From assembly GCA_028278555.1 (NCBI GenBank), contig JANQEA010000079.1:62001-126000 (forward strand): a stretch of 64,000 bases of DNA, written 5' to 3'. Below are positions 1-64,000 of this stretch, in pieces (the stretch's first letter is position 1; every line of letters starts with the position of its first letter). The notes below the pieces were generated by a model. It searched no databases. It was not told the origin of the DNA and saw nothing but the letters and a program-made list of their open reading frames with translations. Made by a program: the position numbers and the translations under genes. The DNA comes from Candidatus Bipolaricaulota bacterium. GTDB taxonomy: Bacteria > Bipolaricaulota > Bipolaricaulia > UBA7950 > UBA9294.

Positions 1-657
1 GACAAGTACGGGCGGGATGTCTTCACGCGAGTTCTCTCCGCGGCTCGGGTCGACTTGTTGATCGCGCTCGGGTCGATCGGCCTGGCGTTCGTGATCGGCA
101 CGGCGATCGGATCCCTCGCCGCCTACTTCGGGAAGGCCGTCGACGCTGTGCTGATGAGGATCATGGATATGATCAAGTCCTTCCCGCAGTTCATCCTGGC
201 GATGGCGCTGGTCGCCGCACTCGGGCCGGGCGTTCGGAATCTGATCATCGTCATCACCGTCATCATGGTGCCGAGCTTCGCGCGGATGATCCGGAGCCGC
301 GTCCTCTCGCTCCGCGAGATGGCCTACGTCGATGCCGCCCGGACGAGCGGAGTTCCGTGGTGGAAGATCATCACCGCCTATCTCATCCCCAACAGCCTGG
401 GGACGCTGGTTGTCACCGCGGCGCTGAACGTCAGCTATGCGATGCTCGACGCAGCCGGACTTAGCTACCTCGGGCTCGGCGTACGACCCCCGCAGGCCGA
501 GTGGGGGACGATGATCAGCGAGGGGACGAGCCAGCTTCTCGCCGGCCGGTGGTGGATCAGCGTCTTTCCCGGACTGGCCCTCTTCCTGGCGGTCCTCGGG
601 TTCAACCTCCTGGCCGACGGGCTCCGCGACATCATCGATCCGAGGATGAGACGATGA
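1..657 (+). CDS. dppC: Peptide ABC transporter permease DppC-type, 5' end missing
   Basis: Inner-membrane permease of a dipeptide/oligopeptide/nickel-type ABC importer. The frame is open from base 1 and begins with the conserved DKYGRDVFTRVL segment (compare GTDNFGRDVFSR in the second DppC at 30330), so only the N-terminal cytoplasmic and first-TM part lies outside the window. The EAA loop for ATPase contact is visible near DAARTSGVPWWKI, followed by SYLGLGVRPP and the usual C-terminal DPRMRR. The stop overlaps the dppD start as ATGA, so the two are translationally coupled. Substrate is unknown; the neighbouring amino-acid and sugar-acid genes suggest a peptide, amino-acid derivative or glycoside. 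Confidence 0.93.
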   Translation, partial: DKYGRDVFTRVLSAARVDLLIALGSIGLAFVIGTAIGSLAAYFGKAVDAVLMRIMDMIKSFPQFILAMALVAALGPGVRNLIIVITVIMVPSFARMIRSRVLSLREMAYVDAARTSGVPWWKIITAYLIPNSLGTLVVTAALNVSYAMLDAAGLSYLGLGVRPPQAEWGTMISEGTSQLLAGRWWISVFPGLALFLAVLGFNLLADGLRDIIDPRMRR

Positions 658-1643
658 CGAACGCCGTGATCGAGATCCGAGACCTGAACGTCCGCTTCTT
701 CACGTACTACGGCGTCGTCCGCGCCGTGAATGGGGTCACGTTCTCCGTCTACGCCGACGAGACGCTCGGGATCGTTGGGGAATCGGGCTCCGGGAAGTCG
801 GTGACCGCCCTCTCGATGATGGGACTGATTGAGCCTCCCGGGTACGTCGCCGGTGGCGAGATCCTCTTCTCCGGTCGCGACCTAACGCGGATCACGCCGG
901 ACGAATGGCTCCGTCTGCGGGGCGATGAGATTACGATGTGCTTCCAGAACCCGATGCGCGCTCTCAACCCTGTGATGAAGATCGGCCGTCAGCTTGCGCG
1001 CGTTCACATGACGCACAACGACTCGACGCTCAAGGAAGCGACCGACCGCGCGATCGCGCTCCTCGAAGAGGTGAACATCGCTGACGCCGAGCGGCTGATG
1101 AGTCGGTACCCGCACCAGCTCTCCGGCGGAATGTGTCAGCGCGTGATGACGGTGATGGCGCTGATCTGCGAGCCGCGTGTGCTGATTCTCGACGAGCCGA
1201 CGACAGGGCTCGACGTCACGGTGCAGAAGCAGCTGCTGCACCTTCTCCGGGAGTTGAGGGAGCGGACCTCCGCTTCTCAGATGCTGATCACCCATGATCT
1301 TGGCGTCGTTGCGAACATCTGCGATCGGGTCGTCGTCATGTATGGCGGACGTGTGATGGAGAGCGCAGGAATCGATGCGCTCTTCGGGAGACCTCAGCAC
1401 CCGTACACGATCGCGCTGCTCCATTCGATTCCCCAAGTCGATGCGCGAACTCAGCTGAGGCCGATCCCCGGGGCCGTCCCGGAACCGCTGAATCTCCCGA
1501 GTGGTTGTCCGTTCCACCCGCGTTGTTCGCACACGATGCCGATCTGCTCCGCGACCGTCCCGCCACTCTTCGATGTCGCGGAGGGTCAGCAGGCAGCCTG
1601 CCATCTCTTCAGCAAGGAGGTCGCCGATGTCGCCGTTGCTTGA
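654..1643 (+). CDS. dppD: Peptide ABC transporter ATPase DppD-type
   Basis: Cytoplasmic ATPase of the same importer, 329 residues. Walker A GESGSGKS lies at about residues 42-49, the LSGGM signature near 156 and Walker B ILDEPTTGLD near 178. The C-terminal oligopeptide-transporter extension carries the CPFHPRC...C cysteine cluster typical of DppD/OppD. The open frame extends upstream, but the ATG at 654 gives the normal N-terminus (MTNAVIEIRDL) and the ATGA overlap with dppC. It ends 17 nt inside dppF. One of only two peptide-type ATPases in the window, which matters because the second permease pair (29390-31226) has none. Confidence 0.95.
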   Translation: MTNAVIEIRDLNVRFFTYYGVVRAVNGVTFSVYADETLGIVGESGSGKSVTALSMMGLIEPPGYVAGGEILFSGRDLTRITPDEWLRLRGDEITMCFQNPMRALNPVMKIGRQLARVHMTHNDSTLKEATDRAIALLEEVNIADAERLMSRYPHQLSGGMCQRVMTVMALICEPRVLILDEPTTGLDVTVQKQLLHLLRELRERTSASQMLITHDLGVVANICDRVVVMYGGRVMESAGIDALFGRPQHPYTIALLHSIPQVDARTQLRPIPGAVPEPLNLPSGCPFHPRCSHTMPICSATVPPLFDVAEGQQAACHLFSKEVADVAVA

Positions 1644-2607
1644 GGCTGTCAACCTGGTGAAGCACTTCCAGGTCAAGGGGGACGTGCCGTTCCTCTCGAA
1701 GACGGTCCATGCCGTCGACGGGATCAGCTTCAGCATCGAGCCGGATCGGTCGCTCGGGATCGTCGGAGAGAGCGGCTCGGGGAAGACGACGATCGCACGA
1801 TGTCTCGTCCGGCTCTACAAGCCGACCGCCGGCGATGTTTGCCTCGAAGGGAAGAGCATCTCCACGCGAGCGGGGATCCGGCAGCTGCGAAAGCGGGTGC
1901 AGATGGTCTTCCAGGATCCGGGCGGCTCGTTGAACCCGAAGTTCTCTGCTGAACGGATCATCCGCGAGTCGCTTCTCCATCTCCGCGTTGCCAAGCGCCG
2001 CGAGATGCGGTCGATGGCCGTCGAGCTTCTCCGCCAGGTCGGGATTCAGCCTTCGGACAGCAAGAAACTGCCGCATCAATTCAGCGGCGGGCAGCAGCAG
2101 CGGATCGCCGTGGCGAGAGCCCTTGCGCCGAGACCGGACGTCCTGATCCTCGACGAGCCGACATCGGCCCTCGACCTCTCGCTCCAGGCGCAGATCATCG
2201 GAATGCTCGTGGCGCTCCGGAAGGATCTCGGGCTCACCTACGCGCTGATCACGCACGATCTGGCGGTTGTCCGGCAGCTCTGCGATCAGCTTCTCGTGAT
2301 GTACCTCGGGAAGCCGGTCGAGTCCGGACCGGCACCGCTGATTCTTTCCGGACCTCAGCACCCGTACTCAAAGGCGCTGATCGGATCCGTCCTGAGGCCG
2401 GATCCGGAGACTCGCGATCTCGAAGCGCCGCTCCACGGGGAGATCCCGAGTCCGACAGCCCCGCCGTCGGGATGCCGGTTCCATCCCCGATGCCCGGAGT
2501 GCATGCCAATTTGCAGCGTTGAGGAACCGATTCCCTGGCAGGTCGGGGAGGCGACGATCTGGTGCCATCTGTTTTCGGACGGGCATGGAACCGGAGGAGA
2601 CGAATGA
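1627..2607 (+). CDS. dppF: Peptide ABC transporter ATPase DppF-type
   Basis: Second ATPase of the importer, 326 residues. Walker A GESGSGKT is at about residues 47-54, the FSGGQ signature and Walker B ILDEPTSALD are intact, and the C-terminal CRFHPRCPEC cysteine motif is present. The ATG at 1627 is preceded by a perfect AAGGAGG at 1614-1620, which decides the start over upstream in-frame codons. It overlaps dppD by 17 nt. With dppC and dppD it would form the usual heterodimeric-ATPase importer; the binding protein and DppB must lie upstream of the window. Confidence 0.95.
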   Translation: MSPLLEAVNLVKHFQVKGDVPFLSKTVHAVDGISFSIEPDRSLGIVGESGSGKTTIARCLVRLYKPTAGDVCLEGKSISTRAGIRQLRKRVQMVFQDPGGSLNPKFSAERIIRESLLHLRVAKRREMRSMAVELLRQVGIQPSDSKKLPHQFSGGQQQRIAVARALAPRPDVLILDEPTSALDLSLQAQIIGMLVALRKDLGLTYALITHDLAVVRQLCDQLLVMYLGKPVESGPAPLILSGPQHPYSKALIGSVLRPDPETRDLEAPLHGEIPSPTAPPSGCRFHPRCPECMPICSVEEPIPWQVGEATIWCHLFSDGHGTGGDE

Positions 2608-2667
2608 TCGGATGCCGGAGAGATGCTTCGCGGCAGGCGAACGAGATGCAATCTGCAGGAGGGACGA

Positions 2668-3780
2668 ATGACTGAGACGATGCAGGCGATCGTGTGGGAC
2701 GGCGGCCAGTGGCCGGGCGGTCTCGAACTGAAGGAGTTCCCCGTGCCGGAGCTTCGGCCGGGCTGGGTACTGGTGCGGAATCGGGCGGCGGGGATCTGCG
2801 GCTCCGATCTCCATTACCTGGGCGGGCAGACGCGGCATCTGATCCCGGATCGGAATCTTCCGGCGGTCCTCGGCCACGAGAACGCCGGCGTCGTCGTTGC
2901 AATCGGCGAAAGCGTCGGCGGGCTTGAAGTGGGCGACCGCGTGGCGGTCGAGCCGCTCCACGGCTGCCGCGAGCTCGGGCGGACGCCGCCGTGCGCGCCG
3001 TGTCAGGCTGGGCACTACGAACTCTGCGATCACCATCTGACGCACGTCGGGATCCCGCTGGTCGAGATGCTCCCCGGTGGCTATGGAGAGTACTCGATCG
3101 TCCATGAGAGCAAGGCGTACAAGATGCCTGATGGAGTGTCGTTCGAGGACGCCGCCCTCCTCGATGTCCTCGCGGTCGGGGTTCACGCCCTCGGCATCGG
3201 GAAGCCGATGCCGGGGATGAAGACGGCGGTCCTGGGCAGCGGGGTGATCGGGATCGACATCATCCAGTGTCTCAAAGCCTGGGGGATCGCGACGATCATC
3301 GCGACGGCGAAGTATCCGTTCCAGGCGGAGGCGGCGAAGAAGGCCGGGGCGAGTCACGTCGTCCTCCTCGAGTCGGGCGTCGATCCGGTCGAGGAGGTTC
3401 TCCGGTTCACCGACGGGAAGGGCGTCGATCAGGTCTACGAGGGCGTCGGCGGGAAAACGGACGTTATCAACGAAGCCGTCCGGATGTGTCGGAGAGGGGG
3501 GAGCATCATCATGACCGGCATCTTCGATGGAGAGCGCCCCATCGATCTGCTGACGATGCTGTTCGAGAGTGTGGACATCCTCTCGTCGAATAGCTACTCG
3601 ATCACCGGGATGAAGCCCGACTACGAGATCGCGCTCGACCTGCTGGCGAGTGGGCAGGCGAGCCACGACTTCGTCGTGACGCATCGGTTCGCTCCGGAGG
3701 AGTTTGTGGAGGCGATCGACACGGCGTTCGACAAGAAAGGGAACGAGTGCCTCCGCGCGATGTTCATCCGCGGAGAGTAG
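2668..3780 (+). CDS. Zinc-dependent MDR alcohol/polyol dehydrogenase
   Basis: Medium-chain NAD(P)-dependent dehydrogenase of the sorbitol/threonine dehydrogenase type, 370 residues. Catalytic zinc ligands are Cys44 (in CGSDLHY) and His70-Glu71 (GHE). The Rossmann motif appears as LGSGVIG. The structural-zinc loop is unusual: cysteines 109, 112 and 120 keep the family spacing, but the first cysteine is displaced to Cys100 by an eight-residue insertion. AGGAGG at 2657-2662 fixes the ATG. It lies between the peptide importer and AOR1, so it may interconvert an alcohol and an aldehyde or a sugar acid and its keto form. The true substrate cannot be read from sequence. Confidence 0.9.
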   Translation: MTETMQAIVWDGGQWPGGLELKEFPVPELRPGWVLVRNRAAGICGSDLHYLGGQTRHLIPDRNLPAVLGHENAGVVVAIGESVGGLEVGDRVAVEPLHGCRELGRTPPCAPCQAGHYELCDHHLTHVGIPLVEMLPGGYGEYSIVHESKAYKMPDGVSFEDAALLDVLAVGVHALGIGKPMPGMKTAVLGSGVIGIDIIQCLKAWGIATIIATAKYPFQAEAAKKAGASHVVLLESGVDPVEEVLRFTDGKGVDQVYEGVGGKTDVINEAVRMCRRGGSIIMTGIFDGERPIDLLTMLFESVDILSSNSYSITGMKPDYEIALDLLASGQASHDFVVTHRFAPEEFVEAIDTAFDKKGNECLRAMFIRGE

Positions 3781-3796
3781 GGAGGAAGGGGAAGCG

Positions 3797-4282
3797 ATGA
3801 CGGAGGCGAAGCGGAGTGACTTCACGCCGATGGGGACGGGCTATCGCTGGGAGGCGATGGTCTTCCTGACGATGTGGGAGGGGATCGAGGAGCGATACGG
3901 CCCGGAGGTTGCCAAGGAGATCGGAACCAAGGCGATGGAGGTCGCCGGGAATCGCTTCGGCAAGCGGATGGCAGAGATCTGGGGGGAGAACGATCTCGCC
4001 ACACTCAAGGAGGTCTGGGAAGCGCTCTACGGTTCGATGGAGAGTGAGTGGGACGGGAAGCGGCTCGCTTTCCACGGGAGGCAATGCATCATCCAGAACA
4101 CCTTCGATCTGTTCGACGATATTCCGCCGGAGCGAAGGGCGGCGCTCGACCGGATGTTCTGTGTCGGCGATCAGGGATTCGTCAACGGATTCAACCCGGA
4201 GATTCGGTTCTCGTTCGGAGGACGGCTCCTCCGCGGAGAACCCGAGTGCGTTTGGATCATGGAGACGCCCGAGTCGACGTAG
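3797..4282 (+). CDS. Small helical protein next to AOR1, possible ATC-hydrolase/DUF6125-like
   Basis: 161-residue soluble protein, mostly helical, with conserved-looking His and Cys residues (FHGRQCIIQ, MFCVGDQG). Its general look recalls the L-2-amino-thiazoline-4-carboxylate hydrolase/DUF6125 group, but I cannot confirm that. The ATG follows a GGAGGAAGGGG ribosome site and sits 16 nt after the dehydrogenase. AOR1 starts 43 nt downstream, so it is in the same operon. Small helical proteins also accompany AOR3 (34623-35090), so an accessory role with tungsten aldehyde oxidoreductases is a possible inference. Confidence 0.8.
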   Translation: MTEAKRSDFTPMGTGYRWEAMVFLTMWEGIEERYGPEVAKEIGTKAMEVAGNRFGKRMAEIWGENDLATLKEVWEALYGSMESEWDGKRLAFHGRQCIIQNTFDLFDDIPPERRAALDRMFCVGDQGFVNGFNPEIRFSFGGRLLRGEPECVWIMETPEST

Positions 4283-4325
4283 ACGGCTCCGAGCGAGTTC
4301 GGCCGAAAGGCGGGAGGAGAGCAGA

Positions 4326-6236
4326 ATGACGGCGACAGCGACTGAGTATCGACAGCGGGTTGTCGATGTCGATCTGACGACGGGCGCGTGCACCGTCTCC
4401 GAGATCGGTGCGGCTGACATCCGGCGCTTCCTCGGAGGCCGCGGGTTGGCGGCGGCCCTCCTCGCCGACGCCGTCACCGGCCCGACCGATCCGTTCAGCC
4501 CTGCTGTCCCGCTGATCTTCTCGATGGGGACGCTGACCGGCTCGAACGTCCCGATGACCGGCCGCTCGAACATCACCTTCGTCAGTCCGGCGACGAATCT
4601 GTACTGCAAGACGAACGTCGGCGGACACTTTGGTCTCCACTGCAAGCTGAGCGGGATCGACCTGCTGACCATCCGTGGTGCAGCGGAGCAGCCGGCCTAT
4701 CTGTGGATCGACGGCGATCGGATCGAAGTCCGCGACGCGACCGAGCTATGGGGGCTGACCGTCCGAGAGACGACGAGTGCGCTGGAGGCGTTGCACGGGG
4801 ACGCGATCAACGTCGCCTGCATCGGGCCGGCCGGGGAGAATCTCGTCGTCTACGCCGCGGTCATGTCGTCGGTCTACAACGCCGCCGGCCGAGGCGGCGG
4901 CGGGGCGGTGATGGGGAGCAAGCGGCTGAAGGCGATCGCCGTCGCGCGGCCGGCCGGGACGATCGCCCCGGTCGATGTCGGTGGCTTCGAGGCGGCACAG
5001 CGCGAAGTCCGGGATGCGCTCTATGCGGATACGATGGCCGCGAGCTACTTCGACTACGGGACAGCGGCCTCCGTCGGTCTGATGAACGAGCTGAAGACGC
5101 TTCCGTCGTACAACTTCCGCCGAGGCGGGATCGACGACATCGAACAGCTGACGAGCCAGTATTGGAACGAGCAGGGACTCCTCAAGGGCCGGATCGGCTG
5201 TGCATCCTGCATCTATTCGTGCCATCGATTCATCCGTATTGAAGACGGCCCCTTCGCGGGGACGTACACGGCGGGGCCTGAGTACGAGACGGTGAGCGCT
5301 TTGGGAACGGGCCCCGCCATCACATCCGTCGGCGCCCTGCAGCGGGCGAATGAGCTCTGCAATGACCTCGGAATGGACACGATCTCCGCCGGCGGCGCCA
5401 TCCAGTGGGCGATGGAGACGTTCGAGAAAGGGCTGATCCATGAGGATCTCATTGGCGGGCTCGATCTGCGTTTCGCAAGCGAAGAGGCGGTCACCGTCCT
5501 CCCGACGATGATCGCTCATCGCGAGGGGATCGGGGATATCCTCGCCGATGGGGTCAAGCGGGCGGCGAATCGGATCGGTCGGGATTCCTGGAAGTGGGCG
5601 ATCCATACCCGAGGCCTCGAGCAGAGCCGGGTCGAGACCCGTGGTGCAATGGGCTATGCACTGGCGTTCGCGATGAACCCGCGCGGTCCGGATCACCTCC
5701 ACACCGAGTGTCTGGCCGAGTTCGGGATGACGCCGGAGATGAAGGATCTGGTTGCGCAGATCACCGGAGACGCGGCGTACGCTCGGCCGGATCTCCCGGA
5801 GAAACGCCCCGAGATCGTTCGGTATCACGAGGATATCTACGCCGTGTCGGATTCGCTCGGCCTGTGCGCGTTTGTCACGACCGCGGCGTACGGCGCGTCT
5901 CCGGAGCGCTGTGCACGCCTGTTTGCGGCGATGACCGGGATCGAGACCGACGCTGCGGCGCTGATGGAGGCTGGGCGACGGATCATCACGCTCGAACGGC
6001 TGATCAACTTTCGCCTCGGCTGGCGGGAGGAACCGACCGAGTACGCCCCGTGGCGTCTGATGAATGAACGGCAGGAGGCGCTGCCGATCCCCGAGCCGAT
6101 CCTCGATGTCGAGCGGATGCAGCGGATGGTCCGCGAGTACTACGCGCTGCACGGATGGAATGTGGAGACCGGCGTTCCATCACCCGAGACGCTCTCGAAC
6201 CTCGAGCTCGAAGACTTCGCGAAAGGAAGACGATGA
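4326..6236 (+). CDS. Tungsten-containing aldehyde:ferredoxin oxidoreductase AOR1
   Basis: Oxidises aldehydes to carboxylic acids with ferredoxin as acceptor, or runs in reverse, using a tungsten bis-pterin cofactor and one [4Fe-4S] cluster; cytoplasmic. 636 residues, normal for the family. Cluster ligands are Cys292, Cys295, Cys299 (GCASCIYSC) and Cys514 (LGLCAF). Pterin-domain landmarks include GGRGLA near the N-terminus, CIGPAGE, NAAGRGG, GAVMGSK and CNDLGMDTIS. The ATG at 4326 gives the standard N-terminus; the longer open frame upstream is noise. The stop overlaps the next gene by ATGA. Clearly paralogous to AOR2 (11396-13303) along its whole length. Confidence 0.95.
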   Translation: MTATATEYRQRVVDVDLTTGACTVSEIGAADIRRFLGGRGLAAALLADAVTGPTDPFSPAVPLIFSMGTLTGSNVPMTGRSNITFVSPATNLYCKTNVGGHFGLHCKLSGIDLLTIRGAAEQPAYLWIDGDRIEVRDATELWGLTVRETTSALEALHGDAINVACIGPAGENLVVYAAVMSSVYNAAGRGGGGAVMGSKRLKAIAVARPAGTIAPVDVGGFEAAQREVRDALYADTMAASYFDYGTAASVGLMNELKTLPSYNFRRGGIDDIEQLTSQYWNEQGLLKGRIGCASCIYSCHRFIRIEDGPFAGTYTAGPEYETVSALGTGPAITSVGALQRANELCNDLGMDTISAGGAIQWAMETFEKGLIHEDLIGGLDLRFASEEAVTVLPTMIAHREGIGDILADGVKRAANRIGRDSWKWAIHTRGLEQSRVETRGAMGYALAFAMNPRGPDHLHTECLAEFGMTPEMKDLVAQITGDAAYARPDLPEKRPEIVRYHEDIYAVSDSLGLCAFVTTAAYGASPERCARLFAAMTGIETDAAALMEAGRRIITLERLINFRLGWREEPTEYAPWRLMNERQEALPIPEPILDVERMQRMVREYYALHGWNVETGVPSPETLSNLELEDFAKGRR

Positions 6237-7357
6237 CCCTCGACGGCTATCGACTGATGATCCCCGGGCCAATCCAGCTCGCTCCGGAGGTTCTGGCGGA
6301 GCTCTCGCGGCCGATCGTCCCGCACTACGGTCGGGAGTGGACGGACTTCTACAACGAGACGCTGGAGCTTCTCCGTCTCGTCTACCGGACGACCGGACCG
6401 ATCTTCGCGATTCCGGGGAGCGGAAGTGCCGGTCTCGAGGCGGCGATCGGGAGTTCCGTCGGCGTCGACGAGCGGATGCTCGTCGTCTCGAACGGCTTCT
6501 TCGGCGAGCGGATCACCGCGATCGCGGAGAGCCAGCACGAGAAGACGGAGGTCCTCCGCCTTCCGACGGACCGGCCGATCGATCCCGCTGCGGTTCAAGA
6601 GGCGCTGAGCGGTGGGGAGCCGTTCGACGCCGTAGCCGTTGTCCACAGTGAATCGTCGAGCGGCCTCCTCAATCCGATCCGCGACATCGGTCCGCTCTGC
6701 CGGGAGTACGGTGCGCTCTGCCTGGTCGATGCGATCTCCTCGCTCGGCGGGATCGAACTCGAGATGGATGCGTGGCAAGTCGATGTCTGTGTCTGCGCGT
6801 CGCAGAAGTGCCTCGAAGGTCCACCCGGGCTCGGGCTCGTCGCCGTCGGCGAACGGGCGTGGGAGCAGATCGCGGGCAAGCAGACACGCGGTTGGTATCT
6901 GAATCTCCATGTGTGGGACGACTTCGCCGATCGCTGGGCCGACTGGCATCCGTATCCGATCACCATGGCCGTCCCGGTGTTTCGCGCGCTGCGGACGGGG
7001 GTCGAACGGATCCTCGCGGAGGGATTGGAGGCCCGGGTCGAGCGGCATCGAGCGATGGCGTCGACCGTTCGCGCACAGCTCGGAGAGCTCGGCTTCCTCC
7101 CGGTCTTCTCCGAGGCGGACGCATCGCCGACCGTCCTCGCCCTCCTTGGAAGCGCCGACGTCCCGGCGGACGACGTGGTCGATCGGCTCAGGTCGGACCA
7201 CAGGATCCTCATCGCGAGAGGGATCGGCGAGTATCGCGGCCGAGCCTTCCGTATCGGAAACATGGGATCTCAGGCGCGCGAAGAGGAAATGGGACCGCTC
7301 ATCGAGTCGATTCGAGCGATCGTGAACGCCGAAACTGGAAAGGGGCGAGACGGATGA
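6233..7357 (+). CDS. Class V PLP aminotransferase (alanine-glyoxylate/serine-pyruvate type)
   Basis: 374-residue fold-type I aminotransferase. The N-terminal MIPGPIQL segment is typical of the alanine-glyoxylate/serine-pyruvate group, and the PLP lysine is Lys192 in CASQKCLEGPPG. VDAISSLGG supplies the conserved Asp that contacts the pyridine ring. It overlaps AOR1 (ATGA) and the aldolase (ATGA), so it is tightly coupled to both. A plausible role is moving an amino group from the operon's substrate onto pyruvate or glyoxylate, giving an oxo-acid or aldehyde that AOR or the aldolase handles. Exact donor unknown. Confidence 0.93.
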   Translation: MTLDGYRLMIPGPIQLAPEVLAELSRPIVPHYGREWTDFYNETLELLRLVYRTTGPIFAIPGSGSAGLEAAIGSSVGVDERMLVVSNGFFGERITAIAESQHEKTEVLRLPTDRPIDPAAVQEALSGGEPFDAVAVVHSESSSGLLNPIRDIGPLCREYGALCLVDAISSLGGIELEMDAWQVDVCVCASQKCLEGPPGLGLVAVGERAWEQIAGKQTRGWYLNLHVWDDFADRWADWHPYPITMAVPVFRALRTGVERILAEGLEARVERHRAMASTVRAQLGELGFLPVFSEADASPTVLALLGSADVPADDVVDRLRSDHRILIARGIGEYRGRAFRIGNMGSQAREEEMGPLIESIRAIVNAETGKGRDG

Positions 7358-8004
7358 GCAGCGAACGGCTGGCCGTGGAGCGAATCGGGGGGGAGAGGAT
7401 CATTCCGGTCATCCGCGGCGATGGAATGTCGAACCTCCTCGACCTCGTTGACGGCCTGTTGGAGGTGGGGTTGAGCATCCTGGAGATCACGATGACGACA
7501 CCCGGCGCGCTGGAGCGGCTCGCCGATCTCCGGGAGAGGCGCCCTTCGTTGGCGCTTGGGGCCGGAAGCGTCCTGGATGCGGACATGGCACGCGACGCGG
7601 CGAACGCCGGCGCACAATTCATCGTGTCACCGGTCTTCGACGTTGGCATCATCAATGCCGCCCGAGACGCGGATGTAGCGGTTGTCGCCGGCGCGTTCAC
7701 GCCGACCGAGGCTCAGAAGGCCTGGGAGGCGGGTGCAGATCTGGTGAAGATCTTCCCAGCGTCGACCCTCGGCCCGCAGTTTCTCACGGCACTCCTCGCA
7801 CCGCTGCCCCACCTGCGCTTGGTCCCGACCGGCGGCGTCGATCTGTCGAACGCTGCGGATTTCCTCGATGCCGGTGCGTATGCGGTCTGTCTTGGCGGAG
7901 CGCTCATCGATCGCGAATCGCTTCGAACCGGGGACTACGACGAGGTGTTTCGACGAGCTGCCGATCTGGTGGAACGGATCGGGGAGAGAGCGGAGGTGGT
8001 CTGA
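7354..8004 (+). CDS. KDPG/KDG-type aldolase
   Basis: Class I 2-keto-3-deoxy-(6-phospho)gluconate/4-hydroxy-2-oxoglutarate aldolase, 216 residues. The Schiff-base lysine is Lys132 (DLVKIFPAS), the catalytic glutamate Glu44 (ILEITM) and the phosphate/carboxylate-binding Arg21 (VIRGD). GTFTP-like GAFTP and PTGGV loops are present. Adjacent to a PfkB kinase only 3 nt downstream, the classical pairing for KDG to KDPG to pyruvate plus glyceraldehyde-3-phosphate. This suggests sugar-acid (for example galacturonate-derived) catabolism by the operon. Confidence 0.93.
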   Translation: MSSERLAVERIGGERIIPVIRGDGMSNLLDLVDGLLEVGLSILEITMTTPGALERLADLRERRPSLALGAGSVLDADMARDAANAGAQFIVSPVFDVGIINAARDADVAVVAGAFTPTEAQKAWEAGADLVKIFPASTLGPQFLTALLAPLPHLRLVPTGGVDLSNAADFLDAGAYAVCLGGALIDRESLRTGDYDEVFRRAADLVERIGERAEVV

Positions 8005-8007
8005 AGC

Positions 8008-9003
8008 ATGGCGAGAGGTCTCGATCTTCTGACGTTCGGAGAGGCAATGCTTCGCCTGTCGACGAAAGGGTTCGCGCGGTTCGAGCAGGCGTCGTCGCTC
8101 GACCTTCACGTCGGAGGAAGCGAGCTGAACACCGCAGTCACCTGCCGCCGACTCGGCCTGAAGGCGGGTTTCGTCACGCGCCTGCCGGCGACCTCGCTTG
8201 GCAGGCTTGTCGAGAACAAGGCGCGTGAGCACGGGGTCGATACATCTTCGATCGTCTGGAGTGAGGACGGCCGGGTCGGGACCTACTACCTCGAGCTGGG
8301 GGCGAGTCCGCGATCGAGCCGAGTCATCTACGATCGTGCGCACTCCGCCATCAGTCGGATCGAGCCGGAGGAGATCGACTGGCCGTCCCTCTTGAACGGA
8401 GTCCGCTGCTTTCACACAAGCGGGATCACGCCTGCCCTGAGTCCGGCAGCGGCCGTCGAGGTCTCATCGGCCGTCCGCGCCGCGCGAGCTGCAGGCTGCC
8501 TGATCAGCTTTGACCTGAACTACAGGCGTCGGCTCTGGAGCCAGGAGGAGGCGTGCGAGCTGCTGACGCCGCTGATGGAGGATGTCGACCTGCTCCTCAC
8601 GACGGAAGAAGATGCAGAGCGGGTCTTCGGGATTCGCGGGGAGAGCTACGAGTCAGTGGCGATGGAGTTGGTGGAGCGCTTCGGTCTCCGTGCCGCTGCG
8701 ATCACGCTCCGGGAGAATACATCGATCTGGCGAAACCGCTGGACCGGAATCGCCTACGACGGGGCGCGGCTCTACTCGGGGCCGGAGTACGACCTCGAGC
8801 TTGTCGACCGGGTCGGCGGCGGCGACGCGTTCACCGGAGGGTTCCTCTACGGATACCTGGCGAAGGATGACGTCCAGCGCGCCCTCGACTTGGCGATTGC
8901 GGCCTCGGCCCTTGCGCAGACGAATCCGGGCGATCTGAACTGGACGACGCTCGAAGAGGTCGAAGGCCTGCTGCAGCATGGAGGGAAGCGGATCGATCGA
9001 TAG
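8008..9003 (+). CDS. PfkB-family carbohydrate kinase, likely 2-keto-3-deoxygluconate kinase
   Basis: 331-residue ribokinase-fold kinase. The N-terminal LLTFGEAMLRLS and VGGSELNTAV motifs and the C-terminal GGGDAF with catalytic Asp273 define PfkB. Immediate coupling to the KDPG-type aldolase (3-nt gap) is the main argument for KDG as substrate; other sugars remain possible. Starts at ATG 8008. The product would feed pyruvate to the acetyl-CoA end of the metabolism encoded further along. Confidence 0.9.
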   Translation: MARGLDLLTFGEAMLRLSTKGFARFEQASSLDLHVGGSELNTAVTCRRLGLKAGFVTRLPATSLGRLVENKAREHGVDTSSIVWSEDGRVGTYYLELGASPRSSRVIYDRAHSAISRIEPEEIDWPSLLNGVRCFHTSGITPALSPAAAVEVSSAVRAARAAGCLISFDLNYRRRLWSQEEACELLTPLMEDVDLLLTTEEDAERVFGIRGESYESVAMELVERFGLRAAAITLRENTSIWRNRWTGIAYDGARLYSGPEYDLELVDRVGGGDAFTGGFLYGYLAKDDVQRALDLAIAASALAQTNPGDLNWTTLEEVEGLLQHGGKRIDR

Positions 9004-9042
9004 GAGCATGGAGAATAGAGCCAGTATGCAAGGTGAGTTCGG

Positions 9043-9813
9043 ATGAAGACGCTCGATCGCGGATTCGAGATCCTCGAGTACATCGTCGAGGCCGGGGAGC
9101 CGGTTTCGATCCATCGGTTGATGGAGTTGACCGGACTCGATCGGAGCACGGTCTATCGCTACCTGAATGTCCTCCTCGAACGGCGCTACATTCAACCCGA
9201 TCCGCAGAACCGTGGATTCGTCGCCGGCTGCCGCGTGCTCGAACTCTCAGGTTCGATCCTCGTGAGCCTCAACGTTCGTGACATCGCTCGCCCTCATCTT
9301 CTGGCGCTGTCGAACGGGCTGTCGCTGACCGCTCATCTGGCGATCCGTGATGTCGATCAGATTCTCTATCTCGACAAGATCGAGACGCAGCGGAGCCTTC
9401 CGATCATCTCGCGGATCGGCTCGCGTGCGCCGCTCTACTGCACATCGCTTGGGAAGGTCTTCCTCGCGTTCGAAGAGCCAGCGGTCGTCGACGAGCTCCT
9501 CGCCGGGCTGACGCTGACTCGGAGGACGGAGTCGACGATCACCGATATGAAAACGCTCCGGAGGGAACTCGATGCCATCCGGGAGCGGGGGTACGCGGTC
9601 GACAACGAGGAGAACGAGCTCGGCGTCTTCTGTATTGCGTCACCGATCTTCGGCGTCAGCGAATCGATCGCTGCGGCGATCAGCGTGACGGGCCTGAAGC
9701 GCCAATTCGCGGACCAAGGGCGGATCGCAGAACGCCTGACGACGGTAGCGAGCGAGATCTCGGCCGCCCTCGGCGGCTCCGGCGACCCGGGATCGAGGGA
9801 TCGCCTTCCATGA
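9043..9813 (+). CDS. IclR-family transcriptional regulator
   Basis: 256 residues: an N-terminal winged helix-turn-helix at roughly 1-65 (LDRSTVYRYLNVLLERRYI) followed by the IclR effector-binding domain (HLAIRDVDQILYLDK, APLYCTSLGK, NELGVFCIASPIF). IclR proteins commonly control aromatic, sugar-acid or glyoxylate catabolism. It sits inside the operon, 39 nt after the kinase and overlapping DUF917 by ATGA, so it is probably a local, co-transcribed regulator. No operator could be assigned because the operon promoter lies outside the window. Confidence 0.94.
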   Translation: MKTLDRGFEILEYIVEAGEPVSIHRLMELTGLDRSTVYRYLNVLLERRYIQPDPQNRGFVAGCRVLELSGSILVSLNVRDIARPHLLALSNGLSLTAHLAIRDVDQILYLDKIETQRSLPIISRIGSRAPLYCTSLGKVFLAFEEPAVVDELLAGLTLTRRTESTITDMKTLRRELDAIRERGYAVDNEENELGVFCIASPIFGVSESIAAAISVTGLKRQFADQGRIAERLTTVASEISAALGGSGDPGSRDRLP

Positions 9814-10967
9814 TTGCGCATTCAAACGCGCGGACGCTCCAGCCGGACGAGCTGGCCGATCTCCTTCTCGGTGTGCGGATTCTCGGCACCGGCGGGGGTG
9901 GGGATCCGCGCCGAGGCGCCGCGCAGGTCGAAGCGGACGCGGCGCGCGATCGCGCCTACACGCTGATTGAGCCCGAGCAGGTTGAGGACGATGCGCTTGT
10001 CCTCAGCGGCGGATTCATGGGGCACATGGCGGTTCAATCGTCGTGGGATTCGACGATCGATCACTGGGAGGACGTCTACGAGTTGGAGGAGGCCGTCCGC
10101 GCGATGGAACGGTTCCTCGGCCGAAAGGCCAACTACCTGGTCCCTTTTGAACTCGGCGGCGGGAACACCATTGCCATCCTCTCCTGCGCGGCCCGGCTCG
10201 GGATCCCGGCCGTCGATGGAGATGGAATCGGACGTGCAGCGCCGGAGACACAGATGAGCAGCTTCGCCGCGCACGGGGTCGATCTGATGCCGATGACCCT
10301 GTTCGACGAGCTCGGCGGATCGGTGGTCGTCGAGCGCGGTGATCTTCACTACCCCGACGAGGTTGGCCGGTTCGTTGTCGCTCGGTGCGGGGGCCTCGTT
10401 GCCAACTGCCACTTCCCGATGCGTGGAGTGGAGATGCGCCGCGCCATCGTTCCGGAAACCGTCACGGAAGCGATCCACGTGGGCGGAGCGCTTCGGAGAC
10501 TTCGGGTTCGCGTTGCTGACATCATCGAGGGGATGAGCGAAGCGCTCGGAGCCAGCGTTCACCTGATCGGTCGGACGGACCGCATCGACGAGCGGACAAA
10601 GGGCGGGTTCTTCCACTCGGAGGCGGAGATTCGGGGAGCTGGACCGTTCGAGGGGAAGACGATGACGCTCCGAATCAAGAACGAGGTGATGGCCGGCTGG
10701 ATCGACGGTCGGTTGATCTCCATCTTCCCCGATCACCTCTACCTCCTCGATCCGGAGACCGGGGAAGGACTTCTGTCGCGTGAGCTCGAGGTGGGGTGCA
10801 ATGTGGCCATCCTCGGTCGTCCCTGTCATGCGCGGGTCCGCGAGACGCTCGATTCGGAGTCGGGGCGTGCGGCCTTCTCCCCGCGCCGATTCGGCCTCGA
10901 CGTTCCGTTCACGCCCACGGAGAAACTGATTGCAGGATTCAATGCGAGTGAGGGGCAGAGTGGTTGA
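9810..10967 (+). CDS. DUF917 family protein
   Basis: 385-residue member of DUF917, recognised from the N-terminal DELADLLLGVRILGTGGGGDP block and downstream FELGGGNT and DGDGIGRA segments. The family has no settled enzymatic role; members occur next to hydantoinase-like genes and IclR regulators. Here it is ATGA-coupled to an IclR regulator and followed 18 nt later by the AOR2 ferredoxin. This supports a hydrolytic or ring-opening catabolic role, but that is inference only. Confidence 0.85.
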   Translation: MIAHSNARTLQPDELADLLLGVRILGTGGGGDPRRGAAQVEADAARDRAYTLIEPEQVEDDALVLSGGFMGHMAVQSSWDSTIDHWEDVYELEEAVRAMERFLGRKANYLVPFELGGGNTIAILSCAARLGIPAVDGDGIGRAAPETQMSSFAAHGVDLMPMTLFDELGGSVVVERGDLHYPDEVGRFVVARCGGLVANCHFPMRGVEMRRAIVPETVTEAIHVGGALRRLRVRVADIIEGMSEALGASVHLIGRTDRIDERTKGGFFHSEAEIRGAGPFEGKTMTLRIKNEVMAGWIDGRLISIFPDHLYLLDPETGEGLLSRELEVGCNVAILGRPCHARVRETLDSESGRAAFSPRRFGLDVPFTPTEKLIAGFNASEGQSG

Positions 10968-10985
10968 TCCAAAGGAGGGATCACG

Positions 10986-11399
10986 GTGAATCGACTTCAA
11001 GTGGAGCCGGATCGGTGCACGGGGTGTGAGAGCTGCGTCCTGACGTGCTCGTTCGCGCACGGTCAGCAGTTCGGTCTGCACCTGTCTCGGATCCGTGTGG
11101 ATCGGAACGAAGAGCAGGCCGACTTCACTCCGCGGGTCTGCATCCAATGCGACGAGCATCCGTGTATCGCGTCCTGCCCGGTCGGCGCGCTTTCCATCGC
11201 TCCGGAAACCGGCGCGATCTCCGTGGCGGTCGAGACGTGCACCGGATGCCGATCGTGTGAGGCCGCCTGCCCCTACGACGGCGTGCACTTCTCGGAGGGG
11301 ATCTCCGAGCCGTTCATCTGCGATCTGTGCGGAGGAGAGCCGGAGTGCGTCCAGGTCTGTCGGCTTCCTCAGGCGATCCAGACGGTGGAGCGCGGATGA
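10986..11399 (+). CDS. Poly-[4Fe-4S] ferredoxin, likely AOR2 electron-transfer subunit
   Basis: 137-residue HycB/CooF-like iron-sulfur protein. Four cysteine groups are visible: CTGCESCVLTC, CIQCDEHPCIASCP, CTGCRSCEAACP and CDLCGGEPECVQVC, enough for about four [4Fe-4S] clusters. Start is GTG at 10986 behind a near-perfect AAAGGAGGGA at 10971-10980. The stop overlaps the AOR2 start (ATGA), so it is most simply the dedicated electron carrier of AOR2. AOR1 and AOR3 have no such partner beside them. Confidence 0.93.
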   Translation: MNRLQVEPDRCTGCESCVLTCSFAHGQQFGLHLSRIRVDRNEEQADFTPRVCIQCDEHPCIASCPVGALSIAPETGAISVAVETCTGCRSCEAACPYDGVHFSEGISEPFICDLCGGEPECVQVCRLPQAIQTVERG

Positions 11400-13303
11400 C
11401 ACCGCCCCCTCGCTACGAGGAGAGCCTGCTGGAGATCGACCTCTCGGCAGGCACTGTTGTCCGGCGAACGCTGGCGGACGGGATGATCCCGGCGTTCCTC
11501 GGCGGACGTGGCGTCGCCGCTCGTCTTCTTTGGGATCGCGTCGAAAGCGCGCCGGGTGCCCTCGCGCCGGCGAGCGCGCTCATCTTCTCGACCGGCACGC
11601 TGGCCGGAACCACTGCGCCGATGTCGGGACGGGCGACGGTGACATGCGTCAGCCCGGCGACGAAGCAGTACTTCAAGTCGAACATCGGCGGCCACTTCGC
11701 CCTCGTCTGCAAGCTGAACGGGGTCGACCATCTCCTCTTCCATGGCGCGGCAGCGGAGCCCGTCTATCTGTGGGTCGATGGACCAAACGTCGAACTCCGT
11801 TCCGCGGACCGGCTCTGGGGGGCGACCGTCCGCGAGACGACGCGTCTCCTTTGCACGGAGCACGGGGAAGGGACGAACGTGACCTGTATCGGCCCGGCCG
11901 GCGAGCACCGGGTCGCCTTCGCTTCGATCATGACCTCCTGCTACAACGCGGCCGGTCGTGGCGGCGTCGGTGCCGTGATGGGGAGCAAGAAGATGAAAGC
12001 GATTGCGATCGCGCGGCCGCGCGGATCGAGGGACTGCGTCGATCCCGGCGCTTTCCAAGAGACAGTCGTGGAGACGCGCGACGCTCTGTACGCCGACACG
12101 ATGGCCCGGAGCTATTTCGACTTCGGCACGGCGGCGGGGATCAGCATCAAGAACGAACTCGGGGCCCTCCCCGCCGAGAACTTCCGCAGCGGCTGGGTCG
12201 ACCCGATCGACGAGCTGACGAGTGAGTTCTGGAACGAATCCGGGATTCTCACAGGTAAGGCCGGGTGCGGCGCCTGCCTTTACAACTGTCATCGGCACGT
12301 GGCGATTCCGAACGGTGCATACGCCGGCGTCCATTCCGGCGGCCCCGAGTACGAGTCGGTCAGCGCGCTCGGAACCGGGACGGGCGTATCGTCGATCGGC
12401 GCGGTCCAGCGGGCGAACGAGCTGTGCAACGATCTCGGACTCGACACGATCTCGGCCGGAGCGGTCATCCAGTGGGCGATGGAGACGTCGGAGCGCGGAC
12501 TGATCCCGTTGTCACTCGCCGATGGCCTCGATCTCCGATTCGGATCGGAGGAGGCGCTGGTTCGCCTGCCGGAGATGATCGCCCGACGTGAGGGGATCGG
12601 GAGCCTCCTGGCCGACGGACTCCGGAGCGCGGCGGCGGAGGTCGGCGGGGAGTCTTGGCGGTGGGCCGTCGAGACGCGCGGTCTGGAGCAGAGCCGCGTC
12701 GAAACGCGAACGACGCTTGCCTACGCGCTGGCGTTCGCGGTGAACCCACGGGGGCCGGATCACCTGCACACGGAATGCCTCGCCGAGCGGGGAAACACGC
12801 CGGAGGCGAAGGCGCTGATCGAGCGGATCACCGGCAGCCGACGATACGCCCGGGGCGACATTGTCGACAAGCGGCCGGAGATCGTCCGGTGGCACGAGGA
12901 CATCTACGCGGCCTCCGATGCCCTCGGCCTCTGCGCCTTCACGACCACGGCGTCGTACGGGATGACGCCGGAACGGATGGGGCGGCTCTTCTCCGCGCTG
13001 ACGGGGTTCGAAGCGGACGGCGAGAGCATCATGCGGGCCGGACAGCGGATCGTCACGTTGGAACGACTGATCAATCTCCATCTCGGTTGGGAAGAGAAGC
13101 CTGAGGAATACGCGCCGTGGCGGATCGTGCGGGAGACGATGCGCGATCGCTCCGGCTCGGAGTATCGTCTGCCGAGAGAGGTTCTGATCGGGATGGTCAG
13201 GGAGTACTACCGACTCCACGATTGGGATCTCGAGACGGGGATTCCCTCCGATGGCGCGCTCGAGAGGCTGGACTTGCTAGACCTATGGGAGTCGGCAGGC
13301 TGA
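11396..13303 (+). CDS. Tungsten-containing aldehyde:ferredoxin oxidoreductase AOR2
   Basis: 635-residue AOR. Cluster ligands are Cys291, Cys294, Cys298 (GCGACLYNC) and Cys513 (LGLCAF). Pterin landmarks GGRGVA, CIGPAGE, NAAGRGG, GAVMGSK and CNDLGLDTIS match AOR1 almost block for block, so the two are tandem paralogs within 7 kb. The ATG at 11396 overlaps the ferredoxin stop. A corrinoid protein follows 61 nt later, so AOR2 sits at the border between the aldehyde part and the methyl-transfer part of the operon. Confidence 0.95.
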   Translation: MTPPPRYEESLLEIDLSAGTVVRRTLADGMIPAFLGGRGVAARLLWDRVESAPGALAPASALIFSTGTLAGTTAPMSGRATVTCVSPATKQYFKSNIGGHFALVCKLNGVDHLLFHGAAAEPVYLWVDGPNVELRSADRLWGATVRETTRLLCTEHGEGTNVTCIGPAGEHRVAFASIMTSCYNAAGRGGVGAVMGSKKMKAIAIARPRGSRDCVDPGAFQETVVETRDALYADTMARSYFDFGTAAGISIKNELGALPAENFRSGWVDPIDELTSEFWNESGILTGKAGCGACLYNCHRHVAIPNGAYAGVHSGGPEYESVSALGTGTGVSSIGAVQRANELCNDLGLDTISAGAVIQWAMETSERGLIPLSLADGLDLRFGSEEALVRLPEMIARREGIGSLLADGLRSAAAEVGGESWRWAVETRGLEQSRVETRTTLAYALAFAVNPRGPDHLHTECLAERGNTPEAKALIERITGSRRYARGDIVDKRPEIVRWHEDIYAASDALGLCAFTTTASYGMTPERMGRLFSALTGFEADGESIMRAGQRIVTLERLINLHLGWEEKPEEYAPWRIVRETMRDRSGSEYRLPREVLIGMVREYYRLHDWDLETGIPSDGALERLDLLDLWESAG

Positions 13304-13364
13304 GAGAATGGACCCTGCCCGATCGATGCGGGCGAGGAAGAAGAGGGTCGACGGGGAGTGAGAG

Positions 13365-14003
13365 ATGCTAGAGCAGATTCGACAGGCGGTGCTGGAAGGG
13401 GATCTTGACAACACGTCGGAGCTCGTTCGGAAGGCTCTCGATGAGGGCGTCGGACCGGCTTCGATCTTGAATGACGCGATGATCCCGGCGATGGACGTGG
13501 TCGGAGCGGAGTATGAGTCGGGAGTTCGCTACATTCCCGAGATGCTGATCTCGGCCGAGGCGATGAAGGCGGGGATGGTCCATCTTCGTCCACTCCTCGC
13601 CGAGGCCGGAATCGAGGCGCGAGGGCGCGTCGTCCTCGGGACCGTCGAGGGCGACCTGCACGACATCGGGAAGAACCTCGTTGGGATGATGCTCGAGGGA
13701 GCAGGCTTTGAGGTGATCGATCTGGGCGTGGAGGTCACCGCCGAGCGTTTCGTCGACGCCGCCAGGGAGAACGCCCCGGACATCCTCGCGATGTCCGCTC
13801 TGCTGACGACAACGATGGTCAACATGCCGGACGTCGTCGAGGCGATCCGCAACTCGGAGCTGGCGAAGATGCCGAAGATCCTCATCGGCGGTGCCCCGAT
13901 CACCGAGGAGTTCGCGAAGAGCATCGGTGCGGACGGCTTCGCGCCGGACGCGCCGAGTGCGGCGACCGTCGCTGGAGCGCTTCTCGAGGCGAAGGAACGC
14001 TAG
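13365..14003 (+). CDS. Corrinoid (B12-binding) methyl-carrier protein, MtaC/MttC-like
   Basis: 212-residue methyl carrier: a four-helix cap at about 1-85 (ILNDAMIPAMDVVG) and a B12-binding Rossmann domain with the DLHDIGKN motif; His99 is the lower axial cobalt ligand. Start ATG 13365 follows GGGGAG. It is followed by a pterin-type methyltransferase and a reductive activator, giving a complete carrier plus THF-side methyltransferase plus activator set. No substrate-side methyltransferase (MttB, MtaB or UroD type) is visible nearby. Confidence 0.94.
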   Translation: MLEQIRQAVLEGDLDNTSELVRKALDEGVGPASILNDAMIPAMDVVGAEYESGVRYIPEMLISAEAMKAGMVHLRPLLAEAGIEARGRVVLGTVEGDLHDIGKNLVGMMLEGAGFEVIDLGVEVTAERFVDAARENAPDILAMSALLTTTMVNMPDVVEAIRNSELAKMPKILIGGAPITEEFAKSIGADGFAPDAPSAATVAGALLEAKER

Positions 14004-14038
14004 TTGGGATAGCATCCCCCAGAGCATAGGAGGCGCAC

Positions 14039-14836
14039 ATGTTTCTGATCGTCGGTGAGCTGATCAACTCGACGAGGAAGTCCGTCGGACGAGCGATCGC
14101 CGATCGCGACGAAGAGCACATCCGCGGGCTGGCCAGACGACAGCAGGAGGCCGGGGCCGACGTGATCGACCTGAACGCCGGCGAATCGGTCGACCGCGAG
14201 CTCGAGGATCTCCTCTGGCTGATCGGCGTCGTCGAGGACGAGCTCGGTCCCGAGGTGCGCCTTGGGATCGATACGTCCGATCCTGCGGTGATGGAGCGGG
14301 CGATCGTCGCCTGCTCCGGTGCCCCGCTGATGAACTCGATCAGCAACGAACCGGCGAAGCGATCTCTGATCGACGTGGCGGCCGAGTGCGGCTGCGAGGT
14401 CATCGGTCTGGCGATGGGAGAGGCGGGGATGCCGATGACCGCCGACGATCGTGTGAAGGAGACGGCAGCTCTGATCGCGAAGTGCGAGGAAGCGGGCATC
14501 CCGCGTGAACGACTCTACGTCGACCTGATCTGTATGTCGATCGCCAGCTCGGCGGTGCAGGGGCGCGAAGTCCTCGGCGCGATCCGGCGTGTGGTGGAAG
14601 AACTCTCGGTCAAGCCGCTCGTCGCCGTCAGCAACATCTCGTTCGGGCTTCCGGATCGGCGTCTACTCAATCGGACCTACCTCCCGATGCTCGTGTCGGC
14701 GGGCCTCGCCGGTGCGATTCTCGACCCGACGGACGTGGGAATCGCGGAGGCGATCTGCGCCGCACGCGCCCTTCTCGGGCGCGACGAGTACTGCATGGAC
14801 TATATCAAGCACTACCGCGCGAACGCCGCAGCCTAG
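14039..14836 (+). CDS. Methyltetrahydrofolate:corrinoid methyltransferase (pterin-binding, MeTr/AcsE type)
   Basis: 265-residue TIM-barrel pterin-binding enzyme that moves a methyl group between the corrinoid protein and tetrahydrofolate. Typical blocks are VGELINSTRKSV, ADVIDLNAG, LGIDTSD, NSISNE and VSNISFGLP, with the C-terminal RTYLPMLVSAGL. An AGGAGG lies 6-7 nt upstream. Close in type to the gene cut off at the right edge of the window (63792-64000), which belongs to the Wood-Ljungdahl cluster; this copy is more likely the one used for demethylation or methyl entry. Confidence 0.93.
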   Translation: MFLIVGELINSTRKSVGRAIADRDEEHIRGLARRQQEAGADVIDLNAGESVDRELEDLLWLIGVVEDELGPEVRLGIDTSDPAVMERAIVACSGAPLMNSISNEPAKRSLIDVAAECGCEVIGLAMGEAGMPMTADDRVKETAALIAKCEEAGIPRERLYVDLICMSIASSAVQGREVLGAIRRVVEELSVKPLVAVSNISFGLPDRRLLNRTYLPMLVSAGLAGAILDPTDVGIAEAICAARALLGRDEYCMDYIKHYRANAAA

Positions 14837-14857
14837 ACGATCGGGAGGAAATCGCCG

Positions 14858-16489
14858 GTGGACACATCTGCAGAGCGCGGACTTCCGGGCGACAGGACGG
14901 GCGAGATCACCCTCCATCCGTCGGGGGTCTCCATCCGCGGGCCGATCGGATCCACATTCCTCCGTGTACTGCAGGAGAACGGCTTGTCGGTTGGCAGCTC
15001 CTGCGGGGGCCATGAGACGTGTGGGGAGTGTCGGATCCGCTTCGTCGACCGGTCGCCGGAGCCCTCGACAAGCGATCGGACGCTGATCGAGCCGGATGCG
15101 ATTGCCGATGGGTGGCGCCTCGCCTGTGCTCACGAGCTGTCCGACGCTGCGCGAATCGAGGTTCCTGAGCGTGTCGGGGATCTTCGCTCGAAGGAGCGCG
15201 CTGGAGATGAGGCTCTCGCCTGTGGAGCCGAGCCGAGCGAGGGGCGAGCGAAAGCTCTTGGGCTCGCGATCGACGTTGGCACGACGACGCTCTCGATCGG
15301 CTGTTTCGATCTGGCGACGGGAGAACTCCGAGGGCTGGTGGCGACGAGGAATCCGCAACGCCGGTTCGGCGCCGACGTGATTTCGCGAATCGCGCACGTG
15401 CGACGCTCGAAGGATGCCGGCCTGAACGAGCTCCAGGCGGCCGTCGTGGAAGGGCTGAACGGGTTGGTCGATCGGCTCTCGGCCGAGGCGAAGATTGCAC
15501 TCGATTCGATCGAACGCGTCACCATTGTGGGGAATCCAACGATGCTCCATCTCCTCCTGCGGGTTGATCCGGCCGGGATCGGCATCAGTCCGTACAGACC
15601 CGCCTTCAGGGATTCCGTTCGGCGCCCAGCTGGAGATCTGGGGCTCGAAATCCCACCTCGGACCCCCGTCGAGACCCTCCCGGGCGTCTCGGGCTACGTC
15701 GGGGCCGACATCGTCGGGGGGATCCTCGCGACCGGACTGGATGTCTCGAGCGGAAGGACGCTCTTCCTCGATGTGGGGACGAACGGCGAGATCGTCGCCG
15801 CGATCGATCGACGACTGATCGCCTGCTCGACAGCCGCCGGACCGGCATTCGAGGGGGCGGCGATCGTGCAGGGGATGCCGGCGTACAACGGCGCGATCGA
15901 AGCGGTCCGAATCTCGGATGACGGGATCGCGTGCGACGTGATCGGGGGCGGAGCGCCGGCGGGGCTTTGCGGGACCGGGCTCGTCGCCGCGGTCGCCGAG
16001 TTGTACAAGGCCGCCGGCATCGAAGCATCCGGGCGATTCTGTGATCCGGGTGCGCCGCTGTCGGAGCGATTCGAGGGAGCCGGGAAGGAACGGCGATTCC
16101 GTCTGACGGGCGAGCCGGCGGTCTGTCTCCACCAAGCCGACGTCCGCGAGTTCCAGCTGGCGAAGGCGGCGATCCGCACTGGCATCGAGATCCTCCTCCA
16201 GCAGGCGGCTCTCCGGCCCGACGAGATCGACCGCGTGCTGATCGCCGGAGCCTTCTCGGAGCGGCTCTGTGGAGAGCACCTCGTCGCGACAGGCCTCCTT
16301 CCGGCGATTGATCCGTCACGGATCGACGTCGTCGGCAACACTGCCGGGCAAGGGGCCGCCCGCGTCCTCCTCGACCCCGGGTTGATGGACCAAGCGGAAA
16401 CGCTCGCCCGATCGATCGAGTATGTCGAACTCTCCGCCGATCCCCGGTTCAGCGAGTTGTACGTCGAACAGATTCCGTTTCCCGAATAG
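14858..16489 (+). CDS. Reductive activator of corrinoid protein (RACo-like, DUF4445/ASKHA)
   Basis: 543 residues. The N-terminal [2Fe-2S] ferredoxin domain has Cys49, Cys55, Cys58 and Cys90 (SCGGHETCGEC ... LACAHE). The rest is the ASKHA ATPase region with GLAIDVGTTTLSIG, FLDVGTNGEI, GGAPAGLCGTG and IAGAFSE. Such proteins re-reduce Co(II) to Co(I) at the expense of ATP. GTG start at 14858 behind GGGAGG. It is the last gene of the + strand operon; the next genes converge on it with a 13-nt gap. Confidence 0.94.
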   Translation: MDTSAERGLPGDRTGEITLHPSGVSIRGPIGSTFLRVLQENGLSVGSSCGGHETCGECRIRFVDRSPEPSTSDRTLIEPDAIADGWRLACAHELSDAARIEVPERVGDLRSKERAGDEALACGAEPSEGRAKALGLAIDVGTTTLSIGCFDLATGELRGLVATRNPQRRFGADVISRIAHVRRSKDAGLNELQAAVVEGLNGLVDRLSAEAKIALDSIERVTIVGNPTMLHLLLRVDPAGIGISPYRPAFRDSVRRPAGDLGLEIPPRTPVETLPGVSGYVGADIVGGILATGLDVSSGRTLFLDVGTNGEIVAAIDRRLIACSTAAGPAFEGAAIVQGMPAYNGAIEAVRISDDGIACDVIGGGAPAGLCGTGLVAAVAELYKAAGIEASGRFCDPGAPLSERFEGAGKERRFRLTGEPAVCLHQADVREFQLAKAAIRTGIEILLQQAALRPDEIDRVLIAGAFSERLCGEHLVATGLLPAIDPSRIDVVGNTAGQGAARVLLDPGLMDQAETLARSIEYVELSADPRFSELYVEQIPFPE

Positions 16490-16502
16490 GGCGGAGGCCG
16501 GA

Positions 16503-17291
16503 TCAGGCGTCTCTCGACGTCAGTGAAGGCAGAACGTAGATCGTCCCGAGGTCCGGGTGCTCTCCGACGACCGCCTCCACTCCGAAGACGGACCGGACGT
16601 TCTTCGGCGTGAGAACACCGCTCGGCTCTCCGGAGGCAGCGATATGACCCTCGAGCATCAGGGCGATCCGATCGGTCGCTTGAGCCGCGAGCGTCAGATC
16701 GTGGATCGCGATCAGCACGCTCATCCCTTCTCCGGTCCGTTCCCGAACGATCGACATGAAGCGAACCTGGTGGTGGAGGTCGAGATGGGTCGTCGGCTCG
16801 TCGAGAAGGAGGACATCCGGCTCCTGTGCGAAGGCCATCCCGAGGTAGACGCGCTGTCGCTCGCCGCCGGAGATCGCGCGGATCGAGCGGTCGGCAAGCG
16901 CCTCGATGTCGGCCAGCTCCATCGCCCGCTGGATCGCTCTGCGATCCTTGACCGTCTCCCGAGCGAATCGACCGCGATGTGGAATCCGCCCCATCGCGAC
17001 CACTTCGCGGACGGTGAAGTCGAACCCCATCGGACGCTCCTGCTCAACCATGGCAAGATGCCGGGCGAGGCGGCGGGCCGAGTACTCATCCATGGAGGAT
17101 CCGTCAAGGCGAACGCGACCGCTCGACGGTCGGAGGACTCCCGAGACGATCCTGAGGAGCGTGCTCTTCCCCGAGCCGTTCGGCCCGGCGAGGGCGACCG
17201 AACCACCGCGTTCGACGGCGAGATTGACACCCTTCAGGACCGACGTCGCGCCGTCGTATGCGAAGCAGACCTGCTCGATCGTGATGCGCAT
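16503..17291 (-). CDS. ABC transporter ATPase, BtuD/FecE/FhuC type
   Basis: 262-residue ATPase of a cobalamin/iron-chelate importer. Walker A GPNGSGKST, signature ISGGERQR and Walker B VLLLDEPTTHLD are intact. The start ATG at 17291 overlaps the permease stop (TGATG), which rules out the much longer open frame upstream. Family members import vitamin B12 or ferric siderophores. The neighbouring corrinoid genes favour B12 or cobinamide, but sequence alone does not decide. Confidence 0.94.
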   Translation of the reverse strand: MRITIEQVCFAYDGATSVLKGVNLAVERGGSVALAGPNGSGKSTLLRIVSGVLRPSSGRVRLDGSSMDEYSARRLARHLAMVEQERPMGFDFTVREVVAMGRIPHRGRFARETVKDRRAIQRAMELADIEALADRSIRAISGGERQRVYLGMAFAQEPDVLLLDEPTTHLDLHHQVRFMSIVRERTGEGMSVLIAIHDLTLAAQATDRIALMLEGHIAASGEPSGVLTPKNVRSVFGVEAVVGEHPDLGTIYVLPSLTSRDA

Positions 17292-18310
17292 CAGAGGTTC
17301 GCCCCTTTCCTCTTGAGGAGATAGAGGAAGAACGGTGCGCCGAGGAGCGCGGTAATCACGCCGACGGGGAGTTCGGCCGGCGCGAAGACCGTCCGAGCGG
17401 CCATGTCGGACCAGACGAGGAAGCAGCCTCCGGCGAGTGCCGAGACGGGGATCAGGCGGCGATGATCCGGACCGATGAGAAGACGCATGATGTGAGGAAT
17501 GACGAGTCCAATGAACCCGATCGTCCCGGCCATCGCGACGGCCGCGGCCGTCAGGAGCGTGGTCAGTCCGAGGAGCCAGCGGTAGAGGGTGGTCGGATTG
17601 ACGCCGACGTGGAACGCCCCCTCCTCCCCGAGGGAGAGCGCGTTCAGATCCCGCGCGAAGAAGAAGACGCCTCCGATCCCGACGGCTGCGATCGGCGTGA
17701 GAATCGCGAGCGACGTCCACGTCGATCGTCCGAGTCCGCCCATGATCCAGAAGAGGACGTCCGAGAGCTTCTCGCCGCCGGAGCTCAGGTAGATCAGGAA
17801 GCTCGTCACCGCGGAGAAGAGCGCGCCGACGGCGACGCCGGCGAGGATCAGCGTGAAGATCGACGTCCTCCGATCTCGCCCGCGCGCCAGACCGTAGACG
17901 ATCAGGACCGCCGCGGTTGCACCGACGAACGCGCCGAGCGGGAGGAAGAGGAGGGAACCCGAAGCGAACAGGATTGCGACGGCCGCGCCGGTCGACGCGC
18001 CGCTGGCAATCCCGAGGACGTAGGGGCTGGCGAGCGGGTTCCGGAAGAGACCCTGCATCGCGGCCCCGGAGACGGCTAGCGCCGAGCCGACGAGGAGGCC
18101 GAGGAGAACGCGCGGCAGACGGACTTGTCGAATGATGACCCGGTGGACCTCCGAGACGTCTGAATCCTCGCTTCCGAGTATCGCCCCGTACACATGCCGC
18201 AACGGGATCGTCACCGGGCCGACGACGATCCCGAGAAAGATAGAGATCAGGACAAGGCCGACGAGCCCGCACAGGATCCAACCAGAGGCTCGTCGGCCAC
18301 GTATGCCCAT
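17291..18310 (-). CDS. ABC transporter permease, BtuC/FecCD type
   Basis: 339 residues with about ten hydrophobic helices, the FecCD architecture. Landmarks are RLPRVLLGLLVGSALAVSG, GAAMQGLFRNPLA, GASTGAAVA and the C-terminal IGFIGLVIPHIMR and LGAPFFLYLL. ATG at 18310 begins just before the first helix. It follows the binding-protein gene by a single base, so the three genes form one unit. Homodimeric permease assumed, since only one permease gene is present. Confidence 0.94.
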   Translation of the reverse strand: MGIRGRRASGWILCGLVGLVLISIFLGIVVGPVTIPLRHVYGAILGSEDSDVSEVHRVIIRQVRLPRVLLGLLVGSALAVSGAAMQGLFRNPLASPYVLGIASGASTGAAVAILFASGSLLFLPLGAFVGATAAVLIVYGLARGRDRRTSIFTLILAGVAVGALFSAVTSFLIYLSSGGEKLSDVLFWIMGGLGRSTWTSLAILTPIAAVGIGGVFFFARDLNALSLGEEGAFHVGVNPTTLYRWLLGLTTLLTAAAVAMAGTIGFIGLVIPHIMRLLIGPDHRRLIPVSALAGGCFLVWSDMAARTVFAPAELPVGVITALLGAPFFLYLLKRKGANL

Positions 18311-18311
18311 C

Positions 18312-19187
18312 CTACGGCTCGATCCCGTGAAGCCCGGCGATGATCGCCCGGAGCGCTTCGGCAACGCGTGTCGACGCGACGAGGCTCGCTCGGATTCCAA
18401 AGACTCGGCCGTGCACGACTGCCGAGACGCTCTGAAGGAACGGGTTGCCGCTGATGTTCTCGATCTGCGACGGCGCGGTGAAGATGACCTCCGGGTCGCG
18501 CGCGATGATCTCCTCGAAGCTGACCGGAGGCGTCCACACAAGGTCTCCGAAAATGTTCGTTCCCCCGGCGCGGAGGATCAGCTCGTGCTCGATCGCGTCC
18601 GAGCCGGCTGCGTAGGGAGGGTTATCCGGCGAAGACGCGTAGAGGAACGCTGCGGAGACCGGTGCCTTGCCGAGTACCGTTCCCTCCAGCTCGACAATGG
18701 CCATCGCGATCTCCCCGATCAAGCGCTCGCCCTCGTCGCTCACCCCGAGGGCCGTGGCGAGGGTCCGGATCGTCTCGAAGATCGATGCGACACTCGTCAA
18801 CCAAGGGGTTGTGAGGACCGTGACACCGGCGGCCTCCAGGGCGGGGCGCTCGCCGCCATAGTCGGTCGCTCCGAGGACGAGATCCGGCTCGAATCCGAGG
18901 ATCACCTCGACACTGGGAGCAGACGAAAGGCCGACGGTCGGCAGTCCGATGACCTCGTCTGGGTTGTCCGGCGACTCTCCGACGGCGACGAGGCGATCGA
19001 GCGCTCCGAGGTCGATGACGATCTGCGTGTAGAGCGAACCGACGGTGACGATCCGCTTAGGGAGCTGATCGATCGTGATCTCCTGAATGCGGTCGTCGAC
19101 GACCGTGACCGGATACGCTTGAGCGAAGCAGGCAATGCTCAGGCAGAGGACGGCCGCGAGGCCGGTGACAAGTCGGATTCTTCTCAT
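18312..19187 (-). CDS. Periplasmic binding protein, BtuF/FepB type
   Basis: 291-residue exported binding protein. ATG at 19187 gives a clean signal peptide (MRRIRLVTGLAAVLCL...CFAQA). The mature part shows the class III fold blocks RIVTVGSLYTQIVIDLG, LVAVGESP, VEVILGFEPDLVLG and a C-terminal EEIIARDPEVIF. A GGCGG-type ribosome site precedes the ATG. It is the first gene of the importer operon, with its own predicted promoter and an inverted repeat upstream. Ligand unknown; cobalamin is favoured by context. Confidence 0.92.
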   Translation of the reverse strand: MRRIRLVTGLAAVLCLSIACFAQAYPVTVVDDRIQEITIDQLPKRIVTVGSLYTQIVIDLGALDRLVAVGESPDNPDEVIGLPTVGLSSAPSVEVILGFEPDLVLGATDYGGERPALEAAGVTVLTTPWLTSVASIFETIRTLATALGVSDEGERLIGEIAMAIVELEGTVLGKAPVSAAFLYASSPDNPPYAAGSDAIEHELILRAGGTNIFGDLVWTPPVSFEEIIARDPEVIFTAPSQIENISGNPFLQSVSAVVHGRVFGIRASLVASTRVAEALRAIIAGLHGIEP

Positions 19188-19206
19188 GGTGACCGCCTTT
19201 TCGCTT

Positions 19207-19225
19207 GTGGGATGCTCTATCCCAC
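19207..19225. promoter_or_regulatory. Inverted repeat, candidate operator or leader hairpin
   Basis: Perfect inverted repeat GTGGGAT-GCTCT-ATCCCAC (7-bp arms, 5-nt spacer) in the leader of the binding-protein gene, about 20 nt before its ATG and just downstream of the predicted start of transcription. The position suits a repressor operator. The winged-helix gene directly upstream is the obvious candidate ligand. No cobalamin-riboswitch box was recognised here. Confidence 0.45.
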
Positions 19226-19236
19226 CGTGGTCCTCC

Positions 19237-19265
19237 ATCTTAGCCCTCTCCGGTGGGAGCGGCAA
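19237..19265 (-). promoter_or_regulatory. Predicted sigma-70 promoter of the BtuFCD-like operon
   Basis: On the minus strand, -35 TTGCCG (19260-19265), a 17-nt spacer and -10 TAAGAT (19237-19242). Predicted transcription start is near 19230, just before the inverted repeat at 19225-19207. Each box matches consensus in four of six positions, so this is a moderate call supported by exact spacing and placement. Confidence 0.4.
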
Positions 19266-19269
19266 GGGG

Positions 19270-19827
19270 CTACGTGTTCGAGATCCGGAGGAGCACCCGC
19301 CAGAGGCCGAGTCCTGCACACCGCAGATCCGATGCGGCCGCGATGATCAGCATATCGCCTTCAGCCGACTGCGGGAATTCATTGGCAAGCGTCTCGGCGT
19401 CCGCGGGGTTGCGCTGGCGGACCGGCTCTCCGTCGTGCGCGAACACCCAGCCGTCCTCGGCGTATCGAAGGACAAGAAGCCCCGTCGTACCCTCGCGGAT
19501 CGCCGCATCGCGGAGTTCCCAGATCGGGTCGCCCGAATCCGCCGCGACGTGCGCGGCGAGATGAACATCGCCGATCCGGAGCGAGGAGAGATCGGCGCGT
19601 GTAACGGACCGGATCGCCGCGAAAAGGGGCCGGAAATGTCTCTCTCCCGCTTCGGTGAGCACGACGCCGGTTCGCGCCAGCTCGACGAAACCGCGATCTC
19701 TCAGTCTCTCGAGTTCGATCCGGACGGCCATCTCTGTCAGGCCGGTCCGCAGCGCCAGGCGGCGGCGTCCGAGTCGTGCCGTGTGCGCGTGGTACGCGAG
19801 CTGCGCCGCTGCGATGGTGTCGTCCAT
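19270..19827 (-). CDS. Winged-helix regulator, possibly DUF4443-like
   Basis: 185 residues. The first about 75 form a winged helix-turn-helix (LALRTGLTEMAVRIELERLRDRGFVEL, then a GVVLTEAGERHF wing). The C-terminal half is a small sensor domain with LSSLRIGDVHLAAHV and GTTGLLVL blocks that recall DUF4443, with low certainty. ATG 19827 has GGAGGT five nt upstream; the open frame continues further but would overlap the opposite-strand acetyltransferase. Upstream of and co-directional with the importer operon, which it may control. Confidence 0.85.
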   Translation of the reverse strand: MDDTIAAAQLAYHAHTARLGRRRLALRTGLTEMAVRIELERLRDRGFVELARTGVVLTEAGERHFRPLFAAIRSVTRADLSSLRIGDVHLAAHVAADSGDPIWELRDAAIREGTTGLLVLRYAEDGWVFAHDGEPVRQRNPADAETLANEFPQSAEGDMLIIAAASDLRCAGLGLWRVLLRISNT

Positions 19828-19911
19828 CCGACCTCCGAATCTGCGCCGACTCCCCTGGTTCGAACGATCATACAACAGAGGGGCTTCGGCAACCCGAAAT
19901 GGCCTGAGGAC

Positions 19912-19940
19912 TAGACCTGCAGAGCGTTTTCTCCTATATT
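19912..19940 (+). promoter_or_regulatory. Predicted promoter giving a near-leaderless acetyltransferase mRNA
   Basis: -35 TAGACC (19912-19917), 17-nt spacer and -10 TATATT (19935-19940). The ATG of the acetyltransferase is at 19947, six nt after the -10, so transcription from here would give an mRNA starting at or next to the start codon. No Shine-Dalgarno sequence fits between them except a weak GGAA. Confidence 0.35.
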
Positions 19941-19946
19941 GGAACC

Positions 19947-20570
19947 ATGGGGCACGTCGACAGTGACTCGTCTCTTTCGGCATCGGTGAAGCCGCGCGGG
20001 GTCTTGGGCGCATTGCGGATCGTCTGCGAGCGGAACGGCCATTGTCGTTTGCAGGACGGAACGCAGGTCTGCTTCCGGTTGATCGAACCCGAGGATGTCG
20101 CGGCCTGCGCGGCGATGCTCGTGGCATGCACCCCGAAGAGCCTCTACTCCCGGTACGAGCGCGTCGTCAGCGAACCGCTCGACGAACTGGCCGGACGGCT
20201 CTGCTGCCCAGATCTGCAGACCGAGCTGACGGTCGTCGCCGAGGTCTCCGTCAATGGAACGAGCTCGCTGATCGGCGTCGCACAGCTTCTCACCGACCCA
20301 TCGCACGAGGCAGCGGAATATGCCGTTCTCGTCTCCGATCCGTGGCAAAGCAAGGGGCTTGGGAGCGCGTTCACCGATTGCTGCCTCCGGCTGGCCCATG
20401 CGTGGGGGGTCGGGCGGGTCGTCGCGGAGTTCCTTCCAGGCAACATGCGGATTATCCGGATCCTCGAGAAACGGGCGTTCGATCTGTATCGGGACATGCA
20501 GGAGCACGCCGTCTCCGGACAGAAGCGGATCGCCGACGAGGATGCCGATCGACCGGTCGGCGCGGCCTAG
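19947..20570 (+). CDS. GNAT-family N-acetyltransferase
   Basis: 207 residues. The GNAT acetyl-CoA loop is seen as VSDPWQSKGLGSAFTD, followed by LAHAWGVGRVVAEFLPGN, a pattern shared with stand-alone protein-lysine acetyltransferase domains of the Pat type (FRLIEPEDVAACAAML, SLYSRYERV). A role in acetylating an enzyme such as acyl-CoA synthetase is possible but unproven. It diverges from the winged-helix gene; start ATG 19947 may be leaderless. Confidence 0.88.
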   Translation: MGHVDSDSSLSASVKPRGVLGALRIVCERNGHCRLQDGTQVCFRLIEPEDVAACAAMLVACTPKSLYSRYERVVSEPLDELAGRLCCPDLQTELTVVAEVSVNGTSSLIGVAQLLTDPSHEAAEYAVLVSDPWQSKGLGSAFTDCCLRLAHAWGVGRVVAEFLPGNMRIIRILEKRAFDLYRDMQEHAVSGQKRIADEDADRPVGAA

Positions 20571-20680
20571 ACGAGACGTCACCTTTCGAGCCATTCCGAG
20601 CCAGGCAGGGTACGGGTTTCGGGCGAGGCCTTAGGGTATCATGGAACGCCAATTCAGGAGAGCAAGGGACGGAGGGAACC

Positions 20681-21538
20681 ATGCGTAGGAACACAGTCGC
20701 GGCAGCGATGCTTATTGCCGTCATCGGCTTGGCTTTCGGTGTATCCGGAGCGGAGACGATCATTACGTCCGGCGGTTCGGTGCTGACCGGAGTGATCGAA
20801 ACGGGCCTCCCTGCGACGGTCAGCGTTACGTCGGAAACCGGCGATGTCTTCACCGTGCAGCGGGAGAACATGAAGCACATCCGGTTCGGGGAACGGCGCG
20901 AAGTGACCGTTGAGACGTTCGACGGGAACATCATCGTCGGGACGCTCGGCGGGATCAGCGACGTCTTCGGTCTGCAGACGGAGGGCGGCGATGTTCAGTC
21001 GATCAGCGTCGATAGCATCGTCGAGATCCGATTTGAGTCGCCGGCGATGGAAGAGGAAGAGGAGGCCCCGGTTGTCGTGTCGGTCTCCGTCGGACCGAAT
21101 CTGATCGAGTCGGTCATCGGCGTCTACGAAGAGCGCTCCGGTTCGTTCACGCTCGGAATCGACTCTGGCTTGCAGCTCGGGTACTCGGTGAAGAATGGGT
21201 TCGAAATCCCACGCTTCACGATCGGGATCAACGCGATCCTCCTCGGTGCGGTCGGGCGGTTCTATTTCCCACCATCCGTCTCGCGCGTCGAACGGATCGC
21301 CGAGCGGCTCGTGGAAGACGGGATCGGCGACTACGAGACGCTCCTCGAGGAGACGCGCCTCGACGCCGTGCCGTTCATGCTCCCCTACGCGCAGCTCGGG
21401 ACCGATGCGTTCATCATCCCGCACGTCGGTGGAGGATTCCTCTTCCGGCTGACCCGAGATATCTACTTCGACGTCGGCGCGACGCTCGACACCGTCGGCG
21501 TCGCTTGGGTGTCGATCGGCGTGCTGATCTTCTTCTAG
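20681..21538 (+). CDS. Secreted/outer-envelope protein of unknown function
   Basis: 285 residues. A signal peptide of about 24 residues (MRRNTVAAAMLIAVIGLAFG...SGA) precedes a beta-rich region with two similar segments (ETGDVFTVQRENMKHIRFG and a second ending QSISVDSIVEIRF), which read like tandem small-barrel repeats. An acidic linker (MEEEEEAP) follows, then a C-terminal half with alternating hydrophobic strands ending in IFF, like a small outer-membrane barrel. ATG 20681 lies behind GGAGGG. Single gene with its own terminator. No family recognised. Confidence 0.8.
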   Translation: MRRNTVAAAMLIAVIGLAFGVSGAETIITSGGSVLTGVIETGLPATVSVTSETGDVFTVQRENMKHIRFGERREVTVETFDGNIIVGTLGGISDVFGLQTEGGDVQSISVDSIVEIRFESPAMEEEEEAPVVVSVSVGPNLIESVIGVYEERSGSFTLGIDSGLQLGYSVKNGFEIPRFTIGINAILLGAVGRFYFPPSVSRVERIAERLVEDGIGDYETLLEETRLDAVPFMLPYAQLGTDAFIIPHVGGGFLFRLTRDIYFDVGATLDTVGVAWVSIGVLIFF

Positions 21539-21558
21539 CGAACGAGGGAATCGTCGAT

Positions 21559-21592
21559 ACGGGGCCTCTGAGTCGGAGGCCCCGTGTTCTTT
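21559..21592. terminator. Intrinsic terminator between convergent genes
   Basis: Ten-bp perfect stem ACGGGGCCTC / GAGGCCCCGT with a 7-nt loop, followed on the + strand by GTTCTTTCT. It lies between the secreted-protein stop (21538) and the end of the dehydrogenase gene on the other strand (21593). It works best for the + strand gene; the opposite side lacks a clear T-run. Confidence 0.8.
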
Positions 21593-23050
21593 CTACGACC
21601 CCTTCGGTGCGACCGCGTTGGTCAGCTCGCGGCCGCGCTTGCCGAGCTCGAACTCGCGGATATTCTCGATCGTCGTGTCAGCCATGTTCGCCTGCGCGAC
21701 GTCGGTCAGCGAACCCTGGTGCCCGGTGACCATCACATTGCCGAACGTTGTCAGGCGCGCGAGCGTGTCGTCGGCGATCACGCTGTCCGAGTGGTCTTTG
21801 TAGAAGTACTCGGCCTCCTCCTCGTAGACGTCGAGGCCGGCGTAGCCGATCTTCCCGCTCTTCAGTCCGTCGATCAGCGCCTCAGTATCGATCAGCCCGC
21901 CGCGGGCCGTGTTGATCAGCATGACGCCAGTCTTCATCGTCTCGATCGCGGTCGCGTCGATCATGTGATAGGTCTCCGGCGTCAACGGCGCGTGGATGCT
22001 GATCACGTCGGATTGCGCTAGCAGCTCATCGAGATCGACGAAGCGAACGCCGTAGGCGTCGATCAGATCCTGCTTTGCCGTCCGGCTGTACGCGAGGAGC
22101 TCGCAGCCGAACCCGTGGAGGACGCTCAGGAGGCAAGCGCCGATCTTCCCTGTTCCGACGACGCCGGCTGTCCGGCCGTGCATGTCGAACCCGACCAGCC
22201 CGCTCAGGGAGAAGTTGCCGTCTCGGACCCGGACGTGGGCGCGATGCGTCTTCCGATTGAGCGCCATCATCAGGGCGACCGCGTGCTCCGCTACGGCGTA
22301 CGGCGAGTAGGCTGGAACCCGTGCGACCGAGATCCCGAACCGCTCGCACGCTTCGAGATCGACGTTGTTGTATCCGGCGCACCGCATCGCAATCATCTCG
22401 ACTCCGACGGCGCTCAATCCCCTGATTACGTCCTCGTCGGCGCAGTCGTTCGCGCTGATGACGGTCACCGGGAAGTTGGTCGCCAGCGGGACGGTGTCGA
22501 GCTCGAGGCGAGGCGTGAAGAAGTGCATCGCGTAGTCGTACCGGTTCTTCTCGGTATAGAGCCGGTTCCGATACGGGCTGGCGTGGTAGAACGCGACGCG
22601 GAGGCCGTGCTCGACGTCGCGCGCGAGCAGGCGCGCGACCGTCGACGTCTCGCGGGCCAGGTGCCCCGACATGTAGGAGAGGAGCCCCTTGGCGACGCAC
22701 TGGTTGTCGGCGAGGAGTTGCTCGAACGCTTCGTAGCCGAGCGTCCAGGCCTTCACCTTGCTCGTGGCTCTGAGTGTCGCCGAGCGCGTCTTCTGGCCGA
22801 AGAGTCCCATCTCGCCCGCGACGTCGCCGGCCTTGAGGATCGTTACCTCGATCGGTTCCTCGTCCTCGACCGCTTTCAAGACCGCGACGTCGCCGGACTC
22901 GATCAGGAACATCCGATCGCCGGTCTCGCCCTCGCAGCAGAGATCCTCCCCGACTGCGAACGTTGCCGGCTCGAGGGCCGACTCCAGCGCTCCGAGCGCC
23001 TCTTCGTCGAGTTCGCAGAACAGCCGGACCTTCTTCAGAAGCTCGAGCAT
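21593..23050 (-). CDS. Cyclic-nucleotide-binding domain fused to D-lactate dehydrogenase
   Basis: 485 residues, about 150 longer than LdhA-type D-lactate dehydrogenases. Residues 1-130 form a CNB/cupin domain; its phosphate-binding cassette GEMGLFGQKTRSAT keeps the key Glu80 and Arg89, so ligand binding is plausible. Residues ~150-485 are LdhA-like: MRCAGYNNVDL, NAD loop GTGKIG at 299-304, and the catalytic triad Arg383 (NTARGG), a Glu in DVYEEE (410-412) and His444 (GHQ). It would reduce pyruvate to D-lactate with NADH, with activity possibly gated by a nucleotide or another ligand. GGGGG ribosome site precedes ATG 23050; single-gene unit. Confidence 0.93.
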   Translation of the reverse strand: MLELLKKVRLFCELDEEALGALESALEPATFAVGEDLCCEGETGDRMFLIESGDVAVLKAVEDEEPIEVTILKAGDVAGEMGLFGQKTRSATLRATSKVKAWTLGYEAFEQLLADNQCVAKGLLSYMSGHLARETSTVARLLARDVEHGLRVAFYHASPYRNRLYTEKNRYDYAMHFFTPRLELDTVPLATNFPVTVISANDCADEDVIRGLSAVGVEMIAMRCAGYNNVDLEACERFGISVARVPAYSPYAVAEHAVALMMALNRKTHRAHVRVRDGNFSLSGLVGFDMHGRTAGVVGTGKIGACLLSVLHGFGCELLAYSRTAKQDLIDAYGVRFVDLDELLAQSDVISIHAPLTPETYHMIDATAIETMKTGVMLINTARGGLIDTEALIDGLKSGKIGYAGLDVYEEEAEYFYKDHSDSVIADDTLARLTTFGNVMVTGHQGSLTDVAQANMADTTIENIREFELGKRGRELTNAVAPKGS

Positions 23051-23079
23051 GCGCTCCCCCTCATCGTTGGTGTGCGCCG

Positions 23080-23088
23080 ATCATAGCA
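23080..23088 (-). promoter_or_regulatory. Extended -10 promoter of the CNB-dehydrogenase gene
   Basis: Minus-strand TGC immediately followed by TATGAT (an extended -10 element, TATGAT matching consensus at five of six positions). No good -35 is visible at 16-18 nt, which is usual for extended -10 promoters. Transcription would begin near 23073, leaving a leader of about 22 nt with the GAGGGGG ribosome site. Confidence 0.5.
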
Positions 23089-23139
23089 CGAACAGCCGGA
23101 CTGCAGGGAATCGAGAGGGAAGTGCGCTGACTGAAGGAA

Positions 23140-24315
23140 TCAGGCGCTCTCGGGCTTCGGAAGCTCCTCGCGATAGGCGGTGATCAGGGCGGCGGCAGCG
23201 AGCGGGAGGAACGCGACGAAAGTCATCACCGAGATCAGTCCGAACCGGTCGGCGAGCCAGCCGATCGGCGTCAGCGCCAGACCGCCGACCCCCCACGCGG
23301 CCCCCATGACGAGGCCGGAGACGAGTCCGGTTCGCCCCGGCAGGCACTCCTGCGCAGCGACGACGCCGACCGGGATCGATGACAGACCGAAGAGGCCGGC
23401 CGCGGCGATGAAGACGAGAGCGACGGAGGCAGGACCGTAGAGGAAGAGGATGTAGAACGGCGTCGTCAGGACGAGGGCCGTCAGGATCACACGTTTCCGC
23501 CCGAACCGATCCGACAGGTTCCCGGCGAGGAATCCGGCCGCCGCGCCGGTCAGCAGGAAGATACTGATCGCTGCGGCGCCCGCGAACGGGGAACCGCCGC
23601 GTTCGGTCACGAGGACCGCGAGGAACGTCGCGAACGCCGTCGAGCAGGTGGAAGACAGGACGATCACGGACCAGAGGAGAACCAACCGAGACGGAAGCTC
23701 GCGAAGCCTCGTGCGTCCGGCGCTCGCTTGTCCCTTCGGGGGGAGCTCTCGCTGGAGAGGGAGCGCGAACGCCGCGACGAGCAACAGACCCGGAAGCATC
23801 AGCCACGGCGTTTGCAGGAGAGAGAACCGCTCGACGAACCCGACGATCACGATGGGGGCGACCGCTCCGCCGAGCGTTCCGCCCGAGGAGAAGAGTGCCA
23901 TCAGCAAGCCGTGTCGCTTCGGGCGACCGGCCCCGACCAGTGCCGCCGCCGCCGGGTGGAAGAGCGCGATCCCGATCCCGGAGGCGACCATGATCGCCAA
24001 GAGCTGTGGGAAGTTGCCAACCCGGCCGATGAACGACATCGCGAGGACGCTCACGAAAGGTCCCAATACGACCAACCATGGCCTCTGCACGCGATCGACC
24101 AAGTGCCCGAGCCCCGGTTGGAGGAGCGAGTTCGTGACGATACGGATCGTTCCGAGCGCACCGGCGAGCGCGAGCGACAGATCGAGCCGATCGATCAACA
24201 GTGGAAGCAGCGGCGCGTAGAAGTGGGCGAACCCATCATTCAGGAAGTGCCCGACGAACAGAAGGGCCGTCCGCTTCCACGGTGTGCGTGCTGGAGGATT
24301 TACAGGATCTGCCAT
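23140..24315 (-). CDS. MFS efflux transporter, Fsr (fosmidomycin-resistance)-like
   Basis: 391 residues with about 12 hydrophobic helices. The N-terminal VGHFLNDGFAHFYAPLLPLL is characteristic of the Fsr subgroup of major facilitator exporters, and LVDRVQRPW is the loop after helix 2. It probably exports small molecules or drugs. ATG 24315 lies only 11 nt from the nearest in-frame ATG of the opposite-strand MFS gene. Confidence 0.9.
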   Translation of the reverse strand: MADPVNPPARTPWKRTALLFVGHFLNDGFAHFYAPLLPLLIDRLDLSLALAGALGTIRIVTNSLLQPGLGHLVDRVQRPWLVVLGPFVSVLAMSFIGRVGNFPQLLAIMVASGIGIALFHPAAAALVGAGRPKRHGLLMALFSSGGTLGGAVAPIVIVGFVERFSLLQTPWLMLPGLLLVAAFALPLQRELPPKGQASAGRTRLRELPSRLVLLWSVIVLSSTCSTAFATFLAVLVTERGGSPFAGAAAISIFLLTGAAAGFLAGNLSDRFGRKRVILTALVLTTPFYILFLYGPASVALVFIAAAGLFGLSSIPVGVVAAQECLPGRTGLVSGLVMGAAWGVGGLALTPIGWLADRFGLISVMTFVAFLPLAAAALITAYREELPKPESA

Positions 24316-24326
24316 GACGAGCGAAG

Positions 24327-25598
24327 ATGGTAGTTGTGGACAGAGGTGCGAGCAAGGGCTCCGAATCGGCGCTTGCCTTGGCTGGCCTCCCTGCGCGTGC
24401 TACTCTCCTGGCCATTGTGGAGCCGATAGTTGAGAAAAGACCCTCCGGGCGGCAGCGCGCTGTACCGCTCGCAGGATCTACCTTTGTGATGTCTATGGCG
24501 CTGGGTGCCACCAGCCTGGTTCTGCAGCTGTTCCTTGTCTCCCGAGGTGCTTCAACTCTCCTGATTGGTTCGCTGAGCAGCCTAAACGCTGCCGGGATTC
24601 TTGTCGGCGGTCTCGTGTGGGGAACGATCTCGGATCGAATGCATCGCGGGCGCCTGCTTGTCTTCCTAGCACTTGCTCTGACACTGGTAGCGGGCGTTCT
24701 CGTTGCACTGCCGCCTAGCTTCGTTGCTCTGGGGAGTAGCTTCCTACAGCGGCTGCTCCTTGCGGGCTTCACCACAGTCGCTGTTGCGATTGTGTCGGGC
24801 GCTAGTACTGTTCGAAGGAGAGGGAAGAACGTCTCCTACATCTATTCGGCCAGCGCGGCAGGGCGAGCGCTCGGGTTGATCAGCATAGGTTTCCTCCTCG
24901 AGCAGCTGGGCTTTCGATTCTCCTTCGCGTTCATTGCCGCGCTTCCGCTGATTGGTGTCCTCGCACTCCGACGGCTATCAGACGGAAGCCACTCTAGGGA
25001 GCACGTCGGACACACGTGGTCTTGGAGACAGATCTGGGCCGACGGCCTGGGCGCCCTGTATTTGGCGGCAGGGCTTCGGCAGATGGCGGTTTTTGGGACG
25101 ATTTCGCTGTTGTATGTCTACATGGCGTCGATCGGGATCACTCCGGGCCTGATGGGGGTCGTGAGTTCACTCAACACGTTCATGCAGATCTTCGCGCTCG
25201 TTGCCTTCGGCTGGCTTGCCGACCGCATCGGACGACCTCGCATCTTCATCTTCGGGTTCGCGGTCTCAGCCGTCACTCCCTGCTTATTCGCTGTCCTGAC
25301 CAGTGGCTACGGGATGGCGATCTCGTATCTTGCACATGGTCTGTCGTTCAGCGCCCTCCACGTGGGCTCGACCGCCTTCATCGGCGATCGCACTCCGCCC
25401 CACCGGCAAGGGCAGATGCTTGGTCTGTTTGAGACTTCGCGAGGACTCGGGGGTCTGTTCGGCCCGATCATCGCGGGGGCTTTGGTGCCTACAGTCGGTT
25501 TCAGCGGCATGTTCTTCGCGATGGCTTCGGTAGGCGCTGTCGGCTTCGTGGTCTTGGTGTGGTGGAGGGTACGAGAGCACCGCCGCCAGATGTCCTGA
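24327..25598 (+). CDS. MFS transporter
   Basis: Up to 423 residues, about 12 hydrophobic helices, with the SDRMHRGR loop after helix 2 and WLADRIGRPR in the second half. The first ATG (24327) leaves a 45-residue hydrophilic leader and just 11 nt to the divergent gene, so the true start may be a GTG or TTG near 24378-24420; no clear ribosome site helps. From here rightwards codon use is visibly less GC-biased than in the preceding 24 kb, so this gene may mark the left edge of the accessory island. Substrate unknown. Confidence 0.85.
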   Translation: MVVVDRGASKGSESALALAGLPARATLLAIVEPIVEKRPSGRQRAVPLAGSTFVMSMALGATSLVLQLFLVSRGASTLLIGSLSSLNAAGILVGGLVWGTISDRMHRGRLLVFLALALTLVAGVLVALPPSFVALGSSFLQRLLLAGFTTVAVAIVSGASTVRRRGKNVSYIYSASAAGRALGLISIGFLLEQLGFRFSFAFIAALPLIGVLALRRLSDGSHSREHVGHTWSWRQIWADGLGALYLAAGLRQMAVFGTISLLYVYMASIGITPGLMGVVSSLNTFMQIFALVAFGWLADRIGRPRIFIFGFAVSAVTPCLFAVLTSGYGMAISYLAHGLSFSALHVGSTAFIGDRTPPHRQGQMLGLFETSRGLGGLFGPIIAGALVPTVGFSGMFFAMASVGAVGFVVLVWWRVREHRRQMS

Positions 25599-25697
25599 CT
25601 CAGGTGTCCTGCGATGTGTAGTCTCTGATCCTCCGCTTCACGGTCTCGGATACATCGCCCTAGTGATTCTCCCAGCAGCTTGGGTCTCGGAGGGCGC

Positions 25698-25732
25698 TTG
25701 CGCATCAAGCCGATATCATATAGGATATCGGC
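25698..25732 (+). promoter_or_regulatory. GntR promoter with overlapping palindromic operator
   Basis: A perfect inverted repeat with 9-bp arms, GCCGATATC (25709-25717) and GATATCGGC (25724-25732), separated by ATATAG. A promoter of -35 TTGCGC (25698-25703), 17-nt spacer and -10 TAGGAT (25721-25726) runs through it. The gntR ATG follows three nt after the palindrome. Binding by the GntR protein would block its own promoter, a common design in this family. Confidence 0.65.
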
Positions 25733-25735
25733 GAT

Positions 25736-26488
25736 ATGATTCGACAGCTCGTCTCGGAGACGGTCCAAGAGAAGGCCTACCAGGCCATCAAGAACTCGAT
25801 TGTGAGGAACGAGCTCCTCCCAGGAGAATCGCTATCGATTGACGAACTGGCTCGCATCCTGGGGGTCAGCCAGACGCCAGTCCGGGAAGCACTGGCACGT
25901 CTGAGTGTGGAAGGTTTGGTCGAGCGAGCGCCGAACCGGACTGCAATCGTTTCGACCATCGAACTCGATGACATTCACCAAGCGTACGAGGTTCGCAAGC
26001 TGCTAGAGCCGTATGCAGTGAAGTGTATTGCCGAGAGGCTTCATACCCATCCTGAGATTGCTGAGAGCCTGACCGCAATCAAGGATGCAGCTTCGGAGAT
26101 CTTGGCGGTGTTGCCAAGAGACACAGCGTCCATCGAAACGCGCCAGTATGCAGCGTGCCAGGAGATCGACCTCCAGTTGCAGGAGCTGATGGTAACTACG
26201 CTCGCTGACAGCCTGTCCGGCCGGGTTCTGGCAATGGTGGGCAATTACTCACTGCGAATGCGATCGCTGGCAATCCTCGGTCTTCACAGTCAGGACATCA
26301 AGACGCTCCGATCCATCCTCATTCAGCATCTGGCGATTATCGATGCTCTCCTGGAAGAGAACGAGGCGGCGGCAGTCAGCGCTGTCACCGAACACCTCCT
26401 GAGTGCGGAGGCAAGAACGATCGAAGCTTTGCATGAAGCCGAGGCGACCGCCGTGGCGCATGGAACGATGGCAGCGCCAGAAGGCTAG
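25736..26488 (+). CDS. GntR-family regulator, FadR/FCD subgroup
   Basis: 250 residues. N-terminal winged helix-turn-helix at about 10-75 (LSIDELARILGVSQTPVREALARLSVEGLVE) and an all-helical FCD ligand domain (AYEVRKLLEPYAVKCIAERL). Such regulators respond to carboxylic acids, sugar acids or amino-acid derivatives. ATG 25736 has no ribosome site and directly follows the palindromic operator, so the mRNA is probably leaderless or nearly so. It heads the catabolic block that follows on the same strand. Confidence 0.93.
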   Translation: MIRQLVSETVQEKAYQAIKNSIVRNELLPGESLSIDELARILGVSQTPVREALARLSVEGLVERAPNRTAIVSTIELDDIHQAYEVRKLLEPYAVKCIAERLHTHPEIAESLTAIKDAASEILAVLPRDTASIETRQYAACQEIDLQLQELMVTTLADSLSGRVLAMVGNYSLRMRSLAILGLHSQDIKTLRSILIQHLAIIDALLEENEAAAVSAVTEHLLSAEARTIEALHEAEATAVAHGTMAAPEG

Positions 26489-26633
26489 TGGTGGGAAGGA
26501 GGAGGCCTCGAAGGATTGCGTGCGAGATTCCTTCTGACAGCGTGGCAATCTCGTTTGGTCAGGTGCGGATTCGTGGTTGAGTTGGCGTGTTCGCTTCGTG
26601 TGCCAAGACCCGGAGACAGGGAGGACAATCAGC

Positions 26634-27632
26634 ATGGATAACGATCGGATTGAGGTTCTGCTGGGCGGCATCGGATGTAGTGTGCCCCCAGGCACGAAGT
26701 GGCAGGGATTCTTGCGTGTAGAGGGTTTCTCCCCTGACTTCGATGTTCCGGTTGTCTTGACTCGTGGGAGCGAGCCAGGCCCAATCGCCGTTGTCATCGG
26801 CGGTATTCATGGCGGGGAGCACAACAGCATCGAGGGGCCCCGACGTGTCGCGTGCGATCTGGATCCGACTAAACTCAAAGGACTTGTCGCCATTGTCCCT
26901 GTCGCGAATCGGGCTGCCTTCCACGCGCGCTCGCACAATGGTTCGCCTCCAGATGGTCAGAATCTTGCGCGGCTCTTTCCCGGTTCTCCGGACGGAACCG
27001 CGCTTGAGAGAGTGGCATACGCAATCAGTTCGAAACTACTGCAGCACGCAGATGCAGTTCTCGAACTCCATGGTGCGGACGCCCTGGAGGTCATCATCCC
27101 CCACGTCTACGTCCCGGAGCACCAGCCTGGTCCTGGTGTGTCGGGTCAGAGACCATGGACGGAGTGGGATCTGGCCGACATGTATTGCATCGAGGTCATC
27201 GCGGCTACACCGCACAGAGACCCAGGCTCTCCAGTCAACGTGAGTGCATCTGCAGGAATACCCTCTATCCTCGCTGAGGCGGGGTCGGGTGATCTAGACG
27301 AGCATGCGATCCGCATCCACTACCGGGGGATCACCAATGTTCTGCGGCGCATGGGGATTCTCGCGGGATTGCCGCTCATCGATCAGCCTGCACGGCGCCG
27401 AGTGCGCTATTCGCGAGTTCAATCTCCCCGGTCGGGCTTCTTCTACCCCAAGGCCCGCGTGGGACAGCCGATTGAGAAGGACCAAGTCCTGGGCGAGGTC
27501 ACGGACTACTTCGGCCATGAGCGTGACCTCATCAGAGCGCCGGTGTCGGGTGTTGTTGGCTTCATCAAGAAGACGATGGCGACTAACGAGGGAAACGGGC
27601 TGTTCAGTATCGCGACGGATCTCAAAGACTAA
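26634..27632 (+). CDS. Zinc deacylase of the succinylglutamate desuccinylase/aspartoacylase (M14-like) family
   Basis: 332 residues. The zinc site reads GGIHGGEHNS (His and Glu of HxxE) with a later His in LELHGAD. The C-terminal about 75 residues (FFYPKARVGQPIEKDQVLGEV, APVSGVVG) form the small beta-hammerhead domain seen in this family. Members remove acyl groups from N-acyl amino acids or process related amides. ATG 26634 follows GGGAGG. With the binding protein and permeases downstream, it may release an amino acid from an imported N-acylated or peptide-like substrate. Confidence 0.88.
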   Translation: MDNDRIEVLLGGIGCSVPPGTKWQGFLRVEGFSPDFDVPVVLTRGSEPGPIAVVIGGIHGGEHNSIEGPRRVACDLDPTKLKGLVAIVPVANRAAFHARSHNGSPPDGQNLARLFPGSPDGTALERVAYAISSKLLQHADAVLELHGADALEVIIPHVYVPEHQPGPGVSGQRPWTEWDLADMYCIEVIAATPHRDPGSPVNVSASAGIPSILAEAGSGDLDEHAIRIHYRGITNVLRRMGILAGLPLIDQPARRRVRYSRVQSPRSGFFYPKARVGQPIEKDQVLGEVTDYFGHERDLIRAPVSGVVGFIKKTMATNEGNGLFSIATDLKD

Positions 27633-27739
27633 ACCATCCCTCCACTAGATCAGGGGAAGGCAGGTGGTTCATCGGAAACACAGCCCAGATCAGGAAGGAG
27701 GGGGTGAGACACGAAGTGGATCACGGAGGAGGTAGTCCG

Positions 27740-29272
27740 ATGAGGCAGAGCATACGGAAGGCAATAGCTTGCGCTGCCCTGAGCGGCCTGATGCTGATGT
27801 CGCTGGGAGTTGCTGCTGTTGCTCAGGTTTATGGGGGAACGCTGCGTGTTGGTTTGTCTGACGAGGTCACTCAGCTGGATCCGCACTTCACCAGTCAGCA
27901 GGCCCATGCTGAGATGATCGCTCGGAACGTCTACAATGGGTTGCTGAAGACGAATCCGGCCTGGGAAGTCCAGCCCGACCTAGCCGAGAGCTGGGAGGTC
28001 AGTGAGGATGGGCTGACGTGGACATTCCATCTGCGCGAAGGCGTGCGGTTCCACAACGGCGACCTATTCACCGCGGCGGATGTCAAGTTCTCACTCGAAC
28101 GACTGATCGACCCGGAGAGCGGTTCGACCCACGCTGGCGCATTTGATCCCAACCTGCAGGTTGGGATCGTCGACGACTACACGGTGGCGGTTACCTTGTC
28201 GATGCCCGACGCCGACTTGCTCGACAATTTGGCGGCTCCGAGCATCGCGATGGTGCCGAAGGCCGTCGTTGAGGCCAATGGGAATCTCAATGAGGTTGTC
28301 GTTGGGACGGGCCCGTTCTATCTAGCTGAGCGTCGAGTCGATGTGAAGACTGTCCTCGCGAGGAACCCGGAGTACTTTGAAGAGGGACTCCCGTATCTGG
28401 ATCGAATCGAGTACCGCATCATCCAGGATGACACGGCTCGTCTGGTAGCGCTTCGGATGGGAGAGGTGCACTTCATCGACCGGGTCCCGTGGCAGATGAT
28501 CGACGCGCTCGAGAGCGCGCAAGGAGTGAAGGCAGTCGGTGGTGCAGGCATCAACCTCCGAATCATGAGCCCGAACATCAACCGGGAGCCGTGGGATGAT
28601 CCACGTGTTCGCCAGGCGTTCTACATGGGCCTCAACAAGCAGGAGATTGTTGACGTCGTCCTTGCTGGCTATGGAGAGGCTTTGCTCGGAGGCGTGATTC
28701 CGTCGACGCTCGCGGGCCACAACCCCAATGCCTGCTACCCGGATGGAGATGTAGAAGGCGCCAAGGCCTTACTCGCAGAGGCCGGATATCCCGACGGTTT
28801 CACAACGAAGCTTCTGACATTCGGCGACATCCAAATCTACGTGGACTATGCGCAGATTGTTCGAGAGCAAGCGAAGCAGTTCGGCGTTACGGTCGAGCTT
28901 GAGCTGCTGGAGCTTGGGATTGTGCAAGCCCGCAGGGCCGAGCAGGACTTCGATCTGGTCGGAGCGGGAATCGGAGGTCTGACAAACTCCCATTCCTTCG
29001 TTGCCAACACCTACGGAATCGCCTCCAAGCGGAACTTCAACAAGTACGACGACCCGATCTTGGAGGACTTCCTGCTCCAGAGCAAGGCTGCAGCGACACA
29101 GGAGGAACGCAACACCATCCTGATCGAGGCTCAGGAGTACTTGTGCACGACCATGCCAGTGTTCCCACTGTTCAATGGGTATACGCACTGGGGGGTCAGT
29201 GACAAACTGAAGGGCTGGGAGTTCAATCCGGGCTACGTACAGTACTTCGGCGTTGTCTGGCTTGAGGACTAG
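27740..29272 (+). CDS. Peptide/nickel-type ABC substrate-binding protein (SBP_bac_5)
   Basis: 510-residue exported binding protein. ATG 27740 lies behind a strong GGAGGAGG (27725-27732) and gives a signal peptide ending near VAAVAQ. Family blocks include GGTLRVGL, LDPHFTSQQ, LAESWEVSEDGLTWTFHLREGVRFHNGD and NREPWDDPRVRQAF. It belongs with the DppBC-type permeases 117 nt downstream, across a strong stem-loop that may make this gene more highly expressed than the permeases. Ligand unknown. Confidence 0.95.
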   Translation: MRQSIRKAIACAALSGLMLMSLGVAAVAQVYGGTLRVGLSDEVTQLDPHFTSQQAHAEMIARNVYNGLLKTNPAWEVQPDLAESWEVSEDGLTWTFHLREGVRFHNGDLFTAADVKFSLERLIDPESGSTHAGAFDPNLQVGIVDDYTVAVTLSMPDADLLDNLAAPSIAMVPKAVVEANGNLNEVVVGTGPFYLAERRVDVKTVLARNPEYFEEGLPYLDRIEYRIIQDDTARLVALRMGEVHFIDRVPWQMIDALESAQGVKAVGGAGINLRIMSPNINREPWDDPRVRQAFYMGLNKQEIVDVVLAGYGEALLGGVIPSTLAGHNPNACYPDGDVEGAKALLAEAGYPDGFTTKLLTFGDIQIYVDYAQIVREQAKQFGVTVELELLELGIVQARRAEQDFDLVGAGIGGLTNSHSFVANTYGIASKRNFNKYDDPILEDFLLQSKAAATQEERNTILIEAQEYLCTTMPVFPLFNGYTHWGVSDKLKGWEFNPGYVQYFGVVWLED

Positions 29273-29302
29273 CTGAGAGAGCCGTATCGGAAAGGAACCG
29301 AT

Positions 29303-29346
29303 GGGATTTCGCCCGCATCCATGGAAGCATCAGCGGGCGGAATCCC
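29303..29346 (+). promoter_or_regulatory. Large intergenic stem-loop between binding protein and permease genes
   Basis: A 14-bp stem (29303-29316 with 29333-29346, one G-U pair) closing a 16-nt loop. It is not followed by a T-run, so it is unlikely to be a full terminator. In binding-protein operons such structures commonly stabilise the upstream message or act as partial terminators, setting a high ratio of binding protein to permease. Confidence 0.6.
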
Positions 29347-29389
29347 GTTCGGGTGAAGCAGCCGATCGACGCCGAGAGGGCTCACTTCC

Positions 29390-30337
29390 ATGACGTTCTC
29401 GTATCTGGTGCGCCGCATCCTCCAGACTGGGATCACCCTCTTCCTGATGAGCCTCATCGTATTCGGGGCGCTTCGCGCGATCCCCGGAGACGCGGCTGTC
29501 ATCCTGCTCGGCGAATACTATGGATTCGAGGAGGTCACTGTCCTGCGGGAGCGGATGGGACTCAACGATCCGGTGTATGTCCAGTATTTCCGTTGGATCG
29601 GAAGTGCCCTTCGGGGTGATCTCGGTGTGTCCTGGCGGAGCAACGAGTCCATCACGTATGAGTTAGCTCGCAGGCTTCCCGTGACGTTTCAGCTTGCATT
29701 GCTCGCCTTCTTCACCTCGATCCTCATCGCGCTTCCCGCCGGGTTGGTTTCCGCGGCCAAGCGGAACACATGGTTCGATCGAGGTGCGCGGGTGATCGCC
29801 CTGATTGGGATCTCGCTGCCAAATTTCTGGGTCGGCTTGATGCTGATCCTCGCGTTTGCGCTCTCTCTTCGCTGGATCCCGTCCGGAGGTTTTGTCAGTA
29901 TCAGCGAGGGCCTGGGGCCGTATCTTCGCGCCCTGGCCGCACCCGCCATCACGTTGGGCACAGCGATGGCCGCTAGCACGATGAGGATCACTCGTGCCTC
30001 TACGCTCGAAGCACTGAGCCAAGACTACATCCGGACAGCAAGATCCAAAGGGCTGCGCGAGTTCACCGTACTGACAGCTCACGCTTTCAAGAATGCGATG
30101 ATACCGATCCTGACCGTGATCGGTGTTCAATTCGGGTTGATGCTTGCTGGGTCCGTGGCAGTGGAAACGGTCTTCTCCATTCCTGGGGTGAGCCGCTTTC
30201 TCATCGATGGAGTCAACAATCGAGACTACCCTGTTGTCATGGCCACGGTGCTTGTGATAAGCCTCGGCTACATGATCGCGAACCTGATGGTGGATCTGTC
30301 TTACGCGATCATCGATCCAAGGATTCGGTATGAGTAG
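29390..30337 (+). CDS. dppB: Peptide/nickel ABC permease DppB-type
   Basis: 315 residues, six hydrophobic helices. N-terminal SYLVRRILQTGITLFLMSLIVF, then GDLGVSWRS and the ATPase-contact EAA loop DYIRTARSKGLREF are diagnostic of DppB. The stop lies 8 nt inside the next permease gene. Forms the heterodimeric channel with that protein. No ATPase genes follow, unlike the importer at the left end of the window. Confidence 0.95.
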   Translation: MTFSYLVRRILQTGITLFLMSLIVFGALRAIPGDAAVILLGEYYGFEEVTVLRERMGLNDPVYVQYFRWIGSALRGDLGVSWRSNESITYELARRLPVTFQLALLAFFTSILIALPAGLVSAAKRNTWFDRGARVIALIGISLPNFWVGLMLILAFALSLRWIPSGGFVSISEGLGPYLRALAAPAITLGTAMAASTMRITRASTLEALSQDYIRTARSKGLREFTVLTAHAFKNAMIPILTVIGVQFGLMLAGSVAVETVFSIPGVSRFLIDGVNNRDYPVVMATVLVISLGYMIANLMVDLSYAIIDPRIRYE

Positions 30338-31226
30338 ACGAACACGGTACGAAGGAAGAGTCCCCGACCGTGACGTGTCGCGGATTCGGCTTTGGCTTCG
30401 TGACGTTCGGCGCTTCTTCGACCCGCTGTCAACCGTTGCCGCGGCAATCGTAGTGCTGATCGTGCTCGCTGCCACATTCCCCGGAATCATTGCGCCGTAC
30501 GGCTACGAGGATATGAGTCTGCGGGAGCGTTTGCAGCCACCCAACTGGAGCCATCTTCTCGGAACGGACAATTTCGGACGAGATGTATTCAGTCGCCTGA
30601 TCTACGGCGCCGGGGTGTCCGTCTATATCGGCTTGGTGGCTGTGCTGATCGCTTCGACGGTAGGTGTAACGATCGGAGTCGTGTCAGGCTTCTACGGTGG
30701 GATGGTCGATGCCGTTCTCATGCGGCTCGTCGACGTTATGCTTTCATTCCCATCGATCCTGTTCGCACTGGTTTTGATCACTCTACTCGGGCCATCGGTG
30801 ATCAGCCTCGTCATCACGATGGGAATCATCTACTCGCCGCGGATGGCACGGCTGGCGCGGGCGGGCACACTCTCTGCGAAGAACGAAGTGTATGTGGAGT
30901 CAGCCCGCGCCATTGGCGTGCCCAACCGCAGAGTGTTGCTCCGATACATCCTCCCGAACATCGTGGGGCCTCTAGTCGTTCAGGCCAGTCTGCTGCTCCC
31001 GATCGCCATCCTTGTCGAGGCGACGCTGAGCTTCCTCGGGCTTGGGGTGCAACCTCCGACACCTTCATGGGGGGCGATGCTGAGCGCAGGTAGAGCCTAC
31101 ATGGAGATCGCCCCGTGGCTGACGATCTTCCCTGGCGCTGCTATAGCGATCATCGTGCTTTCAGTGAACCTGCTTGGGGATGCTGCGCAGGATTGGGCGA
31201 ATCCGCGACTAAGGCGAAGGCTATGA
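30330..31226 (+). CDS. dppC: Peptide/nickel ABC permease DppC-type
   Basis: 298 residues, six helices. GTDNFGRDVFSRLIYGA and the EAA loop YVESARAIGVPNRRV are typical, as is the TLSFLGLGVQPP block. It overlaps dppB by 8 nt. Complete counterpart of the truncated permease at the left edge. The next gene is a small unknown protein, not a DppD ATPase, so this pair must borrow ATPases from elsewhere, for example DppDF at 654-2607. Confidence 0.95.
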   Translation: MSRRTRYEGRVPDRDVSRIRLWLRDVRRFFDPLSTVAAAIVVLIVLAATFPGIIAPYGYEDMSLRERLQPPNWSHLLGTDNFGRDVFSRLIYGAGVSVYIGLVAVLIASTVGVTIGVVSGFYGGMVDAVLMRLVDVMLSFPSILFALVLITLLGPSVISLVITMGIIYSPRMARLARAGTLSAKNEVYVESARAIGVPNRRVLLRYILPNIVGPLVVQASLLLPIAILVEATLSFLGLGVQPPTPSWGAMLSAGRAYMEIAPWLTIFPGAAIAIIVLSVNLLGDAAQDWANPRLRRRL

Positions 31227-31278
31227 CCGCAGCGAAGGACAGCCTCAGGCTCGAACCCGAGGGCGAAAGGAGAACGGT

Positions 31279-31653
31279 ATGGAGTTGAAGGCGTTCGTGG
31301 CCGGCAACGTCGAGGGCGCGATGAAGAGGCTGCGGGAAGGATTGGAGAGTGCGGGATTCGTTTTCTCGGAGACGGATCGATCCTATCTTCTCACTCGGCC
31401 CGACACCGGAGGCATCAACCAGCATTTGTGCGGCTCGACATTCTGGGCAAGGAAGCAGCTATCCGCCCCCCAGCCGCGATCGCATGCGATCGAGATTGAA
31501 GGTGCGATCTCGACCGCCGAGGAGTTAGTCTGTGTGCGGGTCGACCTCTGTGAGTTTCACGGGCAACGGAAGCATTCGTTCGGCGGAAGCCAAGCGCTGG
31601 AGACGTTCGTTGAATCGTTCAGCCGCATGCTCTTTGAGCCGCCATCAACATGA
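31279..31653 (+). CDS. Small protein of unknown function upstream of AOR3
   Basis: 124 residues, soluble, no family recognised. Two Cys (one in HLCGSTFW, one in RVDLCEFHG) and a central beta-rich part are visible. ATG 31279 has AAAGGAG at a good distance. AOR3 begins 28 nt after its stop, so the two are translated from the same message. It occupies the place where AOR2 has its ferredoxin, but has no cluster motif. A maturation or substrate-handling partner of AOR3 is a guess. Confidence 0.75.
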   Translation: MELKAFVAGNVEGAMKRLREGLESAGFVFSETDRSYLLTRPDTGGINQHLCGSTFWARKQLSAPQPRSHAIEIEGAISTAEELVCVRVDLCEFHGQRKHSFGGSQALETFVESFSRMLFEPPST

Positions 31654-31681
31654 GCACAACGTTTTGGGAGGAGGAACGCAC

Positions 31682-33520
31682 ATGACCTTTGGGCGATACC
31701 TAGATGTTGACCTCAGTGCCAGAACGATCCAGGATTATCGGATTCCCGAGGACTGGACTCGCATGTACATGGGGGGGCGAGGAATCGGCGCTCGCATACT
31801 TCTGTCCGAACTCCCGAGAGGCGCTGATCCGCTTGGGCCGGACAACGTTTTAGTGTTCGGGACAGGCCCGCTTGCTGGGACCGGATTCCCCGGAGCATCC
31901 CGCAATGTCGTGATGGCGAAGTCGCCTAAGACGGGGAGCGTCAGCGGGTCCTATGTTGGTGGATACTTCCCGCATGCTCTTGGCAACTCCGCATACGACG
32001 GCATCCTTTTTCGCGAGCAGTCCGAAGTGCCGTGCTATCTGACCCTTGTTGACGGGAAGGCCGAACTCCATGAAGCCTCGGAACTCTGGGGGCTGGGAGT
32101 TGGAGAGACCGTAGACAGATTGGTTGCCCTGCACGGGAGGGAAGCCAAGGTTTCCTGCATCGGACCGGCGGGCGAGCGGTTGGTGCGATGTGCTGCCGTG
32201 ATCAATGACCGAAATCGTGCAGCGGGCCGCCCGGGCTTCGGAGCTGTGATGGGATCGAAACTCCTGAAAGCGGTAGTCGTTGTAGGGAACGTCCCGAAGC
32301 CCATTCGGGACGCGGAGAAGCTTCGGGAGATCACGAAACGGCTTGTCGTCTCGCTGTCGGAGAACCCTGGGACGAAACGGATGCATGAGCTTGGCACATG
32401 CACTGGGATCCTTGGAAACAACGAGCGTGGAATCCTCCCGACACGGAATTTCAAGGAGGGCTGGTTCGACAGCGCAGAAAAAATCAGCGCAGAGGTGTTG
32501 CGCGAAACGATCCTTACCGAGCCCGACACGTGTACTGGGTGCCCGATCCGCTGCAAGAGAGTCGTCGAGACGGAGTTTCGTGGGGAGAAGGTCACTCCGG
32601 GATTCGGCGGGCCTGAGTACGAGACGGTCGCCGCCTTCGGACCGCTCTGCCTCGTAGACAATCTCGACGCTATTGCTCTGGCCAATCAGAAGTGCAACGA
32701 CTATGGACTCGATACGATCAGCGTGGGAAACCTCATCGCGATGGTCATGGAAGCATGCGAGGTGGGCATTCTCGACGAAGGACTCTCGTGGGGGGACGCA
32801 TCCGGCTTGGTCGACATGGTTGACAAGATCGGCAATCGCGAAGGGATTGGCGACGTCCTCGCGGATGGCATCGAACATGCGTCCGCCAAGTACGGGATTG
32901 ACTTCGCTGTTCACGTGAAAGGTCAAGAGGTTCCGCTCCACGAACCTCGAGGTAAGAAGGCGATCGGGCTCCAATACGCGGTCAGCCCGCGCGGCGCCGA
33001 GCACATGGAGGCGATGCACGACACGGAACTCGAGGCGGATTGCCCGCTGCCTTCCTACGGGGTTTCCGAGTCGATGGATCGGCTCTCCTGGGATGGGAAG
33101 CCGGCGGTCACCGTGACGTATGAGAACATCCGATCATTCCTCAACTCGGCGATCACCTGTGTGTTCCCCATACGCGACGCTGGCTACGAGATCTCGTTAC
33201 CCATGCTGAGAGAGGCAATCCAGGCGGTCGTAGGACTTGAGATTGACAAGCAGGGGCTCGTCGACATCGGGGCACGGAACTGGAATCTCCTGAAGATCCA
33301 TGTTGCCAGAGAAGGGGCAACCCGAGCCGATGACGACCTGCCGTCGCGTCTCAAGCAAGCCATCTCCAAGGGCTCCTGTGATGGGCAAGCAATCCCTGAT
33401 GATGTTCTACAGCAGCAAATCGACGAGTACTACACCTTGCGGGGTTGGGACGACAAGGGACCGACCAAGGAGACGCTCCGGAGACTCGCCATGCAGGAGG
33501 TCGAATCATTCCTGCCGTAA
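31682..33520 (+). CDS. Tungsten-containing aldehyde:ferredoxin oxidoreductase AOR3
   Basis: 612 residues. [4Fe-4S] ligands are Cys284, Cys287, Cys291 (CTGCPIRC) and Cys493 (AITCVF). Pterin landmarks MGGRGIGARIL, CIGPAGERL, NRAAGRPGFGAVMGSK and CNDYGLDTIS are present. It is clearly more distant from AOR1/AOR2 than they are from each other, and its codon use is that of the island. GGGAGGAGG precedes ATG 31682. With the downstream aminotransferase and amine dehydrogenase it could oxidise aldehydes formed from amino acids. Confidence 0.95.
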   Translation: MTFGRYLDVDLSARTIQDYRIPEDWTRMYMGGRGIGARILLSELPRGADPLGPDNVLVFGTGPLAGTGFPGASRNVVMAKSPKTGSVSGSYVGGYFPHALGNSAYDGILFREQSEVPCYLTLVDGKAELHEASELWGLGVGETVDRLVALHGREAKVSCIGPAGERLVRCAAVINDRNRAAGRPGFGAVMGSKLLKAVVVVGNVPKPIRDAEKLREITKRLVVSLSENPGTKRMHELGTCTGILGNNERGILPTRNFKEGWFDSAEKISAEVLRETILTEPDTCTGCPIRCKRVVETEFRGEKVTPGFGGPEYETVAAFGPLCLVDNLDAIALANQKCNDYGLDTISVGNLIAMVMEACEVGILDEGLSWGDASGLVDMVDKIGNREGIGDVLADGIEHASAKYGIDFAVHVKGQEVPLHEPRGKKAIGLQYAVSPRGAEHMEAMHDTELEADCPLPSYGVSESMDRLSWDGKPAVTVTYENIRSFLNSAITCVFPIRDAGYEISLPMLREAIQAVVGLEIDKQGLVDIGARNWNLLKIHVAREGATRADDDLPSRLKQAISKGSCDGQAIPDDVLQQQIDEYYTLRGWDDKGPTKETLRRLAMQEVESFLP

Positions 33521-33642
33521 GGCAGATCAAGTTCGGTGATTCTCATCGGAGGGGGGCTGATCTCGAGGTAGAGGAGTCCGCAGGCCGGGCGAAGCGTCCG
33601 CGTGACGCATGTTGAGATGTGCCACTACACAAACGGGGTGTG

Positions 33643-34557
33643 ATGATGTTCGACAAGACGAGAGACTTCCTGGTGAAGCTGGGGCTTCCGAGCGGAGATG
33701 CATTCGACCTGCCGTCGTCGGAAAAGCGGTTCGCAGACGGAGCCAGCTACCGAATCGAAGTTCCCACGATCAACACGGCCAAGGCGATGCGTGCGCTGGT
33801 TGAGACGGCGGACAAGAACGGCGTCGTGATCAATCGCGTCGATGAGACGTACGGTGCCTTTCGCCATACCGCGAGTGAGATCAACGAGTACCGGAGCATC
33901 GCCAGGGACTGGGGGCTCGAGGTGAATCTCTCCGTTGGGCCGCGGGCTCCGTACGATACCGGAGCGACGGTGCAGACCTCGCAGGGGATTCGAATCGGAT
34001 ACCGCCTTCGAGGGATGGAGCAGATCGTCCGAGCGATCGAGGACGTGAAGCGGGTCGTGGATCTCGGCATTCGAGGGATCCTTGTCTACGACGAAGGCCT
34101 TCTGTGGGTTCTCAACGAAATGCGTCAGGCTGGGGAGCTTCCCAGCGAGCTGCACTTCAAAGTGTCAGCGCATTGCGGACATGCGAACCCGGCGGCCCTT
34201 CGCGTGTTGGTGAAGAACGGGGCTGACTCGATCAACCCGGTACGCGATCTCCAACTGCCAATGATTGCTGCTCTTCGTCAGGCGGTGGACGTTCCGCTCG
34301 ACGTCCATACGGATAATCCTCCTGCATCCGGAGGCTTCATCCGAGTGTACGAGGCGCCGGAGATGGTTCGCATTGCCGCGCCGATTCACCTGAAGACCGG
34401 GAACTCCGCGATCGGAGCCCACGGGAGCCTCACTTCGGAAGCGGACGGCATGCGGATGGCGACCGCTGCGACCATCACCGTTGAGATGGTGGAGAAGTAC
34501 TTCCCGGAAGCCACGCAGACCAAACGCGGGTCCGAGGATCTCGCGATCCCCGTATAG
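33643..34557 (+). CDS. TIM-barrel protein, U32-peptidase-like
   Basis: About 304 residues. The pattern (FADGASYRIEVPT, VNLSVGPRAPYDTGA, RGILVYDEGLLWVL, HFKVSAHCGHANP, VPLDVHTDNP) suggests a (beta/alpha)8 barrel. It resembles proteins annotated as U32-type peptidases but lacks a clear U32 signature, so function is open. Start is ambiguous: ATG 33643 or 33646 behind GGGGTG, or GTG 33619. Its codon use is closer to the host-like segments than that of its neighbours. Confidence 0.78.
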   Translation: MMFDKTRDFLVKLGLPSGDAFDLPSSEKRFADGASYRIEVPTINTAKAMRALVETADKNGVVINRVDETYGAFRHTASEINEYRSIARDWGLEVNLSVGPRAPYDTGATVQTSQGIRIGYRLRGMEQIVRAIEDVKRVVDLGIRGILVYDEGLLWVLNEMRQAGELPSELHFKVSAHCGHANPAALRVLVKNGADSINPVRDLQLPMIAALRQAVDVPLDVHTDNPPASGGFIRVYEAPEMVRIAAPIHLKTGNSAIGAHGSLTSEADGMRMATAATITVEMVEKYFPEATQTKRGSEDLAIPV

Positions 34558-34622
34558 CGCGTGAGTGATCCTGCGCACACCCACCGCTTCCAAGCGGATG
34601 GGTCTGAGAGAGGAGGCCATTA

Positions 34623-35090
34623 ATGGGCAAGGAGAGCAAGACAGTACAGGGCGAGTTCTTCAACGCCTTCGTCTACTCGATCTGCAGAGCGATGTCTGAG
34701 CGCTGCGGCAAGGAGAGCGCGGAGATGATCCTCAATCGCTTCGGAGAGCTGCTCTTCAGCGAGATTCAGAAGAAGAGGGCCTTGGATCTCGAGGATCCAC
34801 TGAAGGCGCTGCGAGGCATAGCAGAGTACCTGGTCACTTCGGGTTACATGGCCAAGATCGAGATCGACGAGATCGAGAAGTACGTGTACACCATTGAGAT
34901 GTACGGTGGGCCCGCCCACGACTCGTCTCAGCGCTTGATAGCCGGTGGATATGCCCCGTCTCACGTGCTTACAAACACGATGTTCGCGGCGCTTGCCGCC
35001 ATGAGATTGCGAGCTGAGCTGGAGCACTTGGACGTCTCCGACTCGGAGAACACCTTCGAGCGGTGGCAGCTGTCGGACGTCGCTAGCTAG
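34623..35090 (+). CDS. Small helical protein of unknown function
   Basis: 155 residues, predicted almost entirely helical (FFNAFVYSICRAMSERCGKESAEMILNRFGELLF). A strong GAGGAGG lies upstream of ATG 34623. General similarity in size and helix-rich character to the protein beside AOR1 (3797-4282), with a shared pattern of an aromatic helix followed by RxG/FGE, but homology is not proven. Lies in the catabolic block of the island between the TIM-barrel and flavin-reductase-like genes. Confidence 0.75.
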   Translation: MGKESKTVQGEFFNAFVYSICRAMSERCGKESAEMILNRFGELLFSEIQKKRALDLEDPLKALRGIAEYLVTSGYMAKIEIDEIEKYVYTIEMYGGPAHDSSQRLIAGGYAPSHVLTNTMFAALAAMRLRAELEHLDVSDSENTFERWQLSDVAS

Positions 35091-35184
35091 CGGCAGCCGA
35101 CTCCGGTTGGCTGTGAAACCCGAGCTTCCACTGCGGACAAGCACCGGGCAGTCACTCGCTCGAGATGACCAAGGAGGTTCTGAA

Positions 35185-35763
35185 ATGAAACGCATCAAGA
35201 CGGAAGAGGCCAAGGGGTTCCCATTTCACTATCCATCGAATGCGAGCGTGGTCACGTCAGCGCATGAGGGCAAGCGAAACTGCATAGCGGTCAGCCGCCA
35301 TGCGTGGTTTGCGTTCAAGCCTCCGATGTACGGCGTCGGGATCGGATCGAACAAGCACACGTGCGAGTTGATCAGGGGATCTGGGGAGTTCGTGGTCAAC
35401 TGGCTTCCATTTGACTGGGTGACCACCATCGCTGCATGTGGCAGCAAGAGCGGACGTGACGTGGACAAGTTCTCCGAGTTCGACATCGAGACCTCCGATC
35501 CACTTGTCGTCAGCGCGCCGGTGCTGAACGGCGTATACGCTGCGTACGAGTGTCGGGTCGAAAGCGAGCACAGCGTGGGGGATTCCACTTGGTTCGCTGG
35601 ACACATCGTCGCTGTTCACTACGACGAGGAGGTCTTTGACGAAACGCTTCAGATGAAGAAGCTCAATCCGATCCTGTGGCTGAGCCGAGAGACGTATGCC
35701 AAGGCCGACAATCCTAGGATCTTCCGTGTGGACCGACGCGCGCTGACGGTCGAGGAGATGTAG
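35185..35763 (+). CDS. Flavin reductase-like / FMN-binding split-barrel protein
   Basis: 192 residues. The fold signature of the DIM6/NTAB flavin reductase group is visible: YPSNASVVTSAHEGKRNCIAV, then MYGVGIGSNKHTCELIRGSGEFVVN and a C-terminal HIVAVHYDEEV. Such proteins bind FMN and pass electrons or serve as flavoredoxins. AAGGAGG at 35171-35177 fixes the ATG at 35185. Context suggests a flavin carrier for the oxidative catabolism encoded next to it. Confidence 0.87.
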   Translation: MKRIKTEEAKGFPFHYPSNASVVTSAHEGKRNCIAVSRHAWFAFKPPMYGVGIGSNKHTCELIRGSGEFVVNWLPFDWVTTIAACGSKSGRDVDKFSEFDIETSDPLVVSAPVLNGVYAAYECRVESEHSVGDSTWFAGHIVAVHYDEEVFDETLQMKKLNPILWLSRETYAKADNPRIFRVDRRALTVEEM

Positions 35764-35835
35764 CACCGAGAGACGGGATGCCGAGTAGAGTCAGTGACTC
35801 TGCTGTCTGCGTGACCCGCTCAAGGAGGCCATCCG

Positions 35836-37020
35836 ATGAAGCGACTGGCGAAGAGGGCGACGGTCTTTCGCGATTCCCCCATTCGAGATATGAAGCGCGC
35901 AGGCGTGGCCATGGTGAACAACGGCATCGATGTGGTCTTCCTTCACCAAGGGGAGCCCGACTTCCCGACGCCGACCAAGGTCGTCGAGGCCGTCGAGGGC
36001 GCACTCCGAGCCGGCTGCACCAAGTACGTTTCGGCGGAGGGTGTCCCGGAGTTGAAGGATGCCATTCGCCAGAAGCTGACCTCCGAGAATGGCCTGGCGG
36101 ACGTGCGGCGAGAGGAGCTGGTGATCACCAACGGAGCGAAACTCGCCCTGTACTTGGCTCTCCAAGCCACGGTCGAGGCGGGAGACCATGTCGTTGGCAT
36201 ATCCCCTTACTTTGGCCCGTATCGCGACGTGATCGAGTCCACTGGTGGGCGATTCATCGCCGTCGATCTCGTGCGAGATCCTAAGCGTCACGAGCTGGAT
36301 CGGGATCGGCTTCGCGCGGCCCTGAGCACGAAGACCAAAGCGATCCTCATCAACACCCCTCAAAATCCATCAGGCACGGTGTGGACACGTGAAGACCTTG
36401 AATTCGTTGCACGTATGGCAGAGGAGTTCGACTGCTACATCATCTCCGACGAGGTCTACGAGAGGATGGTCTTCGACGGCCGGCGGCATCATTCAATCGC
36501 ATCCTTCTCTCGTGCAATCCAAGACCGAACGATTCTAGTGAACAGCTTCTCCAAGACGTACGCGATGACCGGGTGGCGTCTCGGCTACGCTGTCGCGAAC
36601 GAGAAGCTCATCAGAGTGTTGGCCGATCTCCATCACGCCTCGGGACGCTGCGCGACCGCGTTCGTCCAGCAAGCCGGAATCGCGGCGCTCTACGAGTCGG
36701 AAGCAGCCGTGGCTCAGATGGTCGCCGAGTACCAGGCAAGGCGCGATCTGGTGATCGAGCGGCTTGGCTCGCTCGACGGTGTCCTTCTCGGAGACATCGA
36801 AGGGACCTTCTACGCATTCCCGGACATTTCGGGCCTTGGTATTGACTCGACAGCGCTTGCCGAGGATCTCTTGCGCTCCGCCCACGTGGCGGTTGTGCCC
36901 GGGAGCTTCTTCGGTGATGACGCATCGATCCGTATCTCCTTTGCCACCGCACGAGATCGCCTGGCGGAGGGGTTGGAGCGGATCCGTCGGTACTTGGCGC
37001 AGTTAGCTCATGGAAGTTGA
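35836..37020 (+). CDS. Class I/II PLP aminotransferase (aspartate/aromatic type)
   Basis: 394 residues. PLP lysine Lys240 in SFSKTYAMTGWRLGY, NPSGT loop with Asn177, Asp205 and Tyr208 are all present, as expected for an Ibeta/Igamma subfamily aminotransferase. AAGGAGG precedes ATG 35836. Its stop lies 11 nt inside the next gene, coupling it to the amine dehydrogenase complex. It would supply or remove 2-oxo acids during amino-acid fermentation. Confidence 0.94.
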   Translation: MKRLAKRATVFRDSPIRDMKRAGVAMVNNGIDVVFLHQGEPDFPTPTKVVEAVEGALRAGCTKYVSAEGVPELKDAIRQKLTSENGLADVRREELVITNGAKLALYLALQATVEAGDHVVGISPYFGPYRDVIESTGGRFIAVDLVRDPKRHELDRDRLRAALSTKTKAILINTPQNPSGTVWTREDLEFVARMAEEFDCYIISDEVYERMVFDGRRHHSIASFSRAIQDRTILVNSFSKTYAMTGWRLGYAVANEKLIRVLADLHHASGRCATAFVQQAGIAALYESEAAVAQMVAEYQARRDLVIERLGSLDGVLLGDIEGTFYAFPDISGLGIDSTALAEDLLRSAHVAVVPGSFFGDDASIRISFATARDRLAEGLERIRRYLAQLAHGS

Positions 37021-37363
37021 GACGGGCTGTCACTCCGAACAGATGGACCGGCGGATTCGCGATCACCCGATTCTCGGACCGCTTGACTCCGTTCGGGAGT
37101 TCCCCATCTTGGTTGATGGGCACACGCTCATCGCCAGAGAAGGTGAGCCGATCCTTGCGACCCTTTGGGCTCACGGCATCCGCGTCACGGGGAGAACCCC
37201 GAAGCGATCACGCCCGCGGAGCCTGTTCTGTGGCATCGGGCACTGCTCGGACTGTCTCGTCACGGTCGATGGCCACCCGAATGTGCCCAGCTGCACCACG
37301 CCTGTCAGACGGGGGATGCAAGTAGAGACAGGGGAGGCGGTCGATGCGGCGCCTTCGCTGTGA
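37010..37363 (+). CDS. HcnA/SoxD-like [2Fe-2S] subunit of amine/amino-acid dehydrogenase
   Basis: 117 residues with a plant-type-like [2Fe-2S] motif: Cys74, Cys79, Cys82 and Cys95 (FCGIGHCSDC ... VPSC). This arrangement is typical of HcnA and the small N-terminal subunit of sarcosine oxidase, opine and proline dehydrogenase complexes. It overlaps both the aminotransferase (11 nt) and the FAD subunit (20 nt). Electron transfer within the complex. Confidence 0.9.
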   Translation: MEVETGCHSEQMDRRIRDHPILGPLDSVREFPILVDGHTLIAREGEPILATLWAHGIRVTGRTPKRSRPRSLFCGIGHCSDCLVTVDGHPNVPSCTTPVRRGMQVETGEAVDAAPSL

Positions 37364-38423
37364 AGCGCTCGTCGTGGGGGCCGGCCCTGCCGGTCTGGTT
37401 GCCGCATCCGAGCTTGCTGCCTGTGGGACTGATGTCTTGCTCGTCGACGACAATCCTATCCCAGGCGGCCAGCTGACCAAACAGATCCACAAGTTCTTCG
37501 GCACGACCGAACATGGTGCGGGGACCAGAGGCTATGTTCTTGCGGACCAGCTAGTCCGGCGGGCCCTGGAGCGGGGAGTTCGCTTCCTTCCCGGCGTGCG
37601 CGCCATTGGGGCGTTCTCGGAGGGAATCGTCCTCGCCGACACGCAGGATGAACTGTCGATTGCGGACCCGGCGTGTGGTGTGGTCGCGGTTGGAGCCTCA
37701 GAGCGCGGGGCAGCGTTTCCCGGCTGGACACTCCCGGGTGTCATGACTGCTGGTGCAGCCCAGACGTTCGTGAACCAGCACCGCGTGGCGATTGGGGAAC
37801 GCGTACTGGTGGTCGGCGCCGGCAACGTCGGTCTGATCGTCGCCTATCAGCTTCATCAAGCCGGGATCCGAGTCGTTGCGATCGTCGAATCTCAGCCGGA
37901 GATCGGTGGGTGGGCAGTACATGCGAGCAAGGTCCGGCGGCTTGGAATCCCGATCCTAGCGAATACCTCTGTCGCCGCCGTGCGCGGATCCGGCTCCGTC
38001 AACGAGGTGAGTCTTCTGAGAGGCGAAGGCGGCTCGTCCATTGAAGAGACGGTGGGCGTGGATGCCGTCTGTCTGGCCGTGGGCCTCGCGCCGAGGACGG
38101 AGCTCCTCCAGCAGCTTGGCTGCAGGTTGGATTTCTCCTCCGCGCTTGGCGGCTGGCTTGCCCTGCACGATCGCGAACTGCGGACGACTATCCCCGGTTG
38201 GTTCGTGGCCGGCGATGCTGCCGGCGTGGAGGAAGCCGCCGTGGCGATGGAGGAAGGGCGGCTTGCCGGGCTCGGGGCGGCCCATTTCCTGGACAGGCTT
38301 GCCAAGGGAGCGTTCGAGACTGCTCGGGCAAAGGCAATCGGCGTGCTCGATGAGCTCCGAACCGGACCGTTCTGTCAAGCCCGCGACACCGCGAAGCGAG
38401 CCGTTTGGGCTGGTGCCTCATGA
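37344..38423 (+). CDS. HcnB-like FAD/NAD(P)-binding subunit
   Basis: 359 residues. FAD-binding GAGPAG at residues 12-17 and a second dinucleotide motif VVGAGNVGL, with VAGDAAGVEEA near the end. This is the HcnB / octopine oxidase A / proline dehydrogenase alpha layout without the C-terminal BFD domain, which is here a separate gene. GGGGAGG precedes ATG 37344. It overlaps the ferredoxin gene by 4 nt (ATGA). Confidence 0.9.
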   Translation: MRRLRCEALVVGAGPAGLVAASELAACGTDVLLVDDNPIPGGQLTKQIHKFFGTTEHGAGTRGYVLADQLVRRALERGVRFLPGVRAIGAFSEGIVLADTQDELSIADPACGVVAVGASERGAAFPGWTLPGVMTAGAAQTFVNQHRVAIGERVLVVGAGNVGLIVAYQLHQAGIRVVAIVESQPEIGGWAVHASKVRRLGIPILANTSVAAVRGSGSVNEVSLLRGEGGSSIEETVGVDAVCLAVGLAPRTELLQQLGCRLDFSSALGGWLALHDRELRTTIPGWFVAGDAAGVEEAAVAMEEGRLAGLGAAHFLDRLAKGAFETARAKAIGVLDELRTGPFCQARDTAKRAVWAGAS

Positions 38424-38959
38424 TGCACCGGAGAGCGCGACCTTCGTCCGCTGGTGGGCTCCGCCGTACCGGTGTGCCGACCGAGCAAGATCTCGACCGC
38501 TGTCCAGGGGTCCCTCCCGACAGCCACTGGGAGCGACGCCCCGTCGCGATCCTCGAGTGTTTCGAGGAGATTCCGTGCAATCCGTGCGAGCTCTCCTGCC
38601 CACACGGTGCGATCCAGGTGGGGCACCCCGCCTCGAACGTGCCGAGCCTCGATGCCGATCTGTGCGTCGGGTGCGGTCTTTGCGTGGCCGCATGTCCGGG
38701 ACTCGCGATTGTTCTTCTCGATGGCTCTGGTCCCGATGGAGATCGACTCACCCTGCCTCACGAGATCCTCCCCATTCCCTCGGTCGGAGAGGCTGTCACG
38801 CTCTTCGATCGTGCGGGGCAGCCGATCGGGACCGGATACGTCGTTCAAGTCCATGAAGCCGAATTACAGGATCGAACGCGCGTCTTGACTGTAGTGGTGC
38901 CGAAAGGGGCGGGAATGCACGTTCGGGCTGTTGGGCTCGCAGGAACGGACCATGTCTGA
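38420..38959 (+). CDS. 2[4Fe-4S] ferredoxin-like subunit of the amine dehydrogenase
   Basis: 179 residues. Two cluster motifs: CNPCELSCP with a preceding Cys (LECFEEIPC), and CVGCGLCVAACPG. The C-terminal part (VTLFDRAGQPIGTGYVV, RTRVLTVVVP) is a beta-rich domain. HcnABC and sarcosine-oxidase systems normally lack this subunit, while archaeal dye-linked proline dehydrogenases have a ferredoxin-like one, so the complex may pass electrons to ferredoxin. Start at ATG 38420; ATGATG makes 38423 equally possible. Confidence 0.87.
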   Translation: MMHRRARPSSAGGLRRTGVPTEQDLDRCPGVPPDSHWERRPVAILECFEEIPCNPCELSCPHGAIQVGHPASNVPSLDADLCVGCGLCVAACPGLAIVLLDGSGPDGDRLTLPHEILPIPSVGEAVTLFDRAGQPIGTGYVVQVHEAELQDRTRVLTVVVPKGAGMHVRAVGLAGTDHV

Positions 38960-39275
38960 GGCGCACGAGTCTCTCGTCATCTGTCGGTGCGAAGAGGCCA
39001 CACGGGCGGAGATCAGCGAGGCAATCCGTGCAGGATGCCGCACACTCGATGAGGTCAAGAGGATGACTCGGGCCGGGATGGGTCGTTGTCAGGGCCGCTG
39101 CTGTGGACCGATGATCGCAGATCTGCTCAGCCGCGAAGGCGACATTCCCGAGCTGGAGATCGTCCCGTTTACTGCTCAGTTTCCTGCTACCCCGATCGAT
39201 CTGGGGTCGCTGAGCGACCTGGGACCGGACGCCGACGAGAATTGTGCAGGATCGAGCCGAGGGGGCGAGGCGTGA
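38952..39275 (+). CDS. BFD-like [2Fe-2S] protein
   Basis: 107 residues. CRC (Cys11, Cys13) and GMGRCQGRCC (Cys46, Cys50/51) form the bacterioferritin-associated-ferredoxin type cluster site, the same domain that is fused to HcnB or OoxA in other organisms. Here it stands alone with an extra about 50-residue tail. It overlaps both neighbours (8 nt and 4 nt), so stoichiometric synthesis with them is expected. Confidence 0.88.
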   Translation: MSEAHESLVICRCEEATRAEISEAIRAGCRTLDEVKRMTRAGMGRCQGRCCGPMIADLLSREGDIPELEIVPFTAQFPATPIDLGSLSDLGPDADENCAGSSRGGEA

Positions 39276-40387
39276 GCCGAAGAACGCACGATGTATTGAT
39301 CGTCGGTGCGGGGATTGTCGGGGCGTCGATTGCCTATCACCTCTCGTTGCGCAAGATCGACGTTGGCGTGATCGAGCGCGCTCACCTCGCGGCCGGCGCG
39401 AGTGGGGCGAATGCAGCCATCGTCGGAGCGGCGATGGCGTCTCCCGTCGAATACGCGCTGTTCGAAGAAGCTGGCAAGAAGCTTCTCGCTCGGCTCGCGG
39501 ATGAGACAAGGAACACAATTCGCTACCAGCCGCGTGGACGGCTTTCGCTTCTTCAAGATGCCGAGGCACTGCGACGGGCCGAGGAGATCGCTCGCCGCAA
39601 CCGAGATGCCGGGATCCCGGTGGAGATCTTGCCGCCTGAGGACGCTCGTCGACTGGAACCTGAGATCGATTCAACTCGCATCGTCGGAGCCGCGTTCTGC
39701 CCGACGGACGGACAGCTCGATCCGTTCGCGACGTTGTCCACCCTCGTGGCCAAGGCCGGGACTGGCGGGAGCACCTTCTACTTCCACACGCTCGCCGAGC
39801 ACATTGACTGCGACCGGCGTTCGGTGGCCGTCGTAACGCCTGACGGCATCTATCGTGCATCCACCCTGGTGGTGGCTGCTGGGGTCCACACGCCCGCACT
39901 TGTCCACCCTCTGGGCGTAGAGATTCCAGTCCGCCCAGTCCGCGGGCAGATCCTCGTTACCGAAGCACTGCCGAGACTCTTCCAGCACGTGGTCAGTCCG
40001 GGGATCACACAGTGTCCTGAGGGTAACGTGCTCCTCGGGGTGTCGACTGAGGAAGCCGGCTTCGATCAACGGACGACGCTCCCCGTCTTGAGCACCATCG
40101 CCGGCGAAGCCATCGCGAAGGCTCCGGTGCTGAGAACCGCGCGCTTGCTCCGGACATTCGCAGGACTGCGGCCGATGCCGCGGGATGGTCTTCCGATCCT
40201 GGATGTGATCCACGGTCGAGAGAACGTGTTCGTGGCGGTTGCCCACAACGCGGTGACCTCATCCCAAGCTATCGGTCAGGGCATGGCGGAGTGGATCGTC
40301 GAAGACCACAGGCCGGTTGCGCTCGTCCCCTTTGGTCTGGCACGGTCGTCCCTTGCGGAAGAGTGCCCCATCTCCAAGCCTGAGTAG
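39272..40387 (+). CDS. HcnC/DAO-type FAD-dependent amino-acid or amine dehydrogenase subunit
   Basis: 371 residues of the D-amino-acid oxidase/glycine oxidase family. FAD motif LIVGAGIVGASIAYHL near the N-terminus, ERAHLAAGASGANA, and C-terminal RTFAGLRPMPRDGLPILD. As catalytic subunit it would oxidise a secondary or primary amine (proline, sarcosine, glycine, D-amino acid). GTG start 39272 overlaps the BFD stop. Last gene of the five-gene complex, followed by a promoter region for the lipoprotein gene. Confidence 0.92.
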   Translation: MSRRTHDVLIVGAGIVGASIAYHLSLRKIDVGVIERAHLAAGASGANAAIVGAAMASPVEYALFEEAGKKLLARLADETRNTIRYQPRGRLSLLQDAEALRRAEEIARRNRDAGIPVEILPPEDARRLEPEIDSTRIVGAAFCPTDGQLDPFATLSTLVAKAGTGGSTFYFHTLAEHIDCDRRSVAVVTPDGIYRASTLVVAAGVHTPALVHPLGVEIPVRPVRGQILVTEALPRLFQHVVSPGITQCPEGNVLLGVSTEEAGFDQRTTLPVLSTIAGEAIAKAPVLRTARLLRTFAGLRPMPRDGLPILDVIHGRENVFVAVAHNAVTSSQAIGQGMAEWIVEDHRPVALVPFGLARSSLAEECPISKPE

Positions 40388-40429
40388 GAGTCTCCCTGAA
40401 CGAGATGGACACGAATGGCCAATGCGCGC

Positions 40430-40477
40430 TTGGCCGGAGTGCCCAGTCCGCATAGCATGGGGCAAGTCGTGACTTGC
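40430..40477 (+). promoter_or_regulatory. Candidate promoter and operator palindrome upstream of the lipoprotein gene
   Basis: -35 TTGGCC (40430-40435), 17-nt spacer, -10 TAGCAT (40453-40458). The predicted start lies in a palindrome GCAAGTC-GT-GACTTGC (40462-40477) 16 nt upstream of the ATG, a typical repressor position. Another 6-bp hairpin (GGCCAA/TTGGCC, 40417-40435) overlaps the -35 and may be the end of the preceding transcript. Confidence 0.4.
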
Positions 40478-40493
40478 TCGGTTGGGAGGAACC

Positions 40494-41252
40494 ATGCGTT
40501 CGAGTCTCGTTAGAGCACTGCTTGTGATCAGTCTTATCGCGGTCGGCCTTTCCCTGTGGGGATGTGGAGGCAGCCAAGCCGATCAGCCTGCAGAGGTAGC
40601 TGAAGTCTCCGAAGTCGAGGAAACAGCCGAAGCTAAGGAAGCAGCTGCAGCGCCCGAAACCGAGGAACTTGCACAAGAGACAGAAGTAGCCGAAGTGCCA
40701 ATAGCCGAGGAAGTCGAACAAGAGACAGAAGCAGCCGAGGCGCCTGAGACCGAGGAAGTCGAGCAGACTATGGAAGTAGCCGAGGCACCCGAAGCCGAGG
40801 AAACCGCCGAAGCACCTGAGTCGGAGGAAGTCGAACAGTCAACGGAAGTGGCCGAGGCACCCGAAGTCGAGGAAGCCACACAAGCGGCAGAAGTAGACGA
40901 AGTGCCGGAAGGTGAGAGAGCCGTGGAAGTGACTCTGCAGACGGTCCCACCTTCCGAATCCAACGAGAATGGCAGTCAGGAAACGAGCGTCGACAGTAGT
41001 GCTGACCGGAGTGAGGTTCAGGAGTCACGCTACTACAGAGTCATGGACGGCGACTCCGGAGACCAGGAGCCAATCTCAACTGCCGAACCTACAGAAACTG
41101 GGATTCAGGAGACAGACCTCGCTGCCGAATCTGAGGGAAATGGCGCTCAGGAAGTGTGCGTCGATAGCGGTGCCAACCAGAGGGAGGCTTCGGCGTCAGG
41201 CTACTACAGAGTCATGGACGGCAACTCTGAGATCCAGGAGTGCCCCGAGTGA
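40494..41252 (+). CDS. Acidic repeat-rich lipoprotein
   Basis: 252 residues. Signal peptide of 23 residues with a lipobox at LWGC (Cys24). Residues ~35-145 are an extremely acidic, Glu/Ala/Pro/Val-rich tract of imperfect repeats of about 12-17 residues (EVAEAPE-x-EE type) with no aromatic core. The C-terminal half has two copies of a ~37-residue unit, each ending in YYRVMDG(D/N)S. The protein looks like a cell-surface stalk with two small recognition modules. GGGAGGA precedes ATG 40494. No family recognised. Confidence 0.88.
   Translation: MRSSLVRALLVISLIAVGLSLWGCGGSQADQPAEVAEVSEVEETAEAKEAAAAPETEELAQETEVAEVPIAEEVEQETEAAEAPETEEVEQTMEVAEAPEAEETAEAPESEEVEQSTEVAEAPEVEEATQAAEVDEVPEGERAVEVTLQTVPPSESNENGSQETSVDSSADRSEVQESRYYRVMDGDSGDQEPISTAEPTETGIQETDLAAESEGNGAQEVCVDSGANQREASASGYYRVMDGNSEIQECPE
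40596..40917 (+). repeat. Degenerate in-gene repeat encoding Glu-rich stalk
   Basis: Imperfect tandem repetition inside the lipoprotein gene, built on variants of gaagtagccgaggc and gaggaagtcgaaca. The copies differ at many third and some first positions, so the repeat is old or kept by selection on the acidic sequence. Unit length varies, which suggests slippage-prone evolution. Confidence 0.7.
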
Positions 41253-41768
41253 AGCTGTGGTTCCAGACTGTCACATACTCCCGCCGAGAGGGGAATTGCG
41301 ATGCGAGATCTGGAGGGCACAAGCCTGCCCTCTAGGTCCGGCCTAGGGTCGAAGTTCGTGCTTGAGGAATTGATTTGTACCCCCGAATCTGGCCCAGCAG
41401 CAGAGCTAACATCCGTGCGTACATCAGCCCGTAGGCTTCCCTCTCCGGCCGGGCAACCAAGTCGCAGGTCCGCTGGGGCTTGCCACATCTCCGAATCCAG
41501 CCTCCCCTACCTAGCTTCGTTTCTTGCTGAACGTGTCGGAGATTGCATCAACCGTGGCTCGCCCGAAGTGCCCCATGGCATCGCCAATAGGCTGCCGAGC
41601 TGCACGCCCGAGCCGCGCGTACCAACACACTTGGACGGCAAAGACAATGAAGTGTCCTCCGACTCGGATACCAAGCAACAGCACCCTTGCTAGTAGATCC
41701 GTGGCGCCCCCTTCCAAACAGCGGACTCTTCTACTACACAGCGTGCCGTAGCCGTTGCCTCGCTTATT
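41253..41768. other. Gap with a stem-loop and one weak small ORF
   Basis: Between the lipoprotein stop and the end of the opposite-strand J-like gene. A 10-bp stem (41310-41319 with 41326-41335, one G-U pair) without T-run may end lipoprotein transcripts. On the minus strand 41511-41717 could encode up to 68 residues with one hydrophobic helix (HFIVFAVQVCWYARLG) and a basic tail, 51 nt after the J-like gene. It has only a TTG or internal GTG start and no convincing ribosome site. Nothing else was recognised. Confidence 0.4.
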
Positions 41769-42785
41769 TTAGACCCGCAGCTTTGCGAGGTAGTGGTCTA
41801 TGACAGCCAATGCAGCCCCGATCACTGCCACAACCAAGATTGTCCATCCCATGCCGATGATCGCTGAGAGCACAACAAGCAGGAGGAGAAGGATCGCCCC
41901 AAACGCCAGACTCGGAATGACGTGGCGTCGCCAGTCGAGGAGAGCTTTGCTGGACTTCTTCATCCGATTCCATGTCTGGAAGGCCAGCACAGGTTCAGCA
42001 CACAGCAAGGCCGAAACTCCAGCCCCGATCAGCCCGCAGAACAGGGCTCCCGCGATCGGCACCCTCCAGCATAGCATCCACAGACCGATCAGAAGCCCGA
42101 CAGCTACTGCGAAGTACAATGCGGCCATCCACCACCCTCCGATTGCTCCCACCAGCTTCTTCAACTCGGAGGAGTCGGGAAGCCCGCCTGATCGCTCGAC
42201 CGCCCATCGCCATACTGCCAGGCCAATTGCGGCGGGCATGGCAATGAACGCGAGCACGGAAGCCGGCCGACCCAGCATCCCGAGAAAGGCCCCGAGTAGG
42301 GCACCATCGACCGCAGCTGCAGCGGCCAGTGGGACTCGGAATCTGGCGGTTTCGACGGCTCCTGGTGCAATGGAGGCTGTCACAATGGTTGCATGAACCT
42401 CCCCGGCGACTGTGGTGATGAGATTCCGCGCTTCGCTCTCGTCGATGCCCAATCCTTGGGCCTCCTCCAGCAACCAGCGGTACTCGACCTGCGAAATCTC
42501 GCCGTCTCCGGCTGCTCCGAGAATGAGTGATCGAAACTGGTCTTCGCGGTTCGGTTCACGGTAGGATTCCTTGGATTCCCACTCCTCTCGGAACTCCGCG
42601 TATCTCTCTGGGCTGGCGAACACCGAGATCGCCTCAAGGATTGAGTTCTCAACGTTTCTCGCGCCAGTTCCTTGTCGCTTCCTCCACTTCCGGAGAGCCT
42701 CCTTCAGCCGACGCAGACTCTCGTCTCTCTGCAACCCCGGATCGATCTCCGGTATCTCGCGGTAGAAGTCTCGGTACCGAGCCAT
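41769..42785 (-). CDS. Membrane protein with J-like and TerB-like N-terminal segments (Hsp70 partner)
   Basis: 338 residues. Residues ~1-70 (ESLRRLKEALRKWRKRQ, then ILEAISVFASPERYAEFREEW) have the helix layout and the closing A-x-x-x-L/F-x-x-P-x-R/Y-x-x-E/Y pattern of J domains, but lack the HPD tripeptide. Residues ~85-130 (AAGDGEISQVEYRWLLEEAQGLGI) resemble a TerB/EF-hand-like module. The rest holds about six hydrophobic helices. It is downstream of dnaK on the same strand (82-nt gap). I infer a membrane anchor or recruiter for the DnaK of this operon; the J assignment is by eye. Confidence 0.75.
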   Translation of the reverse strand: MARYRDFYREIPEIDPGLQRDESLRRLKEALRKWRKRQGTGARNVENSILEAISVFASPERYAEFREEWESKESYREPNREDQFRSLILGAAGDGEISQVEYRWLLEEAQGLGIDESEARNLITTVAGEVHATIVTASIAPGAVETARFRVPLAAAAAVDGALLGAFLGMLGRPASVLAFIAMPAAIGLAVWRWAVERSGGLPDSSELKKLVGAIGGWWMAALYFAVAVGLLIGLWMLCWRVPIAGALFCGLIGAGVSALLCAEPVLAFQTWNRMKKSSKALLDWRRHVIPSLAFGAILLLLLVVLSAIIGMGWTILVVAVIGAALAVIDHYLAKLRV

Positions 42786-42867
42786 GTTCCTCCCCGTTCC
42801 CGGCCTTGGCTCTAGCCCTATAACTGTTGGATTCAGACTGGCGCGAGCCTCAACACGTCACCTGCTC

Positions 42868-44412
42868 CTAGTTGACGTCGTATTCCTCTACGCGTCTAAT
42901 TGCCGCCTGCCTTTCTGGCTTGGTCAGCAATCCTGGAATCTCCACGTCGAACTCCACATTTGCACCCGAAGTAACCTCTCGCGCTGAGAAGTGGACAATG
43001 CCCTCGCTGTCGAATCGAAACGTCGCTTCGATGTCCGGCTCGCCTCGGCCCATCTGTGGTATGCCCTTTAGTTCGCCCTCTCCGAGCTTCGTGCAGTACT
43101 CAGGTTCCCTATCTTCCCCTTCCAGTACAGTGCACTGAACAGACGTTTGGTTGTCTTCAACGGTTGTGTACTTGCCGGTCATCTCGAAGGGGACTGGTGT
43201 GTTCTTCGGAACGATGATCGAGTTGTACAGCTCGTTTCTGTCCGTGTCGAGTGCGACAACTCCCAGAGAATGCGCGGTTACGTCTGTGAATTTGACTGCC
43301 GGGAGCAACTCCAGGTTCTTGTCGACAATCTGTTCTCCAGTTTCCTGTGCCGCCACAATCGCAGCACCAATGGCCACAACTTCGTCAGGGTTGATCCCAG
43401 CTACAATCTCGCAGCCAGTTAGGTCGTTCACCATTTCGGCTACAAGGGGGATTCGCGTGGAGCCTCCCACGAGGAGGACAGCTCCGACGTCTCTCCAAGA
43501 GATCCCTTTCTCTAGCCTGGCCCGACCGGCCTCGAGCACTTCCTCGGCCAGCTCCATTGTCAGCTGCAGGCGAGGGCGTATCAGGTCCTCAAACGTTGAT
43601 CTCTCGAGTTCCAGCTGCGTGGTCTTTCCTGCTGCGGACAGGGCTACGTATGCGAGCGAGTCATCAGACAGGGCAATCTTCGCGGCCTCGGCGCGCGAGA
43701 AGAAATCCTGATACACGACCGGGTCTGCACTGGGATCCACACCATGCTCTTCCTCGAATGTTCGGAAGAAGAGATCGCATAGAGACTCGTCGAAGTCGAC
43801 ACCCCCCAACCTTCGATTTCCATCGGTCGCCACGACTTCAATCTCTGTTCCTGAAACGGAGAGAAGCGTCACATCGAATGTCCCTCCGCCGAGGTCATAG
43901 ACAAGCGTGAGCGAGTCTCGGCCCAACTCTCCGATTCCATGAGCAATCGCAGCGGCAGTTGGTTCATTGATGAGGCGGAGGACATTGAGTCCGGCGATCT
44001 CACCGGCCATCTTGGTTCGGTTCCTCTCAAGATCGCCGAAGTAGGCGGGGACAGTGATCACAACGCTCTTGACGGTCTCGCCCAGCGAACTCTCGCAGTC
44101 TTGCTTGAGCTTCTTGAGCACAAGAGCGGAGATCTCTTCCACAGAGTGCCTTGCGCCTCTGCTATCCTCGAAATCCCAGTCTGGCTCGTGCATTCTCCGC
44201 TTCACGAACTGAGCAACGTCGTCGACCTTCAGCTGGGCAGCCTGCTTCGCTGCGTCACCTACAACGACTTCGTTTTTGTCACGAAACAGAACGTAGGATG
44301 GCGTTACCGCCTTGCCTGATCTGTTCGGAACAATCCGCGGTCTGCCGGTCTCATCCACTACCGCCATTGCTGAATGCGTGGTCCCGAGATCGATACCGAA
44401 AGCTCTATTCAT
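42868..44412 (-). CDS. DnaK-like Hsp70 lacking the lid domain
   Basis: 514 residues, against about 610-640 for housekeeping DnaK. The ATPase domain is intact: GIDLGTTHSAM, INEPTAAAIAHG, VYDLGGGTFDVTLL and LLVGGSTRIPLV. The beta substrate-binding domain follows (AHSLGVVALD ... FSAREV), but the protein stops about 20 residues after it, so the helical lid is missing. The linker region reads ELLPAVKFTDVTAH in place of the usual DVLLLDV. ATG 44412 overlaps grpE by 8 nt. Probably a specialised chaperone serving a particular client, with the RING, GrpE and J-like proteins of the same operon. Confidence 0.93.
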   Translation of the reverse strand: MNRAFGIDLGTTHSAMAVVDETGRPRIVPNRSGKAVTPSYVLFRDKNEVVVGDAAKQAAQLKVDDVAQFVKRRMHEPDWDFEDSRGARHSVEEISALVLKKLKQDCESSLGETVKSVVITVPAYFGDLERNRTKMAGEIAGLNVLRLINEPTAAAIAHGIGELGRDSLTLVYDLGGGTFDVTLLSVSGTEIEVVATDGNRRLGGVDFDESLCDLFFRTFEEEHGVDPSADPVVYQDFFSRAEAAKIALSDDSLAYVALSAAGKTTQLELERSTFEDLIRPRLQLTMELAEEVLEAGRARLEKGISWRDVGAVLLVGGSTRIPLVAEMVNDLTGCEIVAGINPDEVVAIGAAIVAAQETGEQIVDKNLELLPAVKFTDVTAHSLGVVALDTDRNELYNSIIVPKNTPVPFEMTGKYTTVEDNQTSVQCTVLEGEDREPEYCTKLGEGELKGIPQMGRGEPDIEATFRFDSEGIVHFSAREVTSGANVEFDVEIPGLLTKPERQAAIRRVEEYDVN

Positions 44413-44986
44413 CCTCAGCTACCTCCTTGATGTGCTTCGCGACCATCACACCTTGTGGTCTGATTACTGTTCCTCGGAAAGCGAAGCCGCGCCTCCTCAC
44501 CTCAAGTACCGCACTTTCCATCGCAGGGTTATCGGTGCTTTCGACCGCCAAGGCCTCTTGGAGGTTTGGGTTGAAGGCCGTGCCAGATACTTCGATGGGT
44601 GTCACGCCCTGGCGCCTTAGGATCTCCAGCAGCTCTCTCTCGATGCTCTCGAGAGCTGTTGTTGCCGCCGCGTCATCCTCGAACTGAGCAGACAGCGTGG
44701 CAGCCCTATCACAGAGCAACATCAGGTCCTGGAAAATCGGCTGTCTGAACTCGCGGAACAGGAAGTCCCGCTCTAGCTCGTCCAGACGCTCCACCACCCG
44801 TGAGATGAGAATATCCTTGGCTGAGTCTCTTCGAGCCTTCTCTGTTAGCTCATCGAGAATCTTGCACAGAAGAGCCAGTACATTCTCTTGCTCATCATCG
44901 TTCGGGGCAACCTTAGGACACGAATCGGAAGGAGCTGACTCAACGTCGCTCTGCTCGCGGCGGGTGACCTCGTTCTCGTTTGTCAC
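44405..44986 (-). CDS. GrpE-like nucleotide-exchange factor
   Basis: 193 residues from GTG 44986, chosen because GAGAGGG lies about 9 nt upstream. An acidic N-terminal stretch is followed by a long helix (LERDFLFREFRQPIFQDLMLLCDRA) and the GrpE beta-domain signature VLEVRRRGFAFRGTVIRPQGVMVA. It ends 8 nt inside dnaK. This is a specialised GrpE, shorter and different from the usual coiled-coil form, matched to the neighbouring DnaK. It begins 109 nt after the RING gene. Confidence 0.9.
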   Translation of the reverse strand: MTNENEVTRREQSDVESAPSDSCPKVAPNDDEQENVLALLCKILDELTEKARRDSAKDILISRVVERLDELERDFLFREFRQPIFQDLMLLCDRAATLSAQFEDDAAATTALESIERELLEILRRQGVTPIEVSGTAFNPNLQEALAVESTDNPAMESAVLEVRRRGFAFRGTVIRPQGVMVAKHIKEVAEDE

Positions 44987-45094
44987 ATGTACTAGCCCTC
45001 TCTCACAGCAGACCAGCGTCTCTCTCGATGCCTGACGTGAAGGCCACGCTTGATCCCAGAGCTTCCTCCACATCGAGCCGTGCTGCCCTCCGAT

Positions 45095-45259
45095 CTAGCG
45101 AAGTGGCTTCTTGCAGATAGGGCACTGCTTCGTCGGGCTTGTCAAGACTCCTGCAGTCTTCCAGTAGCAATCCTTGCAGATGAAATGCCCCGTAGGGCAA
45201 GTCTTCCCACCGGCCAGAGGCTTCTCCTGGCCGCAGACGTCACAAATCCGGCTAGGCAT
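45095..45259 (-). CDS. 54-residue RING-type (C3HC4) zinc-finger protein
   Basis: Very small gene, first of the Hsp70 operon. Cys6, Cys9, Cys21, His25, Cys28, Cys31, Cys46 and Cys49 give C-x2-C-x11-C-x3-H-x2-C-x2-C-x14-C-x2-C, which fits the eukaryotic RING-finger C3HC4 consensus; the CPICKKP end is also RING-like. ATG 45259 has GGAGGA (45264-45269) four nt upstream and a good promoter 80 nt further on. A zinc-dependent adaptor that brings clients or partners to DnaK is the simplest idea; ubiquitin-ligase chemistry is not implied, since no E1/E2 genes are seen. Confidence 0.82.
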   Translation of the reverse strand: MPSRICDVCGQEKPLAGGKTCPTGHFICKDCYWKTAGVLTSPTKQCPICKKPLR

Positions 45260-45651
45260 CCATTCCTCCATCCACGATAGGCTACTACAACAGAAACGAC
45301 CCGTATAGTTCTACGCACCTCCAAGTCGTCTGAGCCATAGTATTCTTGGGGGCGTCTTCTGGTCAACTTCTTTGTGCTGCCGCAGCTGGGAAAGTCGGCT
45401 CTCGTGGTGCGACGAACCCCAAACTAGGTATCCAAAGAGATCTGTGCAGCTCTAGGAGGATGTAGGCGGCGGAGGCTGCAAGCCTGCGATACTGAATTGG
45501 GGCATTCGCTGCTTGGCGGGAGTAGCCAGCTGCTGCTCAGACTTCCCCTTGGCTAGGTCCGCGACTTGCTGCCACGTGGCTGTCCGTGCGGTGGAGCCTG
45601 GCGGATTCGAGCTAGCAGAGCCCTCTGCCAACGGCCCGGTCTACGAGTTGG
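45260..45651. other. Intergenic region upstream of the Hsp70 operon
   Basis: Holds the Hsp70-operon promoter and about 280 nt without a confident gene. On the minus strand an open frame at 45452-45631 (TTG start, in-frame stops at both ends, no ribosome site) would give a Gln/Pro/Ser-rich 59-residue peptide ending in a polyproline run. Its sequence looks like the disordered tail of a real protein, so it may be a gene remnant left at an island junction. Nothing else recognised. Confidence 0.4.
45337..45366 (-). promoter_or_regulatory. Sigma-70-type promoter of the RING-grpE-dnaK operon
   Basis: Minus-strand -35 TTGACC (45361-45366), 18-nt spacer, -10 TACTAT (45337-45342). Transcription would start near 45330, about 70 nt before the RING ATG. 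The boxes resemble housekeeping consensus; no CIRCE element or sigma-32-like sequence is visible, so heat-shock control is not supported. Confidence 0.6.
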
Positions 45652-46257
45652 TCAATGAGTAAAGCATGTCGTACCTGGCAGCAGTCCCCCTTCTGCGTGA
45701 TTCAGCACATTCAGATTCGCAAACGATGTGAGCACCAGGTCATGCTCCAACACATATTTCTCGGAAACCTCGCGCACATCGACAAGTCCGTACAACTTCG
45801 AGACCTTCAGGACTCCATTCCCAATGTGCTGCTCGATGGCCGGGAGACAGCCTCTCCGATAGATCGCACAGAGCGGCTCGTAGTGGCCGCGGACGATGGG
45901 GACGACGACGTCGAAGCCGTCGGATTGGCTGAGCAGGAACTCGACGAGTGGAGGCTCGATGTACGGCATGTCACAGGCGACGACGAAGCAAAGGTCGGTC
46001 GTCGAGGCGGAGAGACCGGCGTGGATCCCGACGAGGGGACTCCGGAGAGTGTAGTGGTCCTCGCTGACTCGGACGTTCGGCGGCAGATCCTCGATGTCGC
46101 GGCCGACGACGATTGCTTCGACGAAGAGCGGACCGAGGCGCCGGTGAAGCCGATTGATGACGAGCTCTCCATCGACGGTCAGGCGATGCTTCGGGAAGCC
46201 CATCCGCTTCGACTCGCCGCCGGCGAGGATGATCAGCGTTGCCGGTTCGCGGTTCAT
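45652..46257 (-). CDS. mobA: MobA-like molybdenum cofactor guanylyltransferase, second copy
   Basis: 201 residues. Nucleotidyltransferase motif AGGESKRMGFPKHRL and ACDMPYIEP are intact, so the enzyme should be functional. The first ~110 residues are nearly identical to the copy at 48586-49200, while the last ~85 differ much more. ATG 46257 corresponds to the GTG start of the other copy. Upstream sits a broken piece of fdhD, exactly as fdhD precedes mobA in the intact locus, so this is a duplicated fdhD-mobA segment. It adds GMP to the pterin cofactor used by formate dehydrogenase and possibly other enzymes. Confidence 0.88.
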   Translation of the reverse strand: MNREPATLIILAGGESKRMGFPKHRLTVDGELVINRLHRRLGPLFVEAIVVGRDIEDLPPNVRVSEDHYTLRSPLVGIHAGLSASTTDLCFVVACDMPYIEPPLVEFLLSQSDGFDVVVPIVRGHYEPLCAIYRRGCLPAIEQHIGNGVLKVSKLYGLVDVREVSEKYVLEHDLVLTSFANLNVLNHAEGGLLPGTTCFTH

Positions 46258-46374
46258 AGTCCGACCCTCCATCCATTCGCGTAGACATTCAGCCGATCCC
46301 CGCGAACGAAGCCGCAGCGGCCAGACGTTCAGCTCTTCGGCGAGGCGGACGGCGTCGATCGTCGGGGCGGAGAC
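46258..46374 (-). pseudogene. fdhD 3'-terminal remnant
   Basis: About 117 bp closely matching the last 40 codons of the intact fdhD (APTIDAVRLAEELNV ...). After GTCTG the remnant has one extra base compared with the intact gene, shifting the frame, and the fdhD stop is lost. The homology ends abruptly at about 46374, where unrelated island sequence begins. It marks a duplication or recombination junction. Confidence 0.8.
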
Positions 46375-46499
46375 ATTGATGCGGCTGACCAGTTGCTCGA
46401 TAACATCCTTCTGATCAGCTAAAGCATCGGGGAGGAAAGGACTTCCGGCCAAGCCTAGCGTGAAGCTCATCTTCCAAGTCAGGATGCGCGCAGAACTGC

Positions 46500-47060
46500 T
46501 CAGTCACTCATTCGATCCAGAAGATCTTCCAGCAGATACCTGCGGTCAGAAGCGGAGTACGAAGAGCTGATGAACACGTGTGCATCTCGCGCAGCTTCGA
46601 TTTGCCCTAGCTGTGCCCAGAGGGTGTTGTACCACGCGGGCGGTACGTCGCCCTCTGGGCGTTCCAAGTTGATCTGCGAGTGCCCGACGGCGAGCATCTG
46701 CGCGATTCGTTCGCGGCCGACGTCGAGGCGAGCGTCGATCTCGGCGACCTTTGCCCGTATGGCGTCATCGACCTTGTCCAGGATCATCGAAGCAGCTGCT
46801 CGTTGTGTTTTTCGACGACTGACCCGCCCGCCAGTAGCGCCTACGGGATTTGCGCCATCCTCGACTGCTACGATCGAACTTCTGCCGGTCGCGACCAGCG
46901 ACACAAGAGGGCTTCGAAGCTGCGTGAGTGTCCGCTGGAGGTCAGCGAGCCAGCTGAGCACATGATCGGCAAACGCTGCGTCGCCACTCACGTATCGATC
47001 GACAACACTTGGCAAAGCCATTAGGTGGGAGGTCAAGGATTCGCGCGTCAGCGCCAGCAT
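46500..47060 (-). CDS. Unknown protein, third gene of the DUF2589 operon
   Basis: 186 residues, no family recognised. Predicted alpha-helical N-terminal half (SVVDRYVSGDAAFADHVLSWLADLQRTLTQL), then a basic segment (GGRVSRRKTQRAAA) and a helical C-terminal half. ATG 47060 lies 19 nt after the preceding gene; upstream in-frame codons would overlap it. Located between the DUF2589 pair and the fdhD remnant. GC-richer than the Hsp70 operon. Confidence 0.75.
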   Translation of the reverse strand: MLALTRESLTSHLMALPSVVDRYVSGDAAFADHVLSWLADLQRTLTQLRSPLVSLVATGRSSIVAVEDGANPVGATGGRVSRRKTQRAAASMILDKVDDAIRAKVAEIDARLDVGRERIAQMLAVGHSQINLERPEGDVPPAWYNTLWAQLGQIEAARDAHVFISSSYSASDRRYLLEDLLDRMSD

Positions 47061-47079
47061 TGAGAACCTTCTGTCATTG

Positions 47080-47781
47080 CTACTCCGGAACGAGGTGGTC
47101 CCGGGTCGTGCCGTCAGGGCGCTCGACCGATGTCCATTCGACGCCGTCCTCACGTACGCTCAGCCGAATGCGCGTGATGGTTGAAGGATCAGCCTGATCC
47201 TTCACGCGCGACGTTAGGACGGTCACGCGGAACTGCGGAGGCAACGAAGGCCTGGCGACGGCGCTTTCGAGGGCAACGGCCTTGACGATCCGCAAGATGC
47301 GGCGAAACTGGTCAGGATTGAAGCGGGGGCGACTGGGTCGCTTCACGATCTCAGTGAGGACTTCGCTAGCACATCGCGCGGTGATGTCGGCTGCCGCGGA
47401 CGGCTGTCGTGGCCTGAGGTGTATGAAATCGCTTCGGAGCCGCAGGGCGAACACGTCCACGAATTCCTCAGCAAGCCCTTTAGGATTCCGATCGTCCTCG
47501 TTTGCGGCAGCGTCGGCTACGGCACGTGCGACTTTCTCCGGGATGGTTTCGTGATCCGCGATCTCCCCGACCTGGCGATCCTCGAACTCCTCGATTACGA
47601 CAGGGATCTCGACGTCCAGCTGTGGCACGCGGACTCTCGGGATGCTCATCCCGGCGAGAAGGGGATTCTGGCGGTAGTAGTCGGCAATTGCAAGAGTCTC
47701 CTCGTCTGCGATGCGACGTGCTTGCTCCACCGCGGCGAGGATTGCACCGAGGATCTCGCCGAGAGGATTCGATTCGGCCAC
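47080..47781 (-). CDS. Unknown DUF2589-associated protein
   Basis: 233 residues. N-terminal helix (PLGEILGAILAAVEQARRIADEETLAIADYYRQNPLLAG), then a hydrophilic middle part and a beta-rich C-terminus (FRVTVLTSRVKDQ, ITRIRLSVREDGVEWTSV). The frame opens at GTG 47790, but GTG 47781 is better placed relative to AGGAGG at 47789-47794. It begins just after the DUF2589 gene and is clearly co-transcribed. A binding partner of the DUF2589 protein is likely; function unknown. Confidence 0.75.
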   Translation of the reverse strand: MAESNPLGEILGAILAAVEQARRIADEETLAIADYYRQNPLLAGMSIPRVRVPQLDVEIPVVIEEFEDRQVGEIADHETIPEKVARAVADAAANEDDRNPKGLAEEFVDVFALRLRSDFIHLRPRQPSAAADITARCASEVLTEIVKRPSRPRFNPDQFRRILRIVKAVALESAVARPSLPPQFRVTVLTSRVKDQADPSTITRIRLSVREDGVEWTSVERPDGTTRDHLVPE

Positions 47782-47798
47782 GACATCCACCTCCTGCC

Positions 47799-48365
47799 CT
47801 ATGCCGGAACCTCCTCGATTGCGTTCTCCAGAATGCCGAGCAGCCGCTCAGTCCCGGCAGGGAGTTCGTCCTGAACGGCCCGAACGTGGACGGCCAGCGA
47901 GTAAGTTCTCTCGATCTTCTGCTTGGCCGTGGTGCTTCTCTTGTACGAGTAGTTCACCTTCAGCTTGGCCGATCCGAAGAACCAACCAGCCTTGGCCGTG
48001 AGTTCAGTGTTCAGGCCGTGCTCGGTCGTTGACTTCCTTGACTGTACCGAGGTGATCTTCGCGTTGAAGTTGATCGTCGTCTCGTCGACTCGGATGAAGG
48101 GGATCGGTAGCATGGTGAGGAAGGGGACTGTGAGCTTGAACGGCTTGACCTCTACTGAGACCGTTCCGTCGGGCTGTTCCGTTTCGACGGGCTTGTCGTA
48201 CTCAAACGTGATCATCGCCGGCTTGTCGTCATCATCGAAGCCGACGGCCTTGATGAAGTCCACTGAGGTGACCGCTGCGTCGGCTTGAGCTCTCACGACG
48301 GCGCTCAGCGGGCCTCCTATCATCGCCTCGAAATCCAGGCTTGCAAGCTCATCGCCAATTGCCAT
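47799..48365 (-). CDS. DUF2589 protein
   Basis: 188 residues. The N-terminal FEAMIGGPLSAVVRAQADAAVTSVDFIKAVGF block, the middle LTVPFLTMLPIPFIRVDETTINFNAKI and the later NYSYKRSTT ... YSLAVHVRAVQDELPAGTERLL match the DUF2589 family, a beta-rich protein of unknown function. AAAGGAG sits before ATG 48365, with an extended -10 promoter about 80 nt upstream. First gene of a three-gene operon flanked by the two mobA copies. Confidence 0.9.
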   Translation of the reverse strand: MAIGDELASLDFEAMIGGPLSAVVRAQADAAVTSVDFIKAVGFDDDDKPAMITFEYDKPVETEQPDGTVSVEVKPFKLTVPFLTMLPIPFIRVDETTINFNAKITSVQSRKSTTEHGLNTELTAKAGWFFGSAKLKVNYSYKRSTTAKQKIERTYSLAVHVRAVQDELPAGTERLLGILENAIEEVPA

Positions 48366-48446
48366 GGCACACTCCTTTCATGCCGTGTTCTTTTCGGAGC
48401 ACGGACCCCGGGTTCGCGCCCACCGTCCTTATGGCGGCAAGTGACG

Positions 48447-48476
48447 ACAATAGCACAAATGAACAGCAATCGTCAA
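48447..48476 (-). promoter_or_regulatory. Promoter of the DUF2589 operon
   Basis: Minus-strand -35 TTGACG (48471-48476), 18-nt spacer, TGC-extended -10 TATTGT (48447-48452). Transcription would start near 48440, giving a leader of about 75 nt that includes a small CCGTG/CACGG hairpin. The 18-nt spacing and TTGAC -35 parallel the Hsp70-operon promoter. Confidence 0.6.
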
Positions 48477-48585
48477 TTCAGAGGAAATATGAGGATGTGC
48501 ATGTTTGATTGGCCGTGCAGGAAGAAAGACACGGGAAGGCGGCGCTTCAGGACAACAGAGCGGGGGGGGCGCCTTCGGCCTCGTG

Positions 48586-49200
48586 TTACGTTGTGCTGAA
48601 GCCTGCAGGTTGGTGAGGCCGAACCGTAGCCTTGGCTTTGCCGGTGGTCGTGTTTTGATTCGCGAACGAGTGCAGATCGCAATCGTGTTCGCGGATCCGT
48701 CTTTCTGCGATCTCCGACACAATGACGTGTTCATAGATCTCGGAAACCTTGAGAACGTCACCTGTGATCAGTCGTTCGATCGATTCGAGGCAGGTCTTCC
48801 GATACGCAGAGCACAAAGGCTCGTAGTAGCCACGGACGACGGGGACGACGGCGCCGAAACCCTCGGCTTGGTTGAGCAGGAATTCGGCAAGAGCAGGCTC
48901 GACGTACGGCATATCGCAGGCGACGACGAAGCAAAGGTCGGTTGTTGAAGCGGAGAGTCCGGCGTGGATCCCGACGAGGGGACTCCGGACGGTGTAGTGG
49001 TCCTCCGTGACTTGAACATCAGGCGGGAGGTCCTCGATGTCGCGGCCGACGACGATCGTCTCGACGAAGAGCGGCCCGAGGCGCCGGTGCAGCCGGTCGA
49101 TGACACGCTCTCCGTCGACGGTCAACCGATGCTTCGGGAAGCCCATCCGCTTCGACTCGCCGCCGGCGAGGATGATCAGGGTTGCCGGTTCGCGCTTCAC
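48586..49200 (-). CDS. mobA: MobA molybdenum cofactor guanylyltransferase
   Basis: 204 residues starting at GTG 49200, which overlaps the fdhD stop (GTGA). AGGESKRMGFPKHRL and ACDMPYVEP are the nucleotide- and metal-binding motifs. It makes the guanine-dinucleotide form of the pterin cofactor needed by the formate dehydrogenase encoded upstream. This copy is in the ancestral fdhA-fdhD-mobA order; the second copy is at 45652-46257. Confidence 0.92.
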   Translation of the reverse strand: MKREPATLIILAGGESKRMGFPKHRLTVDGERVIDRLHRRLGPLFVETIVVGRDIEDLPPDVQVTEDHYTVRSPLVGIHAGLSASTTDLCFVVACDMPYVEPALAEFLLNQAEGFGAVVPVVRGYYEPLCSAYRKTCLESIERLITGDVLKVSEIYEHVIVSEIAERRIREHDCDLHSFANQNTTTGKAKATVRPHQPAGFSTT

Positions 49201-49955
49201 AGCCCGACCCTCCAGCCGTGGGCGTAGACGTTCAGCCGATCCCCGCGGACGAAGCCGCAGAGACAGACGTTCAGCTCTTCGGCGAGGCGAACGGCATCGA
49301 TCGTCGGGGCCGAGACGGCGGCGATGATCGGGATGCCGCACCGGGCGAGCTTGACGAGTAGCCGCGACGGGACGCGCGACGAGAGGAAGGCGACCGATCG
49401 TCCGAAGTCAGCGCACGCTTCGAGCGCGAGCCCGATCACCTTCTCGAGAGCACAGGTCCGGCTGATGTCTTCGCACCCGGCGAGCACGAACGCTTCGCGT
49501 TCGTGGCTGGCTGGGAAGTCGGGTTCGTTCGCGATCTTCGCGTGCTCGCTATCTACGAGGGCCATGACGTGGGTGCCGCCGGTCTGTCGGAAGGTCTCCG
49601 CGCGGTCGATGGCCGTGCGGGCGGCGGCGAGGAGCGTCTCGGGACCGACGATCAGACCGCTCTCGACGCGTGTGATCGCCAGGGGTTCGGTCGGGGCTGA
49701 GTCTACCAGCGTGACGGCGAACCGTCCGTCGGCCTCCCGGATCTCCTCGACATCCTCCGGCGACGCGATTCGCCCCTCGGAGAAGAGATAGCCGAGCACC
49801 CATTCGCGCATCCGTCCGGGGGAGCAGGTCGTCCGGATCAGTTCGATCTCGTTGACTGCAACAGCAACGTGGTTTTCCGTCACGAGTGTGTCATCGACGG
49901 ACTCGACGGTGCCAGACTCGTATCGCTGGATCGGCGCGTTCTCGGTGATCGGCAT
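49197..49955 (-). CDS. fdhD: FdhD-like formate dehydrogenase accessory protein without the CxxC motif
   Basis: 252 residues. TGGTH, the EDISRTCALEKVIG block (EDVGRHxALDK in typical FdhD), LSSRVPSRLLVKLARCGIPI and APTIDAVRLAEELNV identify FdhD. The CGxCG motif that carries persulfide sulfur in E. coli FdhD is missing; the region between EPLAITRV and ETFRQTGG has no cysteine. In the EDxGRH loop His becomes Thr and a Cys appears. It should help sulfurate the Mo/W-bis-pterin of FdhA, but by a different chemistry or only as a chaperone. Coupled to mobA. Confidence 0.9.
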   Translation of the reverse strand: MPITENAPIQRYESGTVESVDDTLVTENHVAVAVNEIELIRTTCSPGRMREWVLGYLFSEGRIASPEDVEEIREADGRFAVTLVDSAPTEPLAITRVESGLIVGPETLLAAARTAIDRAETFRQTGGTHVMALVDSEHAKIANEPDFPASHEREAFVLAGCEDISRTCALEKVIGLALEACADFGRSVAFLSSRVPSRLLVKLARCGIPIIAAVSAPTIDAVRLAEELNVCLCGFVRGDRLNVYAHGWRVGL

Positions 49956-49978
49956 CGCGGCCTCCCGCTTCTCGGAGG

Positions 49979-52675
49979 CTACGATACCCGCTCCAGACGG
50001 CAGGCGGCCACCTTCAACTCGGGGATCTTCGCCTTCGGGTCGAGGGCGTCGTTCGTCAGGCGATTCGCCGCCGCCTCGACGAAGTGGAACGGGATAAAGA
50101 TCGCCCCTTCGCCGACGCGTCCGTTCGCGACCGCCTTGGTGACGATCTCGCCGCGCCGCGTGATCACGCGGACCTGCTCGCCCTCCGTGACGCCGATCTT
50201 CTCCAGATCGGCTGGATGGATCTCGGCGTAGGCCTCGCTGACGTAGGCATTCAGCGCGTCGGAGCGGCGGCTCATCGAGCCGGTATGGAAGTGCTCGAGG
50301 ATCCGGCCGGTCGAGAGGACGATCGGGTACTCGTCGTCCGGCAGCTCCTCGGAGGCCCGGTATTCGACCGGATGGAACTTCCCGAGCCCGCGGCGGAACT
50401 GGCCCTCATGAAGGAAGACGGTCCCCGGATGGTCGTCGTCCGCGCAGGGCCATTGGAGGCCGTCCGGCTCGAGTCGGTGGTGGTGGATCCCGCCGTAGAT
50501 CGGCGAGACGGAGGCGATCTCGTCCATGATCGCCTCCGCGTTCTCGAAGGCCATCGGCAGGCCGAGCCTCGACGCAAGCTCGCAGAGGATCTTCCAGTCG
50601 TGTCGCGCTTCGCCGGGCGGCTCGACGGCCGGATGGACCATCAACACACGGCGTTCGGTGTTGGTGAAGGTTCCTATCGTCTCGGCGAAAGAGGCGGCCG
50701 GCAGAACGACATCGGCGAGCTGGGCCGTCTCCGTCAGGAAGATGTCCTGGACGACGAGGAAGTCGAGCGCCTTCAGCGCTTCCTCGACATGGTTCAGGTT
50801 CGGGTCGGAGATCATCGGGTTCTCGCCCATGATCAGCATTCCCTTGAGCTTCCCTTCGGCCGCCGCATGCATCATCTCGACGATCGTCAGGCCGACACTT
50901 GGAGAGAGATCCCTCCCCCAAGCCGACTCGAACTTCGCCCGAACGTCGGGATCGTCGACCTTCTGGTAGCCGGGGTAGACGTTCGGTAGGGCGCCGAGGT
51001 CGCAAGCCCCCTGCACGTTGTTCTGCCCCCGGAGCGGGTTGACTCCAGAGGATTCCTTCCCGATCGAGCCGGTCAGCATCGCCAGGTTGGCGAGAGAAAG
51101 GACGTTGTCGGTCCCGTGGGTGTGCTGGGTGATCCCCATCGAGTAGACGATCGAGGCTTTGTCAGCAGATGCATAGAGGCGGGCCGCCTCGGCGAGCTTC
51201 TGCGCCGGGATGCCGCTGATCTCGGCCGCGCGATCGAGGGTGAACGCCTCGATCATCGGTCGGAGTTCGTCGAACCGCTCGGTCCGGTCGGCGATGAAGG
51301 CATCGTCCTGCAGACCCTCCTGCAGAATGACGTGCATCATCCCGTAGAGCCATGCGACGTCCGTCCCGCCCCGCTGCCGGAGCCATAGGTCCGCGTGGCG
51401 GACCAGGTCGATCCGACGCGGATCGATGACGATCAGCTTGGCGCCGTGGTAGTGGACAGCCCGCTTGATCAGCGATGCAATGACCGGATGCGTCTCGGTG
51501 GTGTTCGAGCCGGTGACGAGGATGCACTCCGCAAACTCGAGCTCGGCGATCGAGTTGGTCATCGCGCCCGACCCGAACGCGGCGGCGAGGCCGGCGACGG
51601 TCGACGCATGACAGAGACGAGCGCAGTGATCGACGTTGTTCGTTCCGATTCCGGCTCTGATCAGCTTCTGGAAGAGGTAGTTCTCCTCGTTCGTGCACGT
51701 CGCCGAGGAGAGACCGCCGATCGCGCCCGGTCCGTGCTCGGCCTTGATCCCCGACAGGCGCGACGCGACCAGATCGAGCGCTTCGTCCCAGGTCGCCTCG
51801 ACGAACGCGCCGTCGCGCTTGATCAGCGGTGTCGTCAGCCGATCGTCCGCCTGGATGTAGTTGTGCCCGAATCGTCCCTTGACGCAGGTCGAGCCGTAGT
51901 TCGGGATCGCATCCGAACCGGTGACGTTGACGATCCGGCCGTCGTGCGTCCAGAGATCGAGACGACAGCCGACGCCGCAATACGAGCACGTCGTTTGCGT
52001 CGACTCCAGCTCCCACGTCCTCGCCGGTCGGACGTCGAGCTTCTCGCGGATCGCGCCGGTCGGGCAGAGCTGAACGCACTCGCCGCACCCGTCGCAATCG
52101 GAGCCGCCCCAGTCGGTCGGGCCGGCGGTGACGACCGTCTGCAGGCCGCGATGGGCGTAGCTCAGGATCTCCTTCCCCTGAATCTCGTCGCACGCTTTGA
52201 TGCAGCGCTCGCAGGCGATGCACTTCGACGCGTCATAGACGAGGACCGGCGATGACGCGTCTTCGGGAGGGATCTCTCGAACGGGCGCTCTGAATCGCCG
52301 CGTCCGTTCGTCGAGTCCATATCGATAGGCAAGATCCTGCAGTTCGCATCGTCCGGACGACTCGCAGACGAGGCAGTCGCAGTTGTGGTCGGCAAGCAGA
52401 AGCTCGATCAGCGTCCGCCGGGCGGACTCGAGCTCCTCGTCGAACGCCGTGATCGAGAGTCCCTCCTCCGCCTCGAGCTGGCAGGCCGGGATCCACTTCC
52501 GGCGTCCCTCGACCTTCACGTCGCAGAGCCGACAGCTCCCGGTGACGGAGAGCCTCGGGTGATAGCAGAGGCCCGGGATCTCGATCCCATTCGAGTGCGC
52601 GACCTCGAGGACGTTCGCCCCGGGCTCGGCTTCAAGAGTCCTTCCGTCGATCGCGAAGCTCACGCGCTCGCTCAT
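49979..52675 (-). CDS. fdhA: NAD-linked formate dehydrogenase catalytic subunit, Cys form
   Basis: 898 residues. N-terminal [2Fe-2S] domain (GLCYHPRLSVTGSCRLC), the His-Cys cluster (DHNCDCLVCESSGRC), two [4Fe-4S] clusters (CIACERCIKAC, CDGCGECVQLCP), then the Mo/W domain with CSYCGVGC. The active-site residue is Cys355 (ARLCHASTVAGL) where other enzymes have selenocysteine. Interconverts CO2 and formate. ATG 52675 overlaps the NuoF-type gene (ATGA), giving a NuoE-NuoF-FdhA complex that works with NADH and possibly ferredoxin. The first step of the methyl branch, next to fhs. Confidence 0.94.
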   Translation of the reverse strand: MSERVSFAIDGRTLEAEPGANVLEVAHSNGIEIPGLCYHPRLSVTGSCRLCDVKVEGRRKWIPACQLEAEEGLSITAFDEELESARRTLIELLLADHNCDCLVCESSGRCELQDLAYRYGLDERTRRFRAPVREIPPEDASSPVLVYDASKCIACERCIKACDEIQGKEILSYAHRGLQTVVTAGPTDWGGSDCDGCGECVQLCPTGAIREKLDVRPARTWELESTQTTCSYCGVGCRLDLWTHDGRIVNVTGSDAIPNYGSTCVKGRFGHNYIQADDRLTTPLIKRDGAFVEATWDEALDLVASRLSGIKAEHGPGAIGGLSSATCTNEENYLFQKLIRAGIGTNNVDHCARLCHASTVAGLAAAFGSGAMTNSIAELEFAECILVTGSNTTETHPVIASLIKRAVHYHGAKLIVIDPRRIDLVRHADLWLRQRGGTDVAWLYGMMHVILQEGLQDDAFIADRTERFDELRPMIEAFTLDRAAEISGIPAQKLAEAARLYASADKASIVYSMGITQHTHGTDNVLSLANLAMLTGSIGKESSGVNPLRGQNNVQGACDLGALPNVYPGYQKVDDPDVRAKFESAWGRDLSPSVGLTIVEMMHAAAEGKLKGMLIMGENPMISDPNLNHVEEALKALDFLVVQDIFLTETAQLADVVLPAASFAETIGTFTNTERRVLMVHPAVEPPGEARHDWKILCELASRLGLPMAFENAEAIMDEIASVSPIYGGIHHHRLEPDGLQWPCADDDHPGTVFLHEGQFRRGLGKFHPVEYRASEELPDDEYPIVLSTGRILEHFHTGSMSRRSDALNAYVSEAYAEIHPADLEKIGVTEGEQVRVITRRGEIVTKAVANGRVGEGAIFIPFHFVEAAANRLTNDALDPKAKIPELKVAACRLERVS

Positions 52676-54549
52676 GCCGACACCCCCTTCGCGGTTCGGA
52701 TGACGGCGTCGAATGGGCAGGCCTCGAAGCACGCACCGCATTTCACGCACGTCGCGAGATCGATCGTGTATGGAGGCTGTCCGAGCGTTCCGCTCGCCGC
52801 TCCGGTCGGGCACGCGGTCGCGCACTTCCCGCACGCCTTGCAGGCGTCCGGGTCGATGGCGTACGCGCCGACGAGCGCCTTGCAGGAGCCGGCAGGACAG
52901 ATGCCCTCCTCGATGTGGGCGCGATACTCGTCCTCGAAGTAGTGCAATGTCGAGAGGACGGGATTCGGCGCTGTTTGCCCGAGGCCGCAGAGGGCGGTCG
53001 AGCAGATGACAGAGGCCAGCTCTCGGAGCTGCTCGATATCCTCCGGGACGCCCTCTCCCTCCGTGATCCGAGTGAGGATCTCGAGCATCGCCGGAACGCC
53101 GAGACGACACGGCGCGCACTTCCCACAGGATTCGCTGGCAGTGAAGTCGAGGAAGAAGCGGGCGACGTCGACCATGCAGGACGTGTCGTCGAGGACGATG
53201 ATGCCGCCGGAGCCCATTGTCGCGTCGTGTTCGCTGAGCGACTCGTAGTCGACCGGAAGGTCGAGGAGCGACTCGGGGAGACACCCGCCCGACGGCCCTC
53301 CGGTCTGGACCGCCTTGAACGATCGTCCGTCCGGGATGCCGCCACCGATGTCGAAGACGATCTGTCGGATCGTCGTTCCCATCGGAACCTCAACGAGCCC
53401 GTTGTTCTCGACCTTGCCGGTCAGGGAGAAGACCTTGGTCCCTGTGCTCGTCTCCGTCCCGATTCCGGCGAACCACTCAGCGCCGCGGAGAATGATCGCC
53501 GGCACGTTGGCGAACGTCTCGACGTTGTTGAGCACGGTCGGCTTCCCCCAGAGGCCGTGCTCGACGGAGCGAGGAGGAGTGAGGCGCGGCATCCCGCGCC
53601 TCCCCTCGATCGAGTACATCAGGGCCGTCGACTCCCCGCAGACGAACGCGCCCGCGCCTTCCATCACGTGGACGTCAACGGAGAAGTCGGTTCCGAGGAC
53701 GTTCTCTCCGATGAGACCGAGCTCGCGCGCGTCGTCGATTGCCTTGCGGATGTGCTCGACGGCGAGCGGATACTCGGCGCGAACGTAGACGTGCGCCTCC
53801 GAAGACCCGACGGCGTGACAGGCGATCAGCATTCCCTCGAGGATCGCGTGCGGCGTCGCCTCGATCAGGGATCGATCCATGAACGCGCCCGGATCCCCCT
53901 CGTCTCCGTTGCAGATGACGTACTTCGGCACGGCCTCCTGCTTCCGGCATCCGGCCCACTTTCGGCCCGTTGGGAAACCGGCGCCGCCACGCCCTCGGAG
54001 CCCGGAGCGGGTCATCTCGTCGATGATCTTCTCCGGCGTCATCTCAAGGAGGGCTTTGGCCAGCGCCTGATAGCCATCGTAGGCGATGTAGTCCCCGATC
54101 GATGTCGGGTCGATCTTCCCGTTCAGGGCGAACGCGATCCGCTCCTGGCCCTTGTAGAAGCGGATGCCGTCGCGCTTCGCGACCCGTTCTTTCGTGATCG
54201 GATCCTCGAGGAGGAGTTCGTCGACCAGTCCGCCCTGTTCGATCGCCTGGACGATCCGCTCGGCATCCTCCGGCGAGATGGTCGGATAGAGGGTGCCCTC
54301 GGGCTCCACGACAACGAGCGGTCCGCGCTGGCAGTAGCCCTGACAGCCGGTCGGCATGACGTCGATCCGGTCGCTGAGCCCGCGCTGATCGATCGCCGCG
54401 GCCAGCGCCTCCTTCACCTCGACGCCCCCGCAGGCTCGGCATCCAGTCCCATTACAGACCGTAATCCGGTGCTCGAACGCGTCGAGCCGGGCGAGGTTCG
54501 CTTGCTTGAGCTCATCCAGCATTTCACGGGACGTGATCTTCACGCTCAT
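52672..54549 (-). CDS. NuoF-type diaphorase subunit of the formate dehydrogenase
   Basis: 625 residues: an N-terminal thioredoxin-like [2Fe-2S] part (CNGTGCRACGG, CQGYCQRGP), the FMN/NADH domain (GLRGRGGAGFPTGRKW, CNGDEGDPGAFMDR), the [4Fe-4S] site ESCGKCAPCRLG, and a C-terminal 2[4Fe-4S] ferredoxin (CKACGKCATACP, CVKCGACFEACP). The same layout as HydB/HytB of bifurcating enzymes. ATGA overlaps on both sides with nuoE and fdhA. Closely similar to the other NuoF here (61356-63236). Confidence 0.95.
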   Translation of the reverse strand: MSVKITSREMLDELKQANLARLDAFEHRITVCNGTGCRACGGVEVKEALAAAIDQRGLSDRIDVMPTGCQGYCQRGPLVVVEPEGTLYPTISPEDAERIVQAIEQGGLVDELLLEDPITKERVAKRDGIRFYKGQERIAFALNGKIDPTSIGDYIAYDGYQALAKALLEMTPEKIIDEMTRSGLRGRGGAGFPTGRKWAGCRKQEAVPKYVICNGDEGDPGAFMDRSLIEATPHAILEGMLIACHAVGSSEAHVYVRAEYPLAVEHIRKAIDDARELGLIGENVLGTDFSVDVHVMEGAGAFVCGESTALMYSIEGRRGMPRLTPPRSVEHGLWGKPTVLNNVETFANVPAIILRGAEWFAGIGTETSTGTKVFSLTGKVENNGLVEVPMGTTIRQIVFDIGGGIPDGRSFKAVQTGGPSGGCLPESLLDLPVDYESLSEHDATMGSGGIIVLDDTSCMVDVARFFLDFTASESCGKCAPCRLGVPAMLEILTRITEGEGVPEDIEQLRELASVICSTALCGLGQTAPNPVLSTLHYFEDEYRAHIEEGICPAGSCKALVGAYAIDPDACKACGKCATACPTGAASGTLGQPPYTIDLATCVKCGACFEACPFDAVIRTAKGVSA

Positions 54550-55028
54550 CCCGCCTCCGCTTCCCCTGAGAGCGTCCGATCGACGATCGCAACCGCCTCC
54601 GCGGCCGTCAGCTTCCCGTGGTAGCCTTCATCGACGACCATCACCGGAGCCAGGGCGCAAGCCCCGAGGCAGGCGACGGTCTCGAGGGTGACAGCGAGAT
54701 CCTCGGTCGTCTCCCCCGGCTTGATCCCGAGGTGTTCCTCGAGCGCCGACTGGATCCCTCCGGCGCCGCCGACGTGACAGGCGGTTCCCCGGCAGAGGCG
54801 GACCGTGTGTCGTCCTCTCGGCTCGGTGTAGAAGAGGTGGTAGAAGGTCACCACCCCATGGACGCGTGAGAGCGTCACCCCGAGAAGGTCGGACACAAAC
54901 GCCTCCGAGTCGGGCGAAATGAATCCGACGGTCTCCTGTACGCGCCGGAGCACGTGGATCAGATGCTCCGGATGCCCGGCGAGAGGAGCGCACTCCTCGC
55001 GCAGTTCGATCGGCAGAAGATCCGACAC
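54546..55028 (-). CDS. NuoE-type [2Fe-2S] subunit of the formate dehydrogenase
   Basis: 160 residues. Thioredoxin-like [2Fe-2S] fold with CRGTACHVGGA and CLGACALAPV ligands. The GTG at 55028 has GGAGGAAGGAAGG upstream and is preferred over an upstream ATG that would overlap fhs. ATGA overlap with the NuoF gene. Passes electrons between the FMN of NuoF and FdhA. Confidence 0.93.
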   Translation of the reverse strand: MSDLLPIELREECAPLAGHPEHLIHVLRRVQETVGFISPDSEAFVSDLLGVTLSRVHGVVTFYHLFYTEPRGRHTVRLCRGTACHVGGAGGIQSALEEHLGIKPGETTEDLAVTLETVACLGACALAPVMVVDEGYHGKLTAAEAVAIVDRTLSGEAEAG

Positions 55029-55050
55029 CGCGCCTTCCTTCCTCCGTTGT

Positions 55051-56820
55051 CTAGAAGAGACCGGTGATCTCTCCATTCTCGTCGAGGTCGATCTTCATGA
55101 ATGCCGGGTAGGTGGCGAGCCCGGGCATCGTGCTCATCGTCCCGATCAGCGGGTAGATGAACCCGGCCCCGACGGAGGCTCGGACCTCGCGGACCGGGAT
55201 GGTGAACCCGGTCGGCGCGCCCTTCAGCTTCGGATCGTGCGAGAGGGACAGGTGTGTCTTCGCCATGCAGATCGGAAGGTTTCCGAACCCGGCCCGCTCG
55301 TAGTCGGCGATCTGCTTCTCGGCGAGCGGCTCGTACGACACGCCGTCGGCGCCGTATATGTCGGTCGAGATCTTCTCGATCTTCTCCTTGATCGACCAAT
55401 CGAGCGGGTAGAGGAAGTCGAAGTTCGACGGCTTCTCGCATGCAGCGACGACCGCCTCGGCGAGCTTCCCGGCGCCCTGTCCGCCGTCGGCCCAGTGGGT
55501 CGTGACGACCGAGTCCTCGGCGCCCTGCCCGACCGCGTATTCGCGGATCATCTCGAGCTCGGCCGGCGTGTCGTCCTTGAACGCGTTGACGGCGACGACG
55601 ACCGGGATACCGAACTTGAGCGCGTTCTTGATGTGCGCCCCGAGATTGCACAGGCCCTTCTCGAGGAGCTCGAGGTTCTCCTCCGTGTACTCCGGCGCGA
55701 GCGGCGCGCCGGGGGTCACCGCCGGTCCGCCTCCGTGCATCTTCAGCGCCCGGACGGTGGCGACGAGGACGACCGCGTTCGGGATCAGTCCCGAGTAGCG
55801 GCACTTGATGTCGAAGAACTTCTCCATCCCGATGTCGGCGCCGAATCCCGACTCGGTGACGACGTAGTCGCCGAGCTTGACGGCGATCTTGTCGGCGATG
55901 ATCGAGCTGTTCCCGTGGGCGATGTTGGCGAACGGGCCGGCATGGACGAACGACGGTTGCCCCTCGAGCGTCTGCATCAGCGTCGGCATCAGGGCTTCCT
56001 TCATCAGGACGGCGACAGCACCGGCGACGCCGAGGTCCTCGGCGTTGACCGGGTCGCCCTTCCGGTTCATACCGACGACCATCTTCCCGAACCGCTCGCG
56101 CATGTCCTTCAGGGATGTCGCGAGGGCGAGGATCGCCATGATCTCCGAGGCGACGGTGATGTCGAAGCCGGTCTTCCGCGGGAAAATCGGGTTCGGCGAG
56201 CCATCCTTCAGCTTGTCGTCGTTGAAGCCGACCTGAATCTCACGGAGGGAGCGGTCGCAGATGTCGACGACGCGGCGCCACGTGATCGTCTCCGGGTCGA
56301 TGTCGAGCCGCTTGACCCCGCGCTTGGCGAGTGCTTCGTCGGACTGGCGGGATTCGTGGAAGAGCCGCGTGTCGAGCGCAGCAGCGACGAGGTTGTGAGA
56401 GACGCTGATGGCGTGGATATCGCCGGTCATGTGAAGGTTGAAGTCCTCCATCGGGACGACCTGCGAGTAGCCGCCCCCGGCGGCACCTCCCTTGATGTTG
56501 AACGTCGGTCCCATGCTCGGCTGCCGGATGCAGCAGATGACGTTCTTTCCGAGCACCGTGCCGAGAGCCTGGGTCAGCCCGACCATCGTCGTCGACTTCC
56601 CTTCGCCGAGCGGGGTTGGCGTGATCGCCGTGACGTCGATGTACTTCCCGTTCGGGCGATCGGCGAGTCGATCGAGGATCGAGAGCTTGACCTTCGCCTT
56701 CAGCTTTCCGTGGGGATCGAGTTCGTCTTCGAGGATGCCGAGGTCCGAAGCGATCTGAGTGATCGGCTTCGGCTTCGCCGCCTGTGCAATCGCAAGATCG
56801 GATGGGACTTTCCCAGCCAC
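55051..56820 (-). CDS. fhs: Formate-tetrahydrofolate ligase
   Basis: 589 residues. ATP-dependent formation of 10-formyl-THF from formate, the second step of the methyl branch. [10 protein letters not shown] (P-loop-like), [36 protein letters not shown] and AVNAF blocks are diagnostic. It lies between cooS and the NuoE-NuoF-FdhA genes, 40 nt and 22 nt away, so formate made by FdhA is used directly. ATG 56820. Confidence 0.97.
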
Positions 56821-56860
56821 ACGCGCCTCCTTCCGGTTCCTACCCGGTCGTCTTCGTGCC

Positions 56861-58741
56861 CTAGACCGCCGCCTTGGCCGGCTCTCTCAGTTTCAGTGCC
56901 GCGCGCTTCAAGTCGATCTGTTCGATCAGGATTCGCGACATCTCGAGCGGATCCGGCTCGACGATCCACTTGCCGCCGCACTCGGCTTCGATTCCTTCGA
57001 ACAGGTAGTCGGAGAGGACCTCGCTTCCGGTTGTGGGGAAGCCGACGCCGAACCCGACCGGCACGCCGCTTGCGACGAAGTACTGCCCGATCGCGATCGC
57101 TTTCTCGCTCATCCATTCCGGCGCACAGCCGGCCGCCGGGACGTCGGAGAGATCGTCGCCGAGTCCGCCTTCCTTCACCATCTCGGTCGCCGCGATCAGC
57201 AGCCGGGAGTTGTCGACGCACGACCCCATGTGAAGGACCGGCGGGATGCCAACCGCTTCGCAGATCTCGCGAAGGCCTGATCCGGCGAGCTCGGCCGCCT
57301 CCGGCGTCAGGAGCTCGTCCTTCCCGGCGCAGATGGCGCCGCAGCCGGTCGTCAGGACCAGCACGTTGTGGGCGATCAGGTCCCGCATCAGCGTCGTGTG
57401 CGCGTAACCGGTCCCGATCTTCGGGTTGTTGCAGCCGACGACGCCGACGACACCGCGGATCTTCCCATCGATCACGGCATCGTTCAGAGGACGATACGAT
57501 GCGCGATAGCTGCCGCCGAGCATGTAGTTGATCGTCTCGTGGCTGAACCCGGCAATGATGTCGATCGAGTTCCTCGGGATATCGACCGGTCCGCGGTTCC
57601 CGAACGACTCGATCGCCTTCAGGATGATCGCCTTGGCGAGCTCCGGCGCGTTCCCGTGCTCATAGATCATCGGGATCGCCCCGGGGATCTGCGCCTTCTC
57701 GGACGTCGTGACAATCTGGGTGTGGAAGCACTTGGCGACATCGGGGAGCGACGGCATGACGCACTGCACGTCAACGGCCATCAGATCGACGGCGCCGGTC
57801 ATGATCGCCAGCTCCTGCTGGAGGAAACTCCCGGTGATCGGCACACCGTGGCGCATCAGGATTTCGTTCGCCGTGCAGCAGATCCCGGAGAGGTTGATCC
57901 CGGTTGCGCCCTTCTCCCGTGCGAGGGCAAGGATCTCCTCGTCTTGTGCTGCATGGACCATCACTTCCGGCAGAGCCGGTTCGTGACCATGGATGACGAT
58001 GTTGACCTGATCCTCCCGAAGGACGCCGAGGTCGACCTTCGTCCTGAGCGGGACCGGCGTACCGAACAGGATGTCCTGGAGTTCGGTCGCGATCATCGAT
58101 CCGCCCCATCCATCGGCAAGTGAGGTTCGCGAAGCCTGCCGGATCAGATTGACGTGGTCCTGATCGACGCCGACGCTCGTCCGGTGCATCATCTCGACGA
58201 CCTCGCGGTCGACGCCACGCGGCGTCACACCCCAGTCCTTCCAGACCTGCTGGCGCTTGGCCGGTGCACGCTTGATGAACGACAACTCCCCTTCCTGCCG
58301 GCCGAAGTCGGCGAGGAGCTGTTCCCCGACCTGGATCGCGATCGCGTTCGGATCGCCTGTGTCGTCGATGCCGAGCGTGTCCGCAAGCGCTCGGAGCTTC
58401 CGCTCGTCGCGGATCTCGTAGCCGGGCGCCTCGCCCTTCGCCGTCGCAAGGAAGAGCTGGGCGACTTCGCGTCCATGGTCGGAGTGGGCCGACGTTCCGG
58501 CCGCCGCCATCCGGCTGAAGTTCTTCGCCGCGATCGACGCTGGCGTCGCGCCGCAGACGCCGACGCCGCGCTCCTCGCGTCCTTCCGTTACGCGGCATGG
58601 GCCCATGTAGCAGTACCGACAGCACGTGCCCCCTGCGCCGAAGGGGCACGGCTTGTGCTCGGACGAGCGATCGAATACGGAGGTGATCTGTTCGACGTCC
58701 GTCGTTCGTGTGGTACCGGCTCCCGTCGTCTCCATCGTCAT
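56861..58741 (-). CDS. cooS: Anaerobic Ni-Fe carbon monoxide dehydrogenase catalytic subunit
   Basis: 626 residues. D/B-cluster cysteines near the N-terminus ([19 protein letters not shown]; Cys32, 40, 41, 44, 49), C-cluster His in [12 protein letters not shown], and [17 protein letters not shown] motifs. Converts CO2 and CO. The start overlaps the NuoG-like gene by ATGA and fhs follows 40 nt downstream. No acetyl-CoA synthase (AcsB) is in the window, though the methyltransferase-type gene at the right edge suggests an acs locus beyond it. Confidence 0.96.
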
Positions 58742-60825
58742 GCGGCCACCTCCTCCTTCGCTTCCGAAACCCCTGCCGCAGACCCACCTCTGCGAATCTG
58801 TGATCGAGCGACCCAGGACGGCTCCGGCAACTCGAACCGCTCGTAGGGGCGCAGTTCTTCCGAATCCCCTGCTCCGTTCATCGACGGGAAGGCAAGCGAG
58901 CCTTTGACCGCGGAGATCGTCTCCTTGGCCGCCGCTCGAACGTCACGGATCGACTTGTACGGGAGCGGCTTCCCCGCTGCGTCCGCCAGATCCGCGAGGA
59001 TTTGCCAGTTCGCGGGGAGGTCGGACGGCGCGGCGGCATTCACGGCGATCAGCTTCCCACCGGCTCCGACGACCGTTCCTTCCTCCTCGGCGAAGGCGCG
59101 GAGCGGGAGGACGACATCCGCCATCTCTGCTGTTTTCGTCAGGAAGAGATCCTGGACGACGAGGAAGTCGGCGTTCGGGGGCTCGCCGGCCGCGACCGGA
59201 TCGGTTCCTAGGGCGTAGATGCCCTTGGCGCCATCCCCGGATGCCCCGGCGCTGAGGAGAACCCCGGCCCACGGATTTGCCGACGGATGAAGCGGTAGGA
59301 GGGCGCCCTTCTTCCGTCCGGTCAGCATCAGAAGCCCCGCGCTCCGGCTGAGAACGTCGCAGGTGAGGGCGGAACTGACGACCACGCCCTTCCCCTTCGC
59401 GAAGAGCTTCGCCGCCTCGGCGATCGCCTCAGGGCTCACGCCTGCATCGGGAACTCCCAGCTCACGGATCGCGGGTATGGCCTCCGCAACGCCTTCCGCT
59501 TCGGCGTTGTGGAGGTCTCCGTCGACAAGAGCCTTGCCGATCGCGGTCAGGAGAGCGGCTTCCGCCCCGGCCTTCGGCTTCAGATGGAGCGTGGCAATGG
59601 CCGCCAGCTCCGATTCGTTCGGATCGACGACGATCAGCTTCGCACCCGCGTCGACGGCGCGCTTGATCGCGAGGCGCGCTCGCGGGAACCCCTCGGCGAG
59701 CGAAGGGCCGATTGCCAGGATCTTCTTCGCCTTCTCGACGTCTCCGACGCCGGCGAGTGCCTTGAGGCCTCCGAACGTCGAGAGGGCTCCGAACGGCACG
59801 CCGCCCCCAGTGAACCCGACGTCCTGTGAGCCGAACGAGGTAGCCAATAGTTCGCCAAACGCCTTCACCGTCTCGTTCGTCACGTTTGGTCCGACGAGCC
59901 CGGCGACGCTCCCCGCACCGGCGAGCCCCTCCGCCGCCCGGGCGAGGGCCTCGGCCCACGTCGTCTCCTGAAGGCTGTCTCCGTTCCGGACAAGCGGCGC
60001 GGTCAATCGGTCGTCGCTTGAGAGGTAGTCCCATCCGAACTTGCCGCGGACGCAGAGGTAGCCATCGGCCCCGGGGCGCGTTCGTACGATCTCGCCGTGT
60101 GCCAGATCGATGACCTGGGTGCACCCGAGGTTGCAGTGTCCGCAGAGCGTCTCGACGGATTCGAACTCCCACTCGCGTCCGCGGAGCTTCCGGTCGCGCT
60201 CGACGAGGCATCCGACCGGGCAGACCTCGATGCAGCTCCCGCAGAAGTCACAGCCGGACTCGGCGAGCGGCCTATTGAGCGACGTGGTGACGATCGTCGA
60301 CATCCCGCGCTCCATGAAGTCGAGGATCCCTTGGCTCTTCTCCCGGCAGGCGCGGATGCACCGACCGCAGAGGATGCAGAGGCGGAGATTCCGCTCGAGG
60401 AGCGGGTCGCCCAGATCGGAGGGGATCTCGTCCGGCGCGTAGAGCCCGTATTTCTCCTTGTCGACGTCGAGGTCGTAGGTGTAGCGTTGCAGGTCGCAGG
60501 CACCGGCCTTCTCGCATGTCGTGCAGTCGCCATCGTGCGTCGACCAGATCAGCTCGAGGATGAATCGCCTCGATCGAAGGACCCGATCGGAGGCCGTCAG
60601 CACGGCCATTCCCTCCTTGACGCGCTGCGTGCAAGAGACGGCGAGCCTCGACTGCCCCTCGATCTCGACGAGACAGAGTCGGCAACTCCCGCTCGCGGGT
60701 AGGCCTTCGAAGTAGCAGAGGCGCGGGATCTCGATCCCGATCGACTCCGCTGCCTGAAGGATCTTCGTCCCCTCGGGGACGGTGACGGGCTGTCCGTCGA
60801 TGTGTAGGGTGATCTCTTTCGCCAT
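58738..60825 (-). CDS. NuoG-like molybdopterin-oxidoreductase-type iron-sulfur subunit
   Basis: 695 residues. [2Fe-2S] (LCYFEGLPASGSCRLC), His-Cys cluster (CTTCEKAGACD), 2[4Fe-4S] (CILCGRCIRACRE, CDFCGSCIEVCPVG), [4Fe-4S] CGHCNLGC, then a reduced Mo-pterin-like domain with no Cys/Sec ligand. Such a domain does not hold a catalytic metal; it carries electrons as in complex I. ATGA overlap with cooS and 9 nt after the ferredoxin-like gene, so the NuoE-NuoF-ferredoxin-NuoG unit appears tied to CO dehydrogenase. Confidence 0.92.
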   Translation of the reverse strand: MAKEITLHIDGQPVTVPEGTKILQAAESIGIEIPRLCYFEGLPASGSCRLCLVEIEGQSRLAVSCTQRVKEGMAVLTASDRVLRSRRFILELIWSTHDGDCTTCEKAGACDLQRYTYDLDVDKEKYGLYAPDEIPSDLGDPLLERNLRLCILCGRCIRACREKSQGILDFMERGMSTIVTTSLNRPLAESGCDFCGSCIEVCPVGCLVERDRKLRGREWEFESVETLCGHCNLGCTQVIDLAHGEIVRTRPGADGYLCVRGKFGWDYLSSDDRLTAPLVRNGDSLQETTWAEALARAAEGLAGAGSVAGLVGPNVTNETVKAFGELLATSFGSQDVGFTGGGVPFGALSTFGGLKALAGVGDVEKAKKILAIGPSLAEGFPRARLAIKRAVDAGAKLIVVDPNESELAAIATLHLKPKAGAEAALLTAIGKALVDGDLHNAEAEGVAEAIPAIRELGVPDAGVSPEAIAEAAKLFAKGKGVVVSSALTCDVLSRSAGLLMLTGRKKGALLPLHPSANPWAGVLLSAGASGDGAKGIYALGTDPVAAGEPPNADFLVVQDLFLTKTAEMADVVLPLRAFAEEEGTVVGAGGKLIAVNAAAPSDLPANWQILADLADAAGKPLPYKSIRDVRAAAKETISAVKGSLAFPSMNGAGDSEELRPYERFELPEPSWVARSQIRRGGSAAGVSEAKEEVAA

Positions 60826-60834
60826 CGTCGCTCC

Positions 60835-61359
60835 TTAGGTGACCCGCTCGATTGCGTCCGCCGGGCAAGCGGCCACGCACTTCGCGCAGCCGTCGCACTT
60901 CTCCAGTCGAATGACGTAGGGTTTGTTGTCTCCGCGCCAGGCGATGAATGGATCGCCTTCGATCGCATCGCGCGGACAGGCTTCTTGGCAAGCGCCGCAC
61001 ATCGTGCATCGCTCCGGGATCACGCGGTAGCGCGTCAGGGCAGCGCACGCACCGCTCCCGCAGATCCCCTCGACATGCCGTGCGAACTCCGGGCTTGCGA
61101 GCGCCTCGCCGAGCTTCTTCGCCGCTTCCTCACCCTTCGGACAACGCGCAGCATCGATCAGCTCGGTCGAGACGCGCGTCAGTCGGTCGAGGTCGACCGC
61201 TTCGCCTTCCCCGCTGGTGATCCGCTCGAGCATCGCGATCGATTGTCGCGTCGCGATCGGGCAGGGGATGCACCGGCCGCACATTCCGTCGGCCGCAAAC
61301 GCGCGCAGCGCCTCGAGCGCCTGCTGGGGCGCGCAGATGACTTCCGTCGCCGTGCTCAT
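60835..61359 (-). CDS. NuoF-tail-like iron-sulfur protein
   Basis: 174 residues corresponding to the C-terminal part of a NuoF subunit without the FMN/NADH domain: MCGRCIPCPIATRQ is the [4Fe-4S] site, HVEGICGSGACAALTRY the short linker, and CTMCGACQEACP plus CDGCAKCVAACP the ferredoxin part. A duplicated piece of the neighbouring NuoF gene is the likely origin. It overlaps the NuoF gene (ATGA) and is close to NuoG, so it is a candidate additional electron-entry or exit subunit. Confidence 0.88.
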   Translation of the reverse strand: MSTATEVICAPQQALEALRAFAADGMCGRCIPCPIATRQSIAMLERITSGEGEAVDLDRLTRVSTELIDAARCPKGEEAAKKLGEALASPEFARHVEGICGSGACAALTRYRVIPERCTMCGACQEACPRDAIEGDPFIAWRGDNKPYVIRLEKCDGCAKCVAACPADAIERVT

Positions 61360-63236
61360 ACGGTCACCTCCGCTTCTGCCTCCTCAAGCTCCTCCGCTTC
61401 GATCACGATCGCCTCCGCCGGACAGATCGCCTTGCACTTCCCGCAGCCGATGCAGAGTTCGGGGTCGATCCGGTACTGCGCGCGGCTTTCGCGGACGGCG
61501 TCATCTTCGCAGACGTCCTGGCAGAGGCCGCAGAGGAGGCACTCCGCCTCGACGATTCGGTAGCGGCCGGGCGAGTAGCAGACACCGGCCGGGCATCGCT
61601 TCTCGATCACGTGCGCCTCGTACTCGTCGCGGAAGTGGCGGATCGTCGTCAGGATCGGATTCGGGGCCGACTTCCCGAGGGCGCAGAGGGCGGTCTCCTG
61701 GATCCATTCTCCGAGTTCCTGCAGTCGCTCGAGGTCCTCCGGCTCCCCTTGGCCTTCGACGATCCGATCCATGATCTCGAGCATTCGATACGTCCCGACT
61801 CTGCAGGGCGTGCACTTTCCGCAGGACTCCTGTTGCGTAAACGCGAGGAAGTAGCGGGCGATCGAGACCATGCAGTCGGTCTCGTCCATCACGACGAGAC
61901 CGCCGGAGCCCATCATGGCGCCGACGTCCTGCAAGGAGTCGAAGTCGATCGGCGTGTCAAAGAGATCCTTCGGGATGCACCCGCCGGACGGTCCTCCGAT
62001 CTGGACCGCCTTGCAGGGGATGTCATCCATCGTGCCTCCGCCGATTTCGTAGACGAGCTCGTTGATTGTGATCCCCATCGGGACCTCGACCAGGCCCGTG
62101 TTCCGGATCTTGCCGGTCAAGGCGAAGACCTGGGTTCCCTTCGACCCTTCCGTTCCGATCTTCGAGAACCAGTCGGCGCCGTGGCTCAGGATCACGGGGA
62201 CGAGGGCGAATGTCTTGACGTTGTTGAGAACCGTAGGACGTGCCCAGAGCCCCCGCTCGACTGATCGCGGTGGCGTCTGCCGCGGCATGCCGCGGCTCCC
62301 CTCGATCGAGTACATCAGCGCGGTCGATTCGCCGCAGACGAACGCTCCGGCGCCCTTCTTGATCGAGATCCGGAAGTTCAGTCCGCTTCCGAGGATCTTC
62401 TTCCCGAGAAGGCCGATTTCCTCAGCCTGGGCGATCGCGATCGTCAGATTCTCGACGGCGAGCGGATACTCGGCCCGAACATAGATGAAGCCCTCGGAGA
62501 CATCGCCAATCGCGTAGGCGGCGATGATCATCCCCTCGATCACCGAATGTGGATCGCCTTCGAGGACCGACCGATCCATGAACGCGCCCGGGTCTCCTTC
62601 ATCGCCGTTGCAGATCACGTACTTCGGGCCGTCCGGCTGCGCTCGGCACCCTTCCCACTTCCGTCCCGTCGGGAAGCCGGCACCCCCGCGGCCACGGAGT
62701 CCGGAGGCCTTGATCTCCTCGATGACGGCTTCCGGCACCATCCCTCTGAGCACCTTCGAGAGACCGGCGTAGGCACCGGCTCGGATCGCGTCCTGGATGT
62801 CCGTTGGCTCGATCCGCCCGCAGTTTCGAAGGATCACCCGCTCCTGCTTCTGGTAGAACGGGAGATCGTCCCGCCACGGGATCGCTTCACCCTCTGTCGT
62901 ATGGTGAAGGAGCCGGTCGATCGGGCGACCCCGCTGCAGAGTCAGATCGACGATCGGTCCGACGTCCGACGGATCGACGCCGAGGTGGAAGAGCCCCTGC
63001 GACTCGACCGCGACGAGCGGTCCACGCTGGCAGAGGCCCTGGCATCCGGACGTCGTCACGGTCGCGTCGAGGCCGACTTGCTCGATCTCGTCGACGAACG
63101 CTTGACGAACCTCATCGGCCCCGGCGGCCCGGCATCCGGTCCCGCAGCAGACGCGAACCTCGGTCCCCGTCGTTCGCTCTTTCTCCAGGGACTTCCTCAG
63201 CTTCTCGAGCGCCGCGACGCTCCGCAGTCGCTTCAT
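61356..63236 (-). CDS. NuoF-type diaphorase subunit of the CooS-linked complex
   Basis: 626 residues with the same order as the other NuoF: thioredoxin-like [2Fe-2S] (CCGTGCRAAGA, CQGLCQRGP), GLRGRGGAGFPTGRKW, CNGDEGDPGAFMDR, ESCGKCTPCRVG, and a C-terminal 2[4Fe-4S] part (CLLCGLCQDVCE, CIGCGKCKAICP). It ends in an unusual Glu/Ala run. ATG 63236 overlaps the nuoE stop; an upstream in-frame ATG is noise. Transfers electrons between NAD(H) and the cluster chain. Confidence 0.94.
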   Translation of the reverse strand: MKRLRSVAALEKLRKSLEKERTTGTEVRVCCGTGCRAAGADEVRQAFVDEIEQVGLDATVTTSGCQGLCQRGPLVAVESQGLFHLGVDPSDVGPIVDLTLQRGRPIDRLLHHTTEGEAIPWRDDLPFYQKQERVILRNCGRIEPTDIQDAIRAGAYAGLSKVLRGMVPEAVIEEIKASGLRGRGGAGFPTGRKWEGCRAQPDGPKYVICNGDEGDPGAFMDRSVLEGDPHSVIEGMIIAAYAIGDVSEGFIYVRAEYPLAVENLTIAIAQAEEIGLLGKKILGSGLNFRISIKKGAGAFVCGESTALMYSIEGSRGMPRQTPPRSVERGLWARPTVLNNVKTFALVPVILSHGADWFSKIGTEGSKGTQVFALTGKIRNTGLVEVPMGITINELVYEIGGGTMDDIPCKAVQIGGPSGGCIPKDLFDTPIDFDSLQDVGAMMGSGGLVVMDETDCMVSIARYFLAFTQQESCGKCTPCRVGTYRMLEIMDRIVEGQGEPEDLERLQELGEWIQETALCALGKSAPNPILTTIRHFRDEYEAHVIEKRCPAGVCYSPGRYRIVEAECLLCGLCQDVCEDDAVRESRAQYRIDPELCIGCGKCKAICPAEAIVIEAEELEEAEAEVTV

Positions 63237-63763
63237 GACGCCCCCTCTTGCGACGTGGGTTCCTCGGCGCGCTCCGTCTGAATCCACCCCTTCAGCTTCC
63301 GTTGCTCGCGGCGGTTGAGAACCCGATCGTTGATCGAGACGACCGGCGCGAGCGCGCAGCAGCCGACGCAGTTGACCGTCTCGAGTGTGAACTTCAGGTC
63401 AGCGGTCGTCTCGCCCGGCCCGATCCCGAGTTGCTCCTCGAGGCGGGCCTGAATCGCGGGGGCCCCGCGAATGTGGCAGGCGGTCCCGGTGCAGACCTTG
63501 ACGACGTTCTTCCCGCGCGGCTCAAAGTAGAACTGGGAGTAGAAGGAGGCGACGCCGTAGAGATGCGAGACGGGCAGGTCGAGCGCATCGGCGACGTCGG
63601 TCATCGCGCTCGGTTCGAGGAAGCCGAACTCCTCCTGCACGTCCTGCAACAGCGAGATGACCGCACCGTCCTTCCCGGCGTACTCGGCCAGAATCGGAGC
63701 GAGCCTCTCGGTCAACTCCGCGGCGCTGATCGTCGTTGCTTCGGAACCAGCCACACCGGCCAT
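63233..63763 (-). CDS. NuoE-type [2Fe-2S] subunit of the CooS-linked complex
   Basis: 176 residues. [2Fe-2S] ligands CTGTACHIRGA and CVGCCALAPV; helical N-terminus with an extra Ala/Glu-rich leader. ATGA overlap with NuoF. GGAGA lies upstream of ATG 63763. First gene of this subset after the methyltransferase, from which it is 28 nt away. Confidence 0.93.
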   Translation of the reverse strand: MAGVAGSEATTISAAELTERLAPILAEYAGKDGAVISLLQDVQEEFGFLEPSAMTDVADALDLPVSHLYGVASFYSQFYFEPRGKNVVKVCTGTACHIRGAPAIQARLEEQLGIGPGETTADLKFTLETVNCVGCCALAPVVSINDRVLNRREQRKLKGWIQTERAEEPTSQEGAS

Positions 63764-63791
63764 CTCGTCTCCTTTCTATGAACTCCGAGTG

Positions 63792-64000
63792 CTAAGCGAC
63801 GCCCCCCGCCTTGATCCGGAACGCCCGGATGTACGAGTCCGAGTAGATCTCCTTGTTCAGCATCAACTCGGCTGTGGCGACCGCGGCGATCGTCTCCTCA
63901 TCGCAGACGTCGCAGATCGCCGCATCGAGCCCCTTCGCCATCGCCATGACGAGGAACGTGCGGATGACGCGTCCTCGCTCGGCGACCTTGTTGCCGATGT
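63792..64000 (-). CDS. MeTr/AcsE-type pterin-binding methyltransferase, 3' end only
   Basis: The visible 68 residues match the C-terminus of methyltetrahydrofolate:corrinoid methyltransferases (VIRTFLVMAMAKGLDAAICD, then VATAELMLNKEIYSDSYI), corresponding to RTYLPMLVSAGL ... LLGRDEYCMDYI in the protein at 14039-14836. The gene begins beyond the right edge. It opens the visible part of the Wood-Ljungdahl cluster and would link methyl-THF to the corrinoid iron-sulfur protein. Confidence 0.8.
   Translation of the reverse strand, partial: IGNKVAERGRVIRTFLVMAMAKGLDAAICDVCDEETIAAVATAELMLNKEIYSDSYIRAFRIKAGGVA

What the first reader, a model, noticed from the sequence alone, without database searches (positions are those of the whole stretch)
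21593..23050. D-lactate dehydrogenase fused to a cyclic-nucleotide-binding domain
Seen: one continuous frame with CNB at 1-130, keeping the cassette Glu80 and Arg89, then a full LdhA-like enzyme with Arg/Glu/His triad. Known: CNB domains usually regulate transcription factors, kinases or channels. A fermentative dehydrogenase under direct nucleotide control would be a new way to switch pyruvate between lactate and acetyl-CoA.
Basis: partly seen in the sequence, partly recalled or inferred. Interest (0 to 1): 0.68.

Follow-up and report, generated by a model that had tools for sequence, protein, structure and literature searches.

The report
Lactate-type dehydrogenase with cyclic-nucleotide sensor
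An enzyme of the D-lactate dehydrogenase family carries a built-in cyclic-nucleotide (cAMP-type) sensor, the same fused gene occurs in bacteria of about five phyla, and most copies, this one included, appear to have changed to NADPH as cofactor, so it is probably a metabolic enzyme switched directly by a second messenger.

Summary
In detail: 21593-23050(-) is one 485-codon frame with a canonical cyclic-nucleotide-binding (CNB) domain (Glu80, Arg89, Gly44 intact), a conserved linker, then a complete fermentative-type D-lactate dehydrogenase (Arg383/Glu412/His444). It is not an assembly accident. Ten genomes labelled as five phyla carry the fusion, and their dehydrogenase halves form one clade (97/85 support, 98% of bootstraps), so it arose once and spread. 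The window's genome has two class III cyclases with all adenylate-type catalytic residues. In Auribacterota a lactate permease lies 25 bp upstream. (1) The Asp that selects NAD, present in 96/96 unfused relatives, is lost in 8/10 fusions. The window reads Tyr-Ser-Arg-Thr, the loop used to engineer an NADPH-using D-LDH, so NADP(H) use is likely. (2) The window's lineage alone changed three otherwise near-invariant positions (F199S, V200A, F447S), the last probably in the substrate pocket, so pyruvate/lactate is not secure. Two further signalling captures of this enzyme turned up: a second CNB fusion, and a receiver-domain fusion beside histidine kinases. I found no description of a CNB-D-LDH in the literature held. 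Ligand binding and its effect on activity are inferred, not shown.

The parts
21593..23050 (-). CNB-D-2-hydroxyacid dehydrogenase fusion gene, 485 aa
   Evidence: full-length homologues
22661..23050 (-). CNB domain, residues 1-130
   Evidence: Pfam PF00027 66.3 bits; PDB sequence matches led by PKA/PKG regulatory CNB domains; CNB-type strands and helices in the AF2 model
22778..22816 (-). phosphate-binding cassette G79-E80-...-R89-S90-A91
   Evidence: E80 and R89 invariant in the fused clade at 43% mean CNB identity
22607..22660 (-). linker helices, residues 131-148, with conserved L131, R133, T135, A139, L141
   Evidence: low-confidence in both AF2 models
21635..22606 (-). FLDH-type D-2-hydroxyacid dehydrogenase, residues 149-472
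   Evidence: best PDB match 5z20 P. aeruginosa D-LDH, E 3e-101; Foldseek 5z20, TMt about 0.9
22139..22156 (-). dinucleotide-binding GxGxxG, residues 299-304
   Evidence: alignment
22079..22090 (-). cofactor-selecting loop Y321-S322-R323-T324 (Asp in unfused relatives)
   Evidence: D in 96/96 unfused relatives, lost in 8/10 fusions; same YSRT loop engineered for NADPH in PMC4842997
22451..22456 (-). S199-A200, replacing F199-V200 of relatives
   Evidence: F 96/96 and V 95/96 in unfused relatives; S/A only in the four Bipolaricaulota-family fusions
21710..21712 (-). S447, replacing the aromatic residue aligned with L. pentosus D-LDH Phe299
   Evidence: aromatic in 96/96 unfused relatives; Phe299 role from memory
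21902..21904 (-). catalytic Arg383
   Evidence: invariant
21815..21817 (-). catalytic Glu412
   Evidence: invariant
21719..21721 (-). catalytic His444
   Evidence: invariant
23054..23062 (-). Shine-Dalgarno-like GAGGGGGAG before the ATG
23140..24315 (-). MFS transporter, same strand, ends 89 bp upstream of the fusion; candidate operon partner
   Evidence: PF07690 121 bits; weak, sub-cut-off match to an L-lactate MFS model

Best explanation
A soluble D-2-hydroxyacid dehydrogenase of the fermentative D-LDH (FLDH) family put under direct allosteric control by an N-terminal cyclic-nucleotide sensor. Proposed cycle: class III cyclases make cAMP (cGMP not excluded); it docks in the CNB pocket, its ribose on Glu80 and its phosphate on Arg89; the C-terminal CNB helix and conserved linker (about 106-146) re-pack and change the open/closed balance of the dehydrogenase, which in this family is a tetramer with K-type cooperativity. 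I think it more likely that the nucleotide relieves inhibition by the CNB than that it inhibits (about 60:40, guess). The reaction is reversible reduction of a 2-oxoacid to a D-2-hydroxyacid: pyruvate/D-lactate in clade members with an unaltered pocket; in the window's lineage the substrate is uncertain. Cofactor in the window protein is most likely NADPH or both NADH and NADPH. Shown: domains, intact binding and catalytic residues, conservation, single origin of the fusion, cofactor-loop change, cyclases in the genome. Inferred: ligand binding, its identity, its effect and direction, NADPH use, substrate.
For: Both domains complete and far above cut-offs. E80, R89, G79, A91 and G44 invariant in the fused clade while the CNB part averages only 43% identity; G44 and R89 match the beta2-beta3 Gly and phosphate Arg that PMC2246266 reports as co-evolved in CNB domains that couple cAMP binding to distant sites. 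Linker residues conserved too. One clade of ten fusions, 97/85, 98% of bootstraps. Two cyclases in the same genome with intact catalytic residues of the adenylate type (D, D, K, D, N, R), and all nine fusion-bearing genomes searched have class III cyclases. In three sister genomes (genus g3) a tandem class III cyclase gene lies about 2.6 kb from the fusion, convergent. Lactate permease 25 bp upstream in L024. Cofactor loop: D in 96/96 unfused, Y-S-R-T here, the loop that raised NADPH kcat/Km 184-fold in an engineered D-LDH (PMC4842997). FLDH enzymes are tetramers with unidentified physiological effectors (PMC4230899).
Against: No binding or activity data. Cyclases are common in this family of genomes (31 of 33) and in 65/100 of the phylum, so co-occurrence is weak evidence. 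Both AF2 models leave the linker at low confidence, so no domain contact can be claimed. The loss of Asp322 is probably one event on the tree, so the Fisher p of 1.5e-10 overstates independence. F199S, V200A and F447S in the window's lineage argue against plain pyruvate/lactate chemistry there.
Confidence: 0.62

Rival explanations
1. The CNB domain is only structural (oligomerisation, localisation or membrane docking); it no longer signals, or binds something other than a cyclic nucleotide.
For: CNB scaffolds can lose or change ligand (FNR, CooA types, PMC2246266). A separate CNB fusion (L145) has lost the Glu, Gly-Leu instead of Gly-Glu.
Against: E80, R89, G44 invariant across the clade despite 43% CNB identity; the pocket motif is canonical.
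Confidence: 0.17
2. The domain binds a cyclic nucleotide but the enzyme is not a lactate dehydrogenase in this lineage: it is an NADPH-linked reductase of another 2-oxoacid (larger or more polar), controlled by cAMP. (A sub-case of the best explanation with the substrate question decided against pyruvate.)
For: F199S, V200A and F447S only in the four Bipolaricaulota-family fusions, near-invariant elsewhere; YSRT loop shared with the NADP-bound glyoxylate reductase used as template in PMC4842997; neighbour is a generic MFS transporter, not LctP.
Against: Everything else in the active site is FLDH-like and the protein nests within FLDHs.
Confidence: 0.35
3. An in-frame accident of assembly or a decaying gene, without biological meaning.
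For: One sister genome (G014) has frameshifts in the CNB half.
Against: Same architecture at 54-70% identity in independent assemblies from several phyla; CNB half under purifying constraint in the window/G002 pair, pN 0.28 against pS 0.80, the latter saturated.
Confidence: 0.02

Closest known systems
Fermentative D-lactate dehydrogenases (LdhA type: P. aeruginosa 5z20, E. coli 5z1z, F. nucleatum 5z21; PMC4230899)
   Same: Whole catalytic and NAD-binding fold, R/E/H triad, 48-49% identity to 5z20; the family is allosteric and tetrameric
   Different: Known ones have no additional domain (stated in PMC4230899) and the 96 unfused relatives sampled keep the NAD-selecting Asp; this one has a CNB domain and Ser-Arg-Thr
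CNB-regulated bacterial enzymes, e.g. mycobacterial cAMP-controlled acetyltransferase Pat (NCBIfam NF058543 matches residues 9-116 at 51 bits; regulation of Pat by cAMP from memory)
   Same: N-terminal CNB domain in front of a metabolic or modifying enzyme, same intended logic
   Different: Output domain unrelated (GNAT against D-2-hydroxyacid dehydrogenase)
PKA regulatory subunit / CRP-type CNB domains
   Same: Canonical phosphate-binding cassette with Glu and Arg and the beta2-beta3 Gly-Asp
   Different: Output is an oxidoreductase, not a kinase inhibitor, channel or DNA-binding domain; not among the families in the passages read of the 2007 CNB survey, which nowhere uses the word dehydrogenase
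Phosphoglycerate dehydrogenase with ACT/ASB domains
   Same: A D-2-hydroxyacid dehydrogenase with an added small-molecule-sensing domain and tetramer allostery (PMC4230899)
   Different: Senses L-serine through ACT domains; end-product control, not second-messenger control
Engineered NADPH-using D-LDH (D176S/I177R/F178T, PMC4842997)
   Same: YSRT cofactor loop identical to residues 321-324 here
   Different: Laboratory mutant of an unfused Lactobacillus enzyme

Membership tests
Cyclic-nucleotide-binding domain, cNMP-binding type | Profile match over PF00027 cut-off | tested here: met
   66.3 bits against 27.5
Cyclic-nucleotide-binding domain, cNMP-binding type | Glu and Arg of the phosphate-binding cassette, conserved among orthologues | tested here: met
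   E80, R89 invariant in the fused clade
Cyclic-nucleotide-binding domain, cNMP-binding type | beta2-beta3 loop Gly co-evolved with that Arg | tested here: met
   G44 invariant; rule from PMC2246266
Cyclic-nucleotide-binding domain, cNMP-binding type | Measured cyclic-nucleotide binding | not testable with these tools
   needs protein
Fermentative D-lactate dehydrogenase (FLDH) | Sequence and fold nested among FLDH enzymes | tested here: met
Fermentative D-lactate dehydrogenase (FLDH) | Catalytic Arg/Glu/His and GxGxxG | tested here: met
Fermentative D-lactate dehydrogenase (FLDH) | NAD-selecting Asp at the end of Rossmann beta2 | tested here: not met
   Ser322-Arg323-Thr324 instead; D in 96/96 unfused relatives. 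Hence filed as a member of the FLDH sequence family, not claimed as an NADH-dependent LDH
Fermentative D-lactate dehydrogenase (FLDH) | Substrate-side-chain aromatic (Phe299 of L. pentosus numbering) | tested here: not met
   Ser447; aromatic in 96/96 unfused relatives and in all fusions outside the window's lineage
Fermentative D-lactate dehydrogenase (FLDH) | Pyruvate reduction to D-lactate | not testable with these tools
   needs assay
cAMP-signalling system in the host | Cyclase with two metal Asp, Lys/Asp base-selecting pair, Asn/Arg transition-state pair | tested here: met
   G000 C62 (L101) and C82 (L102), read by eye

The most novel reading that the evidence does not exclude
A horizontally spread enzyme class in which cAMP directly gates an NADPH-linked D-2-hydroxyacid dehydrogenase, the fusion coming first and the cofactor switch second, so that a second messenger sets flow between the NADPH pool and a 2-oxoacid/2-hydroxyacid couple without any transcription step; related enzymes were independently put under a receiver domain (two-component control) elsewhere.
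Probability: 0.45. Interest if true: 0.78.

Novelty: new variant of a known kind. Interest (0 to 1): 0.62.

Why it matters
Bacterial cyclic nucleotides are mostly thought to act through transcription factors; direct metabolic-enzyme effectors are few. A conserved, multi-phylum CNB-dehydrogenase would add a fast, post-translational output of cAMP in central redox metabolism. It also offers a natural test of how an allosteric enzyme whose physiological effector is unknown (the authors of PMC4230899 say the effectors of FLDHs remain uncertain) can be given one by domain capture, and of why a cofactor change from NAD to NADP followed. All proteins are single-chain and small, so the question can be settled in vitro.

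Tried and rejected
1) Chance or chimera: rejected by homologues. 2) Long open frames in front of other FLDH genes as further fusions: 19 stretches were fetched and read and judged by eye to hold only antisense or low-complexity open frames; only CNB (10 + L145), receiver (L146) and one histidine-phosphatase read-through (L179) were real domains. 3) Cyclase co-occurrence as proof of function: rejected as proof, because cyclases are near-universal in the family. 6) Literature for a CNB-LDH or REC-LDH: none found in the library held; many subscription papers are missing from it, so absence is weak. 7) Synteny as universal support: neighbours are not conserved between phyla; only the sister genus shares the nearby tandem cyclase, and only L024 shows a lactate permease. 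8) Promoter/terminator scan: nothing above shuffles.

Full report
1. What is there. The minus-strand frame 21593-23050 encodes 485 residues. It starts at an ATG preceded by GAGGGGGAG. Pfam finds cNMP_binding at 30-115 (66.3 bits) and both 2-hydroxyacid dehydrogenase domains over 157-473. The dehydrogenase half is closest to solved fermentative D-LDHs: P. aeruginosa 5z20, E = 3e-101 and 48-49% identity with target TM-score about 0.9 for the AF2 model. The CNB half is closest to PKA and PKG regulatory domains.

2. Not an accident. Full-length homologues were found in G002 = L021 (70%), L022 (59%), L023 (58%), L143 (58%), L025 (57%), L024 (55%) and L169 (54%); G021/L026 has it split over two contigs and G014 has it with frameshifts in the CNB half. 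Record titles and search groups place these in Bipolaricaulota (the window's own group), Lentisphaerota/Verrucomicrobiota, Omnitrophota, Auribacterota and Planctomycetota. Titles of metagenome bins can be wrong; the genome of L022, for example, is 14.1 Mb and probably mixed. Frequency is low: 4 of 100 genomes in the window's phylum, confined to two genera, with no unfused FLDH at this threshold in the others; 2 of 392, 2 of 388, 1 of 44 and 1 of 7 in the other groups sampled.

3. One origin. In a careful tree of 91 FLDH dehydrogenase domains the ten CNB fusions form a single clade with 97/85 support, present in 98% of bootstrap trees. One fusion event followed by spread between phyla is the simplest reading. 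G102 carries both the fusion and an unfused paralogue.

4. The sensor looks alive. The CNB halves share only 43% mean identity, against 63% for the dehydrogenase halves, yet E80, R89, G79, A91, G44, E40 and G41 never change within the clade. PMC2246266 defines the canonical cassette by the Arg that holds the cAMP phosphate and reports its co-evolution with the beta2-beta3 Gly that passes the signal on; both are kept. Linker positions L131, R133, T135, A139 and L141 are also invariant. Ser or Thr follows the Arg; I do not read ligand choice from this.

5. The ligand is available. G000 has three class III cyclase genes. The single-domain ones at C62 and C82 keep, read by eye, both metal Asp, the Lys and Asp of adenylate type and the Asn/Arg pair. 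All nine fusion-bearing genomes searched have cyclases, but so do 31 of 33 in this family, so this shows opportunity only. In the sister genus a tandem cyclase-AAA-TPR gene lies about 2.6 kb from the fusion. In the window's genome the same beta-helix, tandem-cyclase and GAF cluster stands without the fusion.

6. The enzyme is not a plain NADH-LDH. In D-LDHs an Asp after Rossmann beta2 selects NAD. All 96 unfused relatives have it; eight of ten fusions have Ser, Ala, Thr or Asn followed by Arg or Lys. The window reads YSRT. PMC4842997 replaced YDIFR by YSRTR in a Lactobacillus D-LDH, copying an NADP-bound glyoxylate reductase, and raised NADPH kcat/Km 184-fold, with NADH activity kept. So dual use or NADPH preference is the expectation. 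The two fusions that keep the Asp (L169, L024) branch first, and the inner eight have 97/84 support, so the fusion probably came before the cofactor change. This is one event, and the Fisher value must not be read as independent evidence.

7. The substrate is open. The four Bipolaricaulota-family fusions have S199, A200 and S447, where relatives have F (96/96), V (95/96) and an aromatic (96/96). Residue 447 aligns with Phe299 of L. pentosus D-LDH, which from memory contacts the substrate side chain; 199-200 lie at the end of a strand next to the conserved Asn-Asp, and their contact with substrate is my inference. Other clade members keep all three, and in L024 an LctP-family permease (360 bits, cut-off 341) ends 25 bp upstream. 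I read the ancestral fused enzyme as acting on pyruvate/D-lactate and treat the window's enzyme as uncertain. Its upstream neighbour is an MFS transporter (23140-24315, 89 bp gap) of no sure specificity.

8. How it probably works. FLDHs are tetramers with K-type cooperativity and no known physiological effector (PMC4230899). The CNB C-helix runs on through the linker to the first strand of the catalytic domain in the AF2 model, but the linker (128-146) is below pLDDT 50. I propose that nucleotide binding re-packs this helix and shifts the open/closed balance; sign unknown, activation favoured 60:40 by guess.

9. Parallel cases. L145 (G398) is a second CNB-FLDH outside the clade in the quick tree, with the Glu lost (GL for GE), perhaps a different ligand. 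L146/L219 (G236) joins a receiver domain (66 bits) to an FLDH, followed on the same strand by a Cache-HAMP-histidine kinase and a receiver-histidine kinase. The same enzyme family has thus been given signalling inputs at least three times.

10. Novelty. No paper on a CNB-D-LDH was found among 5.4 million open papers; the 2007 CNB survey does not use the word dehydrogenase. The principle (CNB controlling an enzyme) is known, so this is a new variant of a known kind.

Noticed in passing
L219:6035-7429(-) (= L146; G236, Planctomycetota search group): D-LDH fused to an N-terminal response-regulator receiver domain, followed on the same strand by a Cache-HAMP-HisKA kinase and a receiver-HisKA protein: a dehydrogenase apparently under two-component control.
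   Followed up: partly
L145:729-2276(-) (G398): Independent CNB-D-LDH fusion that has lost the cassette Glu (AGLTS for AGEMG) but keeps the Arg and the NAD Asp; possibly a different ligand.
   Followed up: partly
L138:7200-9432 (G000 C62): Adenylate-type cyclase (minus strand) divergent from a stand-alone CNB protein, followed by a metallo-beta-lactamase-fold protein with a weak match to the cyclic-nucleotide-degrading Apyc1 family: a possible make-sense-degrade module.
   Followed up: partly
L137:5138-12821 (G000 C35); L021:3122-10876; L026:1067-8733; L136:7216-14788: Conserved cluster of a secreted beta-helix/PKD protein convergent with a tandem cyclase-AAA-TPR protein and a GAF protein; in the sister genus the CNB-LDH gene sits beside it, in the window's genome it does not.
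   Followed up: partly
L179:658-2523(+) (G614): One open frame joining a phosphoglycerate-mutase-like histidine phosphatase to a D-LDH; near relatives of the LDH half were not checked for it, so it may be read-through between neighbours.
   Followed up: no
L136:5315-7062 (G014): The CNB half of the fusion is frameshifted while the LDH frame is intact: sequencing error or decay of the sensor.
   Followed up: no
window 25736-31226(+): GntR regulator, AstE/AspA-type hydrolase and an oligopeptide-type ABC transporter (binding protein and two permeases) in a row: a likely catabolic cassette next to the fusion.
   Followed up: no
window 31532-33520(+) and 49979-53284(-): Aldehyde:ferredoxin oxidoreductase, and a formate-dehydrogenase-like molybdopterin subunit with NuoG-type N-terminus near further Nuo-like genes: ferredoxin/NAD(P) redox machinery relevant to an NADPH-linked reductase.
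   Followed up: no
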